Assembly: GCA_947501215.1 (NCBI GenBank)
Contig: CANMUS010000002.1
Span: 310,001-374,000 of the forward strand
Reading direction: 5' to 3'
From: an uncultured Erythrobacter sp.
GTDB lineage: Bacteria; Pseudomonadota; Alphaproteobacteria; Sphingomonadales; Sphingomonadaceae
Length of the DNA: 64,000 nucleotides
Part shown: positions 1 through 64,000 of the stretch, piece after piece
Numbering within the stretch: position 1 is the stretch's first letter
How the letters are laid out: each line of letters opens with the position of its first letter
The notes under the pieces: model-generated
What the model saw: only the letters and a program-made list of their open reading frames with translations
Databases searched by the model: none
Told to the model about the DNA's origin: nothing
Program-made: the position numbers and the translations under genes

Positions 1-564
1 TTCAACGGCGAGGATCTGCTCGACATGGAGCCGCACGAACGCGCGGCGGCGGGGCTGTTCCTCGGCTTCCAGTATCCGGTCGAGATTCCCGGCGTCTCCA
101 ATGTGCAGTTTCTGCGCGAGGCGCTGAATTCGCAGCGCAAGGCGCGTGGGGAAGAACCGCTGACCGGCGGCGAATTCCTGAAGCTCGCCAAGGAAAAATC
201 CGCGCTGCTCAAGCTCGATCCGGAAATGCTCAAACGCCACGTCAACGTCGGCTTCTCCGGCGGCGAGAAGAAGCGTGCGGAGATGGTCCAGATGGGTATT
301 CTCGACCCGAAATTCGCCGTGCTGGACGAGACCGACTCCGGCCTCGATATCGATGCGCTGCGCGTCGTGGGCGAAGGCATCAATTCGATCATGCGCGCCC
401 CGGACAAGGCGGTGCTGCTGATCACCCACTACCAGCGCCTGCTCGAAGTGGTGAAGCCTGACAAGGTCTCGATCCTGTCGCAGGGCCGCATCGTCCAGAC
501 CGGCGGGCCGGAGCTGGCCGTGCGTCTCGAGGAAGAGGGCTACGATGCGGTGATGGCGGCATGA
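1..564 (+). CDS. sufC: SufC, Fe-S cluster assembly ATPase (5' end outside window)
   Basis: ABC-type ATPase of the SufBCD scaffold, which drives Fe-S cluster assembly in the cytoplasm. The reading frame is open from base 1, so the first visible ATG at 25 is internal and the Walker A region lies before the window. Visible are the ABC signature FSGGEKKR (about 257-280), the Walker B/D-loop region with LDETDSGLDID (325-358) and the H-loop ITHYQRLL (421-444), all typical of SufC. About 187 of the usual 245-250 residues are present. It opens the visible part of a tightly packed suf operon; sufB is expected just upstream. Confidence 0.97.
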   Translation, partial: FNGEDLLDMEPHERAAAGLFLGFQYPVEIPGVSNVQFLREALNSQRKARGEEPLTGGEFLKLAKEKSALLKLDPEMLKRHVNVGFSGGEKKRAEMVQMGILDPKFAVLDETDSGLDIDALRVVGEGINSIMRAPDKAVLLITHYQRLLEVVKPDKVSILSQGRIVQTGGPELAVRLEEEGYDAVMAA

Positions 565-962
565 GGACGCTCGCGATTGCCCTGATGCTGGCCTCGTCCG
601 GCGCAGCTGCAGCGCAGGATACCGCGCCCCAGCCCCAGACCGAAGTCGAAGAACAGATCGTCGTCATCGGCGAGCGGATGCACACCTGGAACGGCGGCCT
701 TGCCAAGGTCGACGGCAAGCTCACCTGCCGCACGAAGAAAAGCAGCGGCGACGAAATGGTCGATGCGATCCGCTGCGGCGCGATGCTGACCTGCATGGGC
801 GAACTCGCCCCGCAGATCGACGAGGTGATGGCGTCCGACATTGCCCGCAAGGAAAAGCAAGCGCAGGTGCAGGCCATCGCGGAAGGCGCGGTGCCCTGCA
901 TGGATGCCTATCACAAGACGGCCGTCATGCGCCTCGCGCAGAGCCGGGCAGGCAAGCTATGA
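561..962 (+). CDS. Small secreted protein inside the suf operon, function unknown
   Basis: Encodes 133 residues. An N-terminal signal peptide (residues 1 to about 18, ending ASSGAAAAQ) predicts export to the periplasm. The mature part is polar with four cysteines (C55, C71, C77, C113 by rough count) and no domain that I recognise. It overlaps sufC by 4 bases (ATGA) and sufD by 4 bases, so it is probably translated with them. A periplasmic protein in the middle of a cytosolic Fe-S operon is odd. It may be a lineage-specific passenger; no Fe-S role can be claimed from the sequence. Confidence 0.8.
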   Translation: MRTLAIALMLASSGAAAAQDTAPQPQTEVEEQIVVIGERMHTWNGGLAKVDGKLTCRTKKSSGDEMVDAIRCGAMLTCMGELAPQIDEVMASDIARKEKQAQVQAIAEGAVPCMDAYHKTAVMRLAQSRAGKL

Positions 963-1717
963 GCGAAACCGCCGATCTCCCCACTCGCAAGGACGAAGCT
1001 TGGCGCTATTCGCGCGTCGAGCGACTGCAGGGCGTGCCGCTCGACGACTGGCGCACCATCGACGTGGCCGCCGGCGAGAACTTTCGCGACACGCTGGTCG
1101 TCGCCGATGGCGAGGCGACCAAACCGACCGAATTGCACCGCTGGCGCGTGACCGTAGGCGAAGGCGCGACCTGCGAGCTCTTCGCCGTTCTCGCCTCCGC
1201 CGAATTCGCGCGGCTGGAGATCGAGGTGGTGCTGAAGAAAGGCGCGCATTTCGAGCTTGGCGGCATCACCGTTGGCGGGCGGGAAACCGTGCGCGAATTC
1301 GTGACTCACATGACCCATGCCGAACCCGAGGCTACCAGCAATCAGGTCGTCCGCGCAGTTCATTGGGGTCACGGAACGGGCAACTTCCTCGGCCGGATCG
1401 ATGTAGTGCGCGATGCGCAGAAGACCGATGCGGCGCAGGACTTCAAGGGGCTGTTGTTGGAAAAGGGCGCAAGCGTAAATGCCGTGCCGCAGCTCGAGAT
1501 TTTCGCCGACGACGTGAAGTGCGCCCACGGCGCCAGCGTCGGCCAGCTGGACGAAAATGCGCGCTTCTACCTGGCCGCGCGCGGCGTCTCGCCGGAGCTT
1601 ACGCAGCGTCTGCTCGCGCAGGCCTTCCTCGGCGATGCGCTGGTCAATCTCGACGACGAGGCTCTGCGCGACGAACTGATGGACGTTGCGCTGGCCAAGG
1701 TGGACCGGAACCTGTGA
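959..1717 (+). CDS. sufD: SufD, Fe-S cluster assembly scaffold subunit
   Basis: Encodes 252 residues, shorter than the roughly 420 of E. coli SufD but normal for the alphaproteobacterial form. The N-terminus has the typical KDEAWRYSRV motif, and the C-terminal half holds the SufBD core with the conserved DVKCAHGASVGQLDE segment (about residues 183-197) that includes the Cys/His pair at the SufB-SufD interface. It partners SufB and SufC. The start overlaps the upstream gene by 4 bases and the stop overlaps the GTG of sufS, consistent with coupled translation. Confidence 0.95.
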   Translation: MSETADLPTRKDEAWRYSRVERLQGVPLDDWRTIDVAAGENFRDTLVVADGEATKPTELHRWRVTVGEGATCELFAVLASAEFARLEIEVVLKKGAHFELGGITVGGRETVREFVTHMTHAEPEATSNQVVRAVHWGHGTGNFLGRIDVVRDAQKTDAAQDFKGLLLEKGASVNAVPQLEIFADDVKCAHGASVGQLDENARFYLAARGVSPELTQRLLAQAFLGDALVNLDDEALRDELMDVALAKVDRNL

Positions 1718-2931
1718 GCGAGACGGCAACCCTCACGCGCAAGGCGGATTTCCCCGGCCTCGTGACGGGCGACGGCGCGCCGTGGCACTATCTCGACACG
1801 GCGGCGACGGCGCAGAAGCCGCGGGCGGTGATCGACGCCATGGGCAACGCATTGGGCCGCGACTATGCGACCGTGCATCGCGGAGTCTATGGTCGCTCGG
1901 CGCAGATGACGCTGGGGTATGAAGCAGCCCGCCGCAGGGTCGCAGACTTCATGGGCGCACGGAGCGAGAACGAAGTCGTGTTCGTGCGCGGCGCGACCGA
2001 GGCGATCAATCTCGTCGCCGCCAGCTGGGGCATGACGCAGATCGGCGAGGGCGACCGGATCGTCCTGTCCACGCTGGAGCACCACTCCAATATCGTCCCC
2101 TGGCAGATGGTCGCGGAGCGGACCGGTGCGCAGATCGACGTCTGCCCCCTGACCGAGGACCACCGGATCGACCTAGGTGCGCTCGAGGAGCTGCTGACGC
2201 CGCGAACCAAACTGGTTTCTCTCGCGCACGTATCGAACGTTTTGGGTTCGGTGCTCGATGTGCGAAAGGCGGCGGACCTCGCGCATTCGATCGGCGCGAA
2301 GATCATGCTCGACGGCTGCCAGGCGGCACCGCGCATGGCGCTCGACATGGCCACGCTCGATTGCGATTTCTATGCTTGGTCGGGTCATAAGCTCTACGGC
2401 CCCACCGGCATCGGCGTGTTGTGGGCGCGCGAGGAGATCCTCGATGCGATGCCCCCGTGGCAGGGCGGCGGCGCGATGATCGACAAGGTCACTTTCGACA
2501 AAACCACCTATGCCCCGCCGCCCCAGCGTTTCGAGGCAGGCACGCCGATGATCACCGAGGCGATCGCGCTCCATACGGCGATCGACTATGTCGCCGGGAT
2601 GGGGCCCGACAGGCTCTTCGCCCACGAGAGCGTCCTCGCGCGGCAATTGCGCGACGAACTCCGCAATCTCAATTCGGTGACGCTGTTCGGGCCCGACGAT
2701 AGCGCCGGGATCGTCAGTTTTGCGATAGAGGGGGTTCATCCTCACGATCTCGGCACCATATTGGATGAAGAGAATGTCGCGATCCGTGCCGGACACCACT
2801 GCGCACAGCCGCTGATGGAGCACCTCGGCGTCCCCGCGACCGCGCGGGCAAGCTTCGGGCTCTACTCGGACGAAAGCGATATCGCCGCCCTTTTGCGCGG
2901 CATAGACCGTACCCAAAGGATCTTCGGATGA
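1714..2931 (+). CDS. sufS: SufS, cysteine desulfurase
   Basis: PLP-dependent class V aminotransferase-fold enzyme of 405 residues that releases sulfur from L-cysteine for the SufBCD scaffold. The PLP lysine is K226 in SGHKLYGPTG and the persulfide-carrying cysteine is C363 in RAGHHCAQ, matching K226 and C364 of E. coli SufS. The frame stays open well upstream through sufD, but the GTG at 1714 gives the family-typical length and overlaps the sufD stop in the GTGA style. It is therefore not a fusion. The stop overlaps the next gene by 4 bases. Confidence 0.96.
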   Translation: MSETATLTRKADFPGLVTGDGAPWHYLDTAATAQKPRAVIDAMGNALGRDYATVHRGVYGRSAQMTLGYEAARRRVADFMGARSENEVVFVRGATEAINLVAASWGMTQIGEGDRIVLSTLEHHSNIVPWQMVAERTGAQIDVCPLTEDHRIDLGALEELLTPRTKLVSLAHVSNVLGSVLDVRKAADLAHSIGAKIMLDGCQAAPRMALDMATLDCDFYAWSGHKLYGPTGIGVLWAREEILDAMPPWQGGGAMIDKVTFDKTTYAPPPQRFEAGTPMITEAIALHTAIDYVAGMGPDRLFAHESVLARQLRDELRNLNSVTLFGPDDSAGIVSFAIEGVHPHDLGTILDEENVAIRAGHHCAQPLMEHLGVPATARASFGLYSDESDIAALLRGIDRTQRIFG

Positions 2932-3434
2932 GCGAAGAAACGAATAACGATCAGGATTTCATTGCGGCTCCCTCGCCGGCGGATACCGTCGTGGGCAAGC
3001 CTCCCCGCGCCCGTGTGGAGGATGCCGTCGATCCAGACGAGACGCCGCGCGAGAGCATGGAGCGCAAGCGCGACTATCTCGAAGGCTTCCTGCAAAAGAA
3101 GCCGGAGAATGTGCCCGCAGGTGCGCCGGGCGGTGATCTTTACGAGGCGGTCGTGGCCGCGCTGAAAGAGATTTACGACCCCGAGATCCCGGTGAACATC
3201 TACGATCTCGGCCTGATCTATGGCGTGGACGTGGACGACGAGAGCGACGTAACCGTCACCATGACCCTGACAACGCCGCATTGCCCGGTCGCCGAAACCA
3301 TGCCGGGCGAGGTCGAACTGCGCGCCGCCAGCGTGCCCGGCGTCCGCGACGCCGAGGTCAATCTCGTCTGGGATCCGCCCTGGGGTCCCGAAAAGATGAC
3401 CGATGAGGCCCGCCTCGAACTGGGGATGCTCTGA
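2928..3434 (+). CDS. sufT: SufT-like Fe-S assembly factor (MIP18/DUF59 domain)
   Basis: Encodes 168 residues. The first 65 or so are low-complexity and charged. The C-terminal 100 residues form a MIP18/DUF59 domain with the family signature EIYDPEIPVNIYDLGLIY and the TTPHCPVAETMPGE segment containing the conserved cysteine. Such proteins take part in Fe-S cluster maturation. The gene overlaps sufS (ATGA) and touches sufA, which supports a role in the same pathway. The N-terminal extension is common in alphaproteobacterial copies as I recall them. Confidence 0.92.
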   Translation: MSEETNNDQDFIAAPSPADTVVGKPPRARVEDAVDPDETPRESMERKRDYLEGFLQKKPENVPAGAPGGDLYEAVVAALKEIYDPEIPVNIYDLGLIYGVDVDDESDVTVTMTLTTPHCPVAETMPGEVELRAASVPGVRDAEVNLVWDPPWGPEKMTDEARLELGML

Positions 3435-3793
3435 TGACCGAGACCACTACACGTCCGGCTCCAAAAGCTGCCGTCCTTCTCACCGAGCGCGCCGAGCAGC
3501 GTGTCGCCGACCTGATGGCGAAAGCGCCCGATGATGCCATCGGCGTGAAGCTATCGACCCCGCGCCGTGGCTGTTCGGGCCTTGCCTATTCGGTCGACTA
3601 CGTCACCGAAGAGGCGAAGTTCGACGAGAAGATCGAAACCCCGGGCGGGATCTTCTACATCGACAGCGCAAGCGTGCTCTACCTGATCGGCAGCACGATG
3701 GACTGGGTTGAGGACGACTTCACCGCCGGCTTCGTGTTCGACAATCCCAACGCCAAAGGCGCTTGCGGCTGCGGCGAAAGCTTTATGGTCTAG
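3434..3793 (+). CDS. sufA: SufA/IscA-type iron-sulfur carrier
   Basis: A-type Fe-S carrier of 119 residues that receives clusters from the scaffold and passes them to apoproteins. The three conserved cysteines are present: C47 in RRGCSGLAY and C111 and C113 in GACGCGESF near the C-terminus. The start ATG overlaps the last base of the preceding stop codon (TGATG). It is the last gene of the visible suf operon; the next gene is on the other strand. Confidence 0.95.
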   Translation: MTETTTRPAPKAAVLLTERAEQRVADLMAKAPDDAIGVKLSTPRRGCSGLAYSVDYVTEEAKFDEKIETPGGIFYIDSASVLYLIGSTMDWVEDDFTAGFVFDNPNAKGACGCGESFMV

Positions 3794-3839
3794 ATCGACC
3801 GGGTATCGGCTACGATTGCACTCGGCCAGTAAGGCCAAG

Positions 3840-4769
3840 TCAGTCCTCGGCGAGAAAGTCGAGCAGCGCCTGTTCGTATTCGTCGACCTTGCCGTCGGCC
3901 TCGATTTTCGTCGCCAGCCATGCCGATTCGTCGCTGGTGACCTCTTCGGCCTCTGCGACAAGCTCTTCGCGCGTCGGCTCGTAATCCTTTCGACCGAAGA
4001 CGACGCCGAAGGAGTTCGGCGCTGCCCGCGCCATGCGGCCGAGAAAACCACCGACGCTGGAGGAGGTGTCGGCCATGAAGGCCTGCAATTCGCCGGCCCG
4101 CTCGCGGCTGATCTGCGCGTTCTCAGCGCTGTAGCCCTGCAAATAATTGGCAACGCCCTGCACGAACAGTCGCTTCCATTCGGGATCGTTGTCCGCGCCC
4201 AGCGTCGCATCTTTCAGGCGGAACAGCATGCTCGCCTCGTTCGGACCGACCGCAGCGGGTCGCTCGCTAGCTGGCGCAAAGATTGCGCGGCGGAGCAGCT
4301 TCGCTTCGGTTGCGTTGACATTGCCCGCTTGCAGCGCGCCGCCATCGCGTGTCGGACCGGTGCCTTCGAGCACGGCCTTTTCCATCTGTTTCAGCGCGTA
4401 CTCCTTCAGGGACTGCGGCACGTTCTGCGCCCGCTTGAACACGCGGACCAGCAGTTCCAGCTCGGCCATCGAGCCCAGCTGTCCGTCGGCATCGATCTGG
4501 CCCATCAGCCATTGCGCGTTCTCGGCATCGACATAGCCTGCCGGCGCGCGCTGGTTAATCACATATTCGCCCAGTGTCTCGACGAAAAAATCGACCCATT
4601 CGGCAGGCTTGGTCGCAAGCTCGTGATTGAGCGCGAAAATCGCCTCGGCTTCGCCTTGCGAGATGCGCCCGTCCGGCCAAGCCTCGCGCCGCAATGCAAG
4701 CACGTCCGCGCCTGTAATCGCGCCGTCCGCGCCGACCTTCTTCGCCAATTCGCCGAAATGCACGCTCAT
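3840..4769 (-). CDS. Conserved hypothetical protein, mostly helical, about 309 residues
   Basis: I do not recognise a domain with certainty. The protein is acidic, rich in predicted helices, with no signal peptide or membrane segment. Recurrent short acidic segments (DADGQLGS, DGRISQGEAE, DESAWLATKIEADGKVDEYEQ) look somewhat like TerB or EF-hand-like helical repeats. An upstream GTG at 4796 is possible, but the ATG at 4769 has a purine-rich ribosome binding site (GGGAAG) at suitable distance. It faces sufA tail to tail. Probably a cytosolic lineage-specific protein. Confidence 0.75.
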   Translation of the reverse strand: MSVHFGELAKKVGADGAITGADVLALRREAWPDGRISQGEAEAIFALNHELATKPAEWVDFFVETLGEYVINQRAPAGYVDAENAQWLMGQIDADGQLGSMAELELLVRVFKRAQNVPQSLKEYALKQMEKAVLEGTGPTRDGGALQAGNVNATEAKLLRRAIFAPASERPAAVGPNEASMLFRLKDATLGADNDPEWKRLFVQGVANYLQGYSAENAQISRERAGELQAFMADTSSSVGGFLGRMARAAPNSFGVVFGRKDYEPTREELVAEAEEVTSDESAWLATKIEADGKVDEYEQALLDFLAED

Positions 4770-4833
4770 TGCCTGCCCACTTCCCGTAATTTTCACGTCG
4801 CGAGGAAGCTAGCGCGGTTTGCTTAAGACCGGG

Positions 4834-5247
4834 TTAGCGTCGCAGCGCCTTCACGCAGGCGGCGCGGTCCACGTCCAGCCCGTCGCTCGCCCGGCGCGCA
4901 TCGACATAGGTCGCGCTCGGCTCGCCGCGCGGCTCGAGCGGATAGAGATAGATGTCGAGCACGCAGGCCGGGCCGACGAATTGCAGCTTGCGCGCGTCGC
5001 CTTCATTCACCGTCAGCCGGGGCGGGCCGAACAGATTGGCTAGGGCGGTTTCGTTCTTTCCTATCACGCCCTCCAGCCCCGGCAGGTTCATGACGCGGGG
5101 GGCGATGAAACCGCCGCTCGAGGGCGCGGTGACGATGTCCTGCGGCGGAGGCGCTGCTCGCGGCTGTTGCGCCGGTGCCGCGGGTCCGCTCGGCGTGGTC
5201 GCGCAGGCAGCGAGGAGTGGGAGGACGAGGAGGACGCTACTGCGCAT
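4834..5247 (-). CDS. Putative lipoprotein, function unknown
   Basis: Encodes 137 residues with a lipoprotein signal: hydrophobic segment LLVLPLLAAC with lipobox LAAC near residue 14, followed by a Pro/Ala-rich linker. The C-terminal half contains LFGPPRLTVNEGDARKLQF and a central acidic/aromatic segment ending in CVLDIYLYP, seen in many sphingomonad outer-envelope proteins of unknown role. I placed the start at the ATG directly before the signal sequence; the open frame upstream lies in the next gene. It overlaps the upstream EI24 gene by 11 bases and is likely co-transcribed with it. Confidence 0.8.
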   Translation of the reverse strand: MRSSVLLVLPLLAACATTPSGPAAPAQQPRAAPPPQDIVTAPSSGGFIAPRVMNLPGLEGVIGKNETALANLFGPPRLTVNEGDARKLQFVGPACVLDIYLYPLEPRGEPSATYVDARRASDGLDVDRAACVKALRR

Positions 5248-5938
5248 GGTCGATCGGTTTCCGTGTGCTGCGGTGGACCAGGTGCGTCGCACTCGCCGCG
5301 CCGATAATGGGCGCAAGAAGGTTGATGAAGGGTATCGCCAGCAGCCCGGCGACAACGCCGCCCAAAGCGAAACGGGTCAGGCCGCCGATCGGCTGGACTT
5401 CCACTGCGTCACGCCTGTGCCGTAACCAGACCATGTCCTGCAATTCGCGGCCCAGTAGCAGCGCGTTGACGAACCAGAACACGATCGCAGGGCCGATGGC
5501 GGTGAACAGCAGCGCCACGGCGATGGGCGCCGCAAGCAAGTTGAACAGGATGACCCGGCTTGTGGCGCGCAGGCTGTTCGACAGCTCCTCCCCGAAAGGC
5601 ACCTTGCGCGCCCCGGCGGCGTGGGCGGGATAGTGCTTCGCCTCGACGGCATGAACGACTTCGTCGGCGAAGAACTGCAACACGGCCAGCGCGACAATGC
5701 GGAACAGCAGCCAGGCACCGATAACGAAGATGAGGATCGACAGGACAGCATAGACCTCGCCGCTGAGGTCGATCCAGCGCGACAGAAGCCACGGCAGGGC
5801 CGCATTCAGCGCGAATGCCGCTGCCACGAAGATCGCCAGCGTCACCGCCAGGCTCTTGCCGAGCCCGCGCAGTATGGCCGGATCGCCAAGCTGGCCGAGG
5901 GCGAGTGACAGGGCGCGGGGCAGCGAAACCATTGCCAT
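5237..5938 (-). CDS. EI24/CysZ-like integral membrane protein
   Basis: Encodes 233 residues with about four strongly hydrophobic segments (roughly residues 30-55, 63-92, 130-165 and 190-215), the layout of the EI24 domain family that includes the sulfate permease CysZ. The substrate is unknown, and sulfate transport should not be assumed because no cys genes are nearby, although the neighbouring suf operon does use sulfur. The start could also be the Met two codons later. A lipoprotein gene overlaps its 3' end. Confidence 0.85.
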   Translation of the reverse strand: MAMVSLPRALSLALGQLGDPAILRGLGKSLAVTLAIFVAAAFALNAALPWLLSRWIDLSGEVYAVLSILIFVIGAWLLFRIVALAVLQFFADEVVHAVEAKHYPAHAAGARKVPFGEELSNSLRATSRVILFNLLAAPIAVALLFTAIGPAIVFWFVNALLLGRELQDMVWLRHRRDAVEVQPIGGLTRFALGGVVAGLLAIPFINLLAPIIGAASATHLVHRSTRKPIDHAQ

Positions 5939-6044
5939 GCCGATTGGGCGGCGGCGGGCATCAAGTCAACGCCGCGCTTGGCCTTCCCCCGATGAACCGC
6001 TAACCGCGCCCGACATATCGAAAATCCAGACCACCGGAGTACCC

Positions 6045-7040
6045 ATGACCCAGCCCCGTTACGACGTTATCGCCATCGGCAATGCGATCGTCGACGTGAT
6101 GTCGCCCTGCGAAGACGAACTGATCGAGGACCTCGGCCTCGCCAAGGGCGGGATGACGCTGGTCGATACCGATCGCGCGGAGGAGCTGTATTCGGCCATG
6201 GGTCCGGCCAAGGAGATTTCCGGCGGTTCGGCTGCCAATACGCTCGCCGGGATGAGCGCGCTGGGCGCGCAATGCGCTTTCGTCGGCCAGGTCGCGAAGG
6301 ACCAGCTGGGCGATGTCTTCAGCCACGACATTCGCGCCGTCGGCATCGATTTCGACACGCCCGCCCGCGACGAAGAGCCGCCGACCGCCCGCTGCCTGAT
6401 CTTCGTGACGCCCGATGGCGAGCGGACGATGAATACCTTCCTCGGCGCGAGCCAGTTCCTGCCGCCCAAAGCGCTCGACGACGAGCTGATCGCCAGCGCG
6501 GGGATCCTCTATCTCGAAGGCTACCTCTGGGACCCCGAAGAACCGCGCAGCGCCATGCGCCATGCGATCGACGTTGCACGCAAGGCCGGGCGCAAGGTCG
6601 CCTTCACCGCCAGCGAAAGCTTCGTGATCGACCGCCACGGCGACGATTTCCGCGCGCTGATCGAGGAAGGGCAGATCGACATTCTGTTCGTCAATGAAAA
6701 CGAACTCGCCTCGCTGACCGGCGAGAGCGATTTCGACGCCGGCCTCGCCGCGCTGGAGGGCAAGGTCCCGGTGATCGTCGCCACCCGCAGTGCCAAGGGA
6801 GCCGTAGCCATCGCCGACGGCACCCGCGCCGAAGTGGCCGCCGAGCCTGTCGAGAAGGTGGTCGACACCACCGGCGCAGGCGATCTCTTCGCTGCGGGCT
6901 TCCTCACCGGCCACGCGCGCGGCGATGATCTCGAAACCTGCCTCCGCATGGGCGCAATCTGCGCGGCGGAGATCATCAGCCATTACGGCGCGCGGAGCGA
7001 AGCGGATCTGAAGGCGCTGGTGAGCAAGAAGCTGGGCTAG
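6045..7040 (+). CDS. PfkB-family sugar/adenosine kinase
   Basis: Encodes 331 residues. The N-terminus YDVIAIGNAIVDV and the glycine-rich GGSAANTLAGMSALG are the substrate-side PfkB motif. The C-terminal motif DTTGAGDLFAAGFLTG carries the catalytic Asp and anion hole. Overall it looks most like the adenosine-kinase subgroup, which makes AMP from adenosine and ATP, but ribokinase-like substrates cannot be excluded. The ATG at 6045 follows a CCGGAG ribosome binding site; a longer frame upstream lacks family similarity. A hairpin terminator follows about 110 bases downstream. Confidence 0.92.
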   Translation: MTQPRYDVIAIGNAIVDVMSPCEDELIEDLGLAKGGMTLVDTDRAEELYSAMGPAKEISGGSAANTLAGMSALGAQCAFVGQVAKDQLGDVFSHDIRAVGIDFDTPARDEEPPTARCLIFVTPDGERTMNTFLGASQFLPPKALDDELIASAGILYLEGYLWDPEEPRSAMRHAIDVARKAGRKVAFTASESFVIDRHGDDFRALIEEGQIDILFVNENELASLTGESDFDAGLAALEGKVPVIVATRSAKGAVAIADGTRAEVAAEPVEKVVDTTGAGDLFAAGFLTGHARGDDLETCLRMGAICAAEIISHYGARSEADLKALVSKKLG

Positions 7041-7150
7041 GTCCGTATTCTAGTGTTATCCCGTGAGGGCCTGTTGTGCGAAACGCAAGTTGACGAAACA
7101 CGGCCCCGCCGCCCCCGATATATTTACAAGAACACATTCCGAAAATGCGA

Positions 7151-7178
7151 AAGCCCCGCTGGTTCGGCGGGGCTTTTT
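7151..7178 (+). terminator. Rho-independent terminator
   Basis: A perfect 9-bp stem (AAGCCCCGC / GCGGGGCTT, 7151-7159 and 7167-7175) with a 7-base loop is followed by a T run to 7178. It sits 110 bases after the PfkB kinase stop on the plus strand, so it ends that transcript or a short RNA made from the 7041-7150 gap. Confidence 0.85.
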
Positions 7179-7334
7179 GCGTTGGGAGTGAGCATGATTT
7201 CAAAGAGCATCCCGACCATACCGTGCTGGCTCACCTGTAGGAAAGAGCGGAAGACGGCGTCCTTGAGATTGACCGCTATCCTACAAAAAGCAGCCAAAAA
7301 TCTGTCATTCCGATAGCGACCCGATAGCGGAAGT

Positions 7335-7661
7335 TCACTCGACGGGTGATGGCCAGCATTCGAAACGCGCGTTGTCGGTCGAGTTCATTCCCCGTATTGA
7401 AAAGCCAGGCAGTTGTTGCAGTCGAGCAAGTGCCTCCGTATCGCCGGTCGCCATCTGAGGAAAGGCGACCTTTGTTTGGCCGGTGTTGTCGTTGAGAAGC
7501 CACCAAACGTCTGCTCCCCAAGGGCCATCGTCGTTTGTCTCGACATAAACAGCAGCAAGGTCTGTCATCTTGATGCGCTGCTCGGCCTGCTTGGGCGCTC
7601 GACAGACAATCTCATCGTCCGCTGTCACTTCGACGACAAATTGCGCTTCAGGATGCTTCAT
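7335..7661 (-). CDS. Hypothetical protein, 108 residues
   Basis: Small acidic protein with no signal peptide or membrane segment. The sequence alternates beta-like stretches (EAQFVVEVTADDEIVCRAP, DVWWLLNDNTG) and ends with a helix and ECWPSPVE. I recognise no family. The even codon use and the lack of a competing frame support it as real. It stands alone between the plus-strand kinase and purD, in AT-richer surroundings than its neighbours, which may mean later acquisition. Confidence 0.65.
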   Translation of the reverse strand: MKHPEAQFVVEVTADDEIVCRAPKQAEQRIKMTDLAAVYVETNDDGPWGADVWWLLNDNTGQTKVAFPQMATGDTEALARLQQLPGFSIRGMNSTDNARFECWPSPVE

Positions 7662-7776
7662 GCGAGCATGATGCCTTCGAGAGGGTTCTGGCGCAACGGC
7701 CGATCACCACCCAAATTCGGTCAAGCGGCCCTACCCAAAACCTCCCCGAAAGCGGCCCCAAGCCGTTCGGCACGCC

Positions 7777-9054
7777 TCACCCATGCTGCTCGCGCCGCAC
7801 CTCCCTTTGGCCGATGTCGCGGCGGCAGAAGCCGTCCGGAAAATCGACCGCGTCGACTGCGGCATAGGCGGCGCGCTGCGCTTCGGTCGCGCTTGCGCCG
7901 GTGGCCGTGACGTTGAGAACGCGGCCGCCGCTCGACACCAGCTTGCCGTCCTCCATCGCGGTGCCAGCGTGGAAAACCTTGGCACTGCCGGCCTCCGCCT
8001 GCCCCAGATCGATCGTCCCGCCTGTCTTCGGCGTGCCCGGGTAGCCTTCTGCCGCCATCACCACGGTCAGCGCGAAATCGTCCGACAGCGCGGGCGTGGC
8101 GACCTCGGCCAGCGTTCCACGCGCACAGGCCTGCATCAGTTCGACGAGGTCGCTTTCCAGCCGCATCATCAGCACCTGGCATTCGGGATCGCCGAAGCGC
8201 GCATTGTATTCGATCAGCTGTGGGCCGTCCCTGGTCAGCATCAGCCCGGCATAGAGCACGCCCGAATAGGGCATGCCCTCGGCGGCCATGGTGCGCACGG
8301 TCGGCTCGACGATTTCGCGCATGACCTGCGCCTGCAACTCCTCGGTCAGCACCGGGGCGGGGGAATAGGCGCCCATGCCGCCGGTGTTGGGGCCGCGATC
8401 GCCTTCGCCAACGCGCTTGTGGTCCTGCGCGGTGCCGATGGGGACGATGGTCTCGCCGTCGGTGAGGGCGAAGAAGCTCGCCTCCTCGCCGGTCAGGAAC
8501 TGTTCGATCACCACCTCGCTGCCCGCGCTGCCGAACTTGCCGTCGAACATCTCGTTCAGCGCTTCCTGCGCCTCTTCATAGGTCTCGGCGATCACCACGC
8601 CCTTGCCCGCGGCCAGCCCGTCGGCCTTGAGCACAAAGGGCGGCTTGAACCGTTTCAGCGCGCCCCACGCCGCCTCCAGCGAGGTGCAGCGTTCGTAGCG
8701 CGCGGTGGGGATGGTCGCGCGCTGGCACAGCTCCTTGGTAAAGCCCTTGCTGCCTTCGAGCTGCGCTGCCTGCTGCGAAGGGCCGAAGGTATCGATGCCT
8801 GCGGCGCGCAGCGAATCGGCGAGGCCGCCCACCAGCGGAGCCTCCGGGCCGATCACAACCAGGCCGATGTCGTTCTCTCGCGCGAAAACGATGACTGCCT
8901 CGTGGTCGGTGGCATCCAGCGTGACGCAGCTCGCATCCTGTGCGATGCCGGGATTGCCTGGCGCCGCCCACAGCTTGTCGCACAGCGGCGATTGCGCCAG
9001 TTTCCATGCCAGCGCATGTTCGCGCCCGCCCGACCCGAGCAACAGGATATTCAT
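7777..9054 (-). CDS. purD: PurD, phosphoribosylamine-glycine ligase
   Basis: GAR synthetase of de novo purine synthesis: joins glycine to 5-phosphoribosylamine with ATP. Encodes 425 residues, the normal length. The start [17 protein letters not shown] is the family's N-terminal nucleotide-binding motif; ATP-grasp features follow ([31 protein letters not shown]). The frame stays open upstream, but only the ATG at 9054 fits the family. That ATG overlaps the xseA start codon on the other strand by two bases, so purD transcription must begin inside xseA. Confidence 0.97.
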
Positions 9055-10507
9055 GGCTTCCGATTTCCCACCAGATACTGACGATGCGAACTTGGTAGCG
9101 AAGGGCCGCGCAGGCGACAACGCCGAGCCGCTGACGGTGAGCGAAATATCGAACGCGTTGAAGCGCACGGTGGAGGACCGCTTCGGCTTCGTGCGCCTGC
9201 GCGGCGAACTGTCGGGCGTGAAGCGCGCGGCGAGCGGGCATATGTATTGCGCGCTCAAGGACGAGAAAGCCGTGCTCGACGGGGTGATGTGGCGCGGCAA
9301 TGCGGGCCGCCTGCCGTTCAATCCGGAAGACGGGCTGGAAGTCGTCGCGAGCGGGAAGCTGACGACCTATCCCGGGCGCTCCAAATACCAGATCGTGATC
9401 GAGCGGATGGAACTGGCGGGCGAGGGCGCACTGCTGGCGTTGCTCGAAAAGACCCGCGCGCGATTGCAGGCAGAGGGATTGTTCGACAGCGAGCGCAAGC
9501 AGGCGCTGCCGTTCCTGCCGCGCACCATCGGCGTCGTGACCTCGCCCACCGGCGCGGTGATCCGCGACATCCTCCACCGGCTGGCGGACCGCTTTCCCAG
9601 CCGCGTGATCGTCTGGCCGGTGCTGGTGCAGGGGCAGGGCGCGGCGGAGCAGGTGGCAGGCGCGGTGCGCGGCTTTTCCGCCATGCCCGAAGGCCATCCC
9701 GAACGCCCCGACCTCGTAATCGTTGCGCGCGGTGGCGGCTCGATCGAGGATCTGTGGAGCTTCAACGAGGAAGCGGTGGTGCGCGCCATCGCCGACTGTC
9801 CGATTCCCACGATCAGCGCGGTGGGGCACGAGACCGATACGACGCTGGCCGATTATGCCGCCGACCGCCGCGCGCCGACGCCGACGGCTGCCGCAGAAAT
9901 GGCGGTTCCGGTGCGCGCCGAGCTTGCCGCGGTGCTGGCGGATTTCGAGGCACGCAAGAAACGCGCGATCCTGCGTCCGGTCCAGCTGGGCCGCGAGCGG
10001 CTGGAGGCGCGCGTGCAGCGCCTGCCGAAACGCGAGGCATTGCTGCAACCGCAGGCACAAAAGCTCGACGATCTGGCCGCGCGATTGCAGCAGGGGCTGC
10101 GCGATCGGGCGGCCATGGGGCGGGAGCGGCTGGGCGAATTGCGCCTGTCACCCGCCTTGGTGGCAGGGCGGCTGCGCGAGGCGCGCGGGCGGTTCGACAG
10201 CGTCCGCCTCGCACCCGCGATGATCCAGAGGCCCCTGGCGGAGCGGCGCGAGCGCCTCGCATCGCTGGTGCGACTTGTCGAGCAGTTGCACCCCGACCGG
10301 CCTCTGGAGCGCGGATATGTCCGCGTGATCGGGTCGAGCGGCACGGTGACCGACCGGGCGGAGGCAGCGAAGGAAGCGGCGCTCACGCTCAAATTCCGCG
10401 ATGGCGAGTTGGAGGTAACGACCGGCAAGGCACCGGCCGCGCCGAAACCGAAGCGAAAGCCCCCTGCCAGCGGAACGCCGCCGAAACAGGATGATTTGTT
10501 CGGTTAA
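9053..10507 (+). CDS. xseA: XseA, exodeoxyribonuclease VII large subunit
   Basis: Encodes 484 residues. It contains an N-terminal OB-fold ([20 protein letters not shown] to about residue 110) and the nuclease core with [28 protein letters not shown] and [27 protein letters not shown], followed by a long coiled coil and a C-terminal segment with LERGYVRV. ExoVII degrades single-stranded DNA with the XseB subunit, which is not visible here. The start at 9053 gives the N-terminal extension that family members usually have and overlaps the purD start codon. Confidence 0.96.
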
Positions 10508-10531
10508 GGTGGACCTGCTAGGATTTGCGCC

Positions 10532-10741
10532 ATGCTGATGAACAAAAATTCCTCACCGTCGAACGGCGAAGCCAAGCTGCAATACGGGCCCAGCGGCTTT
10601 CGCGTCCTGCGCCCCGGCCAGCACGTGATCTGCGCCATGAGCGGCGTGCCGATCCCGCTGGACGAATTGCGCTACTGGTCGGTCGAGCACCAAGAGCCTT
10701 ACGCGACTCCGCAGCTTGCCACCGAGCGGCTGAAGCCGTGA
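10532..10741 (+). CDS. DUF2093 small protein
   Basis: Encodes 69 residues matching the DUF2093 pattern as I remember it: LQYGPSGFRVLRPGQHVICAMSG followed by IPLDELRYWSVEHQEPYA. The function is unknown; the family is largely restricted to Alphaproteobacteria and is often encoded beside xseA. It starts 24 bases after xseA and its stop overlaps the GTG start of the M23 peptidase gene, suggesting an xseA-DUF2093-peptidase operon. Confidence 0.85.
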   Translation: MLMNKNSSPSNGEAKLQYGPSGFRVLRPGQHVICAMSGVPIPLDELRYWSVEHQEPYATPQLATERLKP

Positions 10742-11655
10742 GGTTTGCACGGGTCGCGCCGCTACTCCTGATTACTGCCGCGTGTGTATCGCTGCCGGAC
10801 CCATCGGAAACCGTTCAGCCTGCAGGGCCGACGGAGGTCGTCCAGCCTGTTCGCACGCCGACTCCCGCACCTAGCTCGACCCCGTCCGAGCCGACCCGTC
10901 CGGCCACTTTCAGATTCGATGGAGAACTGACGCAAGGCGGCTGGATACGCGGCACTGCGCCGGGCGGCGCGACGAAATTGCAGCTCGGTGGGGAAGAGGT
11001 GGCATTCGATGACGAGGGTTGTTTCTTCGCCGCGTTCGACCGCGATGCGGGCGCCGCGGCAGAACTCGTCGCGACGCTGGCGGATGGCCGCACGATCCGC
11101 AGTCCGCTCACCATCGCCCCGCGCGACTGGGACATCGAGCGCGTGAATGTCGCACGGCGAGCTGGCGGCGCTTCGGAAAGCTTCATGCAACGCCGCCGCC
11201 CCGAACTCGCCGCGATCTGGGATGCGCGCCAGCAGCGCACTGGCGCCGAAGGTTGGCGGCAGGATTTTATCTGGCCGGTCACCGGGCGCATTTCGGGCCG
11301 CTTCGGATCGCAGCGCATCTACCGCGGCGAGCCGGGGAGCTATCACTCGGGCCTCGATATCGCGGGTGGCGCGGGCACGACTTATGTCGCCCCGGCGGAC
11401 GGCATAGTAACGCTGGTTGAGCGCGATTTCAGTCTCGAGGGCCAGCTGCTCATCATCGACCATGGACAGGGCCTCAACAGCGCGTTCCTGCATTCTTCGG
11501 AGCTGTTCGTGCGCGACGGTCAGGCGGTGAAGCAAGGCCAGCCGCTCGGACGCATCGGAGCCTCGGGCCGCGCCACCGGGCCGCATCTGCACTGGAGCAT
11601 TAAGTGGAAAAATGCGCGGCTCGACCCGCTGCTCTTCCTGGGGCCGATGCCCTGA
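10738..11655 (+). CDS. M23-family murein metallopeptidase, lipoprotein
   Basis: Encodes 305 residues. It has a lipoprotein-type signal (VAPLLLITAAC near residue 16), a Pro/Thr-rich linker and a C-terminal LytM/M23 domain. The zinc-site motifs are visible: HSGLDIAG (about residues 202-209) and ATGPHLHW near the C-terminus. Likely a peptidoglycan endopeptidase or a regulator of amidases, anchored in the envelope. The GTG at 10738 overlaps the stop of the preceding gene. Both metal motifs appear intact, so enzyme activity is plausible. Confidence 0.92.
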   Translation: MRFARVAPLLLITAACVSLPDPSETVQPAGPTEVVQPVRTPTPAPSSTPSEPTRPATFRFDGELTQGGWIRGTAPGGATKLQLGGEEVAFDDEGCFFAAFDRDAGAAAELVATLADGRTIRSPLTIAPRDWDIERVNVARRAGGASESFMQRRRPELAAIWDARQQRTGAEGWRQDFIWPVTGRISGRFGSQRIYRGEPGSYHSGLDIAGGAGTTYVAPADGIVTLVERDFSLEGQLLIIDHGQGLNSAFLHSSELFVRDGQAVKQGQPLGRIGASGRATGPHLHWSIKWKNARLDPLLFLGPMP

Positions 11656-11693
11656 ACCGAACTGCACCTTTCCGATGAGGGACGCTTTCTGAC

Positions 11694-12689
11694 ATGCGCC
11701 CCGTACGGCTCGCGCTCGCGCTGCTGGTTGCGGCAGCACTTGCGCCTGGCACCTTCGTGCACTCGCCGCCCAAACCGAAGGTGCGCAACCCCACGGTGGC
11801 CATCGCGCCCCTGACAATCGAGCAGGGCCGTTTCGGGCCGCTGGTGCTCGACGGGGGCTGGACCCTGCATGGTTTTCGCAACATGTTCGGCGGCTATTCC
11901 GCGCTTGTTTCTTTGCCAGACGACAGGCTCATCGCAGCCAGCGATACCGGCCGCCGTCTGATTTTCACCCGTCCGGACCGAAGAGGGCCCTCTCCGGATC
12001 TGCTTTGGTTGGGGACGGCAAGCGACACCGACAAGATCCTGGCGGACCTCGAATCGCTTACGCGTGATCCTGAAAGCGGGACCTTTTGGGGCGCATACGA
12101 GGGTACGAATTCCATTCGCCGGTTCGGACCGGAGCTGGATGTTCAGGGGACTGTCGAACCGGCACTAATTGCTAATTGGGGCGACAATACCGGTGCAGAG
12201 GCGTTCGTTCGTTTGAGCGACGGTCGCTTCCTGGCGATCGAGGAAGACCCGGAAAGCTGGGGTGACGAGATCCACCGAGCAGTGGTCTTCGAGGACGATC
12301 CGGTGGACGGGGCGAGCGGCGCGCCGCTCCGCGTGATCGTACCGGATGGATATAGCCCGGTCGATATGGCGGTACTCGACGAGAACCGTATTCTCATGCT
12401 GTTGAGGCGACTGGTTTTTGCGATCCCGCCCGCCTTCGATACGGCCTTCGCGATCCTCGACACGGACGAGATTGCCCCCGGAAACACCGTCGAACTACGA
12501 CTTATTGCCGAAACCGGAGACGAAATTCCCAAGGAGAACTACGAAGGCCTGGCAGTGACCGAAGATGCCGAGAGCCGGAACGTCTGGATCATTTCCGACG
12601 ATAATATGATGCGTTACCAACGCACCCTGCTGCTCCGCTTTCGCTGGGACGAACCGGAAAGGTTCCCACAACAAAAAGCGCGCAAGTGA
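11694..12689 (+). CDS. Esterase-like activity of phytase family protein, exported
   Basis: Encodes 331 residues with a signal peptide (residues 1 to about 24). The body has the repeated beta-propeller-like blade pattern of the Phytase-like family: YSALVSLPDDRLIAASDTGR, LESLTRDPESGTFWGAYEGT, RFLAIEEDPESWGD and NYEGLAVTEDAES. The true substrate of such proteins is generally unknown, and 'phytase' should not be taken literally. It lies 38 bases after the M23 peptidase gene and faces rpmB tail to tail. Confidence 0.85.
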   Translation: MRPVRLALALLVAAALAPGTFVHSPPKPKVRNPTVAIAPLTIEQGRFGPLVLDGGWTLHGFRNMFGGYSALVSLPDDRLIAASDTGRRLIFTRPDRRGPSPDLLWLGTASDTDKILADLESLTRDPESGTFWGAYEGTNSIRRFGPELDVQGTVEPALIANWGDNTGAEAFVRLSDGRFLAIEEDPESWGDEIHRAVVFEDDPVDGASGAPLRVIVPDGYSPVDMAVLDENRILMLLRRLVFAIPPAFDTAFAILDTDEIAPGNTVELRLIAETGDEIPKENYEGLAVTEDAESRNVWIISDDNMMRYQRTLLLRFRWDEPERFPQQKARK

Positions 12690-12741
12690 CCCCGCGCGCC
12701 CTTTCGTCTGCTCGTCAGGAGTAGCGCCGCAGCGCTCGACC

Positions 12742-13032
12742 TTAAGCGGCTTCGGCGTTCGCCTTCTTCAGCTCGCGCTTCACCTTGAGCGCGTTGGCCG
12801 AAAGCTTCTCGTCCTTGGTCTTCAGCAGCCAGTTGTCGAGGCCGCCATTGTGTTCGACCGAGCGCAGGCCCTGGGTCGAGACGCGGAACTTGAAGCTGCG
12901 ATCGAGCTTCTCGCTCATCAGCGTGACGTTCTGCAGGTTCGGCAGGAAGACCTTCTTGGTCTTGTTGTTGGCGTGGCTCACATTGTGGCCGACCTGGCGA
13001 CCCTTGCCGGTGAGTTCGCAAATGCGCGACAT
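12742..13032 (-). CDS. rpmB: Ribosomal protein bL28
   Basis: Encodes 96 residues beginning [27 protein letters not shown], the L28 signature, with the C-terminal extension usual in Alphaproteobacteria. It lacks the zinc-ribbon cysteines of the C+ type apart from C5. Structural protein of the large ribosomal subunit. Transcribed divergently from tadA across a 161-base gap that should contain both promoters. Confidence 0.97.
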
Positions 13033-13193
13033 GATACGTCTCTCGTTCGATTCGAATGGTTGGGCGCGTTCCCTTGCCCGCGCGAGGCGGATGCGGGGTT
13101 CGTTTATCCCGGAAAGCGGCGCGCATAGCGGCGGGGGCGCGAATCGTCAAGCACGTTGCGCCGCCCCTGCGCGGGGGCTAGCGATGCCTGGAT

Positions 13194-13649
13194 ATGCCCG
13201 CCTGGACCCTCCCGCAACCCATGCAACGCGCGCTCGAACTGGCCGAAGCCAGCGCGGCGGCAGGCGAGGTGCCGATTGGGGCGGTGGTGACGCGCCATGG
13301 CGAGGTAATCGCAGAGGCGCACAACGCGCCGCGCCAGACGCACGACCCTACCGCCCACGCGGAAATCCTCGCCATCCGCCGCGCCGCAGAGGCACTGGGC
13401 GACGAACGCCTGACCGACTGCGAACTATGGGTCACGCTGGAACCCTGTGCCATGTGCGCCGGCGCCATCGTCCACGCGCGCATTGCCAAGCTGTATTATG
13501 CCGCGAGCGACCCCAAGGGCGGTGCCGTCGAGCACGGAGCGCGGGTTTTCGACCAGCCGCAATGTTTGCATAGGCCCGAGGTTTATTCGGGCATGGGCGA
13601 GGGGCGCGCGGCTGAAATGCTGCGAGACTTTTTCAGGAAGCGAAGATGA
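13194..13649 (+). CDS. tadA: TadA-like tRNA-specific adenosine deaminase
   Basis: Encodes 151 residues of the cytidine-deaminase fold. The zinc and catalytic residues are H55-A-E57 and PCAMC with C85 and C88. The length and the central VPIGAVV motif match TadA, which converts A34 to inosine in tRNA-Arg(ACG). A guanine deaminase or other nucleoside deaminase is a weaker alternative. It overlaps the following gene by 4 bases. Confidence 0.92.
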   Translation: MPAWTLPQPMQRALELAEASAAAGEVPIGAVVTRHGEVIAEAHNAPRQTHDPTAHAEILAIRRAAEALGDERLTDCELWVTLEPCAMCAGAIVHARIAKLYYAASDPKGGAVEHGARVFDQPQCLHRPEVYSGMGEGRAAEMLRDFFRKRR

Positions 13650-14083
13650 AGCTGACCTCGATCACTGCGGAGAGGCACTATTTTAATAAGAAGCCGAATG
13701 GCCCACCTTTTCGCCTACTCTTAGGTTTTTCGAACGGGGGGACTCTGCGCTTGCAGGTCGCCGGCGATGGCCAGAGGATGATCCTCGATAACGACCCGCT
13801 ACCTGGCCCCATGAAGATGGACGAGTTCGGCAGGACAGAACTGTCCGACGTGACGCGGAATCTTTTCCCGAGGCTCTGTGAGCTTGTAATTGAGCGGATC
13901 GTTGAACTTGTTTGGCACCGAAAAACGGTAGGGATTTGCTTGGAATTCCAAACCTCCAGCCCATTCTACTTCTGGGTTGACGGCGACGAGTTGCGCTGGG
14001 GTGACCCCACAGCTTTGCGAGCCCATGACTGGCTCGACAATGTGCTCCCATCAGCCACGGAGAAGGCTGTTTTGGTGGAGTAG
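13646..14083 (+). CDS. Hypothetical protein, 145 residues, coupled to tadA
   Basis: No family recognised. Cytosolic, with no signal or membrane segment; mixed alpha/beta composition with an aromatic-rich C-terminal part (SSPFYFWVDGDELRWGDPTALRAHDWL). The ATGA overlap with tadA suggests translational coupling. Base composition in its first half is more AT-rich than in tadA. The product ends one base before the convergent RNase T2 gene. Confidence 0.7.
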   Translation: MKLTSITAERHYFNKKPNGPPFRLLLGFSNGGTLRLQVAGDGQRMILDNDPLPGPMKMDEFGRTELSDVTRNLFPRLCELVIERIVELVWHRKTVGICLEFQTSSPFYFWVDGDELRWGDPTALRAHDWLDNVLPSATEKAVLVE

Positions 14084-14815
14084 CTACAACCCCCGCCAGA
14101 TCTTCGCCTGCGCCGCATCCCGCGCGCCGAACCGAACCCGGTCGCAGGCCTTCGGCATGAAGCGCTTGTCGTAGCAGAGCCGCAGTTCCTGCAGCCAGCC
14201 GCGGGCATTCAGCTTCACCCCCAATGCCTCGCGCGTCCAGCCGGGGTTTGCGTCGACGAACCGCGTGCGGATCGTGCCGGCGGTCAGATCGTCCTCGCGG
14301 CTGATGCGGTCGAAGTCCGGCCAGTAAAGGCCGTTCCACAATATGCGCGTGACCTTGAAATAGGTCGCCGGGCGGCGCGTCATGCAGCTGCCGTGCTTGG
14401 CCCATTGCCGCGTGAGCAGGCTGGCGGAGGGCGAGAGGCACATGTTCGGGCGCAAATCGCGCGCGGTCAGCAGCCGCTGCGATCCGCACCATTGCGGCCA
14501 CGTGCGTCCGCTCTCCGGCCACAATCCATGCACTACCATGCCGAAGCGGCCAGCACGGTGCGAGCATTGCCGCGCATGGCGCGCCTGCCCCTCACGGCCC
14601 TTGCAGAACTCCGGGCTCCAGCTGACCGCTAGCGTGTAGCCTGTCACCGGCAGTCTGCGCGGCGGCGCATCCGGCGTGATTTCGGGCACGCTCAGCTTCG
14701 CGGGGAGGCGACACTGGTAAGCTTGGGCAAGCGCCGGGCTGGCGATACTGCCCAGCCAAAGCGCAGCAATTGCAGCGCGGGCGAGGCTAAACCTGATCGG
14801 AAACCTGCCCGTCAT
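14084..14815 (-). CDS. RNase T2 family ribonuclease, exported
   Basis: Encodes 243 residues with a signal peptide ending near ASPALA (about residue 27). It has the two T2 catalytic segments: CAS1 VVHGLWPES and CAS2-type AKHGSCM, each with its histidine, and several cysteines for disulfides. It should cut RNA in the periplasm or outside the cell. The start at 14815 precedes the signal peptide; an upstream extension reads through the neighbouring gene. It overlaps that gene by 29 bases, so the two are likely co-transcribed. Confidence 0.92.
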   Translation of the reverse strand: MTGRFPIRFSLARAAIAALWLGSIASPALAQAYQCRLPAKLSVPEITPDAPPRRLPVTGYTLAVSWSPEFCKGREGQARHARQCSHRAGRFGMVVHGLWPESGRTWPQWCGSQRLLTARDLRPNMCLSPSASLLTRQWAKHGSCMTRRPATYFKVTRILWNGLYWPDFDRISREDDLTAGTIRTRFVDANPGWTREALGVKLNARGWLQELRLCYDKRFMPKACDRVRFGARDAAQAKIWRGL

Positions 14816-15224
14816 CCTTGCCGAACCATGCCCTAGCATCCGCCCTGAACAGGAAGGACACGGCGATGGCCGCGCTCGCCACGGCAGCGATGTCGGCGAT
14901 GAGGCCGAGACCCATGGCAGTATTGGCGATGCGCATGCCAACCGAATAGGCCGCATAGGCGATCAGAACGGCCAGCACCCAACGGGCAGCGCCAAGGCGC
15001 GAGAGCACGATGGCGGCCCAGAAGATGAGTGCCAGCACGAGGAACATCGCCACCGAGGAGAACAGCAGGACTATGCCCATGCCGCGCGAATTAGCGCCGA
15101 ATTCGTCGATGACAGCATCGGTATAAGTGGACATCTCCGACCAGCCCAGCGCAGTCGACACGAGGCTGAGCGCGACTGCGAGGAAATACCACCCCTCGAA
15201 CCGGCTGATCGACCTTGGCTTCAA
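14787..15224 (-). CDS. Four-helix membrane protein, paralog 1
   Basis: Encodes 145 residues with four predicted membrane helices and a cytosolic tail. The C-terminal signature SFLFRADARAWFGKDD is shared with the gene at 15315-15728, and both start with a similar RxxxxFxxxF(L)A pattern, so they are tandem paralogs. Function unknown. It overlaps the RNase T2 gene downstream by 29 bases. Confidence 0.8.
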   Translation of the reverse strand: MKPRSISRFEGWYFLAVALSLVSTALGWSEMSTYTDAVIDEFGANSRGMGIVLLFSSVAMFLVLALIFWAAIVLSRLGAARWVLAVLIAYAAYSVGMRIANTAMGLGLIADIAAVASAAIAVSFLFRADARAWFGKDDGQVSDQV

Positions 15225-15314
15225 TGTTCTCTCCCCACCCGTCCATCTGGGGAATGGCCGATTACTTGTTTAGCGTAAAGATGGCACAACACAGTGTCAC
15301 ACAAGCTGGAGGTG

Positions 15315-15728
15315 TCATTCGCTGGCGGCAGCGTCGCCTTCGAGCCAGGCGCGGGCATCCGCACGGAAGAGCAGGACGATGGCGACCACCTGCAGCAGCG
15401 TCACCACGAGGCCGAGCACTGCCGGCAAGCTGAATCCATCGCTGAAGCTGAAATTGCCGAAGAACAGACCGATCGCAACCATGGCGACCAGCAGCCACTT
15501 TGCGATGTTGCTGGCGCGGTGCGCGATGAAATACCACAGCGCCAGCGGTATCAGCAGGCTGGTTAGCACCACTCCCATGACGATCGGCCCGCCACCGATT
15601 TGCGCCAGCGCGGGGTCGGCCTCGACCTCTTCGACAAGCGTCGAATAGGCAAGCACGGCATTGATCAGGGCCAGCACGAGCGACGCCAGAAACAAGCGAT
15701 CGAACAGGACTATGGATTGGGGGCGCAC
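15315..15728 (-). CDS. Four-helix membrane protein, paralog 2
   Basis: Encodes 137 residues, four predicted membrane helices, ending VLLFRADARAWLEGDAAASE. It is the upstream member of a tandem pair with 14787-15224. The 90-base gap between them shows no clear promoter or terminator. No known family recognised; similar small membrane proteins occur in sphingomonads, but their role is unknown. Confidence 0.8.
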   Translation of the reverse strand: MRPQSIVLFDRLFLASLVLALINAVLAYSTLVEEVEADPALAQIGGGPIVMGVVLTSLLIPLALWYFIAHRASNIAKWLLVAMVAIGLFFGNFSFSDGFSLPAVLGLVVTLLQVVAIVLLFRADARAWLEGDAAASE

Positions 15729-15777
15729 CCGGTCTCTCCCGCATAGTTTGCGTTACCGGACGGCAGATGCCGCGTAT

Positions 15778-16635
15778 TCAGAGCGGCGTAAAGTCCAGTC
15801 CGATATCGGCAGCGGGCGCGCTCTGCGTCAGACGTCCGACGGAGACGTAATCGACACCCGTGGCGGCTTTAGCCTTGATCGTGTCGAGATTGATCCCGCC
15901 GCTCGCCTCGGTCGGCACGCGGCCTGCTACCAGCGCGACCGCTTCGCGCAGGGTCGGCGGTTCCATATTGTCGAGCAGCAGGCGGGTGGCACCGGCTTCG
16001 AGCGCGGGTTCGATCTGGTCGATGCGGTCGACTTCGCAGATGATGTCTTCCACGCCCGCCTCGACCGCGCGGCGGACCGCTTCGCCCACGCTGCCGGCGA
16101 CGAGCACGTGATTGTCCTTGATCATCGCGGCATCCCACAGACCCATGCGGTGATTCGCGCCGCCACCCATGCGAACGGCGTATTTCTCCAGATGGCGCAG
16201 GCCGGGGATGGTCTTGCGCGTATCGAGTAGGGTGCACTCGGGATTGTCCATCACGGCGACATATTCGGCGACCATCGTCGCTATGCCGGACAGGTGCTGC
16301 ACGGTGTTCAGCGCAGCCCGCTCGGCGGTAAGCATGGCGCGGGCATTGCCTTCCAGTCGCATGAGATCGGTGCCTGCGGATACGCTCGCACCGTCCTCGA
16401 CGAGGATGTCGATCCGCATATCCGCATCGAGCGCGCGGAAGAACGCCTCGGCCACCGGTAGCCCGGCGACATGGATCGCATCGCGCGTGTCCATCACGCC
16501 CGCGAAGCGCGCTTCGGCGGGGATCACGCTCTCGCTTGTTACGTCCACCCCGCCGTCGGGCAGGGCCTCGCCCAAATCCTCGGCCAGCGTGTCGCGGACG
16601 AATTGATCGAGATCGAAGCCGGGGAGTTTGAACAA
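15778..16635 (-). CDS. nadC: NadC, nicotinate-nucleotide pyrophosphorylase (carboxylating)
   Basis: Quinolinate phosphoribosyltransferase, 285 residues: makes nicotinate mononucleotide from quinolinate and PRPP in NAD synthesis. Visible motifs are AEDLG near the start, LNTVQHLSGIAT, LLDTRKTIPGLRHLEKYAV, GGGANHRMGLWDAAMIKDNH, and the C-terminal ASGGINLDT with phosphate-binding residues. nadA and nadB are not in the window. An inverted-repeat element lies just upstream. Confidence 0.97.
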   Translation of the reverse strand: MFKLPGFDLDQFVRDTLAEDLGEALPDGGVDVTSESVIPAEARFAGVMDTRDAIHVAGLPVAEAFFRALDADMRIDILVEDGASVSAGTDLMRLEGNARAMLTAERAALNTVQHLSGIATMVAEYVAVMDNPECTLLDTRKTIPGLRHLEKYAVRMGGGANHRMGLWDAAMIKDNHVLVAGSVGEAVRRAVEAGVEDIICEVDRIDQIEPALEAGATRLLLDNMEPPTLREAVALVAGRVPTEASGGINLDTIKAKAATGVDYVSVGRLTQSAPAADIGLDFTPL

Positions 16636-16645
16636 CAGAATTGCT

Positions 16646-16737
16646 CCGTTCGTGCTGAGCCTGTCGAAGCACCGTTCTTACTTCTGGCGCAGGTATCGAA
16701 AAGAAGGGCGGCCCTTCGACAAGCTCAGGGCAAACGG
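16646..16737. repeat. REP-like inverted repeat pair
   Basis: Two related palindromic arms in opposite orientation: 16646-16672 (core CTGAGCCTGTCGAAGCAC) and 16711-16737 (core CCCTTCGACAAGCTCAGGGC). The reverse complement of the second matches the first except for a few bases. This core, TGAGC(T/C)TGTCGAA, is a dispersed repeat I know from sphingomonad genomes. It fills the gap between nadC and the LytTR regulator; an RNA from either strand could fold into a long hairpin. Confidence 0.75.
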
Positions 16738-16752
16738 ACTCATCCAAGGTTT

Positions 16753-17553
16753 TTAGTGGACGAACCTAGCGACGACATCCCTGTAGGAGCGGCTCACCTT
16801 CACCTCCGCGCCGCTATCCAGCACAAGGAAGCATTCGCCGTTCGTATGCGGCTTCACCTGGCGCACCTGGTCGAGATTCACGATGGTGGAGCGGTGCACC
16901 CGCTGGAACTTGCGCGGGTCGAGGCGGCGCTCGAGATCCTTCATCGTCTCGCGCAGAATCAGCGAATTGTCGCCGGTGTAGATGCACATATAGTCGCCCG
17001 CGGCCTCGATATGCTCGATCGTGTCGGTCTCGACGCGGAAGATCTGGCCGCGATCCTTTACGTTGATCAGCTTCTCGTACCGACCGGCGGTCTCGGCATC
17101 TTCGCCGGACGCCAGCTCTTCGGCCGCTTCGGGCGCAACTTCGGAGAGGACGTTCTTGAGCCGCTCGACATCATCGGTGCTCTTCTTTTCGGCGAGGCGC
17201 TGGCGGACGCGTTCGATCGTATCGGCCAGCTTGTCTTCGTCCACCGGCTTCATCAGGTAATTGACCGCGTTCGCCTCGAAGGCACGGATCGCGTGTTCCT
17301 GGAAGGCGGTGACGAAAACGAACAGTGGCGGATCGATTTCCATGACTCCCTGAACGACGGAAAAGCCGTCGAACCCGGGCATCTGGATGTCGAGGAAGAC
17401 GAGGTCGGGTTTCTGCGTCTTGATCGCGCGGATCGCCTCGCGTCCGTTCTGGCAGGTTTCGATGATCTCGACGTCCTCGAACGCTTCGAGGCGCAGTTGG
17501 AGACCCTGGATGGCGAGCTTTTCGTCGTCGACGAGGATGGTGCGAATAGTCAT
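16753..17553 (-). CDS. LytTR-type response regulator
   Basis: Encodes 266 residues: receiver domain (1 to about 120) with D9-D10, phosphoacceptor D55 in VFLDIQMPG and K102-P in LMKPVD; an acidic linker; then a C-terminal LytTR DNA-binding domain (about 160-266) with INVKDRGQIFRVETDTIEHIEAAGDYMCIYTG and FQRVHRSTIVNLDQV. It pairs with the overlapping sensor kinase (4-base overlap). Target genes cannot be read from the sequence. Confidence 0.93.
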   Translation of the reverse strand: MTIRTILVDDEKLAIQGLQLRLEAFEDVEIIETCQNGREAIRAIKTQKPDLVFLDIQMPGFDGFSVVQGVMEIDPPLFVFVTAFQEHAIRAFEANAVNYLMKPVDEDKLADTIERVRQRLAEKKSTDDVERLKNVLSEVAPEAAEELASGEDAETAGRYEKLINVKDRGQIFRVETDTIEHIEAAGDYMCIYTGDNSLILRETMKDLERRLDPRKFQRVHRSTIVNLDQVRQVKPHTNGECFLVLDSGAEVKVSRSYRDVVARFVH

Positions 17554-18782
17554 GTCGTTTGCGGTGCTTTCCGGGGAGGTTGCAGCGGTTCAACGGGTGA
17601 GGGGCCCGCGGGTTTCTGGGATGCTGCGGTTTGGGGGGCGGATTGTGGCGCTGCGGTTAACGCGGCCGGCTCCTCGTCCGATTCCAGGGGCAATTCGATG
17701 AGAACCGAGAAGCCCCCGCTTTCGGGCGAGCGAATTTCGAAGCGATGTTCCTCGCCATAGGCCTGGGCGAGGCGGTCGCGGATATTGGTGAGGCCGACGC
17801 CGGTCGAATCGCGGCGCGCGCGGCTGGGGCGTACGGCGGGGAGCCCGTCCTCGACGTTCTGCGCATTCATGCCCGGGCCGGTGTCCGAGACGGTCACACG
17901 CAGGCGCGGCCCGACGACTTGCGCCATCACGGCCACTTCTGCGCCTTCCTCCTGTGGGCTGACGGCATATTTGATCGCGTTCTCGACCAACGGCTGCAGC
18001 AGCATGGCAGGGAGAGTGGCCTTGGCGGCCTCCTCCTCGATGCGGAAATCGGTGCGGAGCCGCTCTTCGAAGCGCATGCGTTCGATATCGAGATAGAGCT
18101 TCAGCGTCTCCACCTCTTGCGCCACCGTCACCTTGCCGCCGGGCTGCGTGACCAGCGTATGGCGCAGGAAGCTGGACAGGCGCGTGAGCATCGCATTGGC
18201 CGTCTCGGTCTGCTTCAGCAGCACCAGCGTGCTGATCGAATTCAGCGTGTTGAACAGGAAATGCGGATTGAGCTGGTAACGCAGCATCGCGAGCTGCGCG
18301 CTCGTCGCCTGCGCTTCCAGCCGCTCCAGCCGGTCTGCCTGCTCCTCCACCTGGAGGAAGAAATTGATCGCGTAATAGAGCGCCGACCACGCGCCGAGCA
18401 GAGTGAGGTCGAAGAAAAAGATGCCGACGAAGAGGCTGGCGAAATTGCCCGTATTGGCGCCGCCTGCCACCTCCAGCACCCAGCTGTCGATGAAGGCATA
18501 GACGCCGGTCGCGCCGCCTAGCACGACAGCAGTCACGCCCCAGGTCACCAGTGGTTTCTGCTTGATGAGCTGGCTGTAGACGACAGCGAGGATCAGGCTG
18601 ATCGAGAAGCCGGTGATAGTCGCGATCAGGATGATGACGAGCCGGTCGGCCGGCTGGCCATTGGCGAGCGCGGACATAGCGCGCAGCATCGTTGCCCCGC
18701 CCCAGCCGGCCAGCTGGAGGTTCCAGAACGCCTGGTTCTTGTTGGCGAAGAACGGCGTCGGACGGATGGGCAACACGGCCAT
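17550..18782 (-). CDS. LytS/YehU-type sensor histidine kinase
   Basis: Encodes 410 residues: four or so membrane helices (about 20-145), a short coiled coil, a His_kinase domain with the phosphoacceptor motif YQLNPHFLFNTLNS (His near residue 173), then an HATPase domain with PLVENAIKYA and DTGPGM. The C-terminal 40 residues are a Pro/Ala-rich tail. The stimulus is unknown. It is transcribed with the LytTR regulator and divergently from the HD-domain gene. Confidence 0.92.
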   Translation of the reverse strand: MAVLPIRPTPFFANKNQAFWNLQLAGWGGATMLRAMSALANGQPADRLVIILIATITGFSISLILAVVYSQLIKQKPLVTWGVTAVVLGGATGVYAFIDSWVLEVAGGANTGNFASLFVGIFFFDLTLLGAWSALYYAINFFLQVEEQADRLERLEAQATSAQLAMLRYQLNPHFLFNTLNSISTLVLLKQTETANAMLTRLSSFLRHTLVTQPGGKVTVAQEVETLKLYLDIERMRFEERLRTDFRIEEEAAKATLPAMLLQPLVENAIKYAVSPQEEGAEVAVMAQVVGPRLRVTVSDTGPGMNAQNVEDGLPAVRPSRARRDSTGVGLTNIRDRLAQAYGEEHRFEIRSPESGGFSVLIELPLESDEEPAALTAAPQSAPQTAASQKPAGPSPVEPLQPPRKAPQTT

Positions 18783-18863
18783 TACCCTGCTCCCTAGCCC
18801 AATTGCGACGAACTGCGCCAGCCGCTACACTGCTCGCAACAGGCAAAGCGAGAGAGGCATGCG

Positions 18864-19472
18864 ATGGGTATTCAGGAAAGCATAGGCCATTCGGTCGCGG
18901 AACGCGCGAAATTCCGCGAGATGAAGGAAGGCACCAAGGAAGACTGGGGCCTGATCGCAGGCGAATACCGCGCCTTTGCGAAGGGTTTGCCCGATCGCGT
19001 GCTCGAACATCTGAAGCTGCTGGACGGCGATTTCGGCGGCTTCCCGGTCTGCCGACTGGAGCATTCGCTGCAAACCGCGACTCGCGCGCATCGCGACGGG
19101 CGCGGCGAACAATATGTCGTGATGGCGCTGCTGCACGATATCGGTGACACTCTGGGCAGTTACAACCATCCCGAGGTTGCAGCCTCGATCATCAAGCCCT
19201 TCGTGACCGAGGAGATCCACTGGATCTGCCAGAACCACGGCGCCTTCCAAGGCTATTATTATTTCCACTTCCTCGGGATGGACCAGAACGCGCGCGACCA
19301 GTTCAAGGACAACCCGCATTACGAGGCGTGCCGCGAATTCTGCGAGAAATACGATCAAGCGGCGTTCGACCCGGATTACGAAAGCGAACCGCTGGAATAC
19401 TTCGAACCGATGGTGCGCCGGGTAATGGAACGTCCGCTGGCCTCGTCCTATGCCAAAGCGCTTGACGAATAG
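18864..19472 (+). CDS. HD-domain protein, possible phosphohydrolase or diiron oxygenase
   Basis: Encodes 202 residues. The order of metal ligands H67, H91-D92 (LLHDIGD), H102, H125 and D164 fits the HD superfamily with room for two metals. The segment around YYYFHFLG and the small size recall the PhnZ/TmpB-type mixed-valent diiron oxygenases, but a nucleotide phosphohydrolase is equally possible. I see no phosphonate genes nearby. Transcribed alone from the 81-base gap shared with the sensor kinase. Confidence 0.78.
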   Translation: MGIQESIGHSVAERAKFREMKEGTKEDWGLIAGEYRAFAKGLPDRVLEHLKLLDGDFGGFPVCRLEHSLQTATRAHRDGRGEQYVVMALLHDIGDTLGSYNHPEVAASIIKPFVTEEIHWICQNHGAFQGYYYFHFLGMDQNARDQFKDNPHYEACREFCEKYDQAAFDPDYESEPLEYFEPMVRRVMERPLASSYAKALDE

Positions 19473-19475
19473 TTT

Positions 19476-20162
19476 CTAGGCCTCGCCGTCGAGCGCGTCC
19501 TGCAGGCGCTCGGCGGGGACGAGCCCTTCGATAGCCTCGTCGCCGGCGATCCAGCTCGGCGTGCCGCTGAAGCCGAGAGTGCGGGCCAGGCCCATATTGC
19601 TAGCGAGCTCGGCAGTCGCCTCCTCCGAAGCCGCAAAGCGCTGCGCCGCTTCCATGTCGAGTTCTGCGATCCGTCCCGCCTGCGCGATGGTTGCCTCGCT
19701 CGGTGGGCCGAGTTCGAACATGGCGTGGTAGAACGCAGGATACTTGCCCTGTCGCGCGGCGGCGAGAGCCATGCGCGCCGCCTGCTCGCTGCCGTCGAAA
19801 ATCGGCCATTCGCGTACTACGACTTTGAGCTCGGGATCGGCGGCGATCATCTCGTCGATCTGTGCGATGGACTGGCGGCAATAGGTGCAGCCGTAGTCGG
19901 TGAACTTGACCAGCACCTTCGACCCGTCGGGATTGCCCAAAACTGCACCGGGAAACGCCTCGCGCACGCTGTCATCCACTTGCGCCAGCCGATCGCTTGC
20001 CTGACCGCGCTGATAGGCCTCCGCCATCTCGGGCAAAATGTCGGGATTGGACACGAGGTATTCGCGCATCTGCCCGTTGCCGAGCCCGCTTGCCGACCAG
20101 ATGGCGGCACCCAGGAAGCCGAAGACGAGCGCCAGCAGCGCGGTGACGAGGTTGCGTTTCAT
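19476..20162 (-). CDS. DsbA-family thiol-disulfide protein, exported
   Basis: Encodes 228 residues: an N-terminal signal or anchor (1-25), a helical region typical of sphingomonad DsbA-like proteins, and a thioredoxin fold with active site DYGCTYCRQSI and cis-Pro loop GTPSW. It probably makes or repairs disulfides in the periplasm. The CxxC pair CTYC differs from DsbA's CPHC. The start at 20162 precedes the signal peptide. It lies 13 bases after the M48 protease gene, likely one envelope-quality operon. Confidence 0.9.
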   Translation of the reverse strand: MKRNLVTALLALVFGFLGAAIWSASGLGNGQMREYLVSNPDILPEMAEAYQRGQASDRLAQVDDSVREAFPGAVLGNPDGSKVLVKFTDYGCTYCRQSIAQIDEMIAADPELKVVVREWPIFDGSEQAARMALAAARQGKYPAFYHAMFELGPPSEATIAQAGRIAELDMEAAQRFAASEEATAELASNMGLARTLGFSGTPSWIAGDEAIEGLVPAERLQDALDGEA

Positions 20163-20175
20163 ATCGCCTGCGACC

Positions 20176-21558
20176 CTAACGCCGTCCGTCGCAATTGCGA
20201 CCCTTTTCCATTTCGCATTGTCGTTCCAGCAAGGCGCGGGCCTGCATGCCGATGTCCTGCGCGCGCAGCCAGTCGGGCGAACCATGGGGCAGCGCCGCCT
20301 CGGCAAATTGCGCGCTGCGCATGGCGAGGCCATATTGCCCGCTCATCACCTGTTGCTCCGCGCTGGCGAGGCGGGCGCGCGGCATGTCGCCACGTTCGGC
20401 ATAGACCACGCCAAGCTGGTACCACGCGAAGGGATTGTAGCGGTCCCGCCCCACGGCAGCACGCAGCACCTTCTCGGCCTCTTCGTAATTCATCCGGTCC
20501 TCGGTCGCGATCAGCGCATGGCCCAGCATGCTGGCGATCAGCGGCTGCGAATTGGTGAGAGTCGTCGCGCGGCGAAGCGGATCGAGCGCTTCGGAAGGCC
20601 TGCCCGATTCGAGCAGCACCTGGCCTTTCAGCTCGAGAAAATACGGGTCATCCGGATCCTTCGCCAGCAGCGCATCCGCCGTTTCCAGCGCGCGGTCGAC
20701 GCGCGCGTTTTTATGATAGGCATAGGCGCGGGCGTAGAGCGCGGGAATGGTGTTCGTCGTTTCGGGATAGTCGCGCAGCGTCTCGTTCGGCTTGGCGATA
20801 TAGCCGGTGAGCTTGGCCTTCACCCGCTCGAACCTGGCCTGTTGCGCGGCATTGCGCGGCGCGTCCCAAGCCGTGTCTTTCTCATACACCTCGGTCAGCG
20901 TGCGGATGCGATCGCCGGAAAGCGGGTGGGTGCGGTAGAAACCCGCTTCGTCGGACTGGCTGTAGCCATAACGAAACTCGCGATTCAGAAGCTTGCCGAA
21001 AAAGGTCAGCGAACCGCGGCCGGAAATGCCCGCTTCGGAGAGGTATTCGGCTCCCGCAAGGTCGGCAGAGGCTTCCTGCGTACGGGTGAAGGCGAGGAAC
21101 TTGCCCATCGCCGCCTGCTGGCCGAGCGCCATGATCCCCGCCGCAGCTTCTCCCGCGCCCGCCAGTGCCGCGCCGATGCCCGCCAGCACGGAAAGCAGCG
21201 AAATCTTCGAGGCCGTGCCGATACCTTCGCTGTAGCGAATGATGTGCCCACCGGTGATGTGGCCGAGTTCGTGCGCGATGACGCCCTGGACTTCTTCGGC
21301 GCTGTCGGCGGCCTCGATCAGGCCGCTATGAATATAGACTGCCTGCCCGCCCGCAACGAAGGCGTTGATGGAGGGATCATTGACCAGAATGATGTCGACA
21401 TTCGCCGGCTCCAGCCCGGCGGCTTCGATCAGCGGTTCGGATATTTCGTCGAGGAACTGCTCGGTTTCCGCATCCCGCAGAATGCTTTGCGCGGCGACCG
21501 GCTGCGCGGCCAGCATGGCGGCGGCGAGAATGGCGAGCAGGCGGGCGAGAAAGCGCAT
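20176..21558 (-). CDS. M48-family metalloprotease with TPR domain (BepA-like)
   Basis: Encodes 460 residues: signal peptide (1-23), M48 protease domain with the zinc motif HELGH at 96-100 and the third ligand in EASADLAGAEYL, then TPR repeats from about residue 280 to the end. The layout matches BepA/YfgC, a periplasmic protease and chaperone for outer-membrane protein assembly. Grouped with the DsbA-like gene downstream. Confidence 0.93.
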   Translation of the reverse strand: MRFLARLLAILAAAMLAAQPVAAQSILRDAETEQFLDEISEPLIEAAGLEPANVDIILVNDPSINAFVAGGQAVYIHSGLIEAADSAEEVQGVIAHELGHITGGHIIRYSEGIGTASKISLLSVLAGIGAALAGAGEAAAGIMALGQQAAMGKFLAFTRTQEASADLAGAEYLSEAGISGRGSLTFFGKLLNREFRYGYSQSDEAGFYRTHPLSGDRIRTLTEVYEKDTAWDAPRNAAQQARFERVKAKLTGYIAKPNETLRDYPETTNTIPALYARAYAYHKNARVDRALETADALLAKDPDDPYFLELKGQVLLESGRPSEALDPLRRATTLTNSQPLIASMLGHALIATEDRMNYEEAEKVLRAAVGRDRYNPFAWYQLGVVYAERGDMPRARLASAEQQVMSGQYGLAMRSAQFAEAALPHGSPDWLRAQDIGMQARALLERQCEMEKGRNCDGRR

Positions 21559-21567
21559 AATGCCGTG

Positions 21568-22491
21568 CTAAGGCCTCGCGGCCTGAACCGGAACTGAAAC
21601 GTCGGTGGTCCGGCGCAGGAATTGCGTCACGCGGTCGAACACTTGCGGGTCGCGACGCCACGGATTGGTGAGAGCGAGCAGCGGCGCGTTGTGCGAGGCA
21701 TCGGACAGGTACAGTGTGTCGACTTGCGATCCAGCCTCGTCCAGACCGCGCGCCAGTGCCTGCGAATTGCGGATCTTTACGACCGTGTCGGCTTCGCCAT
21801 GGACCAGCAGCATGGGAGGCGCGGCGGCGAGGGGCTGATTGACCGGCTGGCTTTCCGGCCCGGCCCCGACGCTATCGAACGCCGCCTTGCTGCGATCGGT
21901 GTCGAAGGGATAAAAGTCGTAAGGCCCGGAGAGACCCACCACGCCCCTGATCGCCCCACCCGACACTCCGGCATTGTCGAGCCATTGCTTATCCAGCGCG
22001 ACCTGCACCGCATTATAGGCGCCGGCGGAATGACCCGACAGGACGATATGGTCGGGATCGCCGCCGAGTTGAGCGATATTGGCACGCGTCCATGCGATGA
22101 CGGACGCCGTGTCCTGCAGCATCGCGGGATAGCGGCCCGCTTCGTTCATGCGATAGCCGCCGAGCACCACGACAAAGCCTTCCGGCGCGATGTTGCGCGC
22201 GATAAAGCCGTAATCGTCCGGGTCGCCATGCGCCCATGCACCGCCGTGATAGAAGATGAACACGGGGAGCGGGCCCGCCGCCGTTTCGTCGCGATAAACG
22301 CGCAGCTTCTGTTCGGGATTGTCACCATAGCGCGCAGTTTCGACCAGTTCGACATCGTTCGATGGGCCGGCGATCCGGTCGACCGTGTCGAGGACGGCAG
22401 GCCAGTTCGCTCGCACTGCTAACCACAGGCCGATCCCCAGCAGCACGAGTATGCCGACCAGCACCGCGAGTATCTTCAGCATGCGTTTCAC
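21568..22491 (-). CDS. Alpha/beta hydrolase of the hormone-sensitive-lipase type, membrane anchored
   Basis: Encodes 307 residues with an N-terminal hydrophobic anchor (about 5-27). The oxyanion motif HGGAW is at 82-86 and the nucleophile S155 sits in SGHSAGA; an Asp in HGEADT and a His in DASHN complete a triad. It is probably a carboxylesterase facing the periplasm. The start overlaps the App1 gene by 4 bases, so both are likely in one transcript. Confidence 0.9.
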   Translation of the reverse strand: MKRMLKILAVLVGILVLLGIGLWLAVRANWPAVLDTVDRIAGPSNDVELVETARYGDNPEQKLRVYRDETAAGPLPVFIFYHGGAWAHGDPDDYGFIARNIAPEGFVVVLGGYRMNEAGRYPAMLQDTASVIAWTRANIAQLGGDPDHIVLSGHSAGAYNAVQVALDKQWLDNAGVSGGAIRGVVGLSGPYDFYPFDTDRSKAAFDSVGAGPESQPVNQPLAAAPPMLLVHGEADTVVKIRNSQALARGLDEAGSQVDTLYLSDASHNAPLLALTNPWRRDPQVFDRVTQFLRRTTDVSVPVQAARP

Positions 22492-23591
22492 TTCGCTTTC
22501 GGGTCCGTTTCCTCGATCGTATCGACGATCGCGCGCGTTTCTTGGTCGCCGAGCAGGCCGATCGAGGCGAGAAACTCGTGCCCTGTCTCATAACTGTCGC
22601 CCAGCCACAGCGGGATTTTGGCCGCTTCGATAGCGGCCTTGGCGGCAGTTTCCTCGGGGCTCATCGATTCGCCGACCTTGCGGATGAAGATTGCCCGGAT
22701 GCGTCCGGGATTATCGACGGCGATGGCGCCGAATGCAGTCAGATCGCCCTGGCTGTCGTCGCCGATCATGGCGAATTTGAGATCGGGATAGGTCGCCAAG
22801 ATGCCCTCGATAGCGGCGCGTTTATGCGCTCCGTGGCTGCCCGATCCGAAAGTGTCGCGATTGAGGCCCCAGTCGCGCAGCATGATGGGGCCCAGCGGCA
22901 GCCCGCGGCTTCGGATGTAGGTGACGAGGTAGCTGAAGAGGTTCCACGGGCTCGAGGAAACGTAGAAGAACGGCCGGTCGCTTGCTCTCAGATGCTCGCC
23001 CGCGTGACCCTGCCCTTCGGAAAGGGGCTCACCACCGCCGAGCGCGTTGTAGAAAACATCCGCACCCGGCACGAGAATGCGTTCTTCCGGCATTTGCAAC
23101 AGCACCCGACGCCAGTTGCGCAGCACCGCGCGAAAATCGCCGGTAATGCCGGTTTCGATGATCGTATCGTCGATGTCGGAAATGACGCCGAGGCCTGTAT
23201 TTCGCCCGACGGCAAGCACATGTCCGTCCACGCAATGTTCGCCCTCGCCATTGCTCCAGTGGAAGACCACCGTTTCCCACTCCGGCGTTTCGGCCAGCGG
23301 CCAGTCGCCGTCGAGCGGTATGTCGAAGCGCACGAAGCCTTCCTTGTCGGTCAGGCCCTGATGCCGCCGGCTCTCGCCGGAGGGACAGACGATCTCCAGC
23401 TGGACCGGCAGTTCGGGCACCTCGTGGCTGGCGAATTGCGCCAGCATGGTTTTCGCGGCGCGCCATTTGCTGCGCTTCTCGAAGGCGCCCACACGCGATC
23501 GCAGAGCGCGGCCCGTGATGAGAAGGCGGGTCTCGTTGCGATAGCCGAAATAGGGCTGGATACGAACCTGAGCGGTCGGGAGGAAGGGCAT
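22488..23591 (-). CDS. App1-family (DUF2183) phosphatase
   Basis: Encodes 367 residues. The HAD-like catalytic motif SDIDDTIIETG is at about 138-148, followed by YVSSSPWNLF and the late acidic motif AMIGDDSQGD. Yeast App1 is an Mg-dependent phosphatidate phosphatase that makes diacylglycerol. The N-terminal region is a beta-rich domain usual in bacterial members. The overlap with a lipase-like gene suggests a lipid-related role, which is inference. Confidence 0.9.
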   Translation of the reverse strand: MPFLPTAQVRIQPYFGYRNETRLLITGRALRSRVGAFEKRSKWRAAKTMLAQFASHEVPELPVQLEIVCPSGESRRHQGLTDKEGFVRFDIPLDGDWPLAETPEWETVVFHWSNGEGEHCVDGHVLAVGRNTGLGVISDIDDTIIETGITGDFRAVLRNWRRVLLQMPEERILVPGADVFYNALGGGEPLSEGQGHAGEHLRASDRPFFYVSSSPWNLFSYLVTYIRSRGLPLGPIMLRDWGLNRDTFGSGSHGAHKRAAIEGILATYPDLKFAMIGDDSQGDLTAFGAIAVDNPGRIRAIFIRKVGESMSPEETAAKAAIEAAKIPLWLGDSYETGHEFLASIGLLGDQETRAIVDTIEETDPKAK

Positions 23592-23656
23592 CGCCGCCGG
23601 AGCTAGCGAAGCGCGGGCCCCCTAAGCAACTGCAAACTTGGAAAGCGTAAGCGGCG

Positions 23657-25666
23657 TCAGGCGAGCAGCTTGCGTGCGGCGCGCTCCAGCGCCGGGATAT
23701 CCTCCGGCAATTCGCCCAGCACCACCAGTTCGCCTTCCGGCGTGCGGCGAATCATCACCAGCGCGAATTCCGGGCCGTGCTCGTCGAGATCGGCCAGCGC
23801 CAGTTCGTCCAGCTTGCGCAGCTTGCGCGCCAGCGCGGGCTTGACCGCATTGTGATCGTCGACCTGCTTGCCCTGCTCTTCCTTGCGCGCCCGGCGTTCG
23901 GCCTGGACGACGCCCTTGAGCCCGCCCTCGGCTTCGTGGAGGAAGGTTGCCAGCGCGCCGCGCTCGACGTTGAGGCGATGGGCGTGCGACAGGACGGCGG
24001 CATATTCGGTAAGGCGCGTCTTGTCGTAATCCGCGCCGAAGACCAGCTTGACCACCGGCGTCATTGGCGCCCGGTCCTGAACGGTCAGGCCGTTGTCCGA
24101 CAGCAGGTCTTCGAAGCCGTCGGGATCGTCCTGCGATTCGAGGCTGAAGTCGTATGCCAGAGCGACCGCGGCATAGAGCGCCTTGCGGCTGCGATCCTCG
24201 GTATTCTGTGCAGCCTGCGCCTGCTCGCGCGCGGCTGCGAGGCAATCGTAGAGGCCTTCCGGCGCATCTTCGGGATCGACCACGACGGCCGGCTGGTAGT
24301 CCGGTTCGCTTGGGACGGAGTCGGCTTCAGGCTCCGCCTCGACCGCCGTTTCCTGTTCGGGTTCCGGCACGATTTCGGCGACCGGTTCGGGTTCTGTTGT
24401 TTCTTCGGGCGCGAATTCCGGCTCTAGGTCTGCGACCGCCTCGTCAGCGCCATCCCAATCCGACCAATTGGAGGCGGCATCTGGCTCGGCTTCGTCTTCC
24501 ACCGGCGGCGTATAGGCCTCGGGCATGGCAAAAGCCGTTTCGCGCTCTTCGCTTTCGTAGGCTTGGGGCATGGTCGGCGCGGCTTCGCTGGTCGATAGAT
24601 CGACGGCTTTCTTCCTCCGCTCCCCGCGGCTGACGAGCGACATCAGGCTGCTCGAGGCTTCCTCGTCGTCGAGCGGATCGACCAGGTCGTCTACATCGTC
24701 GGCTTCGGGATCTTCGTCCCAATCGGGCAGGCCGTAGTCGGCCGCCGTCTTTATGCTGTCGAAATCGTCGAACCCGCCGTCATCGTCGACATAGTCGGTG
24801 TCGTCCTGGCCTGGATGCGCGCCGATCGGATTGCCGAGCGCGTCGATCCGGCTCGAGCCGATGTCCTGATCGCCCGGGGCGCTTGTTCCGAAGGCGGGCA
24901 GCGGCAGTGTGTCATCGCTTTCTTCCACGACCATCTCCGCGCTGCCGAGGTCGAGAATGTCGTCGCTCACGTCCTCGCTCTCAACAGCTTCTTCAGCACC
25001 ATCGGCGGCTGTCAGGGTCTCGGCGGTTTCGAGCGTATCCGGCTCGGCGGCGCTGGCCGCTTCTTCCTCGTGTTCGCCCAGCGACTGGCCGATTTCGAGC
25101 AGCAGCTCGTCCGCCGTGGACTGGTCGGCCATCTCTTTCCAGTTGATGACGCCGTAGATGAAATCGATCGTCTCGTTGTCGCTCGAGTAGGGCAGCAGGA
25201 TCCCGCGATAGAGCACGGTCGATCCGCGATCGTTGACGAATTCGGCCTCGAAGCCGATCGGCGCCTGGTTGGCGAGGATCTGCATGTAGTGGTCGGTGAT
25301 GCGGCTGAGCACAGAGCGGCTTGGCACGTCAGACAAGCGGATGATCAGCTCGTCATGGCCGCATTCCTCGGCCAGGTCCGCGCCGACATATTGTACGGCC
25401 GGATCCTCGATCCCGTCCGTGAAGTCGAGCAGGACGGAATAGGGGCCGAAGTCGTCGAGCCGGTCGGGCTCGAGATCCTCGATGTCGGGGTAGTTGCGAT
25501 CGCCGAGCAGGCTGGCCCAGTGATTGTAGGCGCGCACCTGCATGCGCCGCTCGTCCTGGCCGACGGGAGACGGCGGCGGCTGGATACCGGCATCGTCCTC
25601 GTCGACGTAGTCGTCGACCGGATCGTCCGATTCATGCGCGCCGAAATAGCCGCCTAGCCTGTCCAT
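23657..25666 (-). CDS. PAS_5-like domain protein with long acidic linker
   Basis: Encodes 669 residues. Residues 40-180 resemble the alphaproteobacterial PAS_5 domain (YNHWASLLGDRNYPDIEDLEP, then FGPYSVLLDFTDG and a late YSSDNETIDFIYGVINWKE). Residues 190-440 are very acidic, rich in Asp, Glu, Pro and Val, and probably disordered. The last 200 residues are helical with no recognised domain. No kinase, cyclase or output domain is seen. It is the first gene of its group, with 115 bases upstream free of genes. Confidence 0.75.
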   Translation of the reverse strand: MDRLGGYFGAHESDDPVDDYVDEDDAGIQPPPSPVGQDERRMQVRAYNHWASLLGDRNYPDIEDLEPDRLDDFGPYSVLLDFTDGIEDPAVQYVGADLAEECGHDELIIRLSDVPSRSVLSRITDHYMQILANQAPIGFEAEFVNDRGSTVLYRGILLPYSSDNETIDFIYGVINWKEMADQSTADELLLEIGQSLGEHEEEAASAAEPDTLETAETLTAADGAEEAVESEDVSDDILDLGSAEMVVEESDDTLPLPAFGTSAPGDQDIGSSRIDALGNPIGAHPGQDDTDYVDDDGGFDDFDSIKTAADYGLPDWDEDPEADDVDDLVDPLDDEEASSSLMSLVSRGERRKKAVDLSTSEAAPTMPQAYESEERETAFAMPEAYTPPVEDEAEPDAASNWSDWDGADEAVADLEPEFAPEETTEPEPVAEIVPEPEQETAVEAEPEADSVPSEPDYQPAVVVDPEDAPEGLYDCLAAAREQAQAAQNTEDRSRKALYAAVALAYDFSLESQDDPDGFEDLLSDNGLTVQDRAPMTPVVKLVFGADYDKTRLTEYAAVLSHAHRLNVERGALATFLHEAEGGLKGVVQAERRARKEEQGKQVDDHNAVKPALARKLRKLDELALADLDEHGPEFALVMIRRTPEGELVVLGELPEDIPALERAARKLLA

Positions 25667-25781
25667 CGTTTCCTACGCCCCCGAAGAGTTGTGCTCGTTC
25701 ACGGGGAGGTATGAAGGGTGCGTGGTAAACATATGGTTAAATACGTTTACCAACCTTTGCCGCGCGAGCGGCGTCGCACGG

Positions 25782-26246
25782 CTAAAGCATGTAGCGCATG
25801 CGGATGGTCAGTCTCTCGTTCGCGGCACCGACCGGGAACACCGCATCCTCGAAGCTGGGCGGTCCCATGCGGACCTTCGCATCGCGCGAGAAACCGAAGC
25901 CTTCTTTTGGCATCATGCCGAGCGCGCGATCGGCCTTGCCGTTGCCGTTCTCGTCATGCAGAAGCGCGATGGCATAGCGGCCCGGTTTCACGTCGGAGAA
26001 GGTGAAAGTGACGGTCCCCTCACGCGCATCGGCCGTGGTGGCATAGGCACCCGGGACGCCGCGGCATTTGGGGAACTTGGTCTCGTCCTTCGTCATGCAG
26101 GCTCGCACCACGCCCTCGGCATTGCGAAGGTCGGTGACGGTCACCGTGACCTTGGCCTGATCGATATGCGGCGATGTGCCGGCCAGCGCCAGTCCGAAGG
26201 GAAGCGCCAGCAGGGCGACGGCTCTGGTTTTGTGTGCCCGCATCAT
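25782..26246 (-). CDS. DUF2141 exported protein, copy 1
   Basis: Encodes 154 residues with a signal peptide (to about residue 25). The DUF2141 pattern is clear: VTVTVTDLRNAEGVVRACM, GRYAIALLHDENGNGKAD and a C-terminal beta strand LTIRMRYML. Function unknown; the fold is a transthyretin-like beta sandwich. The ATG at 26246 overlaps the stop of the sterol-desaturase gene (ATGA), so the two are coupled. A second DUF2141 gene lies at 39539-40039. Confidence 0.88.
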   Translation of the reverse strand: MMRAHKTRAVALLALPFGLALAGTSPHIDQAKVTVTVTDLRNAEGVVRACMTKDETKFPKCRGVPGAYATTADAREGTVTFTFSDVKPGRYAIALLHDENGNGKADRALGMMPKEGFGFSRDAKVRMGPPSFEDAVFPVGAANERLTIRMRYML

Positions 26247-26959
26247 ATGCGTGCGCTCAGGCCGCGGTCGGTTCCGCACAGCCGGTCCCAGAAGCGAAAG
26301 TAGAGGCCGTAGTTGCATTTGTATTCTTCGTGGTGACGCTGGTGATGGCTGGCGGTTATCAGCCACCCGCCTAACCGTGAATGAACCAGCCGGCGGGGAA
26401 ACATCTCCCAGCCCATGTGATTGGTGACGCCCATCACCGTCATCACCAGCAGGACGACACCCAGCATGGCGACATGGATCGGGATCACGAAGACGAGCAG
26501 GGGGATGACGATCGCCCCGGTCAACGCTTCCCATGGATGGAAGCTCATCGCCGCCCAGGCCGTCGGCGGGCGGCTGGCATGGTGGACGGCATGAGCGATG
26601 CGGAACAGGCGCGGCTCGTGCATCCAGCGATGGATCCAGTAGAACCAGGTATCGTGCGCGAACAGGTAAAGCAGCGGAGCGAGGGCGAGATACCAGAGCG
26701 GATACTCGTTCCAGCCAGTGTAGATCTGCGTCCAGCCGCGCTCCTGCCAGCCCCACGCGACTATCCCTGCCGGAATCCCGTAAATCGCCGCCGAGGCAAG
26801 CGACCACCCGATCTCTCGCTTAATCTGCGGGCCGAGCTTGGCATGATAGCCCGGTTTCACGCGCCCGGTAATGGCCGCGAAGAGCCCGCTTGTGGCGGCA
26901 TAGCGCGCAGCGACGATCAGCGTCATCGAAACGGCGGAAAGGATGATGGCGGTCCACAT
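26243..26959 (-). CDS. Fatty acid hydroxylase/sterol desaturase superfamily membrane enzyme
   Basis: Encodes 238 residues with several membrane helices. The histidine clusters of the diiron family are complete: HDTWFYWIHRWMHEPRLF, AHAVHHASRP and SHHQRHHEEYKCNYG. Likely a hydroxylase or desaturase of a lipid or carotenoid; the substrate is not shown by the sequence. It is coupled to a DUF2141 gene, a pairing that suggests a shared envelope role. Confidence 0.9.
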   Translation of the reverse strand: MWTAIILSAVSMTLIVAARYAATSGLFAAITGRVKPGYHAKLGPQIKREIGWSLASAAIYGIPAGIVAWGWQERGWTQIYTGWNEYPLWYLALAPLLYLFAHDTWFYWIHRWMHEPRLFRIAHAVHHASRPPTAWAAMSFHPWEALTGAIVIPLLVFVIPIHVAMLGVVLLVMTVMGVTNHMGWEMFPRRLVHSRLGGWLITASHHQRHHEEYKCNYGLYFRFWDRLCGTDRGLSARI

Positions 26960-27008
26960 GGCTTAGTCGGACCATGCCCTAACCCGAAGCCGGTTAACAG
27001 GTCCTGTG

Positions 27009-27491
27009 TCAGTCCCCGCCGCCCCAGGGCGCGCAGTGTGGATCATAGGCAACGGTCGTGCGCCGCATGGCGGCACGCGCCAGCCGCTCGACCTCGACCT
27101 TGCGGCGCGCCGCGGCGAGCGGGCGGAGCGGCGCGGGGCGCAGAATCTCGCCGTCGTAGCCATCGGCCACGATGATGCCGCAGCAATCCGGCTGATAGTC
27201 CAGACCTTCCAGCGGTGCGCGATCGAGCCCCGGCGGCACGCCCCAATAAAAGCGGTCGCAATGGTCGAGATAGTCGGGCCATTTGCCGTCACCCAGCAGG
27301 TCGCCGCGCTGGACCTTGATCTCGACGATGATCACCTGGCCCTTGGGATCGATGCCCATCAGGTCCGCCCGCCGCCCGTTGCGCAGCGGCATCTCGGGAA
27401 TGCACCAGATGTCGTTGCGCGCGAAAAGCCGCGCGATCCCGCGCGCCACGCTGGCGGCCGTATCTGTTTGGGCGAGAGCCGGTTCGGTCAT
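27009..27491 (-). CDS. mmcB: MmcB-family DNA repair protein
   Basis: Encodes 160 residues matching the MmcB family (SOS-linked, first described in Caulobacter): VARGIARLFARNDIWCIPEMPLRNGRRADLMGID, then IIVEIKVQRGDLLGDGKWPDYLDHCDRFYW. The D-ExK arrangement (RADLMG, VEIKV) is that of a PD-(D/E)XK nuclease fold. The ATG at 27491 was chosen over one 9 bases upstream. No clear LexA box was found by eye in the short upstream gap. Confidence 0.88.
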   Translation of the reverse strand: MTEPALAQTDTAASVARGIARLFARNDIWCIPEMPLRNGRRADLMGIDPKGQVIIVEIKVQRGDLLGDGKWPDYLDHCDRFYWGVPPGLDRAPLEGLDYQPDCCGIIVADGYDGEILRPAPLRPLAAARRKVEVERLARAAMRRTTVAYDPHCAPWGGGD

Positions 27492-27557
27492 CTCCTCCAA
27501 TTGGAACAGAGCGCGAACGCAGTCAAGCGTCGCGACCGGTAATTCAATTTGCAGAGG

Positions 27558-27956
27558 CTATTCGACCGGGACCAAGCCCAGAATGGCCGTGCGCGCCATA
27601 TGGAATTCGCGCCACAATGTGAGCGCGGCGGCAGTCGTATCTTGCCCGCCGGCCGTCAGCGACAGCAGCGCGCGCAGGCCCGGTTGCATGACGGCGGCCA
27701 GATCGTCGATTCCGCGGGCGACCATCTCGTACTGCCAACCGCCCTTTTCTGCCGCGCGAAGCGGAAGCGAAACGATGTCCTCGGTCAGTGTCTCGCGCCC
27801 CAGCTGCGCCAGCTTTCCGACCGCTGCGGCAGCTTCGTGCACCGCCTCCCAGCGGGCAGCGAGCTCCTCGACCTCGGGCACGGCGCGCGGACCCGGATCG
27901 GCCGGCGGCAGCATGGTGGCTTCACTCAGATCGAATTCGTGGGAGATCGCGCTCAT
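27558..27956 (-). CDS. Hypothetical helical protein, 132 residues
   Basis: No family recognised. The protein is acidic and helical, without a signal peptide or strong membrane helix. It is the last chromosomal gene before the tRNA-Arg island and lies head-on to nothing on that side: the 136 bases up to the tRNA should carry its promoter and that of the tRNA. Codon use resembles that of the core genes. Confidence 0.7.
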   Translation of the reverse strand: MSAISHEFDLSEATMLPPADPGPRAVPEVEELAARWEAVHEAAAAVGKLAQLGRETLTEDIVSLPLRAAEKGGWQYEMVARGIDDLAAVMQPGLRALLSLTAGGQDTTAAALTLWREFHMARTAILGLVPVE

Positions 27957-28092
27957 GTTGCAAGAATTACGCCCCGCTCCTTGCCAAATGGCTAACGCGG
28001 CGCGCCGATCCCCGGGAATGCGATTTGTACTGGCGAGCCCCTGCCCGCTTTGCTAAGCGGCCCGCTCGCCGACGGGCTTACCGGCCCCGCAA

Positions 28093-28169
<77 letters not shown>

Positions 28170-28296
28170 CTTTTTCAATGACTTAGCATCATGCCCAGTG
28201 GCGAGTATGCAACTAGTATGAAAAAGGCAGGTAGCCCTCTCTTGGTTTGACAAGACAGCCGCAGCCTAAATTCGGGCTTCCAATTTCATGCGAGAT

Positions 28297-28674
28297 TCAG
28301 TCGGAAAGCCTGAGCATCTTGCGCGTATCTTCACTCAACTCACTAGCGTTCGTGATGCAAATCTTGCGATCCGCATTGATCGCTCTGATGCCGCTGACCA
28401 GCTCGACCTTTAGATCTGCTGAGATGGCGCTAATGCCAGTTACAAACTCCACTTCAATGTTGGGAGCGTTGCTGCAGACACCTACCACTTCCCACTTTTC
28501 GTCGACAGTTATCGCGGAGATCCCGGACACAACCTCGACCTCTAAGTCGGCGCCAATCGCAGTAATTCCGCTCACCGCTTTAACCGCAAAATCGACCCTT
28601 TGCGCTGACGCCACGGTGGGCCAAGCCGTCGCTGTGGCGAGCAAGATGGTATAAACTAGGGTGCGAGTGGCCAT
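28297..28674 (-). CDS. Exported protein made of five 15-residue repeats
   Basis: Encodes 125 residues with a signal peptide ending at ASAQ (residue 25). Residues 31-104 consist of five tandem units of about 15 residues with the pattern VxxVSGIxAIxADxx; the third (61-74) is degenerate and carries a Cys. A closing strand (ICITN) follows. This five-fold arrangement resembles the small '5-fold beta-flower' proteins (DUF6150) in layout, although the repeat sequence differs. Role unknown; it is the leftmost gene of the island. Confidence 0.8.
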   Translation of the reverse strand: MATRTLVYTILLATATAWPTVASAQRVDFAVKAVSGITAIGADLEVEVVSGISAITVDEKWEVVGVCSNAPNIEVEFVTGISAISADLKVELVSGIRAINADRKICITNASELSEDTRKMLRLSD

Positions 28675-28693
28675 ATGACCCCCTCCGATAAAT

Positions 28694-29542
28694 CTAACTT
28701 ACAGTTTGCGGCTTGAAGCCCCGATAGATCCAGCGGATTGTCAGTCCAACTACGAGCATAAATAGCCCGGGAATGAGAGCGAAAAGCAATGCCTCGATAA
28801 AGACGTCGGTAGGCTCTCTCTCGCAGCTCACCGAGTAATATTGTCCAAAGCTCTCCATCCTCACGGTCGAGATTAGGCAACTGCTGGTAGAGCGCTCTTC
28901 ATGCAGGGATTGCTCAAAGAGTGCGTCCCAGAACTCCTGGCCTTGAAGCGATTGGACGTACTCGTTCGGTTCTAATGTGGTGTAAATCCGAGAGCGGTCA
29001 TCATAAGCAATGGCGAACATAGGGATGCCGAGAACAATCGATAGGACGATCCACAACCTTCTCCAACCACTCATCGGCTTACTCTTCTCTTTCCGCAGCC
29101 TCTTTGCCTCCTCGCGCCTCTGCTGCTCCTTCTGCACTCTCTCAGACTCCAGCTTCGCGCGCCTCTCTCTCGCTGCGGCTCGTTGTTCTGGGGATCGCAT
29201 AAGCCATTCAAGAAAATCAGAGAGGCCGGTAGCTAAGCCAGCCAAGATACCGGGGCCGATGAAAAGCAACCACCAGACCCGATCAAGCTTGAACAGTTTG
29301 TGCGGCGCGCCATCCAATCGTATAAATTGCCAAAACGGCTCACCGGCGAAGTCGTGACCCCAGATCATCGGCCACAAACTCTTGGCCAAAGAAACTAGGC
29401 CGAGACTTACCGACAGCATACCTGCCAGAAAAATTGCCGAAACAGCTGCCCCGCCAAACGCGCGCAGCCTCCTTGATTGTGTCTCTTCGTGCAATTCTAT
29501 CTCGCCCCCCAAAAGCGCGTATGGAATCGTAGCACCTCCCAA
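28694..29542 (-). CDS. Membrane protein with internal coiled coil
   Basis: Encodes up to 282 residues: two membrane helices (about 30-57 and 88-110), a charged coiled coil rich in Arg, Lys and Glu (118-153), a third helix (160-178), an extracytoplasmic segment with two Cys, and a fourth helix (250-275). No family recognised. The start is uncertain: the TTG at 29542 is used here, and GGGAGG lies just inside it. It is separated from the repeat protein by 19 bases, suggesting co-transcription. Confidence 0.65.
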   Translation of the reverse strand: MGGATIPYALLGGEIELHEETQSRRLRAFGGAAVSAIFLAGMLSVSLGLVSLAKSLWPMIWGHDFAGEPFWQFIRLDGAPHKLFKLDRVWWLLFIGPGILAGLATGLSDFLEWLMRSPEQRAAARERRAKLESERVQKEQQRREEAKRLRKEKSKPMSGWRRLWIVLSIVLGIPMFAIAYDDRSRIYTTLEPNEYVQSLQGQEFWDALFEQSLHEERSTSSCLISTVRMESFGQYYSVSCEREPTDVFIEALLFALIPGLFMLVVGLTIRWIYRGFKPQTVS

Positions 29543-29737
29543 GAACGCCGCAATACAATTGAATAGCGCTTCTACAAGCGCGTTTCCACGCGACTAATGT
29601 CCTGAGATATAGAAATACCGTTATCTAGGCTACTTCCAAGACTACATCCATCGTATAAAATCGATGGGACCAACCTAAAGTTGCAGATGCTCTGTGACGG
29701 CATGCCCAGTGCTTTCTCTCAAGCGATAAATCGAACA

Positions 29738-30271
29738 ATGGCGCGAATCCTCAAATTCAGGAAGAAACGGGCTGGTTTGGTTCGCCGCCATTTTCCCCAA
29801 GCCTATACCGAAACGAAGTCTCGCCGATCTCGGCAGAAGTGGCGATGGGGATACTCGCAGTCGATGATCGCGACCATGGGAGTCGCGCTTGGCGGCCTTG
29901 CTGGCCTTTATGCGTTCAGCGATACTCGTACGCTGACCACTGGGGGAGATCGCTTCTCCTGCTCGAATGTCCGAGTCATCGACGGCGATACTTTTGATTG
30001 CGGTGGGATACGCATCAGAATGCAGGGAATAGATGCCCCAGAGATGCCTGGCCATTGTCGCCCAGGTCGCAATTGCACTGCCGGCGATCCTTGGGCTAGC
30101 ACGGCTAATCTTAGGCGATTGACCACCTCTGGCCCTGTTACCTGTCGCAAGACCGATATTGATCGATACGGGCGCACGGTTGCACGATGCTACGCGGCAG
30201 ACGTTGATCTCTCCTGCGAGCAGGTCGAGGACGGGTTCGCCGTAAGGCGCTATTCCATGATCTGGTGCTAA
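29738..30271 (+). CDS. Thermonuclease family (SNase) protein, membrane anchored
   Basis: Encodes 177 residues from the ATG at 29738; a TTG at 29681 is an alternative. A basic N-terminus is followed by one membrane helix (about 44-62), then an SNase domain with VRVIDGDTFDCGG, RMQGIDAPEM and DRYGRTVARCYAADVDLS. The catalytic Arg/Glu region appears shortened, and the protein ends soon after the last core strand. Several Cys suggest disulfides, so the domain is probably outside the cytoplasm. It stands alone on the plus strand in the island. Confidence 0.8.
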   Translation: MARILKFRKKRAGLVRRHFPQAYTETKSRRSRQKWRWGYSQSMIATMGVALGGLAGLYAFSDTRTLTTGGDRFSCSNVRVIDGDTFDCGGIRIRMQGIDAPEMPGHCRPGRNCTAGDPWASTANLRRLTTSGPVTCRKTDIDRYGRTVARCYAADVDLSCEQVEDGFAVRRYSMIWC

Positions 30272-30488
30272 TCGCTGGAGCGTTTGATCTTTGGTAAGCA
30301 ATTGGGTTCTAGGCAGTATCCGTGGCTGCCGAAGCAAAGCAGACCCTCAGTCAAGCGAAGGGGGGTGAGCCTGCCGGAATGTAGGCTATTTCGGCAGCCA
30401 CACGACCTTTGGATTTGCTAATCTGAAGTGCCGATCCCGGCAGAGTTTCGTTTATAAGCAGAGAACGTCAGCGTAAGCGCTGACCTCG

Positions 30489-30746
30489 TTACGACGGCAT
30501 CGAATCTATCGAAAGCTGCTCAATTAACTTTGCCATAACTGAGGCTTCTGCTGATCGGGCGCCATGCTTCCAGGCATTCTTATTGCCCTTCGGAGCGCCC
30601 GGATTTGTCCCGCCGTGCATTCGGCAACGCTTCTTGCCATTCACCGCAGGCGATTGGCACTCCGTGCCCTTCCGTGTTTGAGCTAAACAGCGAGGCGCGC
30701 TTGCCAGCCGCTTCGGTTGCATGGGATTGTTTGTTGGTTTCGGCAT
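30489..30746 (-). CDS. HGG-motif small protein of mobile elements
   Basis: Encodes 85 residues with a Cys/His cluster, CLAQTRKGTECQSPAVNGKK followed by RCRMHGG, then NPGAPKGNKNAWKHGARS. Proteins with this zinc-ribbon-like start and the HGG...GAPKGN...KHG motif are frequent in alphaproteobacterial phages and islands. Function unknown. It lies just downstream of the Mrr-type nuclease gene on the same strand. Confidence 0.8.
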   Translation of the reverse strand: MPKPTNNPMQPKRLASAPRCLAQTRKGTECQSPAVNGKKRCRMHGGTNPGAPKGNKNAWKHGARSAEASVMAKLIEQLSIDSMPS

Positions 30747-30768
30747 TTGCGCCCCTCCCGAAGGCGTT

Positions 30769-31668
30769 CTACTTTTTGAAGACCTTATCGTACAACGCTG
30801 GCAGATCGTGATGAGAGAGCAGTATCACATCGGTGGATGCAGCGAGTTCCTGCGCGCTTGGCGTAAATCTAGAATTGGAAATTACCGCGACCTTTTCCAC
30901 GCGGTGATAAGAGCGGCCTGCGAACGCCTCTTGGACTGCCTTATTTCCGACAGGTCCGGAATAGAGCTTGCACTGCAAGCCGACGGTTCGGCCACTACGA
31001 CTTGCGATCACATCTATTCCTTGGTCGCCGGACCCTGACGTGACGCTTGCACTCCACCCGAAGCTTTTGAGGGCTGACGCCACCCAGTGCTCGAATTCAT
31101 GGCCATCTGTGGGGATAGAGGACACATCAAATCCGCTTTCGATATGGTGTTCTTGAAGCGAAGACAGTTCACAATCGATAATCGAAACAGCCTCATCTAT
31201 CGGTACAAGGTGCTCGCTGATCCCTGTGCTGTCTAGGAACTCTAAGATGGCTCCATGGCGATTGTCGCTAACAACTGCGCCGTAATCATTTCTCACTACG
31301 GCTCTATGTAAATTTTTGGAAAGCGCACCGTGGTGCTCTCGTATTGAGGCGCGCAATCTTTCTCTCTCATTGGCTCGGTTGGTAAGAACTCTTTGCGCCC
31401 TGTCTTCATCGAACTGCGCCTTCCGCTCTTTTGCCAGTCGGTCTTTCTCTTTCTTCCACTTTGCCCAAATCCAAACCCCTACTATCAGGGGGCTCCCAAA
31501 AATAAGGCCTACGGCGAGCGCAAGTACAGAGATCGCGAGACCCGAAGGCGTGGCACCGTCGAGACTCAGCGCCACTATGATCAGTAATACCACTCCGATC
31601 AGCGATAGCGCTGCCATGTAGGCTAGGACTTTGAGAACATTCCTAGCCGTCAAATTTGCTACCCACAT
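30769..31668 (-). CDS. Membrane-anchored Mrr-type restriction endonuclease
   Basis: Encodes 299 residues: two membrane helices (about 10-65), a charged coiled coil (68-110), a linker, and a C-terminal Mrr_cat domain of the PD-(D/E)XK fold. The nuclease motif is visible as FEHWVASALKSFGWSASVTS, GDQGIDVIASRSG and GLQCKLYS, giving D and QxK catalytic residues. Such membrane-tethered nucleases are found in defence contexts, but no methyltransferase is present. The ATG at 31668 has a strong GGGGGG site; an ATG at 31719 would add 17 residues. Confidence 0.85.
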   Translation of the reverse strand: MWVANLTARNVLKVLAYMAALSLIGVVLLIIVALSLDGATPSGLAISVLALAVGLIFGSPLIVGVWIWAKWKKEKDRLAKERKAQFDEDRAQRVLTNRANERERLRASIREHHGALSKNLHRAVVRNDYGAVVSDNRHGAILEFLDSTGISEHLVPIDEAVSIIDCELSSLQEHHIESGFDVSSIPTDGHEFEHWVASALKSFGWSASVTSGSGDQGIDVIASRSGRTVGLQCKLYSGPVGNKAVQEAFAGRSYHRVEKVAVISNSRFTPSAQELAASTDVILLSHHDLPALYDKVFKK

Positions 31669-31708
31669 TCTCAGCCCCCCCAAAAAACAGTTCGATCGGC
31701 ATTTCTGG

Positions 31709-32320
31709 CTAACCTGCATCCCGGCCTATCAATGAGGCCCCTTCGATGGCGGCCCCACTTGCAAAGGTCTTTCCGTCAAGAATTGCACGGCCTCCTTCGT
31801 CGTTAACATTGTAAAAATGCTCTGCAACCACGGCTTGCCCGCCTTCATTGACGTGCACGCGTCGCACAGTCTGCTCGCGCGGCTGGTGCAGTTTGGCCAA
31901 TGCTTCCAGAGTGGTTCTACAATTCGTTTGCGCGCGGAGTGCTAAACGCCCGTATCGCTCGGACGCGTCCATGTATTCGCCCATATTGAGTGCGGCTCTG
32001 CGGGCTAGCTCCGCGAACATGCTGTCGAGAGCAATAGCTTGGGAAGCAAGGATGCGGCTGGCCATCGCTAATTCGCCTTCCGCAGCTTCATTTGCAACCA
32101 GTTGCACGTGCAAAGCATAGTCGCTGATCCCCGGCGCTTCGATCTTGTCTCCGATCATGCGTCCGGTAAAACCCGCCGCCGCCGCCGCATTCTTAAATGT
32201 GGGTTCGAGCAATTTGCGAGCGACCGCTTGCGCCCCGGTTTCATCGGCCGATTGCTCGACGTGGAGTGCGTTGTCGGGCTGCATCGGGTCGGTTGCCTTT
32301 GCTCTTGGTTTCCTTGCCAC
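31709..32320 (-). CDS. Island protein of unknown function, 203 residues
   Basis: Starts with GTG at 32320 after AAAGGA. It has a low-complexity basic N-terminus, a helical middle with LAMASRILASQAIALDSMFAEL and a segment QTNCRTTLEALAKLHQPREQT followed by VHVNEGGQAVVAEHF. The last two segments recur in unannotated island and phage proteins of sphingomonads as I recall. Often found with HGG-motif proteins, one of which lies nearby. No function can be assigned. Confidence 0.65.
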   Translation of the reverse strand: MARKPRAKATDPMQPDNALHVEQSADETGAQAVARKLLEPTFKNAAAAAGFTGRMIGDKIEAPGISDYALHVQLVANEAAEGELAMASRILASQAIALDSMFAELARRAALNMGEYMDASERYGRLALRAQTNCRTTLEALAKLHQPREQTVRRVHVNEGGQAVVAEHFYNVNDEGGRAILDGKTFASGAAIEGASLIGRDAG

Positions 32321-32420
32321 AACTCAATTCCTTTCTCACGATTGACCTACTTCACGGGACGGGCAGATGGCCTTTGCAGTTCGCGCCTAAGCGGCTAAGT
32401 CTTTGGCGAAGGGGATTTTG

Positions 32421-32747
32421 ATGAGGATACGACTTACGTTAGCCGCCCTTGGCCTCGCGGTTGGGGGTTGCGTCTCGACAACCGACCCAATGCTCGAAGC
32501 GCCGACGCAAGTGGTCTATTCTGAGCGCAACCCTGATGACATCGATTACTGCCTCGCAAACGCCTATGCAGCAGTTCACCAAGTCACCCGACAAAAGCGC
32601 GAGGATGGATCGACACGTCTTGTCTTCCGCAACGCCGCGACTGGATGGGTTCGCTTTGCCGTGCGCATTTGGCCCAACGATCAAGGTAGCAGAGTAGAGT
32701 TCTGGAAAGGCCAAGACGGTATCAGTTGGGTTGAAGGCTGCCTTTAA
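32421..32747 (+). CDS. Small lipoprotein
   Basis: Encodes 108 residues with a lipoprotein signal, LTLAALGLAVGGC (lipobox VGGC near residue 17). The mature part holds a conserved-looking YCLANAYAAVHQV and two Cys besides the lipidated one. The ATG at 32421 follows GAAGGGG. No family recognised. It is one of two plus-strand genes in the element and faces the HUH gene tail to tail. Confidence 0.75.
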   Translation: MRIRLTLAALGLAVGGCVSTTDPMLEAPTQVVYSERNPDDIDYCLANAYAAVHQVTRQKREDGSTRLVFRNAATGWVRFAVRIWPNDQGSRVEFWKGQDGISWVEGCL

Positions 32748-32764
32748 AGTTCCGGATCTAAGCC

Positions 32765-33622
32765 TCATAAATCTGCATCCCCATCTGCGCGTCCGAAGGG
32801 GACAAAACTGGACGCCTCGTACCTCGCTTTTCGATTGATGTTTTGCGAGGCACTGCATCGCTTGCCGATCACAAGCCCGCCTGCCTCCAGCCGCTCCAGG
32901 CCCAGCTTTGACCCCGCCTCGCGATCTGCTCCTTTGCTCAGATAAGACAGCGCCGCCGTTACGTTCACGGCGTGCAGTTCCGGGTTTCCGTGCTCCAGTC
33001 CCAACCGTCCTCCAATGGGCTTGCTGTGGATCACGCGCGAACGATACGGCCTGCCGGTGATCTTATGCAGCCAGCGCCGTTGATGCGCCGTTAGTGTTGC
33101 CACGAGGTCCGCTGGTACGTGGCTAAGCATGTGGCAGTGCCCTCCCTTCTTTTCGCCATTCTCCATTACCCAGAGCCAAGCCGAGCGTCTGCCGTGTCGC
33201 GCCAGCAGTTTGCCTAGCAGGTCGGTAAATCGCCCCGTCGCTTTCACCATGCCCTCCAAGGGCACTCCAGCGGCCTCCCAGTGGATTGTAATCATCCGAG
33301 TAAACGGGAGGCCGATCTGGGCAGCATGGCGCTTTGCAGCCCTCAGATTGGCGATCTGGGCGGCTGTCAGTGCATGACTCTCACGGCTGGCACAGTTGCG
33401 CGCTCCGCCGCGTCCGCTGCCCTGAGGCAAATCGGCTGGCACACCTAGAGTTAGACTATCTAATGCAGGTAACGTGCCAGTTGCGCTGCAAGCCCGTTTT
33501 CTGCCGTCTTCTATCGGTGGCCGCACCCGTGAAACTTCACCGTTTCCGCGTTCCGGTGAAGTTTCAAAGGTGCCGCCATGGCTTTTAGAGAACCGCTTCT
33601 CAACCATGGCGGCGCACCTCAT
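32765..33622 (-). CDS. HUH endonuclease-like (Rep-type) protein
   Basis: Encodes 285 residues. After a poorly conserved N-terminus, the second half shows the three motifs of rolling-circle Rep proteins in order: motif 1-like FTRMITIHW (108-115), motif 2 GGHCHML with the H-x-H pair H162/H164, and motif 3 Y227-LSK-230. These suggest a single-strand DNA nicking enzyme that starts replication or transfer of the element. It overlaps the winged-helix gene by 4 bases. The assignment rests on motifs seen by eye, not on a profile search. Confidence 0.72.
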   Translation of the reverse strand: MRCAAMVEKRFSKSHGGTFETSPERGNGEVSRVRPPIEDGRKRACSATGTLPALDSLTLGVPADLPQGSGRGGARNCASRESHALTAAQIANLRAAKRHAAQIGLPFTRMITIHWEAAGVPLEGMVKATGRFTDLLGKLLARHGRRSAWLWVMENGEKKGGHCHMLSHVPADLVATLTAHQRRWLHKITGRPYRSRVIHSKPIGGRLGLEHGNPELHAVNVTAALSYLSKGADREAGSKLGLERLEAGGLVIGKRCSASQNINRKARYEASSFVPFGRADGDADL

Positions 33623-33909
33623 TTAGCTACCCAGACAATAGCGAGCTTGCCTGAGCTATTTGGCCTGCGCTGCCCGCTGTCGCGGATCAGCCCCTTCCGT
33701 TTCAATTCGCTCGTGCGCGGCTGGATCGAGTAACGGTCCTTCTTCAGCCTCTCGGCGAGTTCGTCGGCTGTAAGGCCGTACCTGCCAGCCTCACGAATAG
33801 CCTTCTCTGCCATGCGTTGTAGTGGCCCAAGCTTGGAGGCGAGAGCCTGAGCAGCCGCAATCGACGTTTCCACCCCGCGGTGGCCGGGAGCATCAGGATA
33901 GGTGCTCAT
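33619..33909 (-). CDS. Winged-helix protein of mobile elements
   Basis: Encodes 96 residues. The C-terminal 60 form a winged helix: RMAEKAIREAGRYGLTADEL, then RTSELKRKGLIRDSGQRR and the wing SSGKLAIVWV. The ATG at 33909 follows GGGAGA and overlaps the upstream gene by 4 bases. Such proteins often sit beside replication genes in alphaproteobacterial prophages and may regulate them or bind the origin; that is inference. Confidence 0.78.
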   Translation of the reverse strand: MSTYPDAPGHRGVETSIAAAQALASKLGPLQRMAEKAIREAGRYGLTADELAERLKKDRYSIQPRTSELKRKGLIRDSGQRRPNSSGKLAIVWVAK

Positions 33910-34109
33910 AACTGATCTCCCTTCGTCAATGGGGGGAGATCGGCTCGCTCCAGCAGCTTGCCCAGCCAATCGGCCTGGGCCTCGCTTAGCGGAGTGGCAT
34001 CGACCGCTAGTTGGCCGAGAAACTGCCCGGCCTTGCGCGTCAGGCGAACGTCCCCGTTAAGCAGCGCCAGCGCTGCTACTCGATGATTGGGAAAGCGACC
34101 GTCAGTCAT
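33906..34109 (-). CDS. Small helical island protein, 67 residues
   Basis: Starts MTDGRFPNHRVAALALLNGD and has three predicted helices; C-terminus LPPLTKGDQL. The ATG at 34109 follows GGAGG at 7 bases. It overlaps the gene on each side, which places it in the compact AlpA-to-HUH operon. No known family. Confidence 0.7.
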   Translation of the reverse strand: MTDGRFPNHRVAALALLNGDVRLTRKAGQFLGQLAVDATPLSEAQADWLGKLLERADLPPLTKGDQL

Positions 34110-34293
34110 TTGCCGCCTCCCCAAAGCAATGCAGTTCCACTTGGCGCGCAATCGCTGTGGGCAGACGATAGCGCGTTGCTATGAGTTGCCAGCGCCAGCC
34201 CGGAGCGGTAAGGGAATGTTGCGACCTGAGACCAATAGGATCGTGCGAGACCGGGGCGGTACCAGCGCCCCGGTTTTTTCGTGTCCGCTCCAT
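34102..34293 (-). CDS. Small island protein, 63 residues
   Basis: Starts at the ATG after GGAGGG, three bases past the AlpA-like stop, and overlaps the next gene by 8 bases. The C-terminal half, RYRLPTAIARQVELHCFGEA, is the best supported part and reads like a helical DNA-element protein. The first 25 codons lie across a strong plus-strand terminator hairpin, and a second frame (TTG at 34300) is open over the same bases, so the start is uncertain. Confidence 0.5.
   Translation of the reverse strand: MERTRKNRGAGTAPVSHDPIGLRSQHSLTAPGWRWQLIATRYRLPTAIARQVELHCFGEAAND
34251..34279 (+). terminator. Strong terminator hairpin without an obvious plus-strand gene
   Basis: Perfect 8-bp stem CCGGGGCG/CGCCCCGG (34251-34258, 34266-34273), 7-base loop, then T6 (34274-34279). 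On the plus strand this is a textbook intrinsic terminator, yet the nearest plus-strand gene ends 1.5 kb upstream. It lies inside the minus-strand operon. Confidence 0.7.
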
Positions 34294-34296
34294 CGC

Positions 34297-34479
34297 TCAA
34301 CCCTCCACCTGATAGGTGGGAAGGTTTGCGAGATAGGCCTCTAGGTCTTTCGCCAGTATCAGTGTGCGCTTGCCCGCCTTGCGGGCTGGCAGCCCGTCGC
34401 GGAATGCTTGATAAATAGCGGTGCGGGACAGTCCGGATACTTTTACGGCCTCTGGAATACTTAATGCGAACGGAGTCAT
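34297..34479 (-). CDS. AlpA-like excisionase/helix-turn-helix protein
   Basis: Encodes 60 residues: LSIPEAVKVSGLSRTAIYQAFRDG and LPARKAGKRTLILAKDLEAYL form the winged MerR-like helix-turn-helix of AlpA and excisionase proteins. It likely controls excision with the integrase or activates the downstream genes. It is first in the operon leading to the HUH gene. The 153-base gap upstream holds two hairpins (34514-34530 and around 34610-34630) on the plus strand but no gene. Confidence 0.88.
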   Translation of the reverse strand: MTPFALSIPEAVKVSGLSRTAIYQAFRDGLPARKAGKRTLILAKDLEAYLANLPTYQVEG

Positions 34480-34632
34480 AACCGCTTCTCCTGCGTCATT
34501 ACCTTGCCCGAGGTCCGTTGCCGGACCCGAACATTTCGGTTTGTAAGGGCGGTTTGGAAGGGGTATGAGGGTCGTGCGAATGACGTTCCAAGTTTTCGCA
34601 CGGAGCCTCGCCCCTTGGGTGGGGCTTCGTCT

Positions 34633-35445
34633 TTAGGGGTCCATTGTTTCACCCCCCCTTCGCGCTCTGTATTCCTCCAAGAATTTTTGCCGCCTCTCTT
34701 CGTAGAGGCTCTTTGCTGACACGAGTCGGTCAGACCAAATTCTTGCGATTAGTTTCGAAACAGGGATGTAAAAAGCTGCATCGGGACCATCTCCGCTCTC
34801 TAGGACCCAGGCGTTAGTGTCCTCGAATTGGGCAGCACCGTTCTCATCTAGCCAAGCTATCCACCGAGATCCGTAGGTTCCAGTGTGGGTTAGGTGGGCG
34901 TGGTCAATTAAGATGCGCGCCCAACTAATCGCGCGGCCTTGCTGAGGGGAAAGCGAGCGGACAAATTCCGCAAGTTCAATCGAGGCTCCGTCCTGACTGT
35001 CGCTATTGATCCAGCCCCGAATGACGTCGGCTTCACTTTTGGCTAGTTCGTCGTTTTCTGGATCGCGCGCGGCATCGTAGATCTTGATCTCAGTACCTTT
35101 AGAAAAACGGTCTAGGCTGTTAGCCAAACGTGCTGCCGCTCCGAGGGCATCGGAATCAAACTCGCTTTCTCGAATAAGCTTAAGGCCTTCTTGGAGTGCG
35201 TCTGAGAAAACCCTCAAGACACCGATGTTCGCCCCGAGCGCTCGCATCGAGTTCATCACGGCAGCCACATGCAACTGCTCAAATTGAAACCGGCGATGAG
35301 CACGAGGTGCAGCTGGAAGCGGCTGGAGGATCCCCTGCTTAATCCAAAATGCCAGGACATCATCTGAAACACCAGTGCGGTCACGCACTTGCTGCCGCGA
35401 AAAGGTGTCGCGAATCGGGTAGTAATCTTTCTGGCCATCCAACAT
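34633..35445 (-). CDS. MerR-like transcriptional regulator
   Basis: Encodes 270 residues. The N-terminal 70 form a MerR-type winged helix (FSRQQVRDRTGVSDDVLAFWIKQG, then PLPAAPRAHRRFQFEQLHVAAVM). The remaining 200 residues are helical with no known ligand domain. Two direct repeats overlap its own promoter, which suggests autoregulation. The predicted -10 box ends 6 bases before the ATG, so the mRNA may be leaderless. Confidence 0.8.
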   Translation of the reverse strand: MLDGQKDYYPIRDTFSRQQVRDRTGVSDDVLAFWIKQGILQPLPAAPRAHRRFQFEQLHVAAVMNSMRALGANIGVLRVFSDALQEGLKLIRESEFDSDALGAAARLANSLDRFSKGTEIKIYDAARDPENDELAKSEADVIRGWINSDSQDGASIELAEFVRSLSPQQGRAISWARILIDHAHLTHTGTYGSRWIAWLDENGAAQFEDTNAWVLESGDGPDAAFYIPVSKLIARIWSDRLVSAKSLYEERRQKFLEEYRARRGGETMDP

Positions 35446-35450
35446 GGGTC

Positions 35451-35503
35451 CATTGAACCCAATTGCGCGCCCGGGGTCAATAGGTGCATCGAACCTAATT
35501 GCG
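35451..35503 (-). promoter_or_regulatory. Promoter with two 17-bp direct repeats before the MerR-like gene
   Basis: Repeats CATTGAACCCAATTGCG (35451-35467) and CATCGAACCTAATTGCG (35487-35503) match at 15 of 17 positions, 36 bp apart. On the minus strand a -35 box TTGACC (35475-35480) and a -10 box TTCAAT (35452-35457) are spaced by 17 bp; the first repeat covers the -10 box and the second lies just upstream of the -35 box. Confidence 0.6.
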
Positions 35504-35520
35504 GAAAACTGACTTTGCCG

Positions 35521-36132
35521 TCAGTTCTTGACCCCTGCTGCGGGAGATTGCCGCCCAGAAATTGTTTTTACTCCGACATAGAACGGATCGAGGAAGGAAC
35601 TTACGCCCTTGTCCGCAATCAACTCCCCGATCGCGAGGCAGTCGAAATGAAAACCATTAACTTCGCGACTGCGGTCTAGGGTGGACTCAACAAACCCAGC
35701 AGACCAGCGCTTCTCCAGCTCATCGACGGTAATCGTGTTGGAATGACCAGTGCCCAAAATTCGTTCGGTTATGGTGCGTGGTCCTAAACTCTCAGAAGAA
35801 GAGGCTTCAACCAAACAGCTGTAATCATTCCGGAGAGCGAAAGCCCGATTGATGTCTAAAACATAGCCAGACCTGATACTTACTGCGCTTCTCTCATCGC
35901 TCCCGGTCTCAACGACTGCGCAAATATATAGCCCAATTTCCGATGGCCAGCATCGCGACATTCGGATGAAATGGTCGACCACTTCAACATTGTTCACCGA
36001 GCCATCGTTTTCTGCCAGCCAAACGGGGCCGGCGTCGGAAACTGGCCAATCAGCGTTTACTTTCGCCTCGACGGCCATTGGTAACAAAGCGAGGGAAATT
36101 GCAGCTAAAGTCGCAAACCATTGTTGAACCAT
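35521..36132 (-). CDS. Exported protein of unknown function, 203 residues
   Basis: Has a signal peptide (FATLAAISLALLPMAVEA, to about residue 23). The mature part is acidic, with four Cys that could form disulfides, and alternating beta-like segments. No family recognised. The ATG at 36132 was chosen because it starts directly before the signal; an ATG 15 bases upstream is possible. It lies 22 bases after the integrase gene on the same strand. Confidence 0.68.
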   Translation of the reverse strand: MVQQWFATLAAISLALLPMAVEAKVNADWPVSDAGPVWLAENDGSVNNVEVVDHFIRMSRCWPSEIGLYICAVVETGSDERSAVSIRSGYVLDINRAFALRNDYSCLVEASSSESLGPRTITERILGTGHSNTITVDELEKRWSAGFVESTLDRSREVNGFHFDCLAIGELIADKGVSSFLDPFYVGVKTISGRQSPAAGVKN

Positions 36133-36154
36133 AATTGCCCGCCCCAAATCGCAT

Positions 36155-37315
36155 TTATAGAGATAACGTGGCTAATGCTACCAAAGCTGCCGCACTTGCA
36201 AGATGTCCGTAATGGCGCTCAATCATCTCGGCGCTCGTGCCGCTTATCTGCGCTATCGTTAGCAAGGGTAGCCCGGACCTGACGAGGTCGGTGATCGTAC
36301 TGTGGCGCAGCGTATAGGCCGTCGCATCCTTCGGCAGGTCGGCAGACCTCACGGCTGCTGCAATCGGCTTTTTCCACGTTTCCTTGTCCCACGCCTTACC
36401 GTTGGGGCGCATGAATAGCGGAGCGGCTGGCAGTTTGTTTTCGGCCTGCTTGGCAAGAAGCTCCGCCGCTTCGGTCGGCAACTGGATACGGCGCGGCTTC
36501 CCGTTCTTGTCCTTCCCGATGGTCAACTCCGATGTGCGCTTGTCGAAGTCGCCAGCTGTAAGCCCTGCCAGAGCTCCTGGCCGCAACGGCAAGAGGCAAA
36601 GAGCACGAACGAAAGGCCTCGCTTCTGAGTCTGTCGCCCCAACCAGCTTCCTGCGCTGCTCTCGATCGAGATAGAGGGTGCGCCGTCCGTTCGCATTGGG
36701 AATGGCCTTCAAGGCCTCTTGCCAAGCCGCCTCGCTATTCGGAGTGCCCGGGGACATCACCTTCGTCAGTGCTGCCCTTACGGACGCCATATCGCGATTG
36801 ATGGTGGAGGGCGCCCGAGGGCGAGTCCGTTTTTCCTTGCCCTTGTTTCTGCTGACCAGCGCGGGCTTGTCCTCCAAACGCTTGCGCCAATCGGCAAGAT
36901 GACGGCGCCGCAGTTTCTCAAGCTTAACCTTGCCGATCGGATCGTCGTAAACATAGCGTTTGAAACGGGACTCGGCTTCTGGGCGGCCTTCAGCGTAGCT
37001 GCGGCAAGCGCCCGCGACCGTTTCCACCTTGGCCCGGATCTCCCCGCCCGCCTCTACCAGCTCCGCCAGCGCCTCCGCCTCCTTCTTTGCCGCAGCAAAA
37101 CGTGCGTTTCCGGGCAACTCGCCAAAGTCGCCTAGAGATTTTGGCCGATAGCTTCGGGTGTCCTCATCATAGATCCGCGCAATCCAAGTTCCCGGCCCGC
37201 CGCGCTTGGAAGGGCGATAACCCAGAAAACAACCGGCCCTGAGGCGCTGCCAATGTGGCTCGCGCCGCACCTTCAGCTTTTCACGCTCTCCAACTTTGCT
37301 GAGATCCAATGCCAC
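36155..37315 (-). CDS. Tyrosine integrase of the tRNA-Arg element
   Basis: Encodes 386 residues: an N-terminal arm-binding region, a SAM-like core-binding domain (about 100-210) and a catalytic domain with Arg in LLPLRPGALAGL, the HxxR box TLRHSTITDL and the nucleophile Tyr in ERHYGHL. All catalytic residues are present, so it should be active. It ends the element on the right, 140 bases from the right-hand att repeat, and reads inward. Confidence 0.95.
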   Translation of the reverse strand: MALDLSKVGEREKLKVRREPHWQRLRAGCFLGYRPSKRGGPGTWIARIYDEDTRSYRPKSLGDFGELPGNARFAAAKKEAEALAELVEAGGEIRAKVETVAGACRSYAEGRPEAESRFKRYVYDDPIGKVKLEKLRRRHLADWRKRLEDKPALVSRNKGKEKRTRPRAPSTINRDMASVRAALTKVMSPGTPNSEAAWQEALKAIPNANGRRTLYLDREQRRKLVGATDSEARPFVRALCLLPLRPGALAGLTAGDFDKRTSELTIGKDKNGKPRRIQLPTEAAELLAKQAENKLPAAPLFMRPNGKAWDKETWKKPIAAAVRSADLPKDATAYTLRHSTITDLVRSGLPLLTIAQISGTSAEMIERHYGHLASAAALVALATLSL

Positions 37316-37454
37316 TGCGAGCTACCTTTTCCGCACGTATGAAATGAGTACGGAAAATAATGCCGGATAGAACGGGACCACACAAGACTGAGATGCGCCG
37401 TTTTTCAGTGCTTTCAGTGTTCTGCATTGTCCAGCTGCATCGCCTTTCTCTGCA

Positions 37455-37499
37455 CTCCGAAGGCAGAGGTCACAGGTTCGAATCCTGTCGGGTGCGCCA
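37455..37499 (+). repeat. attR: second copy of the tRNA-Arg 3' end
   Basis: 45 bases matching 28125-28169 except T at 37470. It lacks the 5' half of the tRNA, so it is a remnant. Core chromosomal genes resume about 115 bases later. Confidence 0.93.
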
Positions 37500-37614
37500 T
37501 ATTTTCGGTCTGGCTGTCGCTTTGGTTCACACACCTCGGCGCAAGCATGAGCTCTATCGCAGTCTTTTACCTCTAGGAATTGGCCCGTCTTAACGGTTAA
37601 GGCTCTGGGCGACC

Positions 37615-38655
37615 ATGGATCAAACCGTCTACCGTTTCGACCCGCTGGCGATGACCGCAGCAGCCGAGGGGCGCCCTGCCGCGCCGACCAGGAGCAGCGG
37701 CGCGTCTATTTCGCGCGAGCCGCGGATCGGGGTGATCTACAATCCGCGCAGCCATCGCAACAAGGGCCAGGACCTCGACTGTACCGAGCGGCCCGGCATT
37801 ACCGTGGCCCAGCCCGACCGGCGCGAGGATATTGCCAGCGCGCTTGCCGATTTTGCGCAGCAGGGCATCGACTATCTCATCATCAATGGCGGCGACGGGA
37901 CCGTGCGCGATGTGCTGACGATGGGGCAGGCCGTGTTCGGCGAAACGTGGCCTGCTCTCGCGATCCTGCCCAAGGGCAAGACCAATGCCCTAAATGTCGA
38001 TCTGGGCGCGCCTGCCGGGTGGAACCTGCCCGATGCGATCGCCGCCTATGCGACCGGCCGCCGGATTGTGCGCCGACCGCTGTCCGTGAAGCGCGAGGGC
38101 GCGGGCGACACCCCGATGCTCGGCTTCATCTTCGGGTGCGGCGCTTTCACGCTCGGTGTCGAGGTCGGGCAGGATGCGCATGACCTCGGGTTCTTCAATT
38201 CGCTCGCCGTCGGGGCGACGGGGGCCTGGGGCGTGCTGCAGGCGCTGTTCGGCAGCGATACCAACCGGTGGCGGCGCGGCACGCCGACGAAGCTGACCTA
38301 TCTGCCGTCCGGCGAGCCGATGCCGCGGTCGGAGCATGGCGATCCCGGGCGGCGCACGCTGGTCCTCGCAAGTACGCTCGAAAAATTGCCGCTCGATATC
38401 AAGTTATTCGCACCGGGCGGCGAGGGCATCAGGCTGGCCGTGCTCGATACGGCACGGCGGCGGATCATGGGAATGGCCCCGGCGATTCTTCTGGGATGGC
38501 GACCCGAATGGCTGGCGAAAGGCGGCTTCCATCAGCTGTCCGCGGAAAGCTTTGCGATCGAGGTGGGGGAGCCGGTCATCCTCGACGGGGAAAGCTTCCC
38601 GCCAGGTACCTATGTCGTCGGACAGGGGCCCGAGCTAACCTTCATCGCCCCGTGA
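37615..38655 (+). CDS. Diacylglycerol kinase catalytic domain protein
   Basis: Encodes 346 residues. The DAGK catalytic motif is NGGDGT at 91-96, preceded by GVIYNPRSHRNKG and followed by LPKGKTNALNVDLG. The family phosphorylates lipids such as diacylglycerol or sphingoid bases with ATP. The remaining part gives the beta-sandwich domain. The stop overlaps the GTG of the next gene, which may act on its product (phosphatidate). First chromosomal gene right of the island. Confidence 0.9.
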   Translation: MDQTVYRFDPLAMTAAAEGRPAAPTRSSGASISREPRIGVIYNPRSHRNKGQDLDCTERPGITVAQPDRREDIASALADFAQQGIDYLIINGGDGTVRDVLTMGQAVFGETWPALAILPKGKTNALNVDLGAPAGWNLPDAIAAYATGRRIVRRPLSVKREGAGDTPMLGFIFGCGAFTLGVEVGQDAHDLGFFNSLAVGATGAWGVLQALFGSDTNRWRRGTPTKLTYLPSGEPMPRSEHGDPGRRTLVLASTLEKLPLDIKLFAPGGEGIRLAVLDTARRRIMGMAPAILLGWRPEWLAKGGFHQLSAESFAIEVGEPVILDGESFPPGTYVVGQGPELTFIAP

Positions 38656-39548
38656 CCGATGCGCTGGACGAGCGGGTGCGTGAGAGCCTTGCGCGCGATG
38701 TCCGCGAGGAAGTGGCCGTCTATGCGAGGATGCTCGGCGAAGAGGCGGACGCGCTCGGCGTGCTCTTCTATGGCTCGAACCTGCGGACCGGTTCGCTGGA
38801 GGGCGTGCTCGACTTCTACGTTCTCCTGCCGGGGCCGCAGCGCGAGCGGATCTGGCCGCGCGTGAGCTATCGCGAGTGGGACTATCGGGGTGAGGTCCTG
38901 CGGGCCAAGATCGCCACCCTGTCATTTGAGCAGTTTACCAAGGCAGCGCGCGGACAATCGCGCGACACGACGATCTGGGCTCGATTCGTCCAGCCGAGTG
39001 CATTGATCTGGGCGCGCGACGACGATCGACGAAAAGAGATCGCGGAATCAGTCTCGCAAGCGGCGCAAACCGCGGCTCGGCTGGCCGCTGCGCTAGGCCC
39101 GGAAAGCGGAACGGCAGGAGATTTCTGGCGAGCGCTGTTCCAGGCGACCTATCGCGCGGAATTCCGCGTTGAGAAGCCTGGGCGCGAGGACTCGATCCTG
39201 TCGGTCAACCGGGCGCATTTCGACGGGCTGTTGCCGCTGGCGTGGGAGGCTCAGGGGATCAAATTCACGCATGATGGCGAGCGCCTGTCGCCCAACCTTA
39301 TCGCGCGGAGGAAGGCCGAAATCCTGCGCTGGTGGCATGCTCGCGCGCGTGCGGGCAAGGCGCTCAACCTGCTGCGGCTGGCCAAGGCGACGACGACTTT
39401 CGACGGCGCGGCGGACTATGCCGCCTGGAAGCTGCACCGGCACACCGGCATCGCGCTCGAAGTCACGCCATTCCGCGCAAAGCATCCGCTGCTTGCGGCG
39501 CCGGGCGCGCTGGTCGAGCTCTGGCGCAAGCGCCGCGCTCAGCGATAG
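38652..39548 (+). CDS. Nucleotidyltransferase-like protein resembling Tam41 (putative CDP-DAG synthase)
   Basis: Encodes 298 residues from the GTG at 38652, which overlaps the kinase stop. Residues 36-60 (LGVLFYGSNLRTGSLEGVLD, then FYVLLP) fit the nucleotidyltransferase pattern GS-x(n)-D; the following LRAKIATLSFEQF and TTIWARFVQPSALIW match in order and spacing what I remember of Tam41, the mitochondrial phosphatidate cytidylyltransferase. Its partner being a lipid kinase fits a DAG to PA to CDP-DAG path. The second acidic residue of the motif is a Tyr here. The assignment is by eye only. Confidence 0.6.
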   Translation: MTDALDERVRESLARDVREEVAVYARMLGEEADALGVLFYGSNLRTGSLEGVLDFYVLLPGPQRERIWPRVSYREWDYRGEVLRAKIATLSFEQFTKAARGQSRDTTIWARFVQPSALIWARDDDRRKEIAESVSQAAQTAARLAAALGPESGTAGDFWRALFQATYRAEFRVEKPGREDSILSVNRAHFDGLLPLAWEAQGIKFTHDGERLSPNLIARRKAEILRWWHARARAGKALNLLRLAKATTTFDGAADYAAWKLHRHTGIALEVTPFRAKHPLLAAPGALVELWRKRRAQR

Positions 39549-40039
39549 CGCATCCGGATGCTGATCGATTCGACGCCCGATCCGACAGTGAAGGCGGTCT
39601 TCTTGTAGCTCGGTTTGCCGAGGTTGAAGATATTGATGCTGGGGTTGTTCGACATCGCTCCGCCGTCGGAGAAGATGTCGGTCTCGCCATTGCCGTTGAT
39701 GTCGTGGCGCACGGCGATGCCATAGGTGCCGGGCCGCGGCACGGGCATGCAGAAGGTCATCGTGCCGGCCCGCGCAGGCGCTTCCATGCGATTGATCCAG
39801 CGGCCCTTCTCGAGCCAGTCTCCCTTGGTCCCGCGATAGCTCTGCACGCGGATCGTACCGCTCGATTCCTTGATGCCGGTGATGGTCACGCGCACGGCGG
39901 GCCCTGCGCCAGCGGCGCATTTTGCCGGGTTCTCGGTAATTTTCTGGCGATATTGCGCGGCGGCAGGCGCGGAGAATGCTCCAGCGGCAAGGGCAGCGGT
40001 GGCGGCAAGGCCGGTAAGGGTCTTCAAGCGACGTGTCAT
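39539..40039 (-). CDS. DUF2141 exported protein, copy 2
   Basis: Encodes 166 residues with a signal peptide ending APAAAQ (about residue 28). DUF2141 features: VRVTITGIKESSGTIRVQSY, GTYGIAVRHDINGNGETD and the C-terminal SISIRMRYR. It resembles the protein at 25782-26246 in layout but has extra residues before the domain. Its end overlaps the convergent Tam41-like gene by 10 bases. The ATG at 40039 was chosen because it begins the signal peptide. Confidence 0.88.
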   Translation of the reverse strand: MTRRLKTLTGLAATAALAAGAFSAPAAAQYRQKITENPAKCAAGAGPAVRVTITGIKESSGTIRVQSYRGTKGDWLEKGRWINRMEAPARAGTMTFCMPVPRPGTYGIAVRHDINGNGETDIFSDGGAMSNNPSINIFNLGKPSYKKTAFTVGSGVESISIRMRYR

Positions 40040-40169
40040 AACAATCCCTGTTGTCGTCTCTCGCGCCCGGTCGCGGGCGGAACGGGTGCGCAATCCGCGC
40101 ACCTTCGATATGCTCCGTTTGTAGCCGGACAGCTCTGAATTGCGGCTGAACTTTTCAAGGACGCGGTGT

Positions 40170-41837
40170 TCAGGAAGGCAGGAGACATCCGTTTTCAAGC
40201 GCGAACCTGCGCGATGCCATTTCTGCCAGCCCTCCACGGTGACCGATGACGAGCACGGTGCATTTGCCTTCGAGCCCCGCTACCGCTTGCGCGATCTTTT
40301 CTTCGCTGGCCGGATCGACTGCGCTGGTCGCCTCGTCGAGGATGAGCAGGTCTGGCTCACGCAGCAGCGCCCGGGCGAGGGCGATCCGCTGGCGTTCCCC
40401 GCCAGAGAGCGCCCGGCCTGCTTCGCCGATCCGGCAATCGAAGCCGCCCGGTAGGTCGAGAACGAAGTCTGCCGATGCGCGGCGTAGGGCTTCGCAAATC
40501 TGGTGCTCGTCCGCCTCCGGCTCGGCCCAGCGCAGATTGTCGCGCACGCTTCCGGAAAACAGCACTGCATCCTGTTGGACATAGGCCACGCGCGATCGCC
40601 AAGCCTGCCGCGCCCCTCGCTCGAGCGGCACGCCATCGATAAGGACCGCTCCCCGGTCGGGGGACACGAGACCTGCGGCCAGATCGGCCACAGTGCTTTT
40701 CCCGGCGCCTGAGGGTCCTGTCAAAGCGGCAATCTGTCCCCGCGGAATATTCAGCGACACATCCATCAGAGCAATCCGGCCATCGGAATGGACGAAACGG
40801 ACGTTCTGCAATTCCACTGAGCGGCGAAGGCGAGGGGTGCCGACCGGCCCTGTCTGCAGGGGTTCGGCGTTTTTCTCCGCTTCTCCGATAAGGGCTAGTG
40901 ATTGCTCCAGCGAAGGTGCGGCATGGTTCCAGCCCTGCGCTGCAGCCTGGATCGATTCGACCAGCGGTATCGCGCGGACGGCAAGAGCGACGAATGCGAG
41001 CAGGATCGCAGACGACGCCGAAAACCCCTCGATGGCGAACCAGACGGCGATGGCCAGAAGTACTGCAGCGCCGATCTGTATAGCACTCCGCGCCGCCATG
41101 GTGGTCAGGATATAGCGCCGCTCGACCTGGCGCATCGCTTCGAATTCAAGCACCGTCCCGTCGACTTCCCGCCGTCCACGCGCGTGCATTTTTGCCAAGC
41201 GAAGCGCGGCAAGCCCCTCTTCCAGCTTCCGGTATATCCCCTCGTATCGCTGGACCAGCGCTTCTCCGATCCGTCGGGCATCGCGCCGTAGCCAGCGCAA
41301 CAAAGCGAGTGCTGCGATGCCCGCCAGCACCATCCCGAGCGAGAACATCGGAGAAAGCGTAAGGCCTGCAATGGCAAGCGCGACGAGTGTTACGCCTGCC
41401 CGAAGGAGGCTGGTGAGGTACTGTACTGCCTCGCCGACCCGGTCGATCGATGTCACGATCATCGCCCTGTTGCGGCTCTGGGCCTGGCCCGAGAGGAAGC
41501 GCCAGTCAGCCCCGAAGAGCGCCGCGAGCGCGCGGCGGCGCAACCCGTCGACGATCGAAACCGTTACGCGCTGGGCTAGCAAGGCGCGGGCGATCTCGGT
41601 GCCGGCCCGCACGGCCACCAGCACCACGTATATCGCCAGTAAAATTGCGAGGGGCACCTGCGTCAGCTCGAAGGGCAGTTGCGTGAAACGTGTTTCGCCG
41701 GACAAAAGGATTAGCAATGGCACCAGCAGGACGACGCCCAAGCCCTCGGTCGCCGCGCCAATGACCGCGAGCGCGCCGAGCACTACCAGGTCCTTGCGTC
41801 CGGCAAGTTCGACCAGCTCTTTCGCTGCCGAACTCAT
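40170..41837 (-). CDS. ABC exporter (fused membrane and ATPase domains) of the RiPP cluster
   Basis: Encodes 555 residues: a six-helix membrane domain (about 15-300) and an ATPase domain with Walker A GPSGAGKS, Q-loop YVQQDAVLF, signature LSGGERQR, Walker B LLILDEATS and H-loop IGHRGG. No N-terminal peptidase C39 domain is present, so it cannot itself remove a leader. It is the D gene in lasso-type clusters, exporting the product. The ATG overlaps the upstream cyclase-like gene by 4 bases. Confidence 0.9.
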   Translation of the reverse strand: MSSAAKELVELAGRKDLVVLGALAVIGAATEGLGVVLLVPLLILLSGETRFTQLPFELTQVPLAILLAIYVVLVAVRAGTEIARALLAQRVTVSIVDGLRRRALAALFGADWRFLSGQAQSRNRAMIVTSIDRVGEAVQYLTSLLRAGVTLVALAIAGLTLSPMFSLGMVLAGIAALALLRWLRRDARRIGEALVQRYEGIYRKLEEGLAALRLAKMHARGRREVDGTVLEFEAMRQVERRYILTTMAARSAIQIGAAVLLAIAVWFAIEGFSASSAILLAFVALAVRAIPLVESIQAAAQGWNHAAPSLEQSLALIGEAEKNAEPLQTGPVGTPRLRRSVELQNVRFVHSDGRIALMDVSLNIPRGQIAALTGPSGAGKSTVADLAAGLVSPDRGAVLIDGVPLERGARQAWRSRVAYVQQDAVLFSGSVRDNLRWAEPEADEHQICEALRRASADFVLDLPGGFDCRIGEAGRALSGGERQRIALARALLREPDLLILDEATSAVDPASEEKIAQAVAGLEGKCTVLVIGHRGGLAEMASRRFALENGCLLPS

Positions 41838-43717
41838 ATGGAGTTGCTGCCACTGCTGCGTGCGATCATGCGCCCTGCGGCTATCGCGGCCGGCAAACCT
41901 GCCGAGCAGAATGCCTGATCGGACGGGGTCAGCTCGGCCTTGCCATCCAGCTCGCGCAGGCGCTCGGCCATGCCCATCGTATCGATCACCCGCGGTATCT
42001 CGGGATGCTCCGCCATCAGCTCCAGTTCCGCCAGAAGCTCGGGACGAGCGCGGAGAATCCTAGCGCGCGCATCTGCCGGACCGAATTCGGGCAGCTGCCG
42101 GAGCCGCTGTTCCTCCGGCATCGCTCCGCGCGCGAGCTCGCGCGCAAGATGACGGGTCTCGCCATCTTTCAAGAAGGCGGAGGCGGGTAGCGAGAGGCAG
42201 GCTTCGGTCAACGCCCGCGTTATCGTGGGGTCGCGATAGGGAAGGCCATGACGCGCTTCGAGCGCCTTGAGCGCATCGCTTCGGCCGAGATCGTCTTCTG
42301 CCGCCAGCAGTTCCGCCGTCTCGCGTGGATCGGGCGGCCTTGCTTTTGAGGTGAACTGGTGCCGCAGCCAGCGACTGTCATCCAGGCCGAGGCTCTGCCG
42401 CGCGCCCCGGGCGATGCCCAGATCGGCGAAATACCGCTCGGTCGCTTTTGCATCCCGTCTCGAAGGCATCATTGGGCGCAGGACAAGCGAGGCAAGCCGG
42501 CGCCATAATGGCCGTCGATCATTTTGCCGCAAGCGAAGCTCTTTCGCCAAACGCCGCCATTGCAGGGATCGGAACCAGTGGCGATACGCCCAGCTACCGC
42601 TTGCACTGATCGTCGAATTGCCCTCGTCCCCGCCAAGCATCACGGTGCAGCCTGCGGCGGCGGCGCGGGCCATGCACCGGTCGAGCTGATATACGAGCGC
42701 CATCTCGCGCGGCGCGCAGCGGGAGATGGCGAGCAAATCATCCAGCGGCGCGCGAAAATCGGTGCCTTCGGCCCGAACGATGTCCAGCTCGATGCTTCCC
42801 TCATGGAATTGGGTGAAGGCTTCTGCCGCTTGCGCTTCGTCGGTGACCCAGTCGCCGGGCGGCGCTGTGGCGGCACCTTTTTCCGGTGCATAGCACCAAG
42901 CTTTAAACGCGCGTTCGCCCGGCAAATCATCGGCAGATCGCAGCGCGCTGTCGGCTACCAGACCGGAATCGAGTCCACCGGACAGGGACAGCGCGACGGC
43001 AGCATGTCCGTCGATAGCCGAGGCAACCGAGCGATCGAGCAAGGTGCGAATTGCGCGCACATGATTACCATCGGGAGTGTCGGCGATGTTCGGCCCCGGA
43101 TAGCGCCACACGTTTTCGGCTCGGCCTTGGTCCGGACGAACGAGGATCGCTTGGCCAAGCGGGACGCGATGCGTTTCAGTATACCACCCACGAGCGGAAT
43201 AATCCTGGTCTCCAGCCAAAGCGGCGGCCTGAAGTCCGGTATCGAGCTGGCCCAGCGCACCATATCCCGGAATTTCCAGCGAGCGCAGCAGCGAAGCTGC
43301 CGCGACAAGCGAGTTGCACCGCCGCCAGTGGAGCGGGGGCGCTGCCAATGGACTGCGCGCCAGCCTCAGCGTCTCGCCATCCGTAGCGATGGCCGCGTAA
43401 TGGCCGTCGCACATGGTATCGGCATTTTCGCCCCAGCTCTTCAGCGCGTGGCAATAGAGCAGCGCGACGGGCGTATCGGACGCAAGGCCCAGCTGTCGAA
43501 GCAAGTCGGCCCTATTGGACAGCCAGCCGTCGAATGCGACGGTAAGCCCGTCATGGCGCGCGATGGCAGATCGCCATGTTCCCGGCTCGCTCCAGCCGGC
43601 AAATGCACCATTTCCGCCGTGCATTTGATCGACCCGGCGCAGAGGCGAGCTTCCGAGAGTAATGGCAAGTCTGGCGGGATCGACGGATGACAGAGCCGAG
43701 AGGCAGGCCGCAATCAT
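41834..43717 (-). CDS. Asparagine-synthetase-like RiPP cyclase (lasso C-type)
   Basis: Encodes 627 residues. The C-terminal synthetase domain has the ATP pyrophosphatase loop ALSLSGGLDSGLVA (SGGLDS at 246-251) and MLGGDEGN. The N-terminal domain is of the Ntn-glutaminase type but lacks the catalytic Cys2 (the sequence begins MIAACLS), so it is not a glutamine-using enzyme. This is the hallmark of lasso macrolactam synthetases (McjC-like), which adenylate an Asp/Glu side chain. It lies between the precursor and exporter genes. Confidence 0.85.
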   Translation of the reverse strand: MIAACLSALSSVDPARLAITLGSSPLRRVDQMHGGNGAFAGWSEPGTWRSAIARHDGLTVAFDGWLSNRADLLRQLGLASDTPVALLYCHALKSWGENADTMCDGHYAAIATDGETLRLARSPLAAPPLHWRRCNSLVAAASLLRSLEIPGYGALGQLDTGLQAAALAGDQDYSARGWYTETHRVPLGQAILVRPDQGRAENVWRYPGPNIADTPDGNHVRAIRTLLDRSVASAIDGHAAVALSLSGGLDSGLVADSALRSADDLPGERAFKAWCYAPEKGAATAPPGDWVTDEAQAAEAFTQFHEGSIELDIVRAEGTDFRAPLDDLLAISRCAPREMALVYQLDRCMARAAAAGCTVMLGGDEGNSTISASGSWAYRHWFRSLQWRRLAKELRLRQNDRRPLWRRLASLVLRPMMPSRRDAKATERYFADLGIARGARQSLGLDDSRWLRHQFTSKARPPDPRETAELLAAEDDLGRSDALKALEARHGLPYRDPTITRALTEACLSLPASAFLKDGETRHLARELARGAMPEEQRLRQLPEFGPADARARILRARPELLAELELMAEHPEIPRVIDTMGMAERLRELDGKAELTPSDQAFCSAGLPAAIAAGRMIARSSGSNSI

Positions 43718-43742
43718 CTGTCGGGCCGGAGTATTCTATCGC

Positions 43743-43889
43743 TCAGGTTGGAATGCGATTCGCATTGATGCCGTTGACCAGAGTGCCACCCTTGGGTCCT
43801 GCGATTTCGCGGATCGTTCCCAGGCGCACAAGGTCGGGCGCTGCCCATTCGCGCTTGGCTGTCTTGATTGGGGCTTGCCGGTCTGTCAT
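43743..43889 (-). CDS. RiPP precursor peptide, lasso-leader type, 48 residues
   Basis: A 48-codon frame with AGAGGA 6 bases before the ATG, sitting 24 bases after the PqqD-like gene and 25 bases before the cyclase gene. The leader (1-30) contains WAAPDLVRLGTIREIA, which fits the lasso leader pattern Y-x2-P-x-L-x2-LG, with Trp for Tyr. The predicted core begins near G31: GPKGGTLVNGINANRIPT. It contains no Asp or Glu; Asn39 lies at core position 8 or 9, where the ring acceptor normally sits, and the usual Thr at leader position -2 is Ala. The peptide is too short for most gene finders. Confidence 0.75.
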   Translation of the reverse strand: MTDRQAPIKTAKREWAAPDLVRLGTIREIAGPKGGTLVNGINANRIPT

Positions 43890-43913
43890 CGATATTCCTC
43901 TGCCAGCTCAATA

Positions 43914-44204
43914 TCATGAATGGTTGGCGGATGAAAGGTTCGTATCGGCGACCAACGCCGCGTCCCTGAGCTGCGCGACGAAACGCGCTACGTCGCGTTG
44001 CAATTGCTTCTCTTCGACGGAGTAGCCGCGTGCGACTGTATCCGCGATTTCGTCCAGCGTTTGCTCCCCGTCGATCAGCCGCCAGATCTCGCGCGCAGTT
44101 CCCGACAGCGAGAACAGTTCGCCGCCGTCGAGATCGACCAGGAGGATTTCGTCGTCGATCTCGGTCTCGACATAATTGGCGGTGATCTTGCGCGGCTTGG
44201 TCAT
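43914..44204 (-). CDS. PqqD-like RiPP recognition element (B1-type)
   Basis: Encodes 96 residues with the PqqD winged-helix layout: DEILLVDLDGGELFSLSGTA, REIWRLIDGEQTLDEI and a long last helix. Such stand-alone domains bind RiPP leaders and present them to modifying enzymes. It is the first gene of a four-gene minus-strand operon; in lasso clusters its partner is a B2 cysteine protease, which is not present here. Transcribed divergently from rpe. Confidence 0.88.
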   Translation of the reverse strand: MTKPRKITANYVETEIDDEILLVDLDGGELFSLSGTAREIWRLIDGEQTLDEIADTVARGYSVEEKQLQRDVARFVAQLRDAALVADTNLSSANHS

Positions 44205-44321
44205 AAACCGACCCTAGGCGCATCGCGCGATGTGGAAAAGGCATGGTGGCTCGCTTGTTAACCGCCGTTTCGCGCGCGTAGGGCTGGCCGAGGCTCACAC
44301 GCGACCAAGGCCCGCGCCCGC

Positions 44322-44984
44322 ATGACCCAACCGTTGATCTCCCCTTCCATCCTCTCGGCCGATTTCGCGCGGCTGGGCGACGAGGTGCGCGCTATCGACG
44401 AAGCGGGGGCGGACTGGATCCATGTCGACGTGATGGACGGGCATTACGTGCCCAACATCACCATCGGCCCGGCGGTGGTGAAGGCGCTGCGCCCGCACAC
44501 CGACAAGCCGTTCGACGTGCATTTGATGATCGCGCCGATCGATCCCTATCTCGAAGCTTTCGCCGAAGCCGGTGCGGACATCATCACCGTCCATCCCGAA
44601 GCCGGGCCGCATATCCACCGCACGCTGCAGGCGATCCGCGGGCTCGGCAAGAAGGCCGGCGTGGTGCTCAATCCGGGCACGCCCGCCAAGATGCTCGACT
44701 ATCTCATCGATGAAGTCGACCTCGTGCTGGTGATGAGCGTCAATCCCGGGTTCGGCGGGCAAAGCTTCATCCATTCGCAGCTGCGCAAGGTGGAGGCGAT
44801 CCGCAAGATGATCGACAGGACCGGGCGGGATATCCACCTCGAAGTCGATGGCGGCGTCAATGAAGAAACCGCGCGACTGTGCGTCGATGCGGGCGCGGAT
44901 GTGCTGGTCGCCGGCTCGGCCACTTTCAAGGGCGGGCCTGGGCAATATGCCGCGAACATCGCCGCGCTGAAGGGCGACCAATGA
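44322..44984 (+). CDS. rpe: Ribulose-phosphate 3-epimerase
   Basis: Encodes 220 residues of a TIM barrel: [32 protein letters not shown], the metal/catalytic HLMI region and [11 protein letters not shown], and LEVDGGVN. It interconverts ribulose-5-P and xylulose-5-P in the pentose phosphate and Calvin pathways. The 4-base overlap with the heparinase-like gene and then with purH places three genes in one operon. Confidence 0.97.
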
Positions 44985-46843
44985 GCGAAGGCGTCCACAC
45001 GCTGCTGCGCGAGGACGACCGCACGCTCGACACCGCCGATGCGCTCGCCCTGCCGCTGGGCGATGCGGACGAACCACTGGTCACCGACGGCGAGGCTGTG
45101 GCGGCGGGCGACATGCCGCAGGAGCCCGGACGGGCGCTTGCTCTCTCGGATTTCAAGCCTCCGCAAGCCGGGCCGGTCGATGCCGCGCTGCGCTGGGCAT
45201 ACCGGCTGGGCGTGCCCGGCAGCTTGCTGGCGGCGCCGCTGCGCAAGCCCGCCGCGCCGCGGATGCTCGGCACGGTCATGTCGCCGCTGGAGGGCGACCG
45301 GGCCGCAGGCATGGCGCTGCGGGCGGGGCAGTTGCAGGTCCATGGGCTCAAGGCGCCGATCGACAAGGTCGATTTCGCCAGCTCCGCGCCGCTGACTCCG
45401 CCGTTCCTGCGCGTGGTCCACGGCTTCACCTGGTTGCGCGATCTCTCCGCCTGTGCCCCGCGCGAAGAATGCGCGCCGATTGCCGAGCGGGCCTTGCGCA
45501 AATGGCTCAAGGCCAATCCGGCACCGGGCAAGGGCGCGGCCTGGACCGTGGAGAATGCGGGCCTCCGCCTGCTCGGCTGGTTCGTCCACGCGCCGCTGAT
45601 TCTGTCGGGCGATCCCGCTGCGCGAGCGCGGATGCTGGAGCAGATGGAAACGACTGCGCGCTGGCTCGATCGCAATGTCACGAGCGCCGGCGACCTGCTG
45701 GGCCAGGTCGCGGGCTGGTGCGCGATCACGGCAGCCGGACTGTTGCTGCCCGATGGCCGTCCGCGCCGGCTCTACAGCGAAGCTGGCCTGCTCCGCGCGC
45801 TCGGCGAACTGGTGAGCGACGATGGCGGGGTCCTCTCGCGCAGCCCCTTGGCACAGATGGAAGCGATCGCGCTGCTGGTCGACCTCAAGGCGTGTTACGA
45901 TGCGGTCGATCGCGACCCTCCCGCCGCGCTGGAGACCATGATCGCGCTGCTGGTCCCGCCGCTGCTCACGCTGCGCATGGGCGACCGGGCGCTCGGCAGC
46001 TGGCAGGGTGCGGGCAAAACCTCTGCCGCCCGGCTCGATGCGCTGATCGAGGCGACCGGCGTGCGCGCCCGTCCGGCCAAAGATACGCGCCACTGGGGAT
46101 ACCAGCGCGTCGACGCCGGCAAGAGCGTGCTGGTGCTCGACGCCGCGCCGCCGCCGCGCCCGCGCCACGCCCGCCACGGTTGCGCCTCGACACTGGCCTT
46201 CGAATTCTCCGCGAAGCAACAGCGCATTATCGTCAACTGCGGCGGCGCGGAGCTGGCGGGCGGTCAGGTGCCGATCCGCATCGAGCAGGGGCTGCGCGGA
46301 ACGGCCGCGCATTCGACGCTGGTGCTGGACGATGCCAATTCCACCGCCGTGCTGATCAAGGGCCAGATCGGCAAGGGCGTCGAGGAAGTCGATATCGCCC
46401 GCACCGTCGTGAAACAGCGCGGGCGCGACGCCACGCGGCTGGAGGCGGCGCATAATGGTTACGCCGCGCGCCACGGCCTGCTGCACCGGCGCATCCTGCT
46501 GCTCTCGGCAGATGGCGAGGAATTGCGCGGCGAGGACCTGCTCGAACCGTCGGGCAAGGAGGGCAAGCGGGGCAAGATCGCCTTCGCGATCCGCTTCCAT
46601 CTCGGTTACGGGATCGAGGCTGGCCTATCGGAAGACAATCGCGGCGCGGGCCTCCCCCTGCCGGACGGCAGCTACTGGCAATTCCGGCTCGGCGGCGATA
46701 GCGGCGAAGCGAAAATGACGCTCGAAGACAGCCTGTGGGTCGATGGCCATGGCCGCCCGCGGGCGACGAAACAGCTGGTCGTCGAAGGACTGACGCCGCG
46801 CAGCGGGGGGCGTTTCCCCTGGCTGCTGAAACGCATGGGATGA
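44981..46843 (+). CDS. Heparinase II/III family protein
   Basis: Encodes 620 residues. The layout (helical toroid about 100-340, then a beta-rich heparinase II/III domain from about 390 with [24 protein letters not shown] and [11 protein letters not shown], and [14 protein letters not shown]) is that of the sphingomonad proteins between rpe and purH. The true substrate is unknown and a polysaccharide lyase activity is not proven. The ATG at 44981 overlaps the rpe stop. Confidence 0.85.
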
Positions 46844-48435
46844 ATTCAATGGCGGATGTGGCAATCAAGCGGGCACTGCTCTCGGTGTCCGACAAGAGCG
46901 GTTTGGTAAAGCTCGGCAAGGCGCTGGCCGCCAAGGGCGTAGAGCTGGTCTCGACCGGCGGCACGGCGAAGGCGCTGCGCGAGGCAGGGCTGGAAGTGAA
47001 AGACGTTTCCGACCTCACCGGCTTTCCCGAGATGATGGACGGTCGGGTCAAGACGCTGCACCCGATGGTCCATGGCGGCCTCCTCGCCGTGCGCGACAAT
47101 CCGGATCATGCCGCCGCGATGGAGGAGCATGAGATCGGCGCCATCGATCTGGTGGTGGTCAATCTCTACCCGTTCGAGGCGACCGTGGCGAAGGGTGCGG
47201 AACGCGACGAGATCATCGAGAATATCGATATCGGCGGTCCGAGCATGGTGCGCAGCGCCGCTAAGAACCACCAGTTCGTCACCATCGTCACCGATCCGGC
47301 GGATTACGATACGCTGCTGGGCGAGCTGGATGCGAACGGCGCGACCAGCCTCGATTTCCGGCGCAAATGTGCGGCCAAGGCGTTTGCCGCAACCGCTGCC
47401 TACGATAGCATGATCAGCCAGTGGTTCGCTTTCGCCGACCAGCAGCAGACTTTCCCCGATTTCCTGGCGGTCAACGGCAAGGCGCCGGTCGAGCTGCGTT
47501 ATGGCGAGAACCCGCACCAGAAGGCAGCACTCTATACGCCCGTCGGACCTCATGCGCGCGGCATCGCGCAGGCCGAGCAGCTGCAGGGCAAGGAGCTCAG
47601 CTACAACAATTACAACGATGCCGATGCCGCGCTGGAACTGTGCGCCGAATTCAAGGGCGGCGATCCTGCAGTGGTCATCGTCAAGCACGCCAACCCTTGC
47701 GGCGTGGCGCAAGGCGCGACTTTGCTTGACGCGTGGAACGAAGCACTGGCGTGCGACAGCGTCTCGGCCTTCGGCGGCATCGTCGCCGTCAACGCCGAGC
47801 TCGACGGCGAAACGGCGGCGGCGATCTGCGAGATCTTCACCGAAGTCGTCATCGCTCCCTCGGTGACCGATGAGGCGCGCGTGGCTTTCGCCAAGAAGAA
47901 GAACCTGCGCCTGCTGGTCACCGGCGATTTGCCGGATCCGCGCCGCGGCGGGCTGAGCGTCAAGCCGATTACCGGCGGCCTTCTGGTCCAGACGCGCGAC
48001 AATGGCGCGATCGGCGAGGCCGAGCTGAAGGTCGTGACCGAACGCGCACCGAGCGAGCAGGAACTGAAGGATTGCCTCTTCGCCTGGACCGTGGCGCGGC
48101 ACGTGAAGTCGAATGCGATCGTCTATGCCAAGGATGGCGCCACTGCCGGGATCGGCGCGGGCCAGATGAACCGCCGCGATTCGTCGCGCATCGCCGCGCT
48201 CAAGGCCGCCGAAGCGGCTGAGAAATACGGTTGGGAGCAGAGCCGCGCTGTCGGGAGCGCGGTGGCATCGGATGCCTTCTTCCCCTTCGCCGACGGCTTG
48301 CTCGCTGCCGCCGAAGCGGGCGCGACAGCGATTATCCAGCCGGGCGGTTCGATCCGCGACGACGAGGTTATCGCCGCCGCCAACGAACGCGGCCTCGCCA
48401 TGGTCTTCACCGGGATGCGCCACTTCCGCCATTGA
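46840..48435 (+). CDS. purH: PurH, AICAR transformylase/IMP cyclohydrolase
   Basis: Bifunctional enzyme of the last two steps of IMP synthesis, 531 residues. Cyclohydrolase part: [48 protein letters not shown]. Transformylase part: [51 protein letters not shown]. The ATG at 46840 overlaps the upstream stop; the ATG at 46849 (MADVAIK) is equally plausible. Confidence 0.97.
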
Positions 48436-48547
48436 GGGCCCATTCAGCTTGCGGGCTGATCGGCTGAATAGTTCACAACCATCGCATTAAGCATGTCGCA
48501 ATTGCGGCAGGTGTAACCATGTGGGCAAGACTGACGAAAGACCCACC

Positions 48548-48679
48548 ATGCAACTCTTCACCCCCGACCTCTATCGCAATTTCGGCATCGGTTTCGCTGC
48601 CGGAGCCCTTGCCATTGCCATCGCCGGTGGAGGCGAGATACTTGCCGCCGTCCCGCAGCTCGTGGCGTCGATCTTCTAA
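48548..48679 (+). CDS. Small single-helix membrane protein, 43 residues
   Basis: A 43-codon frame, MQLFTPDLYRNFGIGFAAGA with a hydrophobic stretch of about 20 residues (11-35), whose TAA overlaps the msrA ATG by one base (TAATG). The close coupling and clean codon use support a real gene. It may be a short membrane protein translated with MsrA. Function unknown. Confidence 0.6.
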   Translation: MQLFTPDLYRNFGIGFAAGALAIAIAGGGEILAAVPQLVASIF

Positions 48680-49359
48680 TGAAGCTTCGCGCCACTCTCC
48701 TTGCGGCTGCGCTTTCCTTCGGCGCGAGCGCCTGCATGCAGCCCGCCATTGCCGCCGAAACGGTGGTGGAGGCGCCGCAGGCCAAGCGCATCGCCAAGGA
48801 AGGCAGCGGCCTCAAGACCGCGATCTTCGCCGGTGGGTGCTTCTGGGGCGTCGAAGGCGTGCTCAGCCACGTGAAGGGCGTGAAGAGCGCCGTTTCCGGC
48901 TACCACGGCGGTACCGAGCGGCAGGCCGATTACAAGCTCGTGTCCAGCGGCGTGACCGACCATGCCGAAGCGGTGAAGGTCGTCTACGACCCAAAGGTCA
49001 TTCGCTACGACCAGCTGCTGCGCATCTTTTTCTCTGTCGTGACCGATCCGACCCAGCTCAACCGCCAAGGGCCGGATACCGGCGCGCATTATCGCAATGC
49101 CCTCGTCCCGCTTTCGGCGGAGCAGAACGCGGTTGCCAAGGCCTATCTCGGCCAGCTGAAGGCAGCGAAGCTGTGGGACAAGCCGATCGTCACGAAGATC
49201 GAGCGGGCGCAGGCCTTCTACGATGCCGAAACCTATCATCAGGATTTCATGCTGAAGAACCCGCGCCACGGCTATATCGTGAGCTGGGATGCGCCGAAGG
49301 TCCGCGCGCTGAAGGCGATGTATCCGGGCGTCTACAGCGCGAAGTTCCAGCCGAACTGA
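48679..49359 (+). CDS. msrA: Periplasmic peptide-methionine (S)-S-oxide reductase
   Basis: Encodes 226 residues with a signal peptide (1 to about 24) followed by the MsrA domain: AGGCFWGVEGV with the catalytic Cys, SGYHGGTERQADYKLVSSG, HAEAVKVVYDP and HYRNALVP. It repairs oxidised methionine in exported proteins. A lipoprotein-like ASAC also occurs in the signal. It is coupled to the 43-residue membrane protein upstream. Confidence 0.94.
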   Translation: MKLRATLLAAALSFGASACMQPAIAAETVVEAPQAKRIAKEGSGLKTAIFAGGCFWGVEGVLSHVKGVKSAVSGYHGGTERQADYKLVSSGVTDHAEAVKVVYDPKVIRYDQLLRIFFSVVTDPTQLNRQGPDTGAHYRNALVPLSAEQNAVAKAYLGQLKAAKLWDKPIVTKIERAQAFYDAETYHQDFMLKNPRHGYIVSWDAPKVRALKAMYPGVYSAKFQPN

Positions 49360-49396
49360 CTTGATAGCTTTGTGAGGCGGGCTTACCTCTCGCCCC

Positions 49397-49858
49397 ATGA
49401 GCGGCCATTCCCACAAAGAGCATGAAGGCGACGCGCTGATCGACGCTGCGCGCCACACCCTGACCGAACATGGCGAGCAATGGACCGGCATGCGCCAGTC
49501 CGTGTTCGAGGAACTCGCGAAGCACGACCGGCCCGCCAGCGCCTACGACATCGCCGACAATCTCTCCGCCTCGCGCGGGAAGCGGGTCGCGCCCAACAGC
49601 GTCTATCGCATCCTCGACTTGTTCGTGCGCAACAATCTCGCCAACCGGATCGAGAGCGCCAATGCCTATCTCGTCAATACCCATCCCGGGTGCCGGCACG
49701 ATTGCATCTTCCTGATCTGCGACGATTGCGGGAAAGCCACCCATCTCGACGACGAGCGCGTGACGGGCACGCTGCGCGATGCGGGCAAGGCGGCGGGCTT
49801 TACCGACGTGCGACCGGTGGTCGAACTACGCGGGTTGTGCGACGATTGCGCGGCCTGA
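49397..49858 (+). CDS. zur: Fur-family regulator, Zur-like
   Basis: Encodes 153 residues. DNA-binding domain with PNSVYRILDLFVRNNLANRIE and the metal-binding C-terminal part with CDDCGKATH and a final CDDC pair, both CxxC motifs of the structural zinc site. The His-rich N-terminus (HSHKEHE) favours Zur over Fur. It should repress zinc-uptake genes, none of which are here. Confidence 0.85.
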   Translation: MSGHSHKEHEGDALIDAARHTLTEHGEQWTGMRQSVFEELAKHDRPASAYDIADNLSASRGKRVAPNSVYRILDLFVRNNLANRIESANAYLVNTHPGCRHDCIFLICDDCGKATHLDDERVTGTLRDAGKAAGFTDVRPVVELRGLCDDCAA

Positions 49859-49934
49859 CGCGGGCGGCGAAGCGGGTCATTCGCCTGTCAAACCGTTCAT
49901 CGACAGGTCGGATGTGCGAGTGTAAGGCATTCGT

Positions 49935-51857
49935 ATGAATACCCGTCCCAAGACGCCGCTGCTCGACACGGTCGACACTCCCGACGATCTCCGCAAGCTC
50001 AAGAAAGAGCAATTGCGCCAACTTTCCGACGAACTTCGGGAAGAAATGATCGATGCCGTGGGCACGACCGGCGGGCATCTCGGGTCGGGTCTCGGCGTGG
50101 TAGAACTGACCACCGCGATCCACTATGTTTTCGACACCCCGACCGACAAGCTTGTGTGGGACGTCGGCCACCAGTGCTACCCGCACAAGATCCTCACCGG
50201 GCGGCGCGATCGCATTCGCACCCTGCGCCAGGGTGGGGGCCTCAGCGGCTTCACCAAGCGCGCGGAGAGCGAATACGATCCCTTCGGCGCGGCGCACAGC
50301 TCCACCTCGATCAGCGCGGCGCTCGGCTTTGCCATGGCCAACAAGATGCAGAACCGCCCGGGCCGCGGCATCGCAGTGATCGGCGATGGCGCGATGAGTG
50401 CTGGCATGGCCTATGAGGCGATGAACAATGCCGAACAGGCGGGCAACCGCCTGGTGGTGATCCTCAACGACAACGACATGTCGATCGCTCCGCCGGTGGG
50501 CGGCCTGTCCGCCTATCTCGCGCGCATGGTGTCGAGCAGCGAATATCTCGGCCTGCGGTCCATGGCCTCCAAGATCGCCCGCAAGATGGGCCGCCGCGTT
50601 TGGGGCGGGCTCGAAAAGGCGGAAGAATACGCCCGCGGCATGGTGACCGGCGGGACCATGTTCGAAGAGCTCGGCTTCTATTATGTCGGCCCGATCGACG
50701 GGCACAATCTCGACCACCTCATCCCGGTGCTGGAAAACGTCCGCGACAGCGAGCAGGGCCCGGTGCTGATCCATGTCGTGACCACGAAGGGCAAGGGCTA
50801 TGCTCCGGCCGAAAACAGTGCCGACAAATATCACGGCGTCGCCAAGTTCGATGTGGTTACCGGCGAGCAGAAGAAGTCCAGCGGCGGTCCGCCCGCCTAC
50901 CAGAACGTCTTCGGCGAAACGCTGGCCAAGCTCGCTGACAAGGACCCGCGCATCTGCGCCATCACCGCTGCCATGCCGAGCGGGACGGGCGTCGACAAAT
51001 TCGCGAAGGCGCATCCCGACAAGGCCTTCGATGTCGGTATTGCCGAACAGCATGGCGTGACCTTTGCGGCGGGCCTAGCAGCAGAAGGCATGCGCCCTTT
51101 TGCCGCGATCTATTCGACCTTCCTCCAGCGCGCCTACGACCAGGTGGTGCACGACGTGGCGATCCAGAACCTGCCCGTGCGCTTCGCAATCGACCGCGCC
51201 GGACTCGTCGGGGCCGACGGCTGCACGCATGCGGGCAGCTTCGACATCACCTATCTCGCCACTCTGCCCAATATGGTCGTGATGGCCGCCGCCGACGAGG
51301 CGGAGCTGGCCCACATGACCTACACTGCCGCCGAGTATGACGACGGCCCGATCGCCTTCCGCTATCCGCGCGGCAGCGGCACGGGCGTGGAAATTCCGGA
51401 GAAGCTCGAGAAGCTCGAAATCGGCAAGGGCCGGATCGTGCGCGAAGGCACTAAGGTCGCCATCCTGTCGCTCGGTGCGCGGCTGGAGGAGGCGAAGAAG
51501 GCCGCCGACCAGCTCGAAGCCAAGGGCCTTTCGACCACCGTCGCCGACCTGCGCTTCGCCAAACCCCTCGACACCGCGCTGATCGAGAAACTGATGCGCA
51601 GCCACGAGGTGGTGGTCACGGTCGAGGAAGGCGCCATCGGCGGCCTCGGCGCGCATGTGCTGACCTACGCCAGCGACAACGGGCTGACCGATGCGGGGCT
51701 GAAAGTGCGCACCATGCGCCTGCCCGACGTGTTCCAAGACCAGGACGATCCGGCGAAACAGTACGACGAGGCAGGTCTGAACGCGCCGCATATTGTCGAC
51801 ACGGTGCTGAATGCTCTCAGGCACAACAGTGCGGGCGTGGAAGAGGCGCGGGCTTGA
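49935..51857 (+). CDS. dxs: 1-deoxy-D-xylulose-5-phosphate synthase
   Basis: Encodes 640 residues of the thiamine-diphosphate-dependent transketolase family. It condenses pyruvate and glyceraldehyde-3-P as first step of the MEP isoprenoid pathway. Motifs: [31 protein letters not shown], the ThDP motif [17 protein letters not shown], and [12 protein letters not shown] with the catalytic Glu. The last codons overlap the following TTG start. Confidence 0.98.
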
Positions 51858-52672
51858 ACCGACCGATCCGCGTCATTGTGTGGATCCTCGTTTTTCTCGC
51901 TACAGCCTACCTTGCGATCCTGATCATCCTGTGGAGCCAACAGGGTCGGTTTCTCTACCCCGCACCACGCACGATCGGCCCGACGACGGGTGGGTTTGAG
52001 GAAATCAGCTATCGCACCGAAGACGGGCTGAGCCTCAGGGCGGGCTATCGCACCGCAGAGCCGGGGAAAACGACCCTCTTATATTTTCATGGCAATGGGG
52101 CCGATTGGGTATCGAGCGTGGTCGCGACCGATCGATTGGTGCCTGCCGGTTACGGCGTCCTTGCAGCGGAATATGGTGGCTATCGCGGCAATCCCGGCAC
52201 GCCGAGCGAGGAAGGACTTTATCGGGACGGCAGGGCTGCGTTGGAATATCTATCCGCCCAGGGGGTTGATGGAGGCGAGATCGTGATCGTCGGAAATTCA
52301 ATCGGTTCGGGGGTAGCGGTCCAGATGGCTGGCGAAACCGATCCTTTAGCGCTTGTCCTCATCTCGCCTTTTGCGAGCCTTTCCGAGTTGGTCGGTGCGA
52401 AATTTCGCTGGCTGCCGACCGGCCTGTTGCTTCGGGACAGATATGAGAATGCGACCAAACTGGCCAACATCCACAGCGACATTTTGATACTGCACGGCGA
52501 TGCCGACAGCCTCATCCCGCATGCCCATGCAGAGCGGCTTGCCGCTGCTAATCCGCGCGCGCAGCTGAAGATTTTTCCGGGAGTCGGACACGACCTTGCT
52601 TGGCACGATGAAGCGGAGGAAGCCGTCCTGCGGTTCCTGCGCGAGCCGATTATTAGAGAGGGAAGCTCATGA
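51854..52672 (+). CDS. Alpha/beta hydrolase, membrane anchored
   Basis: Encodes 272 residues from a TTG at 51854 that overlaps the dxs stop (TTGA). One N-terminal membrane helix (about 5-25) is followed by a hydrolase fold with [11 protein letters not shown] (oxyanion HGNG), [12 protein letters not shown] with the Ser in [16 protein letters not shown] and GVGHDLAW with the His. It resembles the ABHD13/BEM46 type. The substrate is unknown. It overlaps the crotonase gene by 4 bases. Confidence 0.87.
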
Positions 52673-53466
52673 CCTTGCTCACCACCCACACCGCCGACCA
52701 CGTCACCACGCTCACCCTCAATCGCCCCGACACGATGAATCCGCTCGGTGCATCGGGCGACGGGGATGCCTTTGCGGCGGCCTGCGATGCGATCAACGCC
52801 GACATGGACGTGCGCTGCGTGATACTCACCGGGGCGGGGCGGGCGTTCAGTGCGGGCGGCGACATCAAGGCGATGAAGGAGCGGACCGGGGCCTTCGGCG
52901 GGACCGCGCCGGAAATCTCCGATGGCTATCGCAACAACATCCATAAGGTGCTGCGCGCGCTCTACGGCCTGCGCGTGCCGCTGATCGCGGCGGTCAACGG
53001 GCCGGCGATCGGGCTGGGGTGCGACCTCGCCTGTCTGGCCGACATGCGCATCGCTTCAGACAAGGCGAAGTTCGGCGTCACCTTCCTCAAGCTCGGCATC
53101 ATCCCGGGCGATGGCGGCACCTGGATCCTGCCACGGATCATCGGCGAGGCGCGTGCGGGGGAGCTCTTCTACACCGGCGACGTGATCGACGCCGCGACGG
53201 CGCAGGATTGGGGCCTCGTCAGCCGCGTGGTCGAAGGCGAGGCGCTGATGGACGAAGCCCGCATGCTCGCGAGCAAGGTCGCGGCCATGCCCCCGCATGC
53301 GCTCCGGCAGGCGAAGAATCTCATTCGGCAGGGGCGCTCGGTCAGCTACGACACCGCACTCGAAATGGCGGCGAATACACAGGCGCTGATGCACCTGACC
53401 GAGGATCACATGGAAGGCGTCGACGCGCTGATGGAGAAGCGGTCCCCCAAGTTCACCGGTAGCTGA
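52669..53466 (+). CDS. Enoyl-CoA hydratase/isomerase family (crotonase) protein
   Basis: Encodes 265 residues. Crotonase fold: AFSAGGDIKAMKE oxyanion region, ALYGLRVPLIAAVNGPAIGLGCDLACLADMRIAS, and FLKLGIIPGDGGTWILPRIIG with an Asp at the usual catalytic region. It probably works on a fatty acyl-CoA. The GDGG pattern rather than GPE...GG is compatible with hydratase or isomerase. A direct-repeat hairpin pair follows the stop. Confidence 0.9.
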   Translation: MTLLTTHTADHVTTLTLNRPDTMNPLGASGDGDAFAAACDAINADMDVRCVILTGAGRAFSAGGDIKAMKERTGAFGGTAPEISDGYRNNIHKVLRALYGLRVPLIAAVNGPAIGLGCDLACLADMRIASDKAKFGVTFLKLGIIPGDGGTWILPRIIGEARAGELFYTGDVIDAATAQDWGLVSRVVEGEALMDEARMLASKVAAMPPHALRQAKNLIRQGRSVSYDTALEMAANTQALMHLTEDHMEGVDALMEKRSPKFTGS

Positions 53467-53472
53467 GTCTTA

Positions 53473-53536
53473 GTCGTCCTACCGCTTCGCTACTTGAGGA
53501 CATCTTCGTCGTCCTACCGCTTCGCTACTTGAGGAC
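53473..53536. repeat. 29-bp direct repeat, two copies
   Basis: Identical copies at 53473-53501 and 53508-53536, 6 bases apart. Each unit begins GTCGTCCTACCGCTTCG and ends TACTTGAGGAC, and its ends (GTCCT/AGGAC) can pair as a stem. It lies between the convergent crotonase and NnrU genes and could serve as a bidirectional terminator. The second copy reaches to within 3 bases of the nnrU stop codon. Confidence 0.85.
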
Positions 53537-53538
53537 GG

Positions 53539-54216
53539 TCACACCCAGCGAAACACACCCGCCGGGATACCGCCCAGCGGCAGGTGCACCCACATCAGCA
53601 CACCCCAGGCGAGCAGGGCTGCGAGCCAGCCTTTCCAGCCGAGCGCGCCAAGCTTCGACAAACGCGGGACGAAGCTCGTCTTGGCTTCCCATGCGAGCCA
53701 CGCATCGCCCATCTGGCCGCGCTTCTTCGCGTCCTGAAGCTTGGCGCCGACCAGCGCGAGGACGAGGATCGCCCCTGCGACGATCAGCGTTCGCGTGCTC
53801 CACCACAGCATGATGTGCGACAAGGCCCAGAGCGCGAAGCCCCACATCATCGGATGGCGCGTCACGAGGAACGCTCCCGCCGGTCCCGCCCGCGCTGCCG
53901 CCTCCGCTCCCGGCATCGGCATTGCCGGATTGCGCGGCGTCATCGCGCCGAGGAAGAGCGCCAACGCTGGAAGGGTGAGAATGGTCGCGACGGCCCAGCC
54001 GACTTCGCCCGAGCCGCCCAAATCAGCCGGTGGGGCGTCCTTGAAGGCAAAATACATCCACACCATGCAGGCGATGGCCACGGCATTGTAGACCAGCATG
54101 AAGCCGGTTTCGCGCAACGCCGAGACGAGCGGCGCGCGCAGGGGATGCGATAGTGCGAAGTGTGTGCTGACGAAGGCCACCGATGCGGCGAGAAGCGAAA
54201 CGAGAGCCTGATCCAT
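53539..54216 (-). CDS. NnrU family membrane protein
   Basis: Encodes 225 residues with six or so membrane helices. NnrU features: SHPLRAPLVSALRETGFMLVYN, LVTRHPMMWGFALWALSH and GHxx-type histidines. NnrU was first linked to nitrogen-oxide metabolism, but in sphingomonads it is found without denitrification genes, as here. The ATG at 54216 follows AGGAG at 6 bases. A palindromic operator overlaps its promoter. Confidence 0.88.
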   Translation of the reverse strand: MDQALVSLLAASVAFVSTHFALSHPLRAPLVSALRETGFMLVYNAVAIACMVWMYFAFKDAPPADLGGSGEVGWAVATILTLPALALFLGAMTPRNPAMPMPGAEAAARAGPAGAFLVTRHPMMWGFALWALSHIMLWWSTRTLIVAGAILVLALVGAKLQDAKKRGQMGDAWLAWEAKTSFVPRLSKLGALGWKGWLAALLAWGVLMWVHLPLGGIPAGVFRWV

Positions 54217-54226
54217 CACCCACTCC

Positions 54227-54247
54227 TATGTTTACAGCGTCAACATA
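54227..54247 (-). promoter_or_regulatory. Palindromic operator at the NnrU-gene promoter
   Basis: A 21-bp inverted repeat with outer arms TATGTT/AACATA and half-sites of the form TGTT(G/T)AC. On the minus strand a -35 box TTGCAA (54268-54273) and a -10 box TATCTA (54246-54251) are 16 bp apart, so transcription should begin inside the palindrome, 10-20 bases before the ribosome binding site. The layout suggests a repressor site, for example for a TetR-type protein. Confidence 0.55.
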
Positions 54248-54496
54248 GATAGCAGACCTTAACCTTTTTGCAAGCGCCGCTTTGCGTCAGACGAATGGGG
54301 TCGGGTTCTTTCCTACAGTCCGGGCCACGGTGTACGGATATCGGCTGAGGCGCAAAACAATCGAAGCATGCCCCCCGGGGGCGAGACGGCTTTCAATGAT
54401 CGCCCGGCTTGGGGAAAAGACAAAGAAAACAGGCCTTTGGATCGGCCGCCCCGGGGCGACACTGTGTCGCCTTTGTCGCCAACTTGTCGCCCGGCG

Positions 54497-54988
54497 TCAG
54501 GGGCTTTCGAAATCGATCAGCTGGACCTTGAACAGCAGCGTCGCACCGCCCGGGATCGGGCCCTTGCCCTCGACTCCGTAAGCCAGCGTGGCCGGGATCG
54601 CGACTTCGATCGTGTCGCCCACGCCCATCTTCGGGATGGCGGTTTGCCAGCCCTTGATCAGGCGGCCGAGCGGGAAGGTCGCCGGCTCGCCCCGATCGAA
54701 GCTCGAGTCGAAGGTCTCTCCGTCGATGAAGGTGCCTGCATAATGCACCGTCACCGTGTCCTCGACGGTCGGGCTGCGCTCGCTGCCTGCATAATCGATA
54801 TAGCGCCAGCGCAGGCCACCCGGCTCGTAGCGCCAGCCGTCTTCGGCCTTCAGACCCGCGAGATAGCTCTGCTGCGCGTTCATCCAGGCGATGTCCTGCG
54901 AGCGGTCGGGCGGGCCGTCCTGCGCCGACAAGGTGTGGAAACCGACCGCCAGTGCCGCCGCGCCGAGAGCGAGGAAAGTCGTCCGCAT
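54497..54988 (-). CDS. FKBP-type peptidyl-prolyl isomerase, exported
   Basis: Encodes 163 residues with a signal peptide (1-23, LSAQ end). The FKBP domain is at the C-terminal 100: VTVHYAGTFIDGETFDSSFDRGEPATFPLGRLIKGW and IPATLAYGVEGKGPIPGGATL. It should assist folding of exported proteins. The ATG at 54988 was chosen; a GTG at 55000 would add four residues. It lies 13 bases after the amidohydrolase gene, likely the last of that operon. Confidence 0.92.
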   Translation of the reverse strand: MRTTFLALGAAALAVGFHTLSAQDGPPDRSQDIAWMNAQQSYLAGLKAEDGWRYEPGGLRWRYIDYAGSERSPTVEDTVTVHYAGTFIDGETFDSSFDRGEPATFPLGRLIKGWQTAIPKMGVGDTIEVAIPATLAYGVEGKGPIPGGATLLFKVQLIDFESP

Positions 54989-55001
54989 ATCTTTCGTCAC
55001 C

Positions 55002-56384
55002 TTACCAGTCGTAGGCCTTGGGCAAGTCGCTCTCGTCGAGATCGCGATAGCGATCGCGCAGGCGGCTCTGGTGGTTCTCGAGGGGTTGTTCCACCCCGTC
55101 GATGAAGACGCGGGTCGGCATCGCGCCGACTTCCAAGGGGTCGCCGTCCCATATCACCACGTCGCCCGCGGCACCGGGCGCAAGCACGCCCGCACGACCG
55201 CCAAGCCCGCTGATCCGTGCCGGGACCGAGGTTATGGCGGCGAAGGCCTGCCCCCAGCTGAGCCCGTCGGCACCCGGAATGCGCGACAGGGCCACGAGGT
55301 TACCGGCATACTGGTTGAGATTACGCGGGTTCTCCATCGCGGCCGCATTGATCGCGACGGTGACGCCGGCCTTGACCATGCGGCCGATATTGCTCTGCGT
55401 CGCGGCAAGTTCCTCGAAGCCCTGCGGCAGATCGTCGAGCCCGTCGGCGATCACCGGCACCCCGGCTGCCGCGATGTCGCTTGCGACCAGCCAGCCCTCG
55501 CTCGCGCCGACCAGTACGAGGTCGAGGTTGGCGAATTCGCGCTTCAGGGCCAGCACGCTCCGGATATCGGAAGCGCGTTCGACCATCACATACAGTGGTT
55601 GCTCCCCGCGAACCACAGGCACCAGCGCTGCAGCATCGAAGCGGCTGAGGAGCACGTCGTCTCCGCGCTCGGTCCGGTTGTCGACCAGTCGCGGATCCAG
55701 GGGCACATCGTCACCCACGCCCTGTTCGGCGGGCCGCGCGCGGATACCGGGGATGCGCGCATCGCTGCCGAACTCGTTCGCCTCGCGCAGAGCGTTGCGC
55801 AGCAGGGCATGGGCCGATGCACGGCTGCCACCGGCGAGGCGCGCACCGCTTTCGCCGAGTGACACGGTCTGGAACGCTCGCGCGCGCGTCACCGCCTGCG
55901 GATCGCTGCCGAGGTCGATAATTGCGCCCTGTCCGCCGAAGATCGAACTGCTGGCCGACGTTACCGTGGCTGCGCGCGTGACGCCCGCCGCCCGGTGGAC
56001 GGCGATATGCTGGGATGCCGGATTGACGATCGGCGCCGCATCCAGCGCAGCGCTGAAGGGCGAATCGCCCGCGCGGATATCGTTCGACTCGCTGACCGCG
56101 CCCACATCCCACAGGCCGAGATTGGTGACCGTAGCGACGAGGCCGGGCGTGACCCAGGTACCGGGTGCCGCCTCCATCAGCGGCATCGCCGTCTGCGGCA
56201 TGCCAGCAGCAGGCCCGGCGTAGACCACGCGACCGTTCTCCACGACCACGGCGCCGTTCTCGATCGGGTCGGAGCCGTCCCCGGTGGCGACGGTCACGCC
56301 GGTCATGGCGATGTTCTGTGCGGCAGCGGGAAGGGCGGAGGCGCAGGCTAGCAGGCCGGCGGCAAAGGCGAGAGCGCGCTTCAT
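55002..56384 (-). CDS. Exported amidohydrolase family protein 1
   Basis: Encodes 460 residues with a signal peptide (1-22). The amidohydrolase frame is recognisable at the N-terminus (NGRVVYAGPA, then APGTWVTPG) and C-terminus (LSWGQAFAAITSVPARISGL, LAPGAAGDVVIWDGDPLE), but the HxH metal motif usually found after TPGLV is missing (VATVTNLG), as are several ligands. It may be a non-catalytic partner of the overlapping gene 56381-57754. The two share a 4-base overlap. Confidence 0.85.
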   Translation of the reverse strand: MKRALAFAAGLLACASALPAAAQNIAMTGVTVATGDGSDPIENGAVVVENGRVVYAGPAAGMPQTAMPLMEAAPGTWVTPGLVATVTNLGLWDVGAVSESNDIRAGDSPFSAALDAAPIVNPASQHIAVHRAAGVTRAATVTSASSSIFGGQGAIIDLGSDPQAVTRARAFQTVSLGESGARLAGGSRASAHALLRNALREANEFGSDARIPGIRARPAEQGVGDDVPLDPRLVDNRTERGDDVLLSRFDAAALVPVVRGEQPLYVMVERASDIRSVLALKREFANLDLVLVGASEGWLVASDIAAAGVPVIADGLDDLPQGFEELAATQSNIGRMVKAGVTVAINAAAMENPRNLNQYAGNLVALSRIPGADGLSWGQAFAAITSVPARISGLGGRAGVLAPGAAGDVVIWDGDPLEVGAMPTRVFIDGVEQPLENHQSRLRDRYRDLDESDLPKAYDW

Positions 56385-57754
56385 TTCACATCTCCTTCGC
56401 CCGGCTGGCCAAGCTCGAAATCGCTCACCGGCCGACGCTTGCGGTCCAGCGCGTCATACATCAGCGCGCCGTCGATCCAGACTTTCTCGGGGCGCGAATA
56501 GACGCTCAGCGGATCGCCGTTCCACAGCACGACATCGGCCATCTTGCCGGGTTCGAGGCTGCCGGTCATGTCGTCGATCCCCATCGCCTTGGCGGCGTTG
56601 AGCGTGATCCAGCCGATCACGGTCTCATCGGCAATATCGATCCCGAGGCGGCGGCCAGCGGCCTGCGCCTTCGCGGCCTCCTGGTTGAGGCGTTGGATAT
56701 CCTGCGCGCTGTCCGAATGGATCACTACGCAGGCCCCTTCGCGCTGGAGGAAGGCGGCATTCTCGAGGATGCCGTCGTAAGCTTCCATCTTGAAGCCGTA
56801 CCAGTCGGCCCAGATCGCGCTGCACACGTCGTTTTCGCGCAGTAGGTCGCCGATCTTGTAGGCTTCGACAGCGTGGTGGAAGGCGCTGACCTTGTAGCCC
56901 ATCTCCTTGGCCATATCCATGACCAGCGCCATCTCGTCGGCGCGGTAGCAATGGTTATGGACCAGGATTTCGCCGTCGAGCACGCCCTTCAGCGTTTCCT
57001 TGGCAAGGTCGCGCTTCTTGCCGTCATAGGCGCGCGCATCGAGCCAGGTCTGCCGGTTGACCGCGAAATTGCCCATGCGGGTGGACGGCATGCGACCGCG
57101 GTTGCCGTAAACGCGCTTGGGGTTCTCGCCGCAGGCCATTTTGAAGCCGTAGGGCGCGCCGGGGAACTTCATCCCCTGCACCGTGCGGGCAGGCACATTC
57201 TTGAGCGTTACCGAGCGGCCGCCCATGAGATTGGCCGAGCCGGGCAGGATCTGCAGCGCGGTAACCCCGCCATTGGCGAGCGCGCGGGTAAAGCCCGGAT
57301 CCTGCGGCCAGACCGAATGCTCGGCCCAGACTTCGGGGGTCGTCGGGCTGGTCGCTTCGTTGCCGTCCGAATGCGCATCGACGCTCGGCGTGGGATAGTC
57401 GCCAAGGTGCGAATGGATGTCGATGATGCCGGGTGTCACGAACTTGCCGCTGCCGTCGAGAACATCGTAGCCCGACGTATCGAGTGAAGCATCGCCCACG
57501 CCGACCACCTCGCCATCGCGAAACAGCACGGTGCCATTGTCGATGCGGTTGCCCGCGCCGTCATAGACGGTCGCGCCGACCAGCGCGGTGGGCCGCCCGG
57601 GATAGCGTTCATAGGTGGAGGAGAAGGGCGCATTGCCGTCTTCACCGACAGGTGCGGTCCAGTCCTTGTCGGAAGCATCGTCGGCGCTTCCCGTGGTCGA
57701 ACATCCGGCCATCGCGAGGGCGGCGGCGCAGGCGAATAAAGCGTAACGTTTCAT
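56381..57754 (-). CDS. Exported amidohydrolase family protein 2, lipoprotein
   Basis: Encodes 457 residues. Signal with lipobox LAMAGC (about residue 17). Metal motif TPGIIDIHSHLGDYP (HSH) is present, with later HNHCYRADEMAL, FHHAVEAYK and VIHSDSAQD, so it should be an active imidazolonepropionase-like amidohydrolase or metal-dependent peptidase acting in the periplasm. The start at 57754 was chosen because it begins the signal. A peptide transporter gene lies 82 bases upstream. Confidence 0.9.
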   Translation of the reverse strand: MKRYALFACAAALAMAGCSTTGSADDASDKDWTAPVGEDGNAPFSSTYERYPGRPTALVGATVYDGAGNRIDNGTVLFRDGEVVGVGDASLDTSGYDVLDGSGKFVTPGIIDIHSHLGDYPTPSVDAHSDGNEATSPTTPEVWAEHSVWPQDPGFTRALANGGVTALQILPGSANLMGGRSVTLKNVPARTVQGMKFPGAPYGFKMACGENPKRVYGNRGRMPSTRMGNFAVNRQTWLDARAYDGKKRDLAKETLKGVLDGEILVHNHCYRADEMALVMDMAKEMGYKVSAFHHAVEAYKIGDLLRENDVCSAIWADWYGFKMEAYDGILENAAFLQREGACVVIHSDSAQDIQRLNQEAAKAQAAGRRLGIDIADETVIGWITLNAAKAMGIDDMTGSLEPGKMADVVLWNGDPLSVYSRPEKVWIDGALMYDALDRKRRPVSDFELGQPGEGDVK

Positions 57755-57836
57755 GGGTCCCCCAAAGCAGTCGGGCCGGAGCATCGCTGCCCCGGCCCGC
57801 GCGGTCAATTGCCTTTCGTCGAGACGTATCCGCCGA

Positions 57837-59708
57837 TCAGCGGTTCTCTTCGTGCTTGCCGGGCATCTGCGGATTGGTCGCGGGGTGCATGCCGGCTTCC
57901 TGCGCCTCGAGACCGGCACCGGCCTGGCCTTCGAGATCGTCGCCGACATTGTCGTCGCGCAGCGTGTCGAGATGCAGCAGCTTCTTGACCAGCGGGCTGA
58001 GCACCATGACGCCGACGCCGATGCCGACGGCCCACCAGCCGACGGTGCCGTAAACGTCGAGGACCAACTGCTTGCCGGCTTCCTCACCCACACCCTCGGC
58101 GCCGGTGGCCGCGGCGATCAGGCCGGCGGCGAAGTTGCCGGTGGCCGAGGCGAAGAACCACGTACCCATCACCAGCGAAGCGATATGCGCCGGGCTGAGG
58201 CGGTTCATGGCCGAAAGGCCAACCGGGCTGAGGCACAGTTCACCGGTGGTGTGCAGCAGGTAGATCAGGAAGATGAAGATCACCGGCGTCGGGACGTTCA
58301 CGCCCACGCTTTCCGCGCCCCAGACGAGGACGAGGAAGCCGAGACCGACCTGCACGACGGCAAGGCCGAACTTCATCGGCGTGCTCGGCTCCATGCCCTT
58401 GCGCGCCAAGCCCTGCCACAGCATCGCGAAGATCGGCGCGAGCAGGACGATGTAGATCGCATTGACCGACTGGAAGATCGACGCGCTGACGCCTGCCGTA
58501 TCGACGTGACGATCGGTGAACAGGTTGAGGCTGGAACCGGCCTGTTCGAACAGGGCCCAGAAGACCACCGAGACGATGATCAGGAACATGGCCGCGAAGA
58601 TGCGGTCGCGCTCGTGGAAGGTCTTCACCATCGATTGCTGGATCAGGACCGCGATCAGGACCAGCAGCGAAGCGCCAGCCGTGTACTGGGCCGGTTCGCT
58701 CCCCTGCGAGGCCGCGATCAGGGAGACGATCAGGCCGACCGCGCTTGAAATGTAGATGAAGAACGGCACTGTCGGTGCCGCTTTCCACGACCCGTAGGCC
58801 ATCTGGAAGGTCACGATCGAGAGGACATAGGCGACCAGCGCCCCGCCGAACCCGCCGAGCAGCACGCCGACGAGTTCCTGATACTGGATGGCCAGCCAGC
58901 AGAGCGCAACCATGCCGAGGCCCGCGCCGTAGATCAGGTATTCCTTGCCGCCTGCAATGCGTTCCGGATGCTGCGGTTCGCCCTTGCCGCGCAGCAGCGG
59001 CTTGCCGATCACGAAGAAGACGAGGCCGATGAGCATGCCGAAACCGGCGAGGCCGAAGCCGTACTCCCAACCCACCGTCTGGCCGAGGTAGCCGCAGATG
59101 ATCGAGGCAGTCGCCGCGCCGACGTTAATGCCCATGTAGAAGATGGTGTAGGCAGGATCGCGGCGGATGTCAGTGCGCGAATAAAGCTGGCCGACGAGGA
59201 CCGAGATGTTCGCCTTGAGGAAGCCCGAACCCACGATGATCAGCGCCAGCGCAAGCCAGAACACATTGAGCATCGGGTTATCCTGGCCGAGCGACCCGTC
59301 GCCTTCGAAGGCCATGAAGAAGTGGCCGAAGGTCAGCAGGACCGCGCCGAACAACACCGCCTTGCGCTGCCCGACATAGCGGTCCGCGAGATAGCCGCCG
59401 ACGACCGGGGCGATGTACACCAGCGCGGTATAGGCGCCGTAAATGACCGAGGCTTCGGCATCGGAGAACAGCCAGTGCTGAACGAGGTAGAAGATCAGCA
59501 GGGCGCGCATGCCGTAATAGGAGAAGCGCTCCCACATTTCGGCCATGAACAGCAGGAAGAGGCCCTTGGGATGACCGATCACCTCTTCCTGCGGGCGGGT
59601 GACAAGCACCATCCCGCCGATGAGGAACGATACCAGCGCCACGACCGCGATGCGGAAGGCCCACATCTCGTACGCGGAACCGAATGTGAAGAAGGCGCCT
59701 TCGACCAT
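57837..59708 (-). CDS. POT-family proton-dependent peptide transporter
   Basis: Encodes 623 residues with about 14 membrane helices. The POT/PTR signatures are present: FMAEMWERFSYYGMRALLIFYL (ExxERFxYYG) and FYMGINVGAATASIICGYLGQ. It takes up di- and tripeptides with protons. The C-terminal tail is acidic. Its position ahead of two exported amidohydrolases suggests a peptide-use operon. Confidence 0.94.
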   Translation of the reverse strand: MVEGAFFTFGSAYEMWAFRIAVVALVSFLIGGMVLVTRPQEEVIGHPKGLFLLFMAEMWERFSYYGMRALLIFYLVQHWLFSDAEASVIYGAYTALVYIAPVVGGYLADRYVGQRKAVLFGAVLLTFGHFFMAFEGDGSLGQDNPMLNVFWLALALIIVGSGFLKANISVLVGQLYSRTDIRRDPAYTIFYMGINVGAATASIICGYLGQTVGWEYGFGLAGFGMLIGLVFFVIGKPLLRGKGEPQHPERIAGGKEYLIYGAGLGMVALCWLAIQYQELVGVLLGGFGGALVAYVLSIVTFQMAYGSWKAAPTVPFFIYISSAVGLIVSLIAASQGSEPAQYTAGASLLVLIAVLIQQSMVKTFHERDRIFAAMFLIIVSVVFWALFEQAGSSLNLFTDRHVDTAGVSASIFQSVNAIYIVLLAPIFAMLWQGLARKGMEPSTPMKFGLAVVQVGLGFLVLVWGAESVGVNVPTPVIFIFLIYLLHTTGELCLSPVGLSAMNRLSPAHIASLVMGTWFFASATGNFAAGLIAAATGAEGVGEEAGKQLVLDVYGTVGWWAVGIGVGVMVLSPLVKKLLHLDTLRDDNVGDDLEGQAGAGLEAQEAGMHPATNPQMPGKHEENR

Positions 59709-59925
59709 GGTGTGCGATTATCCCTATTCATGCGGCAGACGCTCGAACGCGCGCCGCCTCCCCGAAGAAAGCGCGCACCCTAGCGGCTTGGGCGCGCATG
59801 TGAAGCCTTAGTTACAGTCGTGACCGCATTGCGCGCGGCTGAATGGCACACGTCGGGCAGTGGGCGGGAACCTTGTGCGCCGCGCTGTATTATGGCACTG
59901 TAGCAGTCTGTCTCGGGGAATCGCG

Positions 59926-60267
59926 ATGCCAAACCAGAACAAGCCGGTCTATCTGAAGCTGCGCGACATGATTGCCGCGGCCATTATCGACGGGCGCTAT
60001 GCCGAAGGCGAGATGCTTCCTTCGGTCCGGGCGCTGGCATCGGAGCAGGGCGCCAACCCGCTGACCGTGGCCAAGGCCTACCAGCAATTCCAGAACGACG
60101 GGCTGGTCGAGGTGCAGCGCGGGGTCGGCATGTATGTCGTGCGCGGCGCGGCGGATCGTCTAAGGCAGACCGAGCGACGCGCTTTTCTCGACGAGGAGTG
60201 GCCGGAAATCCGCGCCCGGATGAAACGCCTCGGCGTCGAACCGGCCAAGCTGCTTCAGGACGCCTGA
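59926..60267 (+). CDS. GntR-family (YtrA-type) regulator
   Basis: Encodes 113 residues from the ATG at 59926, which follows GGGGAA. A GntR winged helix (PVYLKLRDMIAAAIIDGRY, MLPSVRALASEQGANPLTVAKAY) with a short helical tail is the YtrA subfamily form, usually a repressor of an ABC transporter operon. Its target is not shown here; the divergently transcribed POT transporter, 217 bases away, is a candidate. Confidence 0.9.
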   Translation: MPNQNKPVYLKLRDMIAAAIIDGRYAEGEMLPSVRALASEQGANPLTVAKAYQQFQNDGLVEVQRGVGMYVVRGAADRLRQTERRAFLDEEWPEIRARMKRLGVEPAKLLQDA

Positions 60268-60423
60268 CTGGGCCGATAATCCACGGAAAATCCTAACTTG
60301 CGGGCAGGCGGGGCTTCTGCCACTATCGGCTCGTCTAGACGCGCAAGGGATCGCGCGTCGGGCGGGTCGCGAAAATCACACATCGTGCTGGCTGCCGAAA
60401 GGGGGCCGGTCGGGAGAACGCAG

Positions 60424-60705
60424 ATGATCCGTTCCGAACTTCTGGCTGCCCTGGCGCAGGACAATCCCGACTTGCGTAGCGAGGAGGTCGAGCAGGTGCT
60501 CGACATTTTCTTCGAGGAAATCGCCCAGCGCCTGGCAGAGGGTGGCCGCGTCGAACTGCGCGGTTTCGGCGCTTTCTCCACGCGCGAACGCGAAGCCCGC
60601 AAGGGCCGCAATCCGCGGACCGGCGAATCGGTCGATGTGCCCGCGAAACGCGTGCCCTACTTCAAGCCGGGCAAAGACATGCGCCGCCGCCTCAACGAGG
60701 ACTGA
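60424..60705 (+). CDS. ihfB: Integration host factor beta subunit
   Basis: Encodes 93 residues of the HU/IHF fold. The start MIRSELLAALAQDNPDL is IHF-beta-like, and the arm contains the DNA-intercalating Pro in GRNPRTGE; the C-terminal YFKPGKDMRRRL is typical. The ATG follows GGGAG. IHF-alpha is not in the window. A host factor gene beside an integrase-targeted tRNA is probably chance. Confidence 0.94.
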   Translation: MIRSELLAALAQDNPDLRSEEVEQVLDIFFEEIAQRLAEGGRVELRGFGAFSTREREARKGRNPRTGESVDVPAKRVPYFKPGKDMRRRLNED

Positions 60706-60774
60706 CCTCGAGCGGCCCTCCCCTGTCATCGGCGATTGCGTCGCTCTTCTTAAAACCTTAACCCTCCCGCCGCG

Positions 60775-60859
60775 GCGGGTGTGGCGGAATGGTAGACGCC
60801 GGGGACTTAAAATCCCCTGAGCTTTGCTCGTGTGGGTTCGAGTCCCACCACCCGCACCA
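60775..60859 (+). tRNA. tRNA-Leu (anticodon TAA)
   Basis: An 85-base type II tRNA with long variable arm and encoded CCA. Acceptor GCGGGTG pairs with CACCCGC (60849-60855); the anticodon loop CTTAAAA carries TAA. It reads TTA codons, which are rare in such GC-rich genomes. It marks the attachment site of a second integrated element. Confidence 0.96.
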
Positions 60860-60870
60860 CAATGATAACA

Positions 60871-62085
60871 CTAATGATTTTGCAATCTTCCGGCTCGTGG
60901 GCGGTGGGCCTGACATTTGTCCCTGTGTAATCCTGGTGTAACCAGGTCAGAAAGACTGTCCTCGAGCACGTTGACTGAATCACTTACGTGTTCGTCGGCA
61001 AGCTGCGTGTAACGCAAGACCATTGCGAGCGTCTTATGCCCGCTGATCTTCTGGATCGTGGGGAGGTCTACACCTGCTTTCACAAGGTCGGTAATAGCGG
61101 TGTGTCGTAGGGTGTGCGGCGTGACCGATTGCGGATCGAGTCCGGCTCGTTCGACCGTTCTCGCAAATTGCTTGGCCATGGTGCTGCGGTGTGGGTGCTT
61201 CGCGTCTTTGCGAATAGTCGGGAACAGCCAGTCAACCGGTTCCCCTCGCGCAAGCCATTCATGTTGCAAACGTCGAGCAAGCGTTTGCGGCATGGGTTGT
61301 TCGCGCATTCCTGCTTTGGCCTGCGGAACATGTATCCGGCGTAAGTCAAATTCGATCTGTTCCCACCTAATTCGCAAGATCTCGCTGTGCCGCATACCAG
61401 TGCCCATCGCTATCGCGACAAATAGCCACGTGTGTGGGTCCTGATCACGAATGGCGGCTTCAAGAAGCCTATGTCTCTCTGACGAGGATAAAGTCTCAAC
61501 CCGCTTCGGGACCTCTGCAAACTTATCGACCTTCGGCTTCACTCGCAGCCAGCCCCACTCGACTGCTCGATTGAGGAGGTGAGAAAGTGTAGATAGCTCA
61601 CGATTGACTGTCGCTTTGGATATGCCGTTTAGCAGGCGCTTCTGAATGAAAGCACTGATGTCAGCATCAGTGATCTTGTCGAGACGTCCACTCTTGAAGT
61701 GGGGAATGAGTTGACGTCTTATGTGACTGGATTTGCGGGAGAAGTTCTTCCCGTGTTTCGGATGACCGTGGATAAGGGTCAAATATTCCTCGGCGAATTC
61801 CCTGAAGGTCCTGTGCCGCTTCCGCCCTTTCGGCAGGTCTAGCCTGCCAGCGCGTGCATCCGTCCGATATTTTTCAATGGCCCTTTCAGCTTGCTCGCGG
61901 GTTGTGCCATCGCTCTCCCGACCGATGACCCGATGGATACGCTCGCCATCGACCATGATGTTTACACTGTAGCGAAGATCGCCATTGCCTTGACGAGATG
62001 CAGTTATGCCATGCTCAGTTATCGCTTCGCCAGCCCGCAATTTGCGCACTGCCGGGCGTGAGAGGCGCTCGAAACGTAGGGACAT
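60871..62085 (-). CDS. Tyrosine integrase of the tRNA-Leu element
   Basis: Encodes 404 residues. Core-binding domain (about 95-185) and catalytic domain with R in GTGMRHSEILRI, HxxR box HTLRHTAITDL, H in ISGHKTLAMVLRYTQ and the nucleophile Tyr in RYTQ. All catalytic residues are present. The gene reads towards the tRNA and ends 11 bases from it, the usual place for such enzymes. It is distinct in sequence from the integrase at 36155-37315. Confidence 0.95.
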   Translation of the reverse strand: MSLRFERLSRPAVRKLRAGEAITEHGITASRQGNGDLRYSVNIMVDGERIHRVIGRESDGTTREQAERAIEKYRTDARAGRLDLPKGRKRHRTFREFAEEYLTLIHGHPKHGKNFSRKSSHIRRQLIPHFKSGRLDKITDADISAFIQKRLLNGISKATVNRELSTLSHLLNRAVEWGWLRVKPKVDKFAEVPKRVETLSSSERHRLLEAAIRDQDPHTWLFVAIAMGTGMRHSEILRIRWEQIEFDLRRIHVPQAKAGMREQPMPQTLARRLQHEWLARGEPVDWLFPTIRKDAKHPHRSTMAKQFARTVERAGLDPQSVTPHTLRHTAITDLVKAGVDLPTIQKISGHKTLAMVLRYTQLADEHVSDSVNVLEDSLSDLVTPGLHRDKCQAHRPRAGRLQNH

Positions 62086-62088
62086 AGA

Positions 62089-62793
62089 TCAACCGTCTTC
62101 AGTCTCGCTGCTACCCGAGATGGTTGCGGCAATCGCTCTTCCACGCTCTCTGGCCGCACGAGAATGAGCCTCCGCTCTTCCTAGTTCGGCTTTCGCGACA
62201 GCAAGATCGGACTCTATGTCTGCCAGCTCAGACCACAAGATGTCAGCGAGAGCGCCATCCATCTGGGCTTCAGCGTCGGCGTCCTCAAACCGTGCCAGAG
62301 GGGTCTTTTCATACGGCCGGTCAGATATATCGATCTCGCTGGGGTCGTCACGCCTGCTAGGCCGGACAGCTCCAAGCTTCTTCAGCTCGGCGAGGATATT
62401 TGCGCGCTCTTTTCTGACCCTCGCCAATTCGATCTGAGCCGAGACGATCTCATCATAATTCTTTGCTTTCGGCGCTGACCGTTCAAAAGCCTCAAGCACA
62501 AGGTCGCGTGCCGCCCAAAACGTTTCGAGATCGTCGGTCCAAGACTTGCCTGTTGCTCGCTCAGCATGGGCCATCTGCGCATTGGCTTCAGCAAAAAGCT
62601 CCCTGTTGCGCCTTGTCCCATATACAATGTCGTCATCTAAGCTTCGGGCAAGTCGCTCGCCGATCTCACCGTTCATCGAGTTGCCTGACTCTTGCGCCGC
62701 GACCTGCAGTCGCTGGCGGAGGGTCTCTCTGAACCTGAGCTGCAACCCGACCATATCTTTGGGGGCGCGCTTCATTGTCCGTTTCTCTGTCAT
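62089..62793 (-). CDS. Ribbon-helix-helix (Arc-like) regulatory protein
   Basis: Encodes 234 residues. The first 60 fit an Arc-type ribbon-helix-helix (VGLQLRFRETLRQRLQVAAQ, ESGNSMNGEIGERLARSL). The rest is helical, charged and probably coiled coil. The ATG at 62793 follows AGGAG at 6 bases; an upstream frame (to 62847) lacks a good site. It is coupled to the integrase and faces two palindromic operators. Confidence 0.8.
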   Translation of the reverse strand: MTEKRTMKRAPKDMVGLQLRFRETLRQRLQVAAQESGNSMNGEIGERLARSLDDDIVYGTRRNRELFAEANAQMAHAERATGKSWTDDLETFWAARDLVLEAFERSAPKAKNYDEIVSAQIELARVRKERANILAELKKLGAVRPSRRDDPSEIDISDRPYEKTPLARFEDADAEAQMDGALADILWSELADIESDLAVAKAELGRAEAHSRAARERGRAIAATISGSSETEDG

Positions 62794-62848
62794 TCTAGCT
62801 CCTTTGTTCTGCCCTGCGATACGACAGGCCAGCGACCCGGTCAACAAA

Positions 62849-62918
62849 TTAGTAGCACATATGCCACTAAGCTATTGCGTTCTTCAGCAATCGCATCTAG
62901 TGGCGCATCTGCTACTAA
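62849..62918. promoter_or_regulatory. Paired 22-bp palindromic operators in the island
   Basis: Two copies of an imperfect inverted repeat, TTAGTAGC-N6-GCCACTAA (62849-62870) and CTAGTGGC-N6-GCTACTAA (62897-62918), with centres 48 bp apart (about 4.6 helix turns). They lie in the gap between the divergent ribbon-helix-helix and excisionase-like genes and could bind the former. Confidence 0.65.
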
Positions 62919-62937
62919 ACAATATAAGGAGTGAACC

Positions 62938-63141
62938 ATGATTACATGCACCCCCGATGGCAGAGTGACGAGGGCAGAGGCTGCTCGGTTTTTAGGCTTC
63001 ACGGCCAAGACTTTGGCTGAGTGGCATCGGAAAGGCATAGGGCCGTCGTCCCTGCTGATAGGCGGCCGACGCTTCTATCGGTTAGAGGAGCTCCGCCTCT
63101 ATGCGGCTGGAGAAAAGCAGGTTCGACCCAAGGCTGCCTGA
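62938..63141 (+). CDS. Excisionase-like helix-turn-helix protein
   Basis: Encodes 67 residues: VTRAEAARFLGFTAKTLAEWHRKGIGPSSLLIGGRRFYRLEELRLY is the MerR/excisionase type winged helix. Start ATG follows AAGGAG at 6 bases. It is likely the directionality factor of the element, or a regulator of the HUH gene 113 bases downstream. Confidence 0.85.
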   Translation: MITCTPDGRVTRAEAARFLGFTAKTLAEWHRKGIGPSSLLIGGRRFYRLEELRLYAAGEKQVRPKAA

Positions 63142-63254
63142 GCGAGAAACACCGGCTCAGTCCGGCTTGGCCGGCGCAGCAAAAAAGTCCTCTGGCACGC
63201 CTCTCGAGACGACGCCTTCCACACCTTTAGGCCATCTGGCCTGACTGCACGCAT

Positions 63255-64000
63255 ATGGCATCTAGCAAGAAGCTGACCACCTATCGCAAGAACCAATTTG
63301 AGGGCCCGAGAAGGCGCCGACCGAAGGTGCGTGCGCTGAATCGGGAGATCAGGCGCCGGATCGCAAGCGAACACCAGTTGGTTCAAGATATAGTTCGCGA
63401 TGCCGAAACGCGGGCTGCTCTCCTTGCAGGGCACGAACGGACTGTCTCGCCGCTGCGAGTATGGACAAATTTCGACCACTCTTCATGTGATCTGACCTCG
63501 CTGAGCCCCACCGACCTTCCTCAGTGGAGAGACGTAGGCGAATACCTGAAACTACACTTGCTGGCACAGTTAGGCATCTGGACTGGGGGATATGCCTTCA
63601 CGGTGAAAATACGGCCCGATCTCGAGGCCAAATGGAAGCGTGAAGGCATAGCACCCATGGACCGAATCAAACGAAACATAGCTGAGCGACTAGCCGCTGA
63701 AGGTCTCAGCGATCTGGAATACTGCTACGTCGTCGAGACCCGCTCGAAATCGGGCAAGTCGCGGTCTCAGCTACACCTTCATGGTGTCTTCATCGCAGAA
63801 GACGTCAGAGTGGCCACAAAATTCAAGGTCGTTATGGAGCGTGCGCTGGCACTCCATCCAAAAGGCCGTGCGGCAGCAGGAGTAAAGCCGAAGGCAGGCC
63901 CCGCTATCAACATTCAGCCATTGTATGAGAAGATCGACGGCAGCAGATATGGGAGAGGCAGGTGGGCAGGCTACGCAGCTAAAAACGTTCATAAGCCAGA
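63255..64000 (+). CDS. HUH endonuclease-like Rep protein, 3' end outside window
   Basis: Open from the ATG at 63255 to the window end (248 codons, no stop). The three rolling-circle Rep motifs are seen in order: motif 1-like YAFTVKI (112-118), motif 2 SQLHLHGVF with H173 and H175, and motif 3 Y239-AAK-242. The N-terminal 90 residues are basic. A Rep-type nicking enzyme for the tRNA-Leu element is likely. The sequence shows no close resemblance to the HUH protein at 32765-33622. Confidence 0.72.
   Translation, partial: MASSKKLTTYRKNQFEGPRRRRPKVRALNREIRRRIASEHQLVQDIVRDAETRAALLAGHERTVSPLRVWTNFDHSSCDLTSLSPTDLPQWRDVGEYLKLHLLAQLGIWTGGYAFTVKIRPDLEAKWKREGIAPMDRIKRNIAERLAAEGLSDLEYCYVVETRSKSGKSRSQLHLHGVFIAEDVRVATKFKVVMERALALHPKGRAAAGVKPKAGPAINIQPLYEKIDGSRYGRGRWAGYAAKNVHKP

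Follow-up and report, generated by a model that had tools for sequence, protein, structure and literature searches.

The window, meaning the whole 64,000-nucleotide stretch of DNA analysed here, contains a compact operon with the gene order B1-A-C-D (Table 1). Its second gene, A, encodes a 48-residue peptide (MTDRQAPIKTAKREWAAPDLVRLGTIREIAGPKGGTLVNGINANRIPT), and an RBS-like AGAGGA is found at 43901-43896, before the ATG. The genes are closely spaced, with 24 nt between B1 and A, 25 nt between A and C (the start codon of C is the mechanical ORF start), and an overlap of 4 nt between C and D. The leader encoded by A has the motif W15-AA-P18-D-L20, which is the aromatic-x2-P-x-L motif of lasso precursors, and adjoins the PqqD gene. 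A preliminary description of this DNA had taken A for a lasso-type precursor because of its leader, a view borne out by the presence of P18-x-L20-x2-L23-G24 and by the compact operon. B1 matches the lasso PqqD models, in all cases under their cut-offs, and the rhodolasso model NF033534 (cut-off 30 bits) matches the precursor below its cut-off, at 16.4 bits and in the leader part only. The window core ends in Thr, where phosphorylated lasso peptides have Ser, a feature that goes with an HprK-like kinase. Core 7-9, the site of the isopeptide acceptor in lasso peptides, contains neither Asp nor Glu; an Asp/Glu acceptor at position 7-9 belongs to the description of these peptides in the accessible part of PMC10368454. 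A tyrosine recombinase gene lies at 36155-37315 (-), about 3 kb from the operon, and the two tRNA genes of the window are at 28 and 61 kb.

Table 1. Predicted features of the operon, with positions in the window.
Feature	Position	Strand	Evidence
Precursor peptide gene A, 48 aa	43743..43889	-	ORF, RBS-like AGAGGA, nine same-length homologues
Predicted core GPKGGTLVNGINANRIPT, residues 31-48	43746..43799	-	Probable register, from Ile/Val(-2) (PMC10368454, accessible part) and Thr in L095/L104
Asn39 codon AAC, core residue 9, predicted ring acceptor	43773..43775	-	Invariant in 10/10 close variants
B1, PqqD-like leader-binding protein (RRE), 96 aa	43914..44204	-	PF05402, E 2.6e-19
C, lasso-type cyclase, asparagine-synthetase family, 627 aa	41834..43717	-	PF00733, E 5.6e-19
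D, ABC exporter, 555 aa, start overlaps C end	40170..41837	-	PF00005, E 1e-32

Close homologues and register of the core

A search of 5.8 billion sequences identified nine database homologues of the precursor, each exactly 48 residues long and 79-96% identical to it. When these are aligned with the window sequence, residues 24-35 (GTIREIAGPKGG) and Asn39 are invariant, and none of the ten cores contains an acidic residue. The preliminary description had placed Asn at the acceptor position and had remarked on the absence of any acid from the core; both points hold for the window and extend to all nine homologues, Asn39 being the predicted core residue 9. It had also allowed that homologues might carry Asp or Glu at this site, which would make the window gene a mutant outlier, or that another reading frame might be the precursor. 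Neither is the case: Asn39 and an acid-free core are found in nine out of nine homologues, so the window gene is no outlier, and the homologues preserve the annotated frame. Sequence comparison thus confirms that the window ORF is a real precursor gene and not a chance one.

In lasso precursors, the residue at position -2 is usually Thr. Three relatives contain a Thr (two at L095, one at L104), in each case 14 residues after the conserved Trp. The window has Ile29 there, and of the 46 precursors in the wider family described below, 33 show Val and 13 Ile at this point. In the accessible text of PMC10368454, Ile/Val at -2 has been described in Sphingomonadales, and an Ile(-2) has been proven in BsfA. 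The -2 residue of the window precursor is therefore probably Ile29 and not Ala, as had been proposed. This register places Gly at position 1 in most precursors and every acceptor at core 8 or 9. In a control from Priestia (Bacillota, L109), Thr lies 13 residues after Trp. The register with that spacing, which would begin at Ala1 and put Gln at 9 and Asn at 10, is less likely: the window group would then require a ring of ten residues, and the Thr of L095 and L104 would be out of place. Neither spacing fits cleanly in the outgroup candidates L091 and L098.

A wider family of amide-type precursors

Of 397 genomes sampled from the window's bacterial family, 67 contain homologues of C (E <= 1e-20), at 71 loci, all of which (the window and 70 others) were analysed. 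Precursors were recognized by a W-x2-P leader motif and a position upstream of a related cyclase, the core being ignored. This rule yielded 46 precursors at 45 loci. The 26 loci without one are 16 distant outgroup loci, two loci at contig ends (L066 and L084), and eight sister loci; under a looser rule, acid-bearing candidates were found at four of the latter (L052, L069, L074 and L086) and none at the other four.

With positions numbered from the residue after Ile/Val-Ala, 40 of the 46 precursors have Gln or Asn as the presumed acceptor at core 8 or 9, and six have an acid (Gln8 35, Gln9 1, Asn9 3, Asn8 1, Glu8 2, Asp8 1, Asp9 3). In the window group, Asn stands one residue further along than Gln does elsewhere. 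The question raised earlier, whether the position is always Asn, thus has a divided answer: it is Asn in the nine close homologues, but in the wider family Gln is the usual residue and Asn the minority. Twenty-five of the 46 cores lack Asp and Glu altogether, and 27 lack them at core 5-9. An acid at core 5-9 accompanies the amide in 13 of the 40 amide-type precursors, in nine of them as Asp7 before Gln8; L036 and L037 have Asp at core 14. The last core residue is Ser in 44 precursors and Thr in two. A single base separates the Gln codons CAG/CAA and the Asn codons AAC/AAT from codons for acids, and still the amide is retained. W, P and G are invariant in 35 aligned precursors, a set picked by W and P, and NF033534 matches two of these 35 at E <= 0.05.

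A profile built from the same number of precursors (35 of the 46) gave 136 matches. The 120 listed, added to the leader-rule set, make 158 distinct precursors, a larger set that is biased because the profile is rich in Gln. Among the matches listed, and with that bias, core 8-9 holds an amide in 143 precursors, an acid in 13 and neither in two; 137 precursors have the acceptor at core 8 and 19 have it at core 9, the tail after it runs from 2 to 18 residues, and 115 cores are acid-free versus 33.6 expected at the Asp+Glu rate of the leaders. A class-wide search with the profile matched one of 385 genomes, the window's own, with no more than four further home-family genomes among those listed, and a search of the named genome contigs found no relatives. 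A profile search at E <= 0.001, which could miss an unlike precursor, found no second precursor of the family in the window's genome. As judged by sequence, the genes and the family-wide conservation of an amide at the predicted acceptor site are solid.

Some members have additional features. The precursors at L065, L083 and L088 have Gln/Asn-type cores with two cysteines each and may bear disulfides. At L082, two tandem Gln-type precursor genes (5802-5930 and 6005-6133, +) precede a single cyclase.

The cyclase and its phylogeny

C scores 50.8 bits against the lasso cyclase model NF033535, far under the cut-off of 525. Family (PF00733) and fold identify it as an AsnB-like ATP-dependent cyclase, and it retains the PP-loop SGGLDS, in which S246 is conserved in 38 of 39 amide-type cyclases and D250 and S251 in all 39. 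The predicted structure of C (pLDDT 89.7; the model drew on 21 of 25 homologues) has TsnB9, beta-lactam synthetase and AsnB as its nearest solved folds. The N-terminal Cys of AsnB is found in none of the 39 amide-type cyclases at the aligned start; it is absent there from 68 of all 71 cyclases, and the other three (L066, L084 and L096) are cut at contig ends. The mechanical ORF at L076 begins with Met-Cys, 92 residues ahead of the aligned start. The missing Cys rules out an N-terminal glutaminase activity and leaves C without a glutaminase site. An apparent K->R change at R522 was considered as loss of the catalytic Lys and rejected, since the same change is seen in 25 of the 28 cyclases from sister and outgroup loci.

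Phylogenetic reconstruction reveals a clade of 43 loci (SH-aLRT 100) that comprises 39 amide loci, three acid loci (L039, L068 and L078) and L066, whose precursor would lie beyond the contig end. The three acid loci are on separate branches within the clade and have Glu8 or Asp8 in the place of the amide. All seven sister loci with a precursor, three by the main rule (L043, L056 and L077) and four by the looser one (L052, L069, L074 and L086), have Asp at core 8 or 9. At least four amide/acid changes are needed on the 49 scored loci, most simply read as one switch from acid to amide followed by three returns. The occurrence of Gln, Asn, Glu or Asp at one position, together with the acidic sisters, suggests that core 8/9 is most likely the ring acceptor.

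The comparison linked the switch to no residue of the cyclase. A column near residue 424, with His in 29 of 39 amide loci and Gly in eight of ten acid loci, was suggestive but was rejected as the linked residue, as its four independent pairs are too few to reach significance. At window residue 546, in a conserved motif, 27 of the 28 cyclases from outgroup and sister loci have Gln, and 32 of 39 amide-type cyclases have His; in this alignment the Gln/His change is a mark of the amide clade.

Unlinked peptidase and kinase genes

The window contains no B2 peptidase gene. One is present in the same genome on contig C1 (L002:8610-9059, +), where it passes the NCBIfam lasso B2 model (63.1 bits, cut-off 33) and has no other lasso gene beside it in the 18 kb analysed. 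Its family is transglutaminase-like (PF13471). All 67 genomes that have a cyclase homologue also have B2 (E <= 0.001), compared with 120 of the 330 that lack one (Fisher p 6e-26, with kinship ignored and outgroup cyclases included in the 67 genomes). In a comparison within the genus, part of a set of 45 chosen genomes, an unlinked B2 is found in eight of eight genomes with C, on another contig or more than 600 kb away in each, and in neither of two without C. Such a split RiPP pathway may be missed by cluster-based tools.

ORFs for HprK-like kinases were found near 40 of the 71 loci searched, often directly before B1. In the window's genome, the HprK-like gene is unlinked (contig C3, L108:5354-6508, -) and scores under the NCBIfam cut-offs. 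It resembles the ORFs located ahead of B1 in relatives, and its product might phosphorylate the C-terminal Thr/Ser. The link of this kinase to the pathway is weak because the family is widespread irrespective of the cyclase: all but two of 44 genomes scored have it regardless of context or in more than one copy, and genome G374, which lacks the cyclase, also has a second copy.

Proposed ring closure and alternatives

The genes, the family, the conserved amide at near-fixed spacing and the intact ATP loop can be read directly from the sequences. From them we infer the register, ring closure at the amide, the activation chemistry and threading. The operon would specify a lasso-type RiPP, with B2 and the candidate kinase supplied from elsewhere in the genome, and the acceptor would be a carboxamide, Asn9 in the window and Gln8 in most relatives. 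B1 would bind the leader, and B2 would cut after Ala30, freeing Gly1. C would activate the side-chain amide with ATP, probably as an adenylated imidate, and attack by the N-terminal amine would then close the ring, either as an isopeptide with loss of ammonia (-17.03 Da) or as a cyclic amidine (-18.01 Da). That C closes the ring onto the carboxamide in one of these two ways is a real possibility, if somewhat short of probable. A more specific proposal appears unlikely: that this synthetase clade no longer adenylates an acid and makes a cyclic amidine from the Gln/Asn amide and ATP, giving "macroamidine" lassos in which N replaces the lactam oxygen. An amide-to-AMP-imidate step has been proposed for PesC, an AsnB-like RiPP enzyme, in the accessible text of PMC13060819. 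For MccJ25, a predicted complex in the part of PMC11420955 consulted puts McjC residue Lys337 at the carboxylate of the acceptor. The acceptor Glu of lariatin cannot be replaced even by Asp, according to the accessible text of PMC4960549; known cyclases are thus strict, which counts against an amide acceptor. So do the 13 of 40 amide-type precursors with an acid at core 5-9 that could serve instead, the Asp at core 14 of L036 and L037, the lack of a cyclase residue linked to the amide/acid switch, and the low score of C against the lasso cyclase model.

An ATP site without a glutaminase site implies either direct activation of the amide by C or a substrate that reaches C already deamidated. 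The latter is the main rival, and we consider it rather improbable: the amide would first be hydrolysed to Glu or Asp, either by a deamidase from beyond the cluster or, at the Asn-Gly of the window peptide, spontaneously, and C would then form an ordinary lactam. The Glu/Asp versions within the amide clade indicate that C can probably use acids, and Asn is followed by Gly, the classical deamidation-prone pair, in 16 of 18 distinct Asn-type precursors among the matches listed, although the window with its nine close variants and L036/L037 make up 12 of these 18, so that few Asn-Gly cases are independent. Most members have Gln, however, and Gly comes next in just 45 of 125 among the matches listed; spontaneous deamidation of Gln is far too slow. 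C has no glutaminase site to carry it out (AsnB Cys 0/39), the window operon has no deamidase-like gene, and the preference for an encoded amide, 40 to 6, is left without explanation. Activation by C of the C-terminal carboxylate, to give a head-to-tail ring, a C-terminal amide or a nitrile with Gln/Asn only structural, would account for the 25 of 46 cores with no other carboxylate and for the Ser/Thr C-terminus in 46 of 46, and there are AsnB-like RiPP enzymes that convert C-termini to amides or nitriles (PMC13060819, accessible text). It is nonetheless quite unlikely: the acid-bearing sister precursors L052, L069, L074 and L086 also end in Ser, a residue that is phosphorylated by a kinase in known relatives (PMC9266682, accessible text), and the distance from amide to N-terminus is constant while core length varies, with Glu/Asp substituting at the same site.

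Transglutaminases act on Gln side chains, and Asn is a poor substrate. The transglutaminase-like family of B2 and its co-occurrence with C would suit a scheme in which acyl transfer by B2 links Gly1 to Gln8/Asn9 and the role of C is confined to folding. We regard this as hardly credible given the conserved ATP loop of C, the presence of Asn at the site in some members, and the presence of the same B2 family in acid-type lasso systems, where it is known only for leader cutting. The position of B2 outside the window and the low score of C (50.8 bits versus 525) could instead point to a degenerate or non-lasso cluster that exports a linear peptide or has been taken over for another function. This too is very unlikely, since the operon ORFs are open, nine homologues share a conserved core, Gln8 persists next to cyclases that are mostly ~30% identical to that of the window, and the unlinked B2 follows C within the genus (8/8 versus 0/2).

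Relationship to known systems

A conserved family lacking the acid acceptor would mean new enzyme chemistry, either amide activation/transamidation by an AsnB-type synthetase or hidden deamidation. Ring chemistry at Gln/Asn, as predicted here from sequence, hints at a way of tying a lasso beyond the known one. It also suggests that search rules demanding Asp/Glu would overlook such peptides. Amidine and lactam differ in mass by 0.98 Da and are separable by high-resolution mass spectrometry. For the predicted window core, the calculated [M+H]+ is 1778.987 if linear, 1761.961 as isopeptide and 1760.977 as amidine or head-to-tail ring; for the Gln8 relative L079 the corresponding values are 1462.813, 1445.786 and 1444.802. 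No lasso peptide with a Gln/Asn acceptor was found in the part consulted of the open-licence PMC literature, nor in that of a 2026 review (PMC13352647); some might stand unremarked in subscription papers or in supplements such as the Sphingomonadales alignment of PMC10368454.

Among the systems nearest to this one, the Priestia aryabhattai cluster (L109), annotated as Paeninodin-type, a kinase-bearing type, has in common the W-x2-P-x-L leader, split B1/B2, C, D and a C-terminal Ser; its precursor combines Thr with an Asp acceptor further on, where the amide family has Ile/Val and Gln/Asn. The precursors of Bradymonadales, Acidobacteriaceae and Sphingomonadales in the accessible text of PMC10368454 have Ile/Val at -2, a kinase and split B genes, and one of the groups named there is the bacterial order to which the window belongs. 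The acceptor of BsfA is Asp8, and that text does not mention Gln/Asn acceptors. The nitrilobacillin enzyme PesC is likewise AsnB-like, with a proposed ATP activation of a carboxylate and then of an amide, but it uses ammonia at the C-terminus of an unrelated peptide and forms no ring (PMC13060819, accessible text). Metanodin, as far as described in the accessible part of PMC12670498, is a lasso with Asn in the ring-forming pair, but there Asn1 is on the amine side and the acceptor is a normal Asp.
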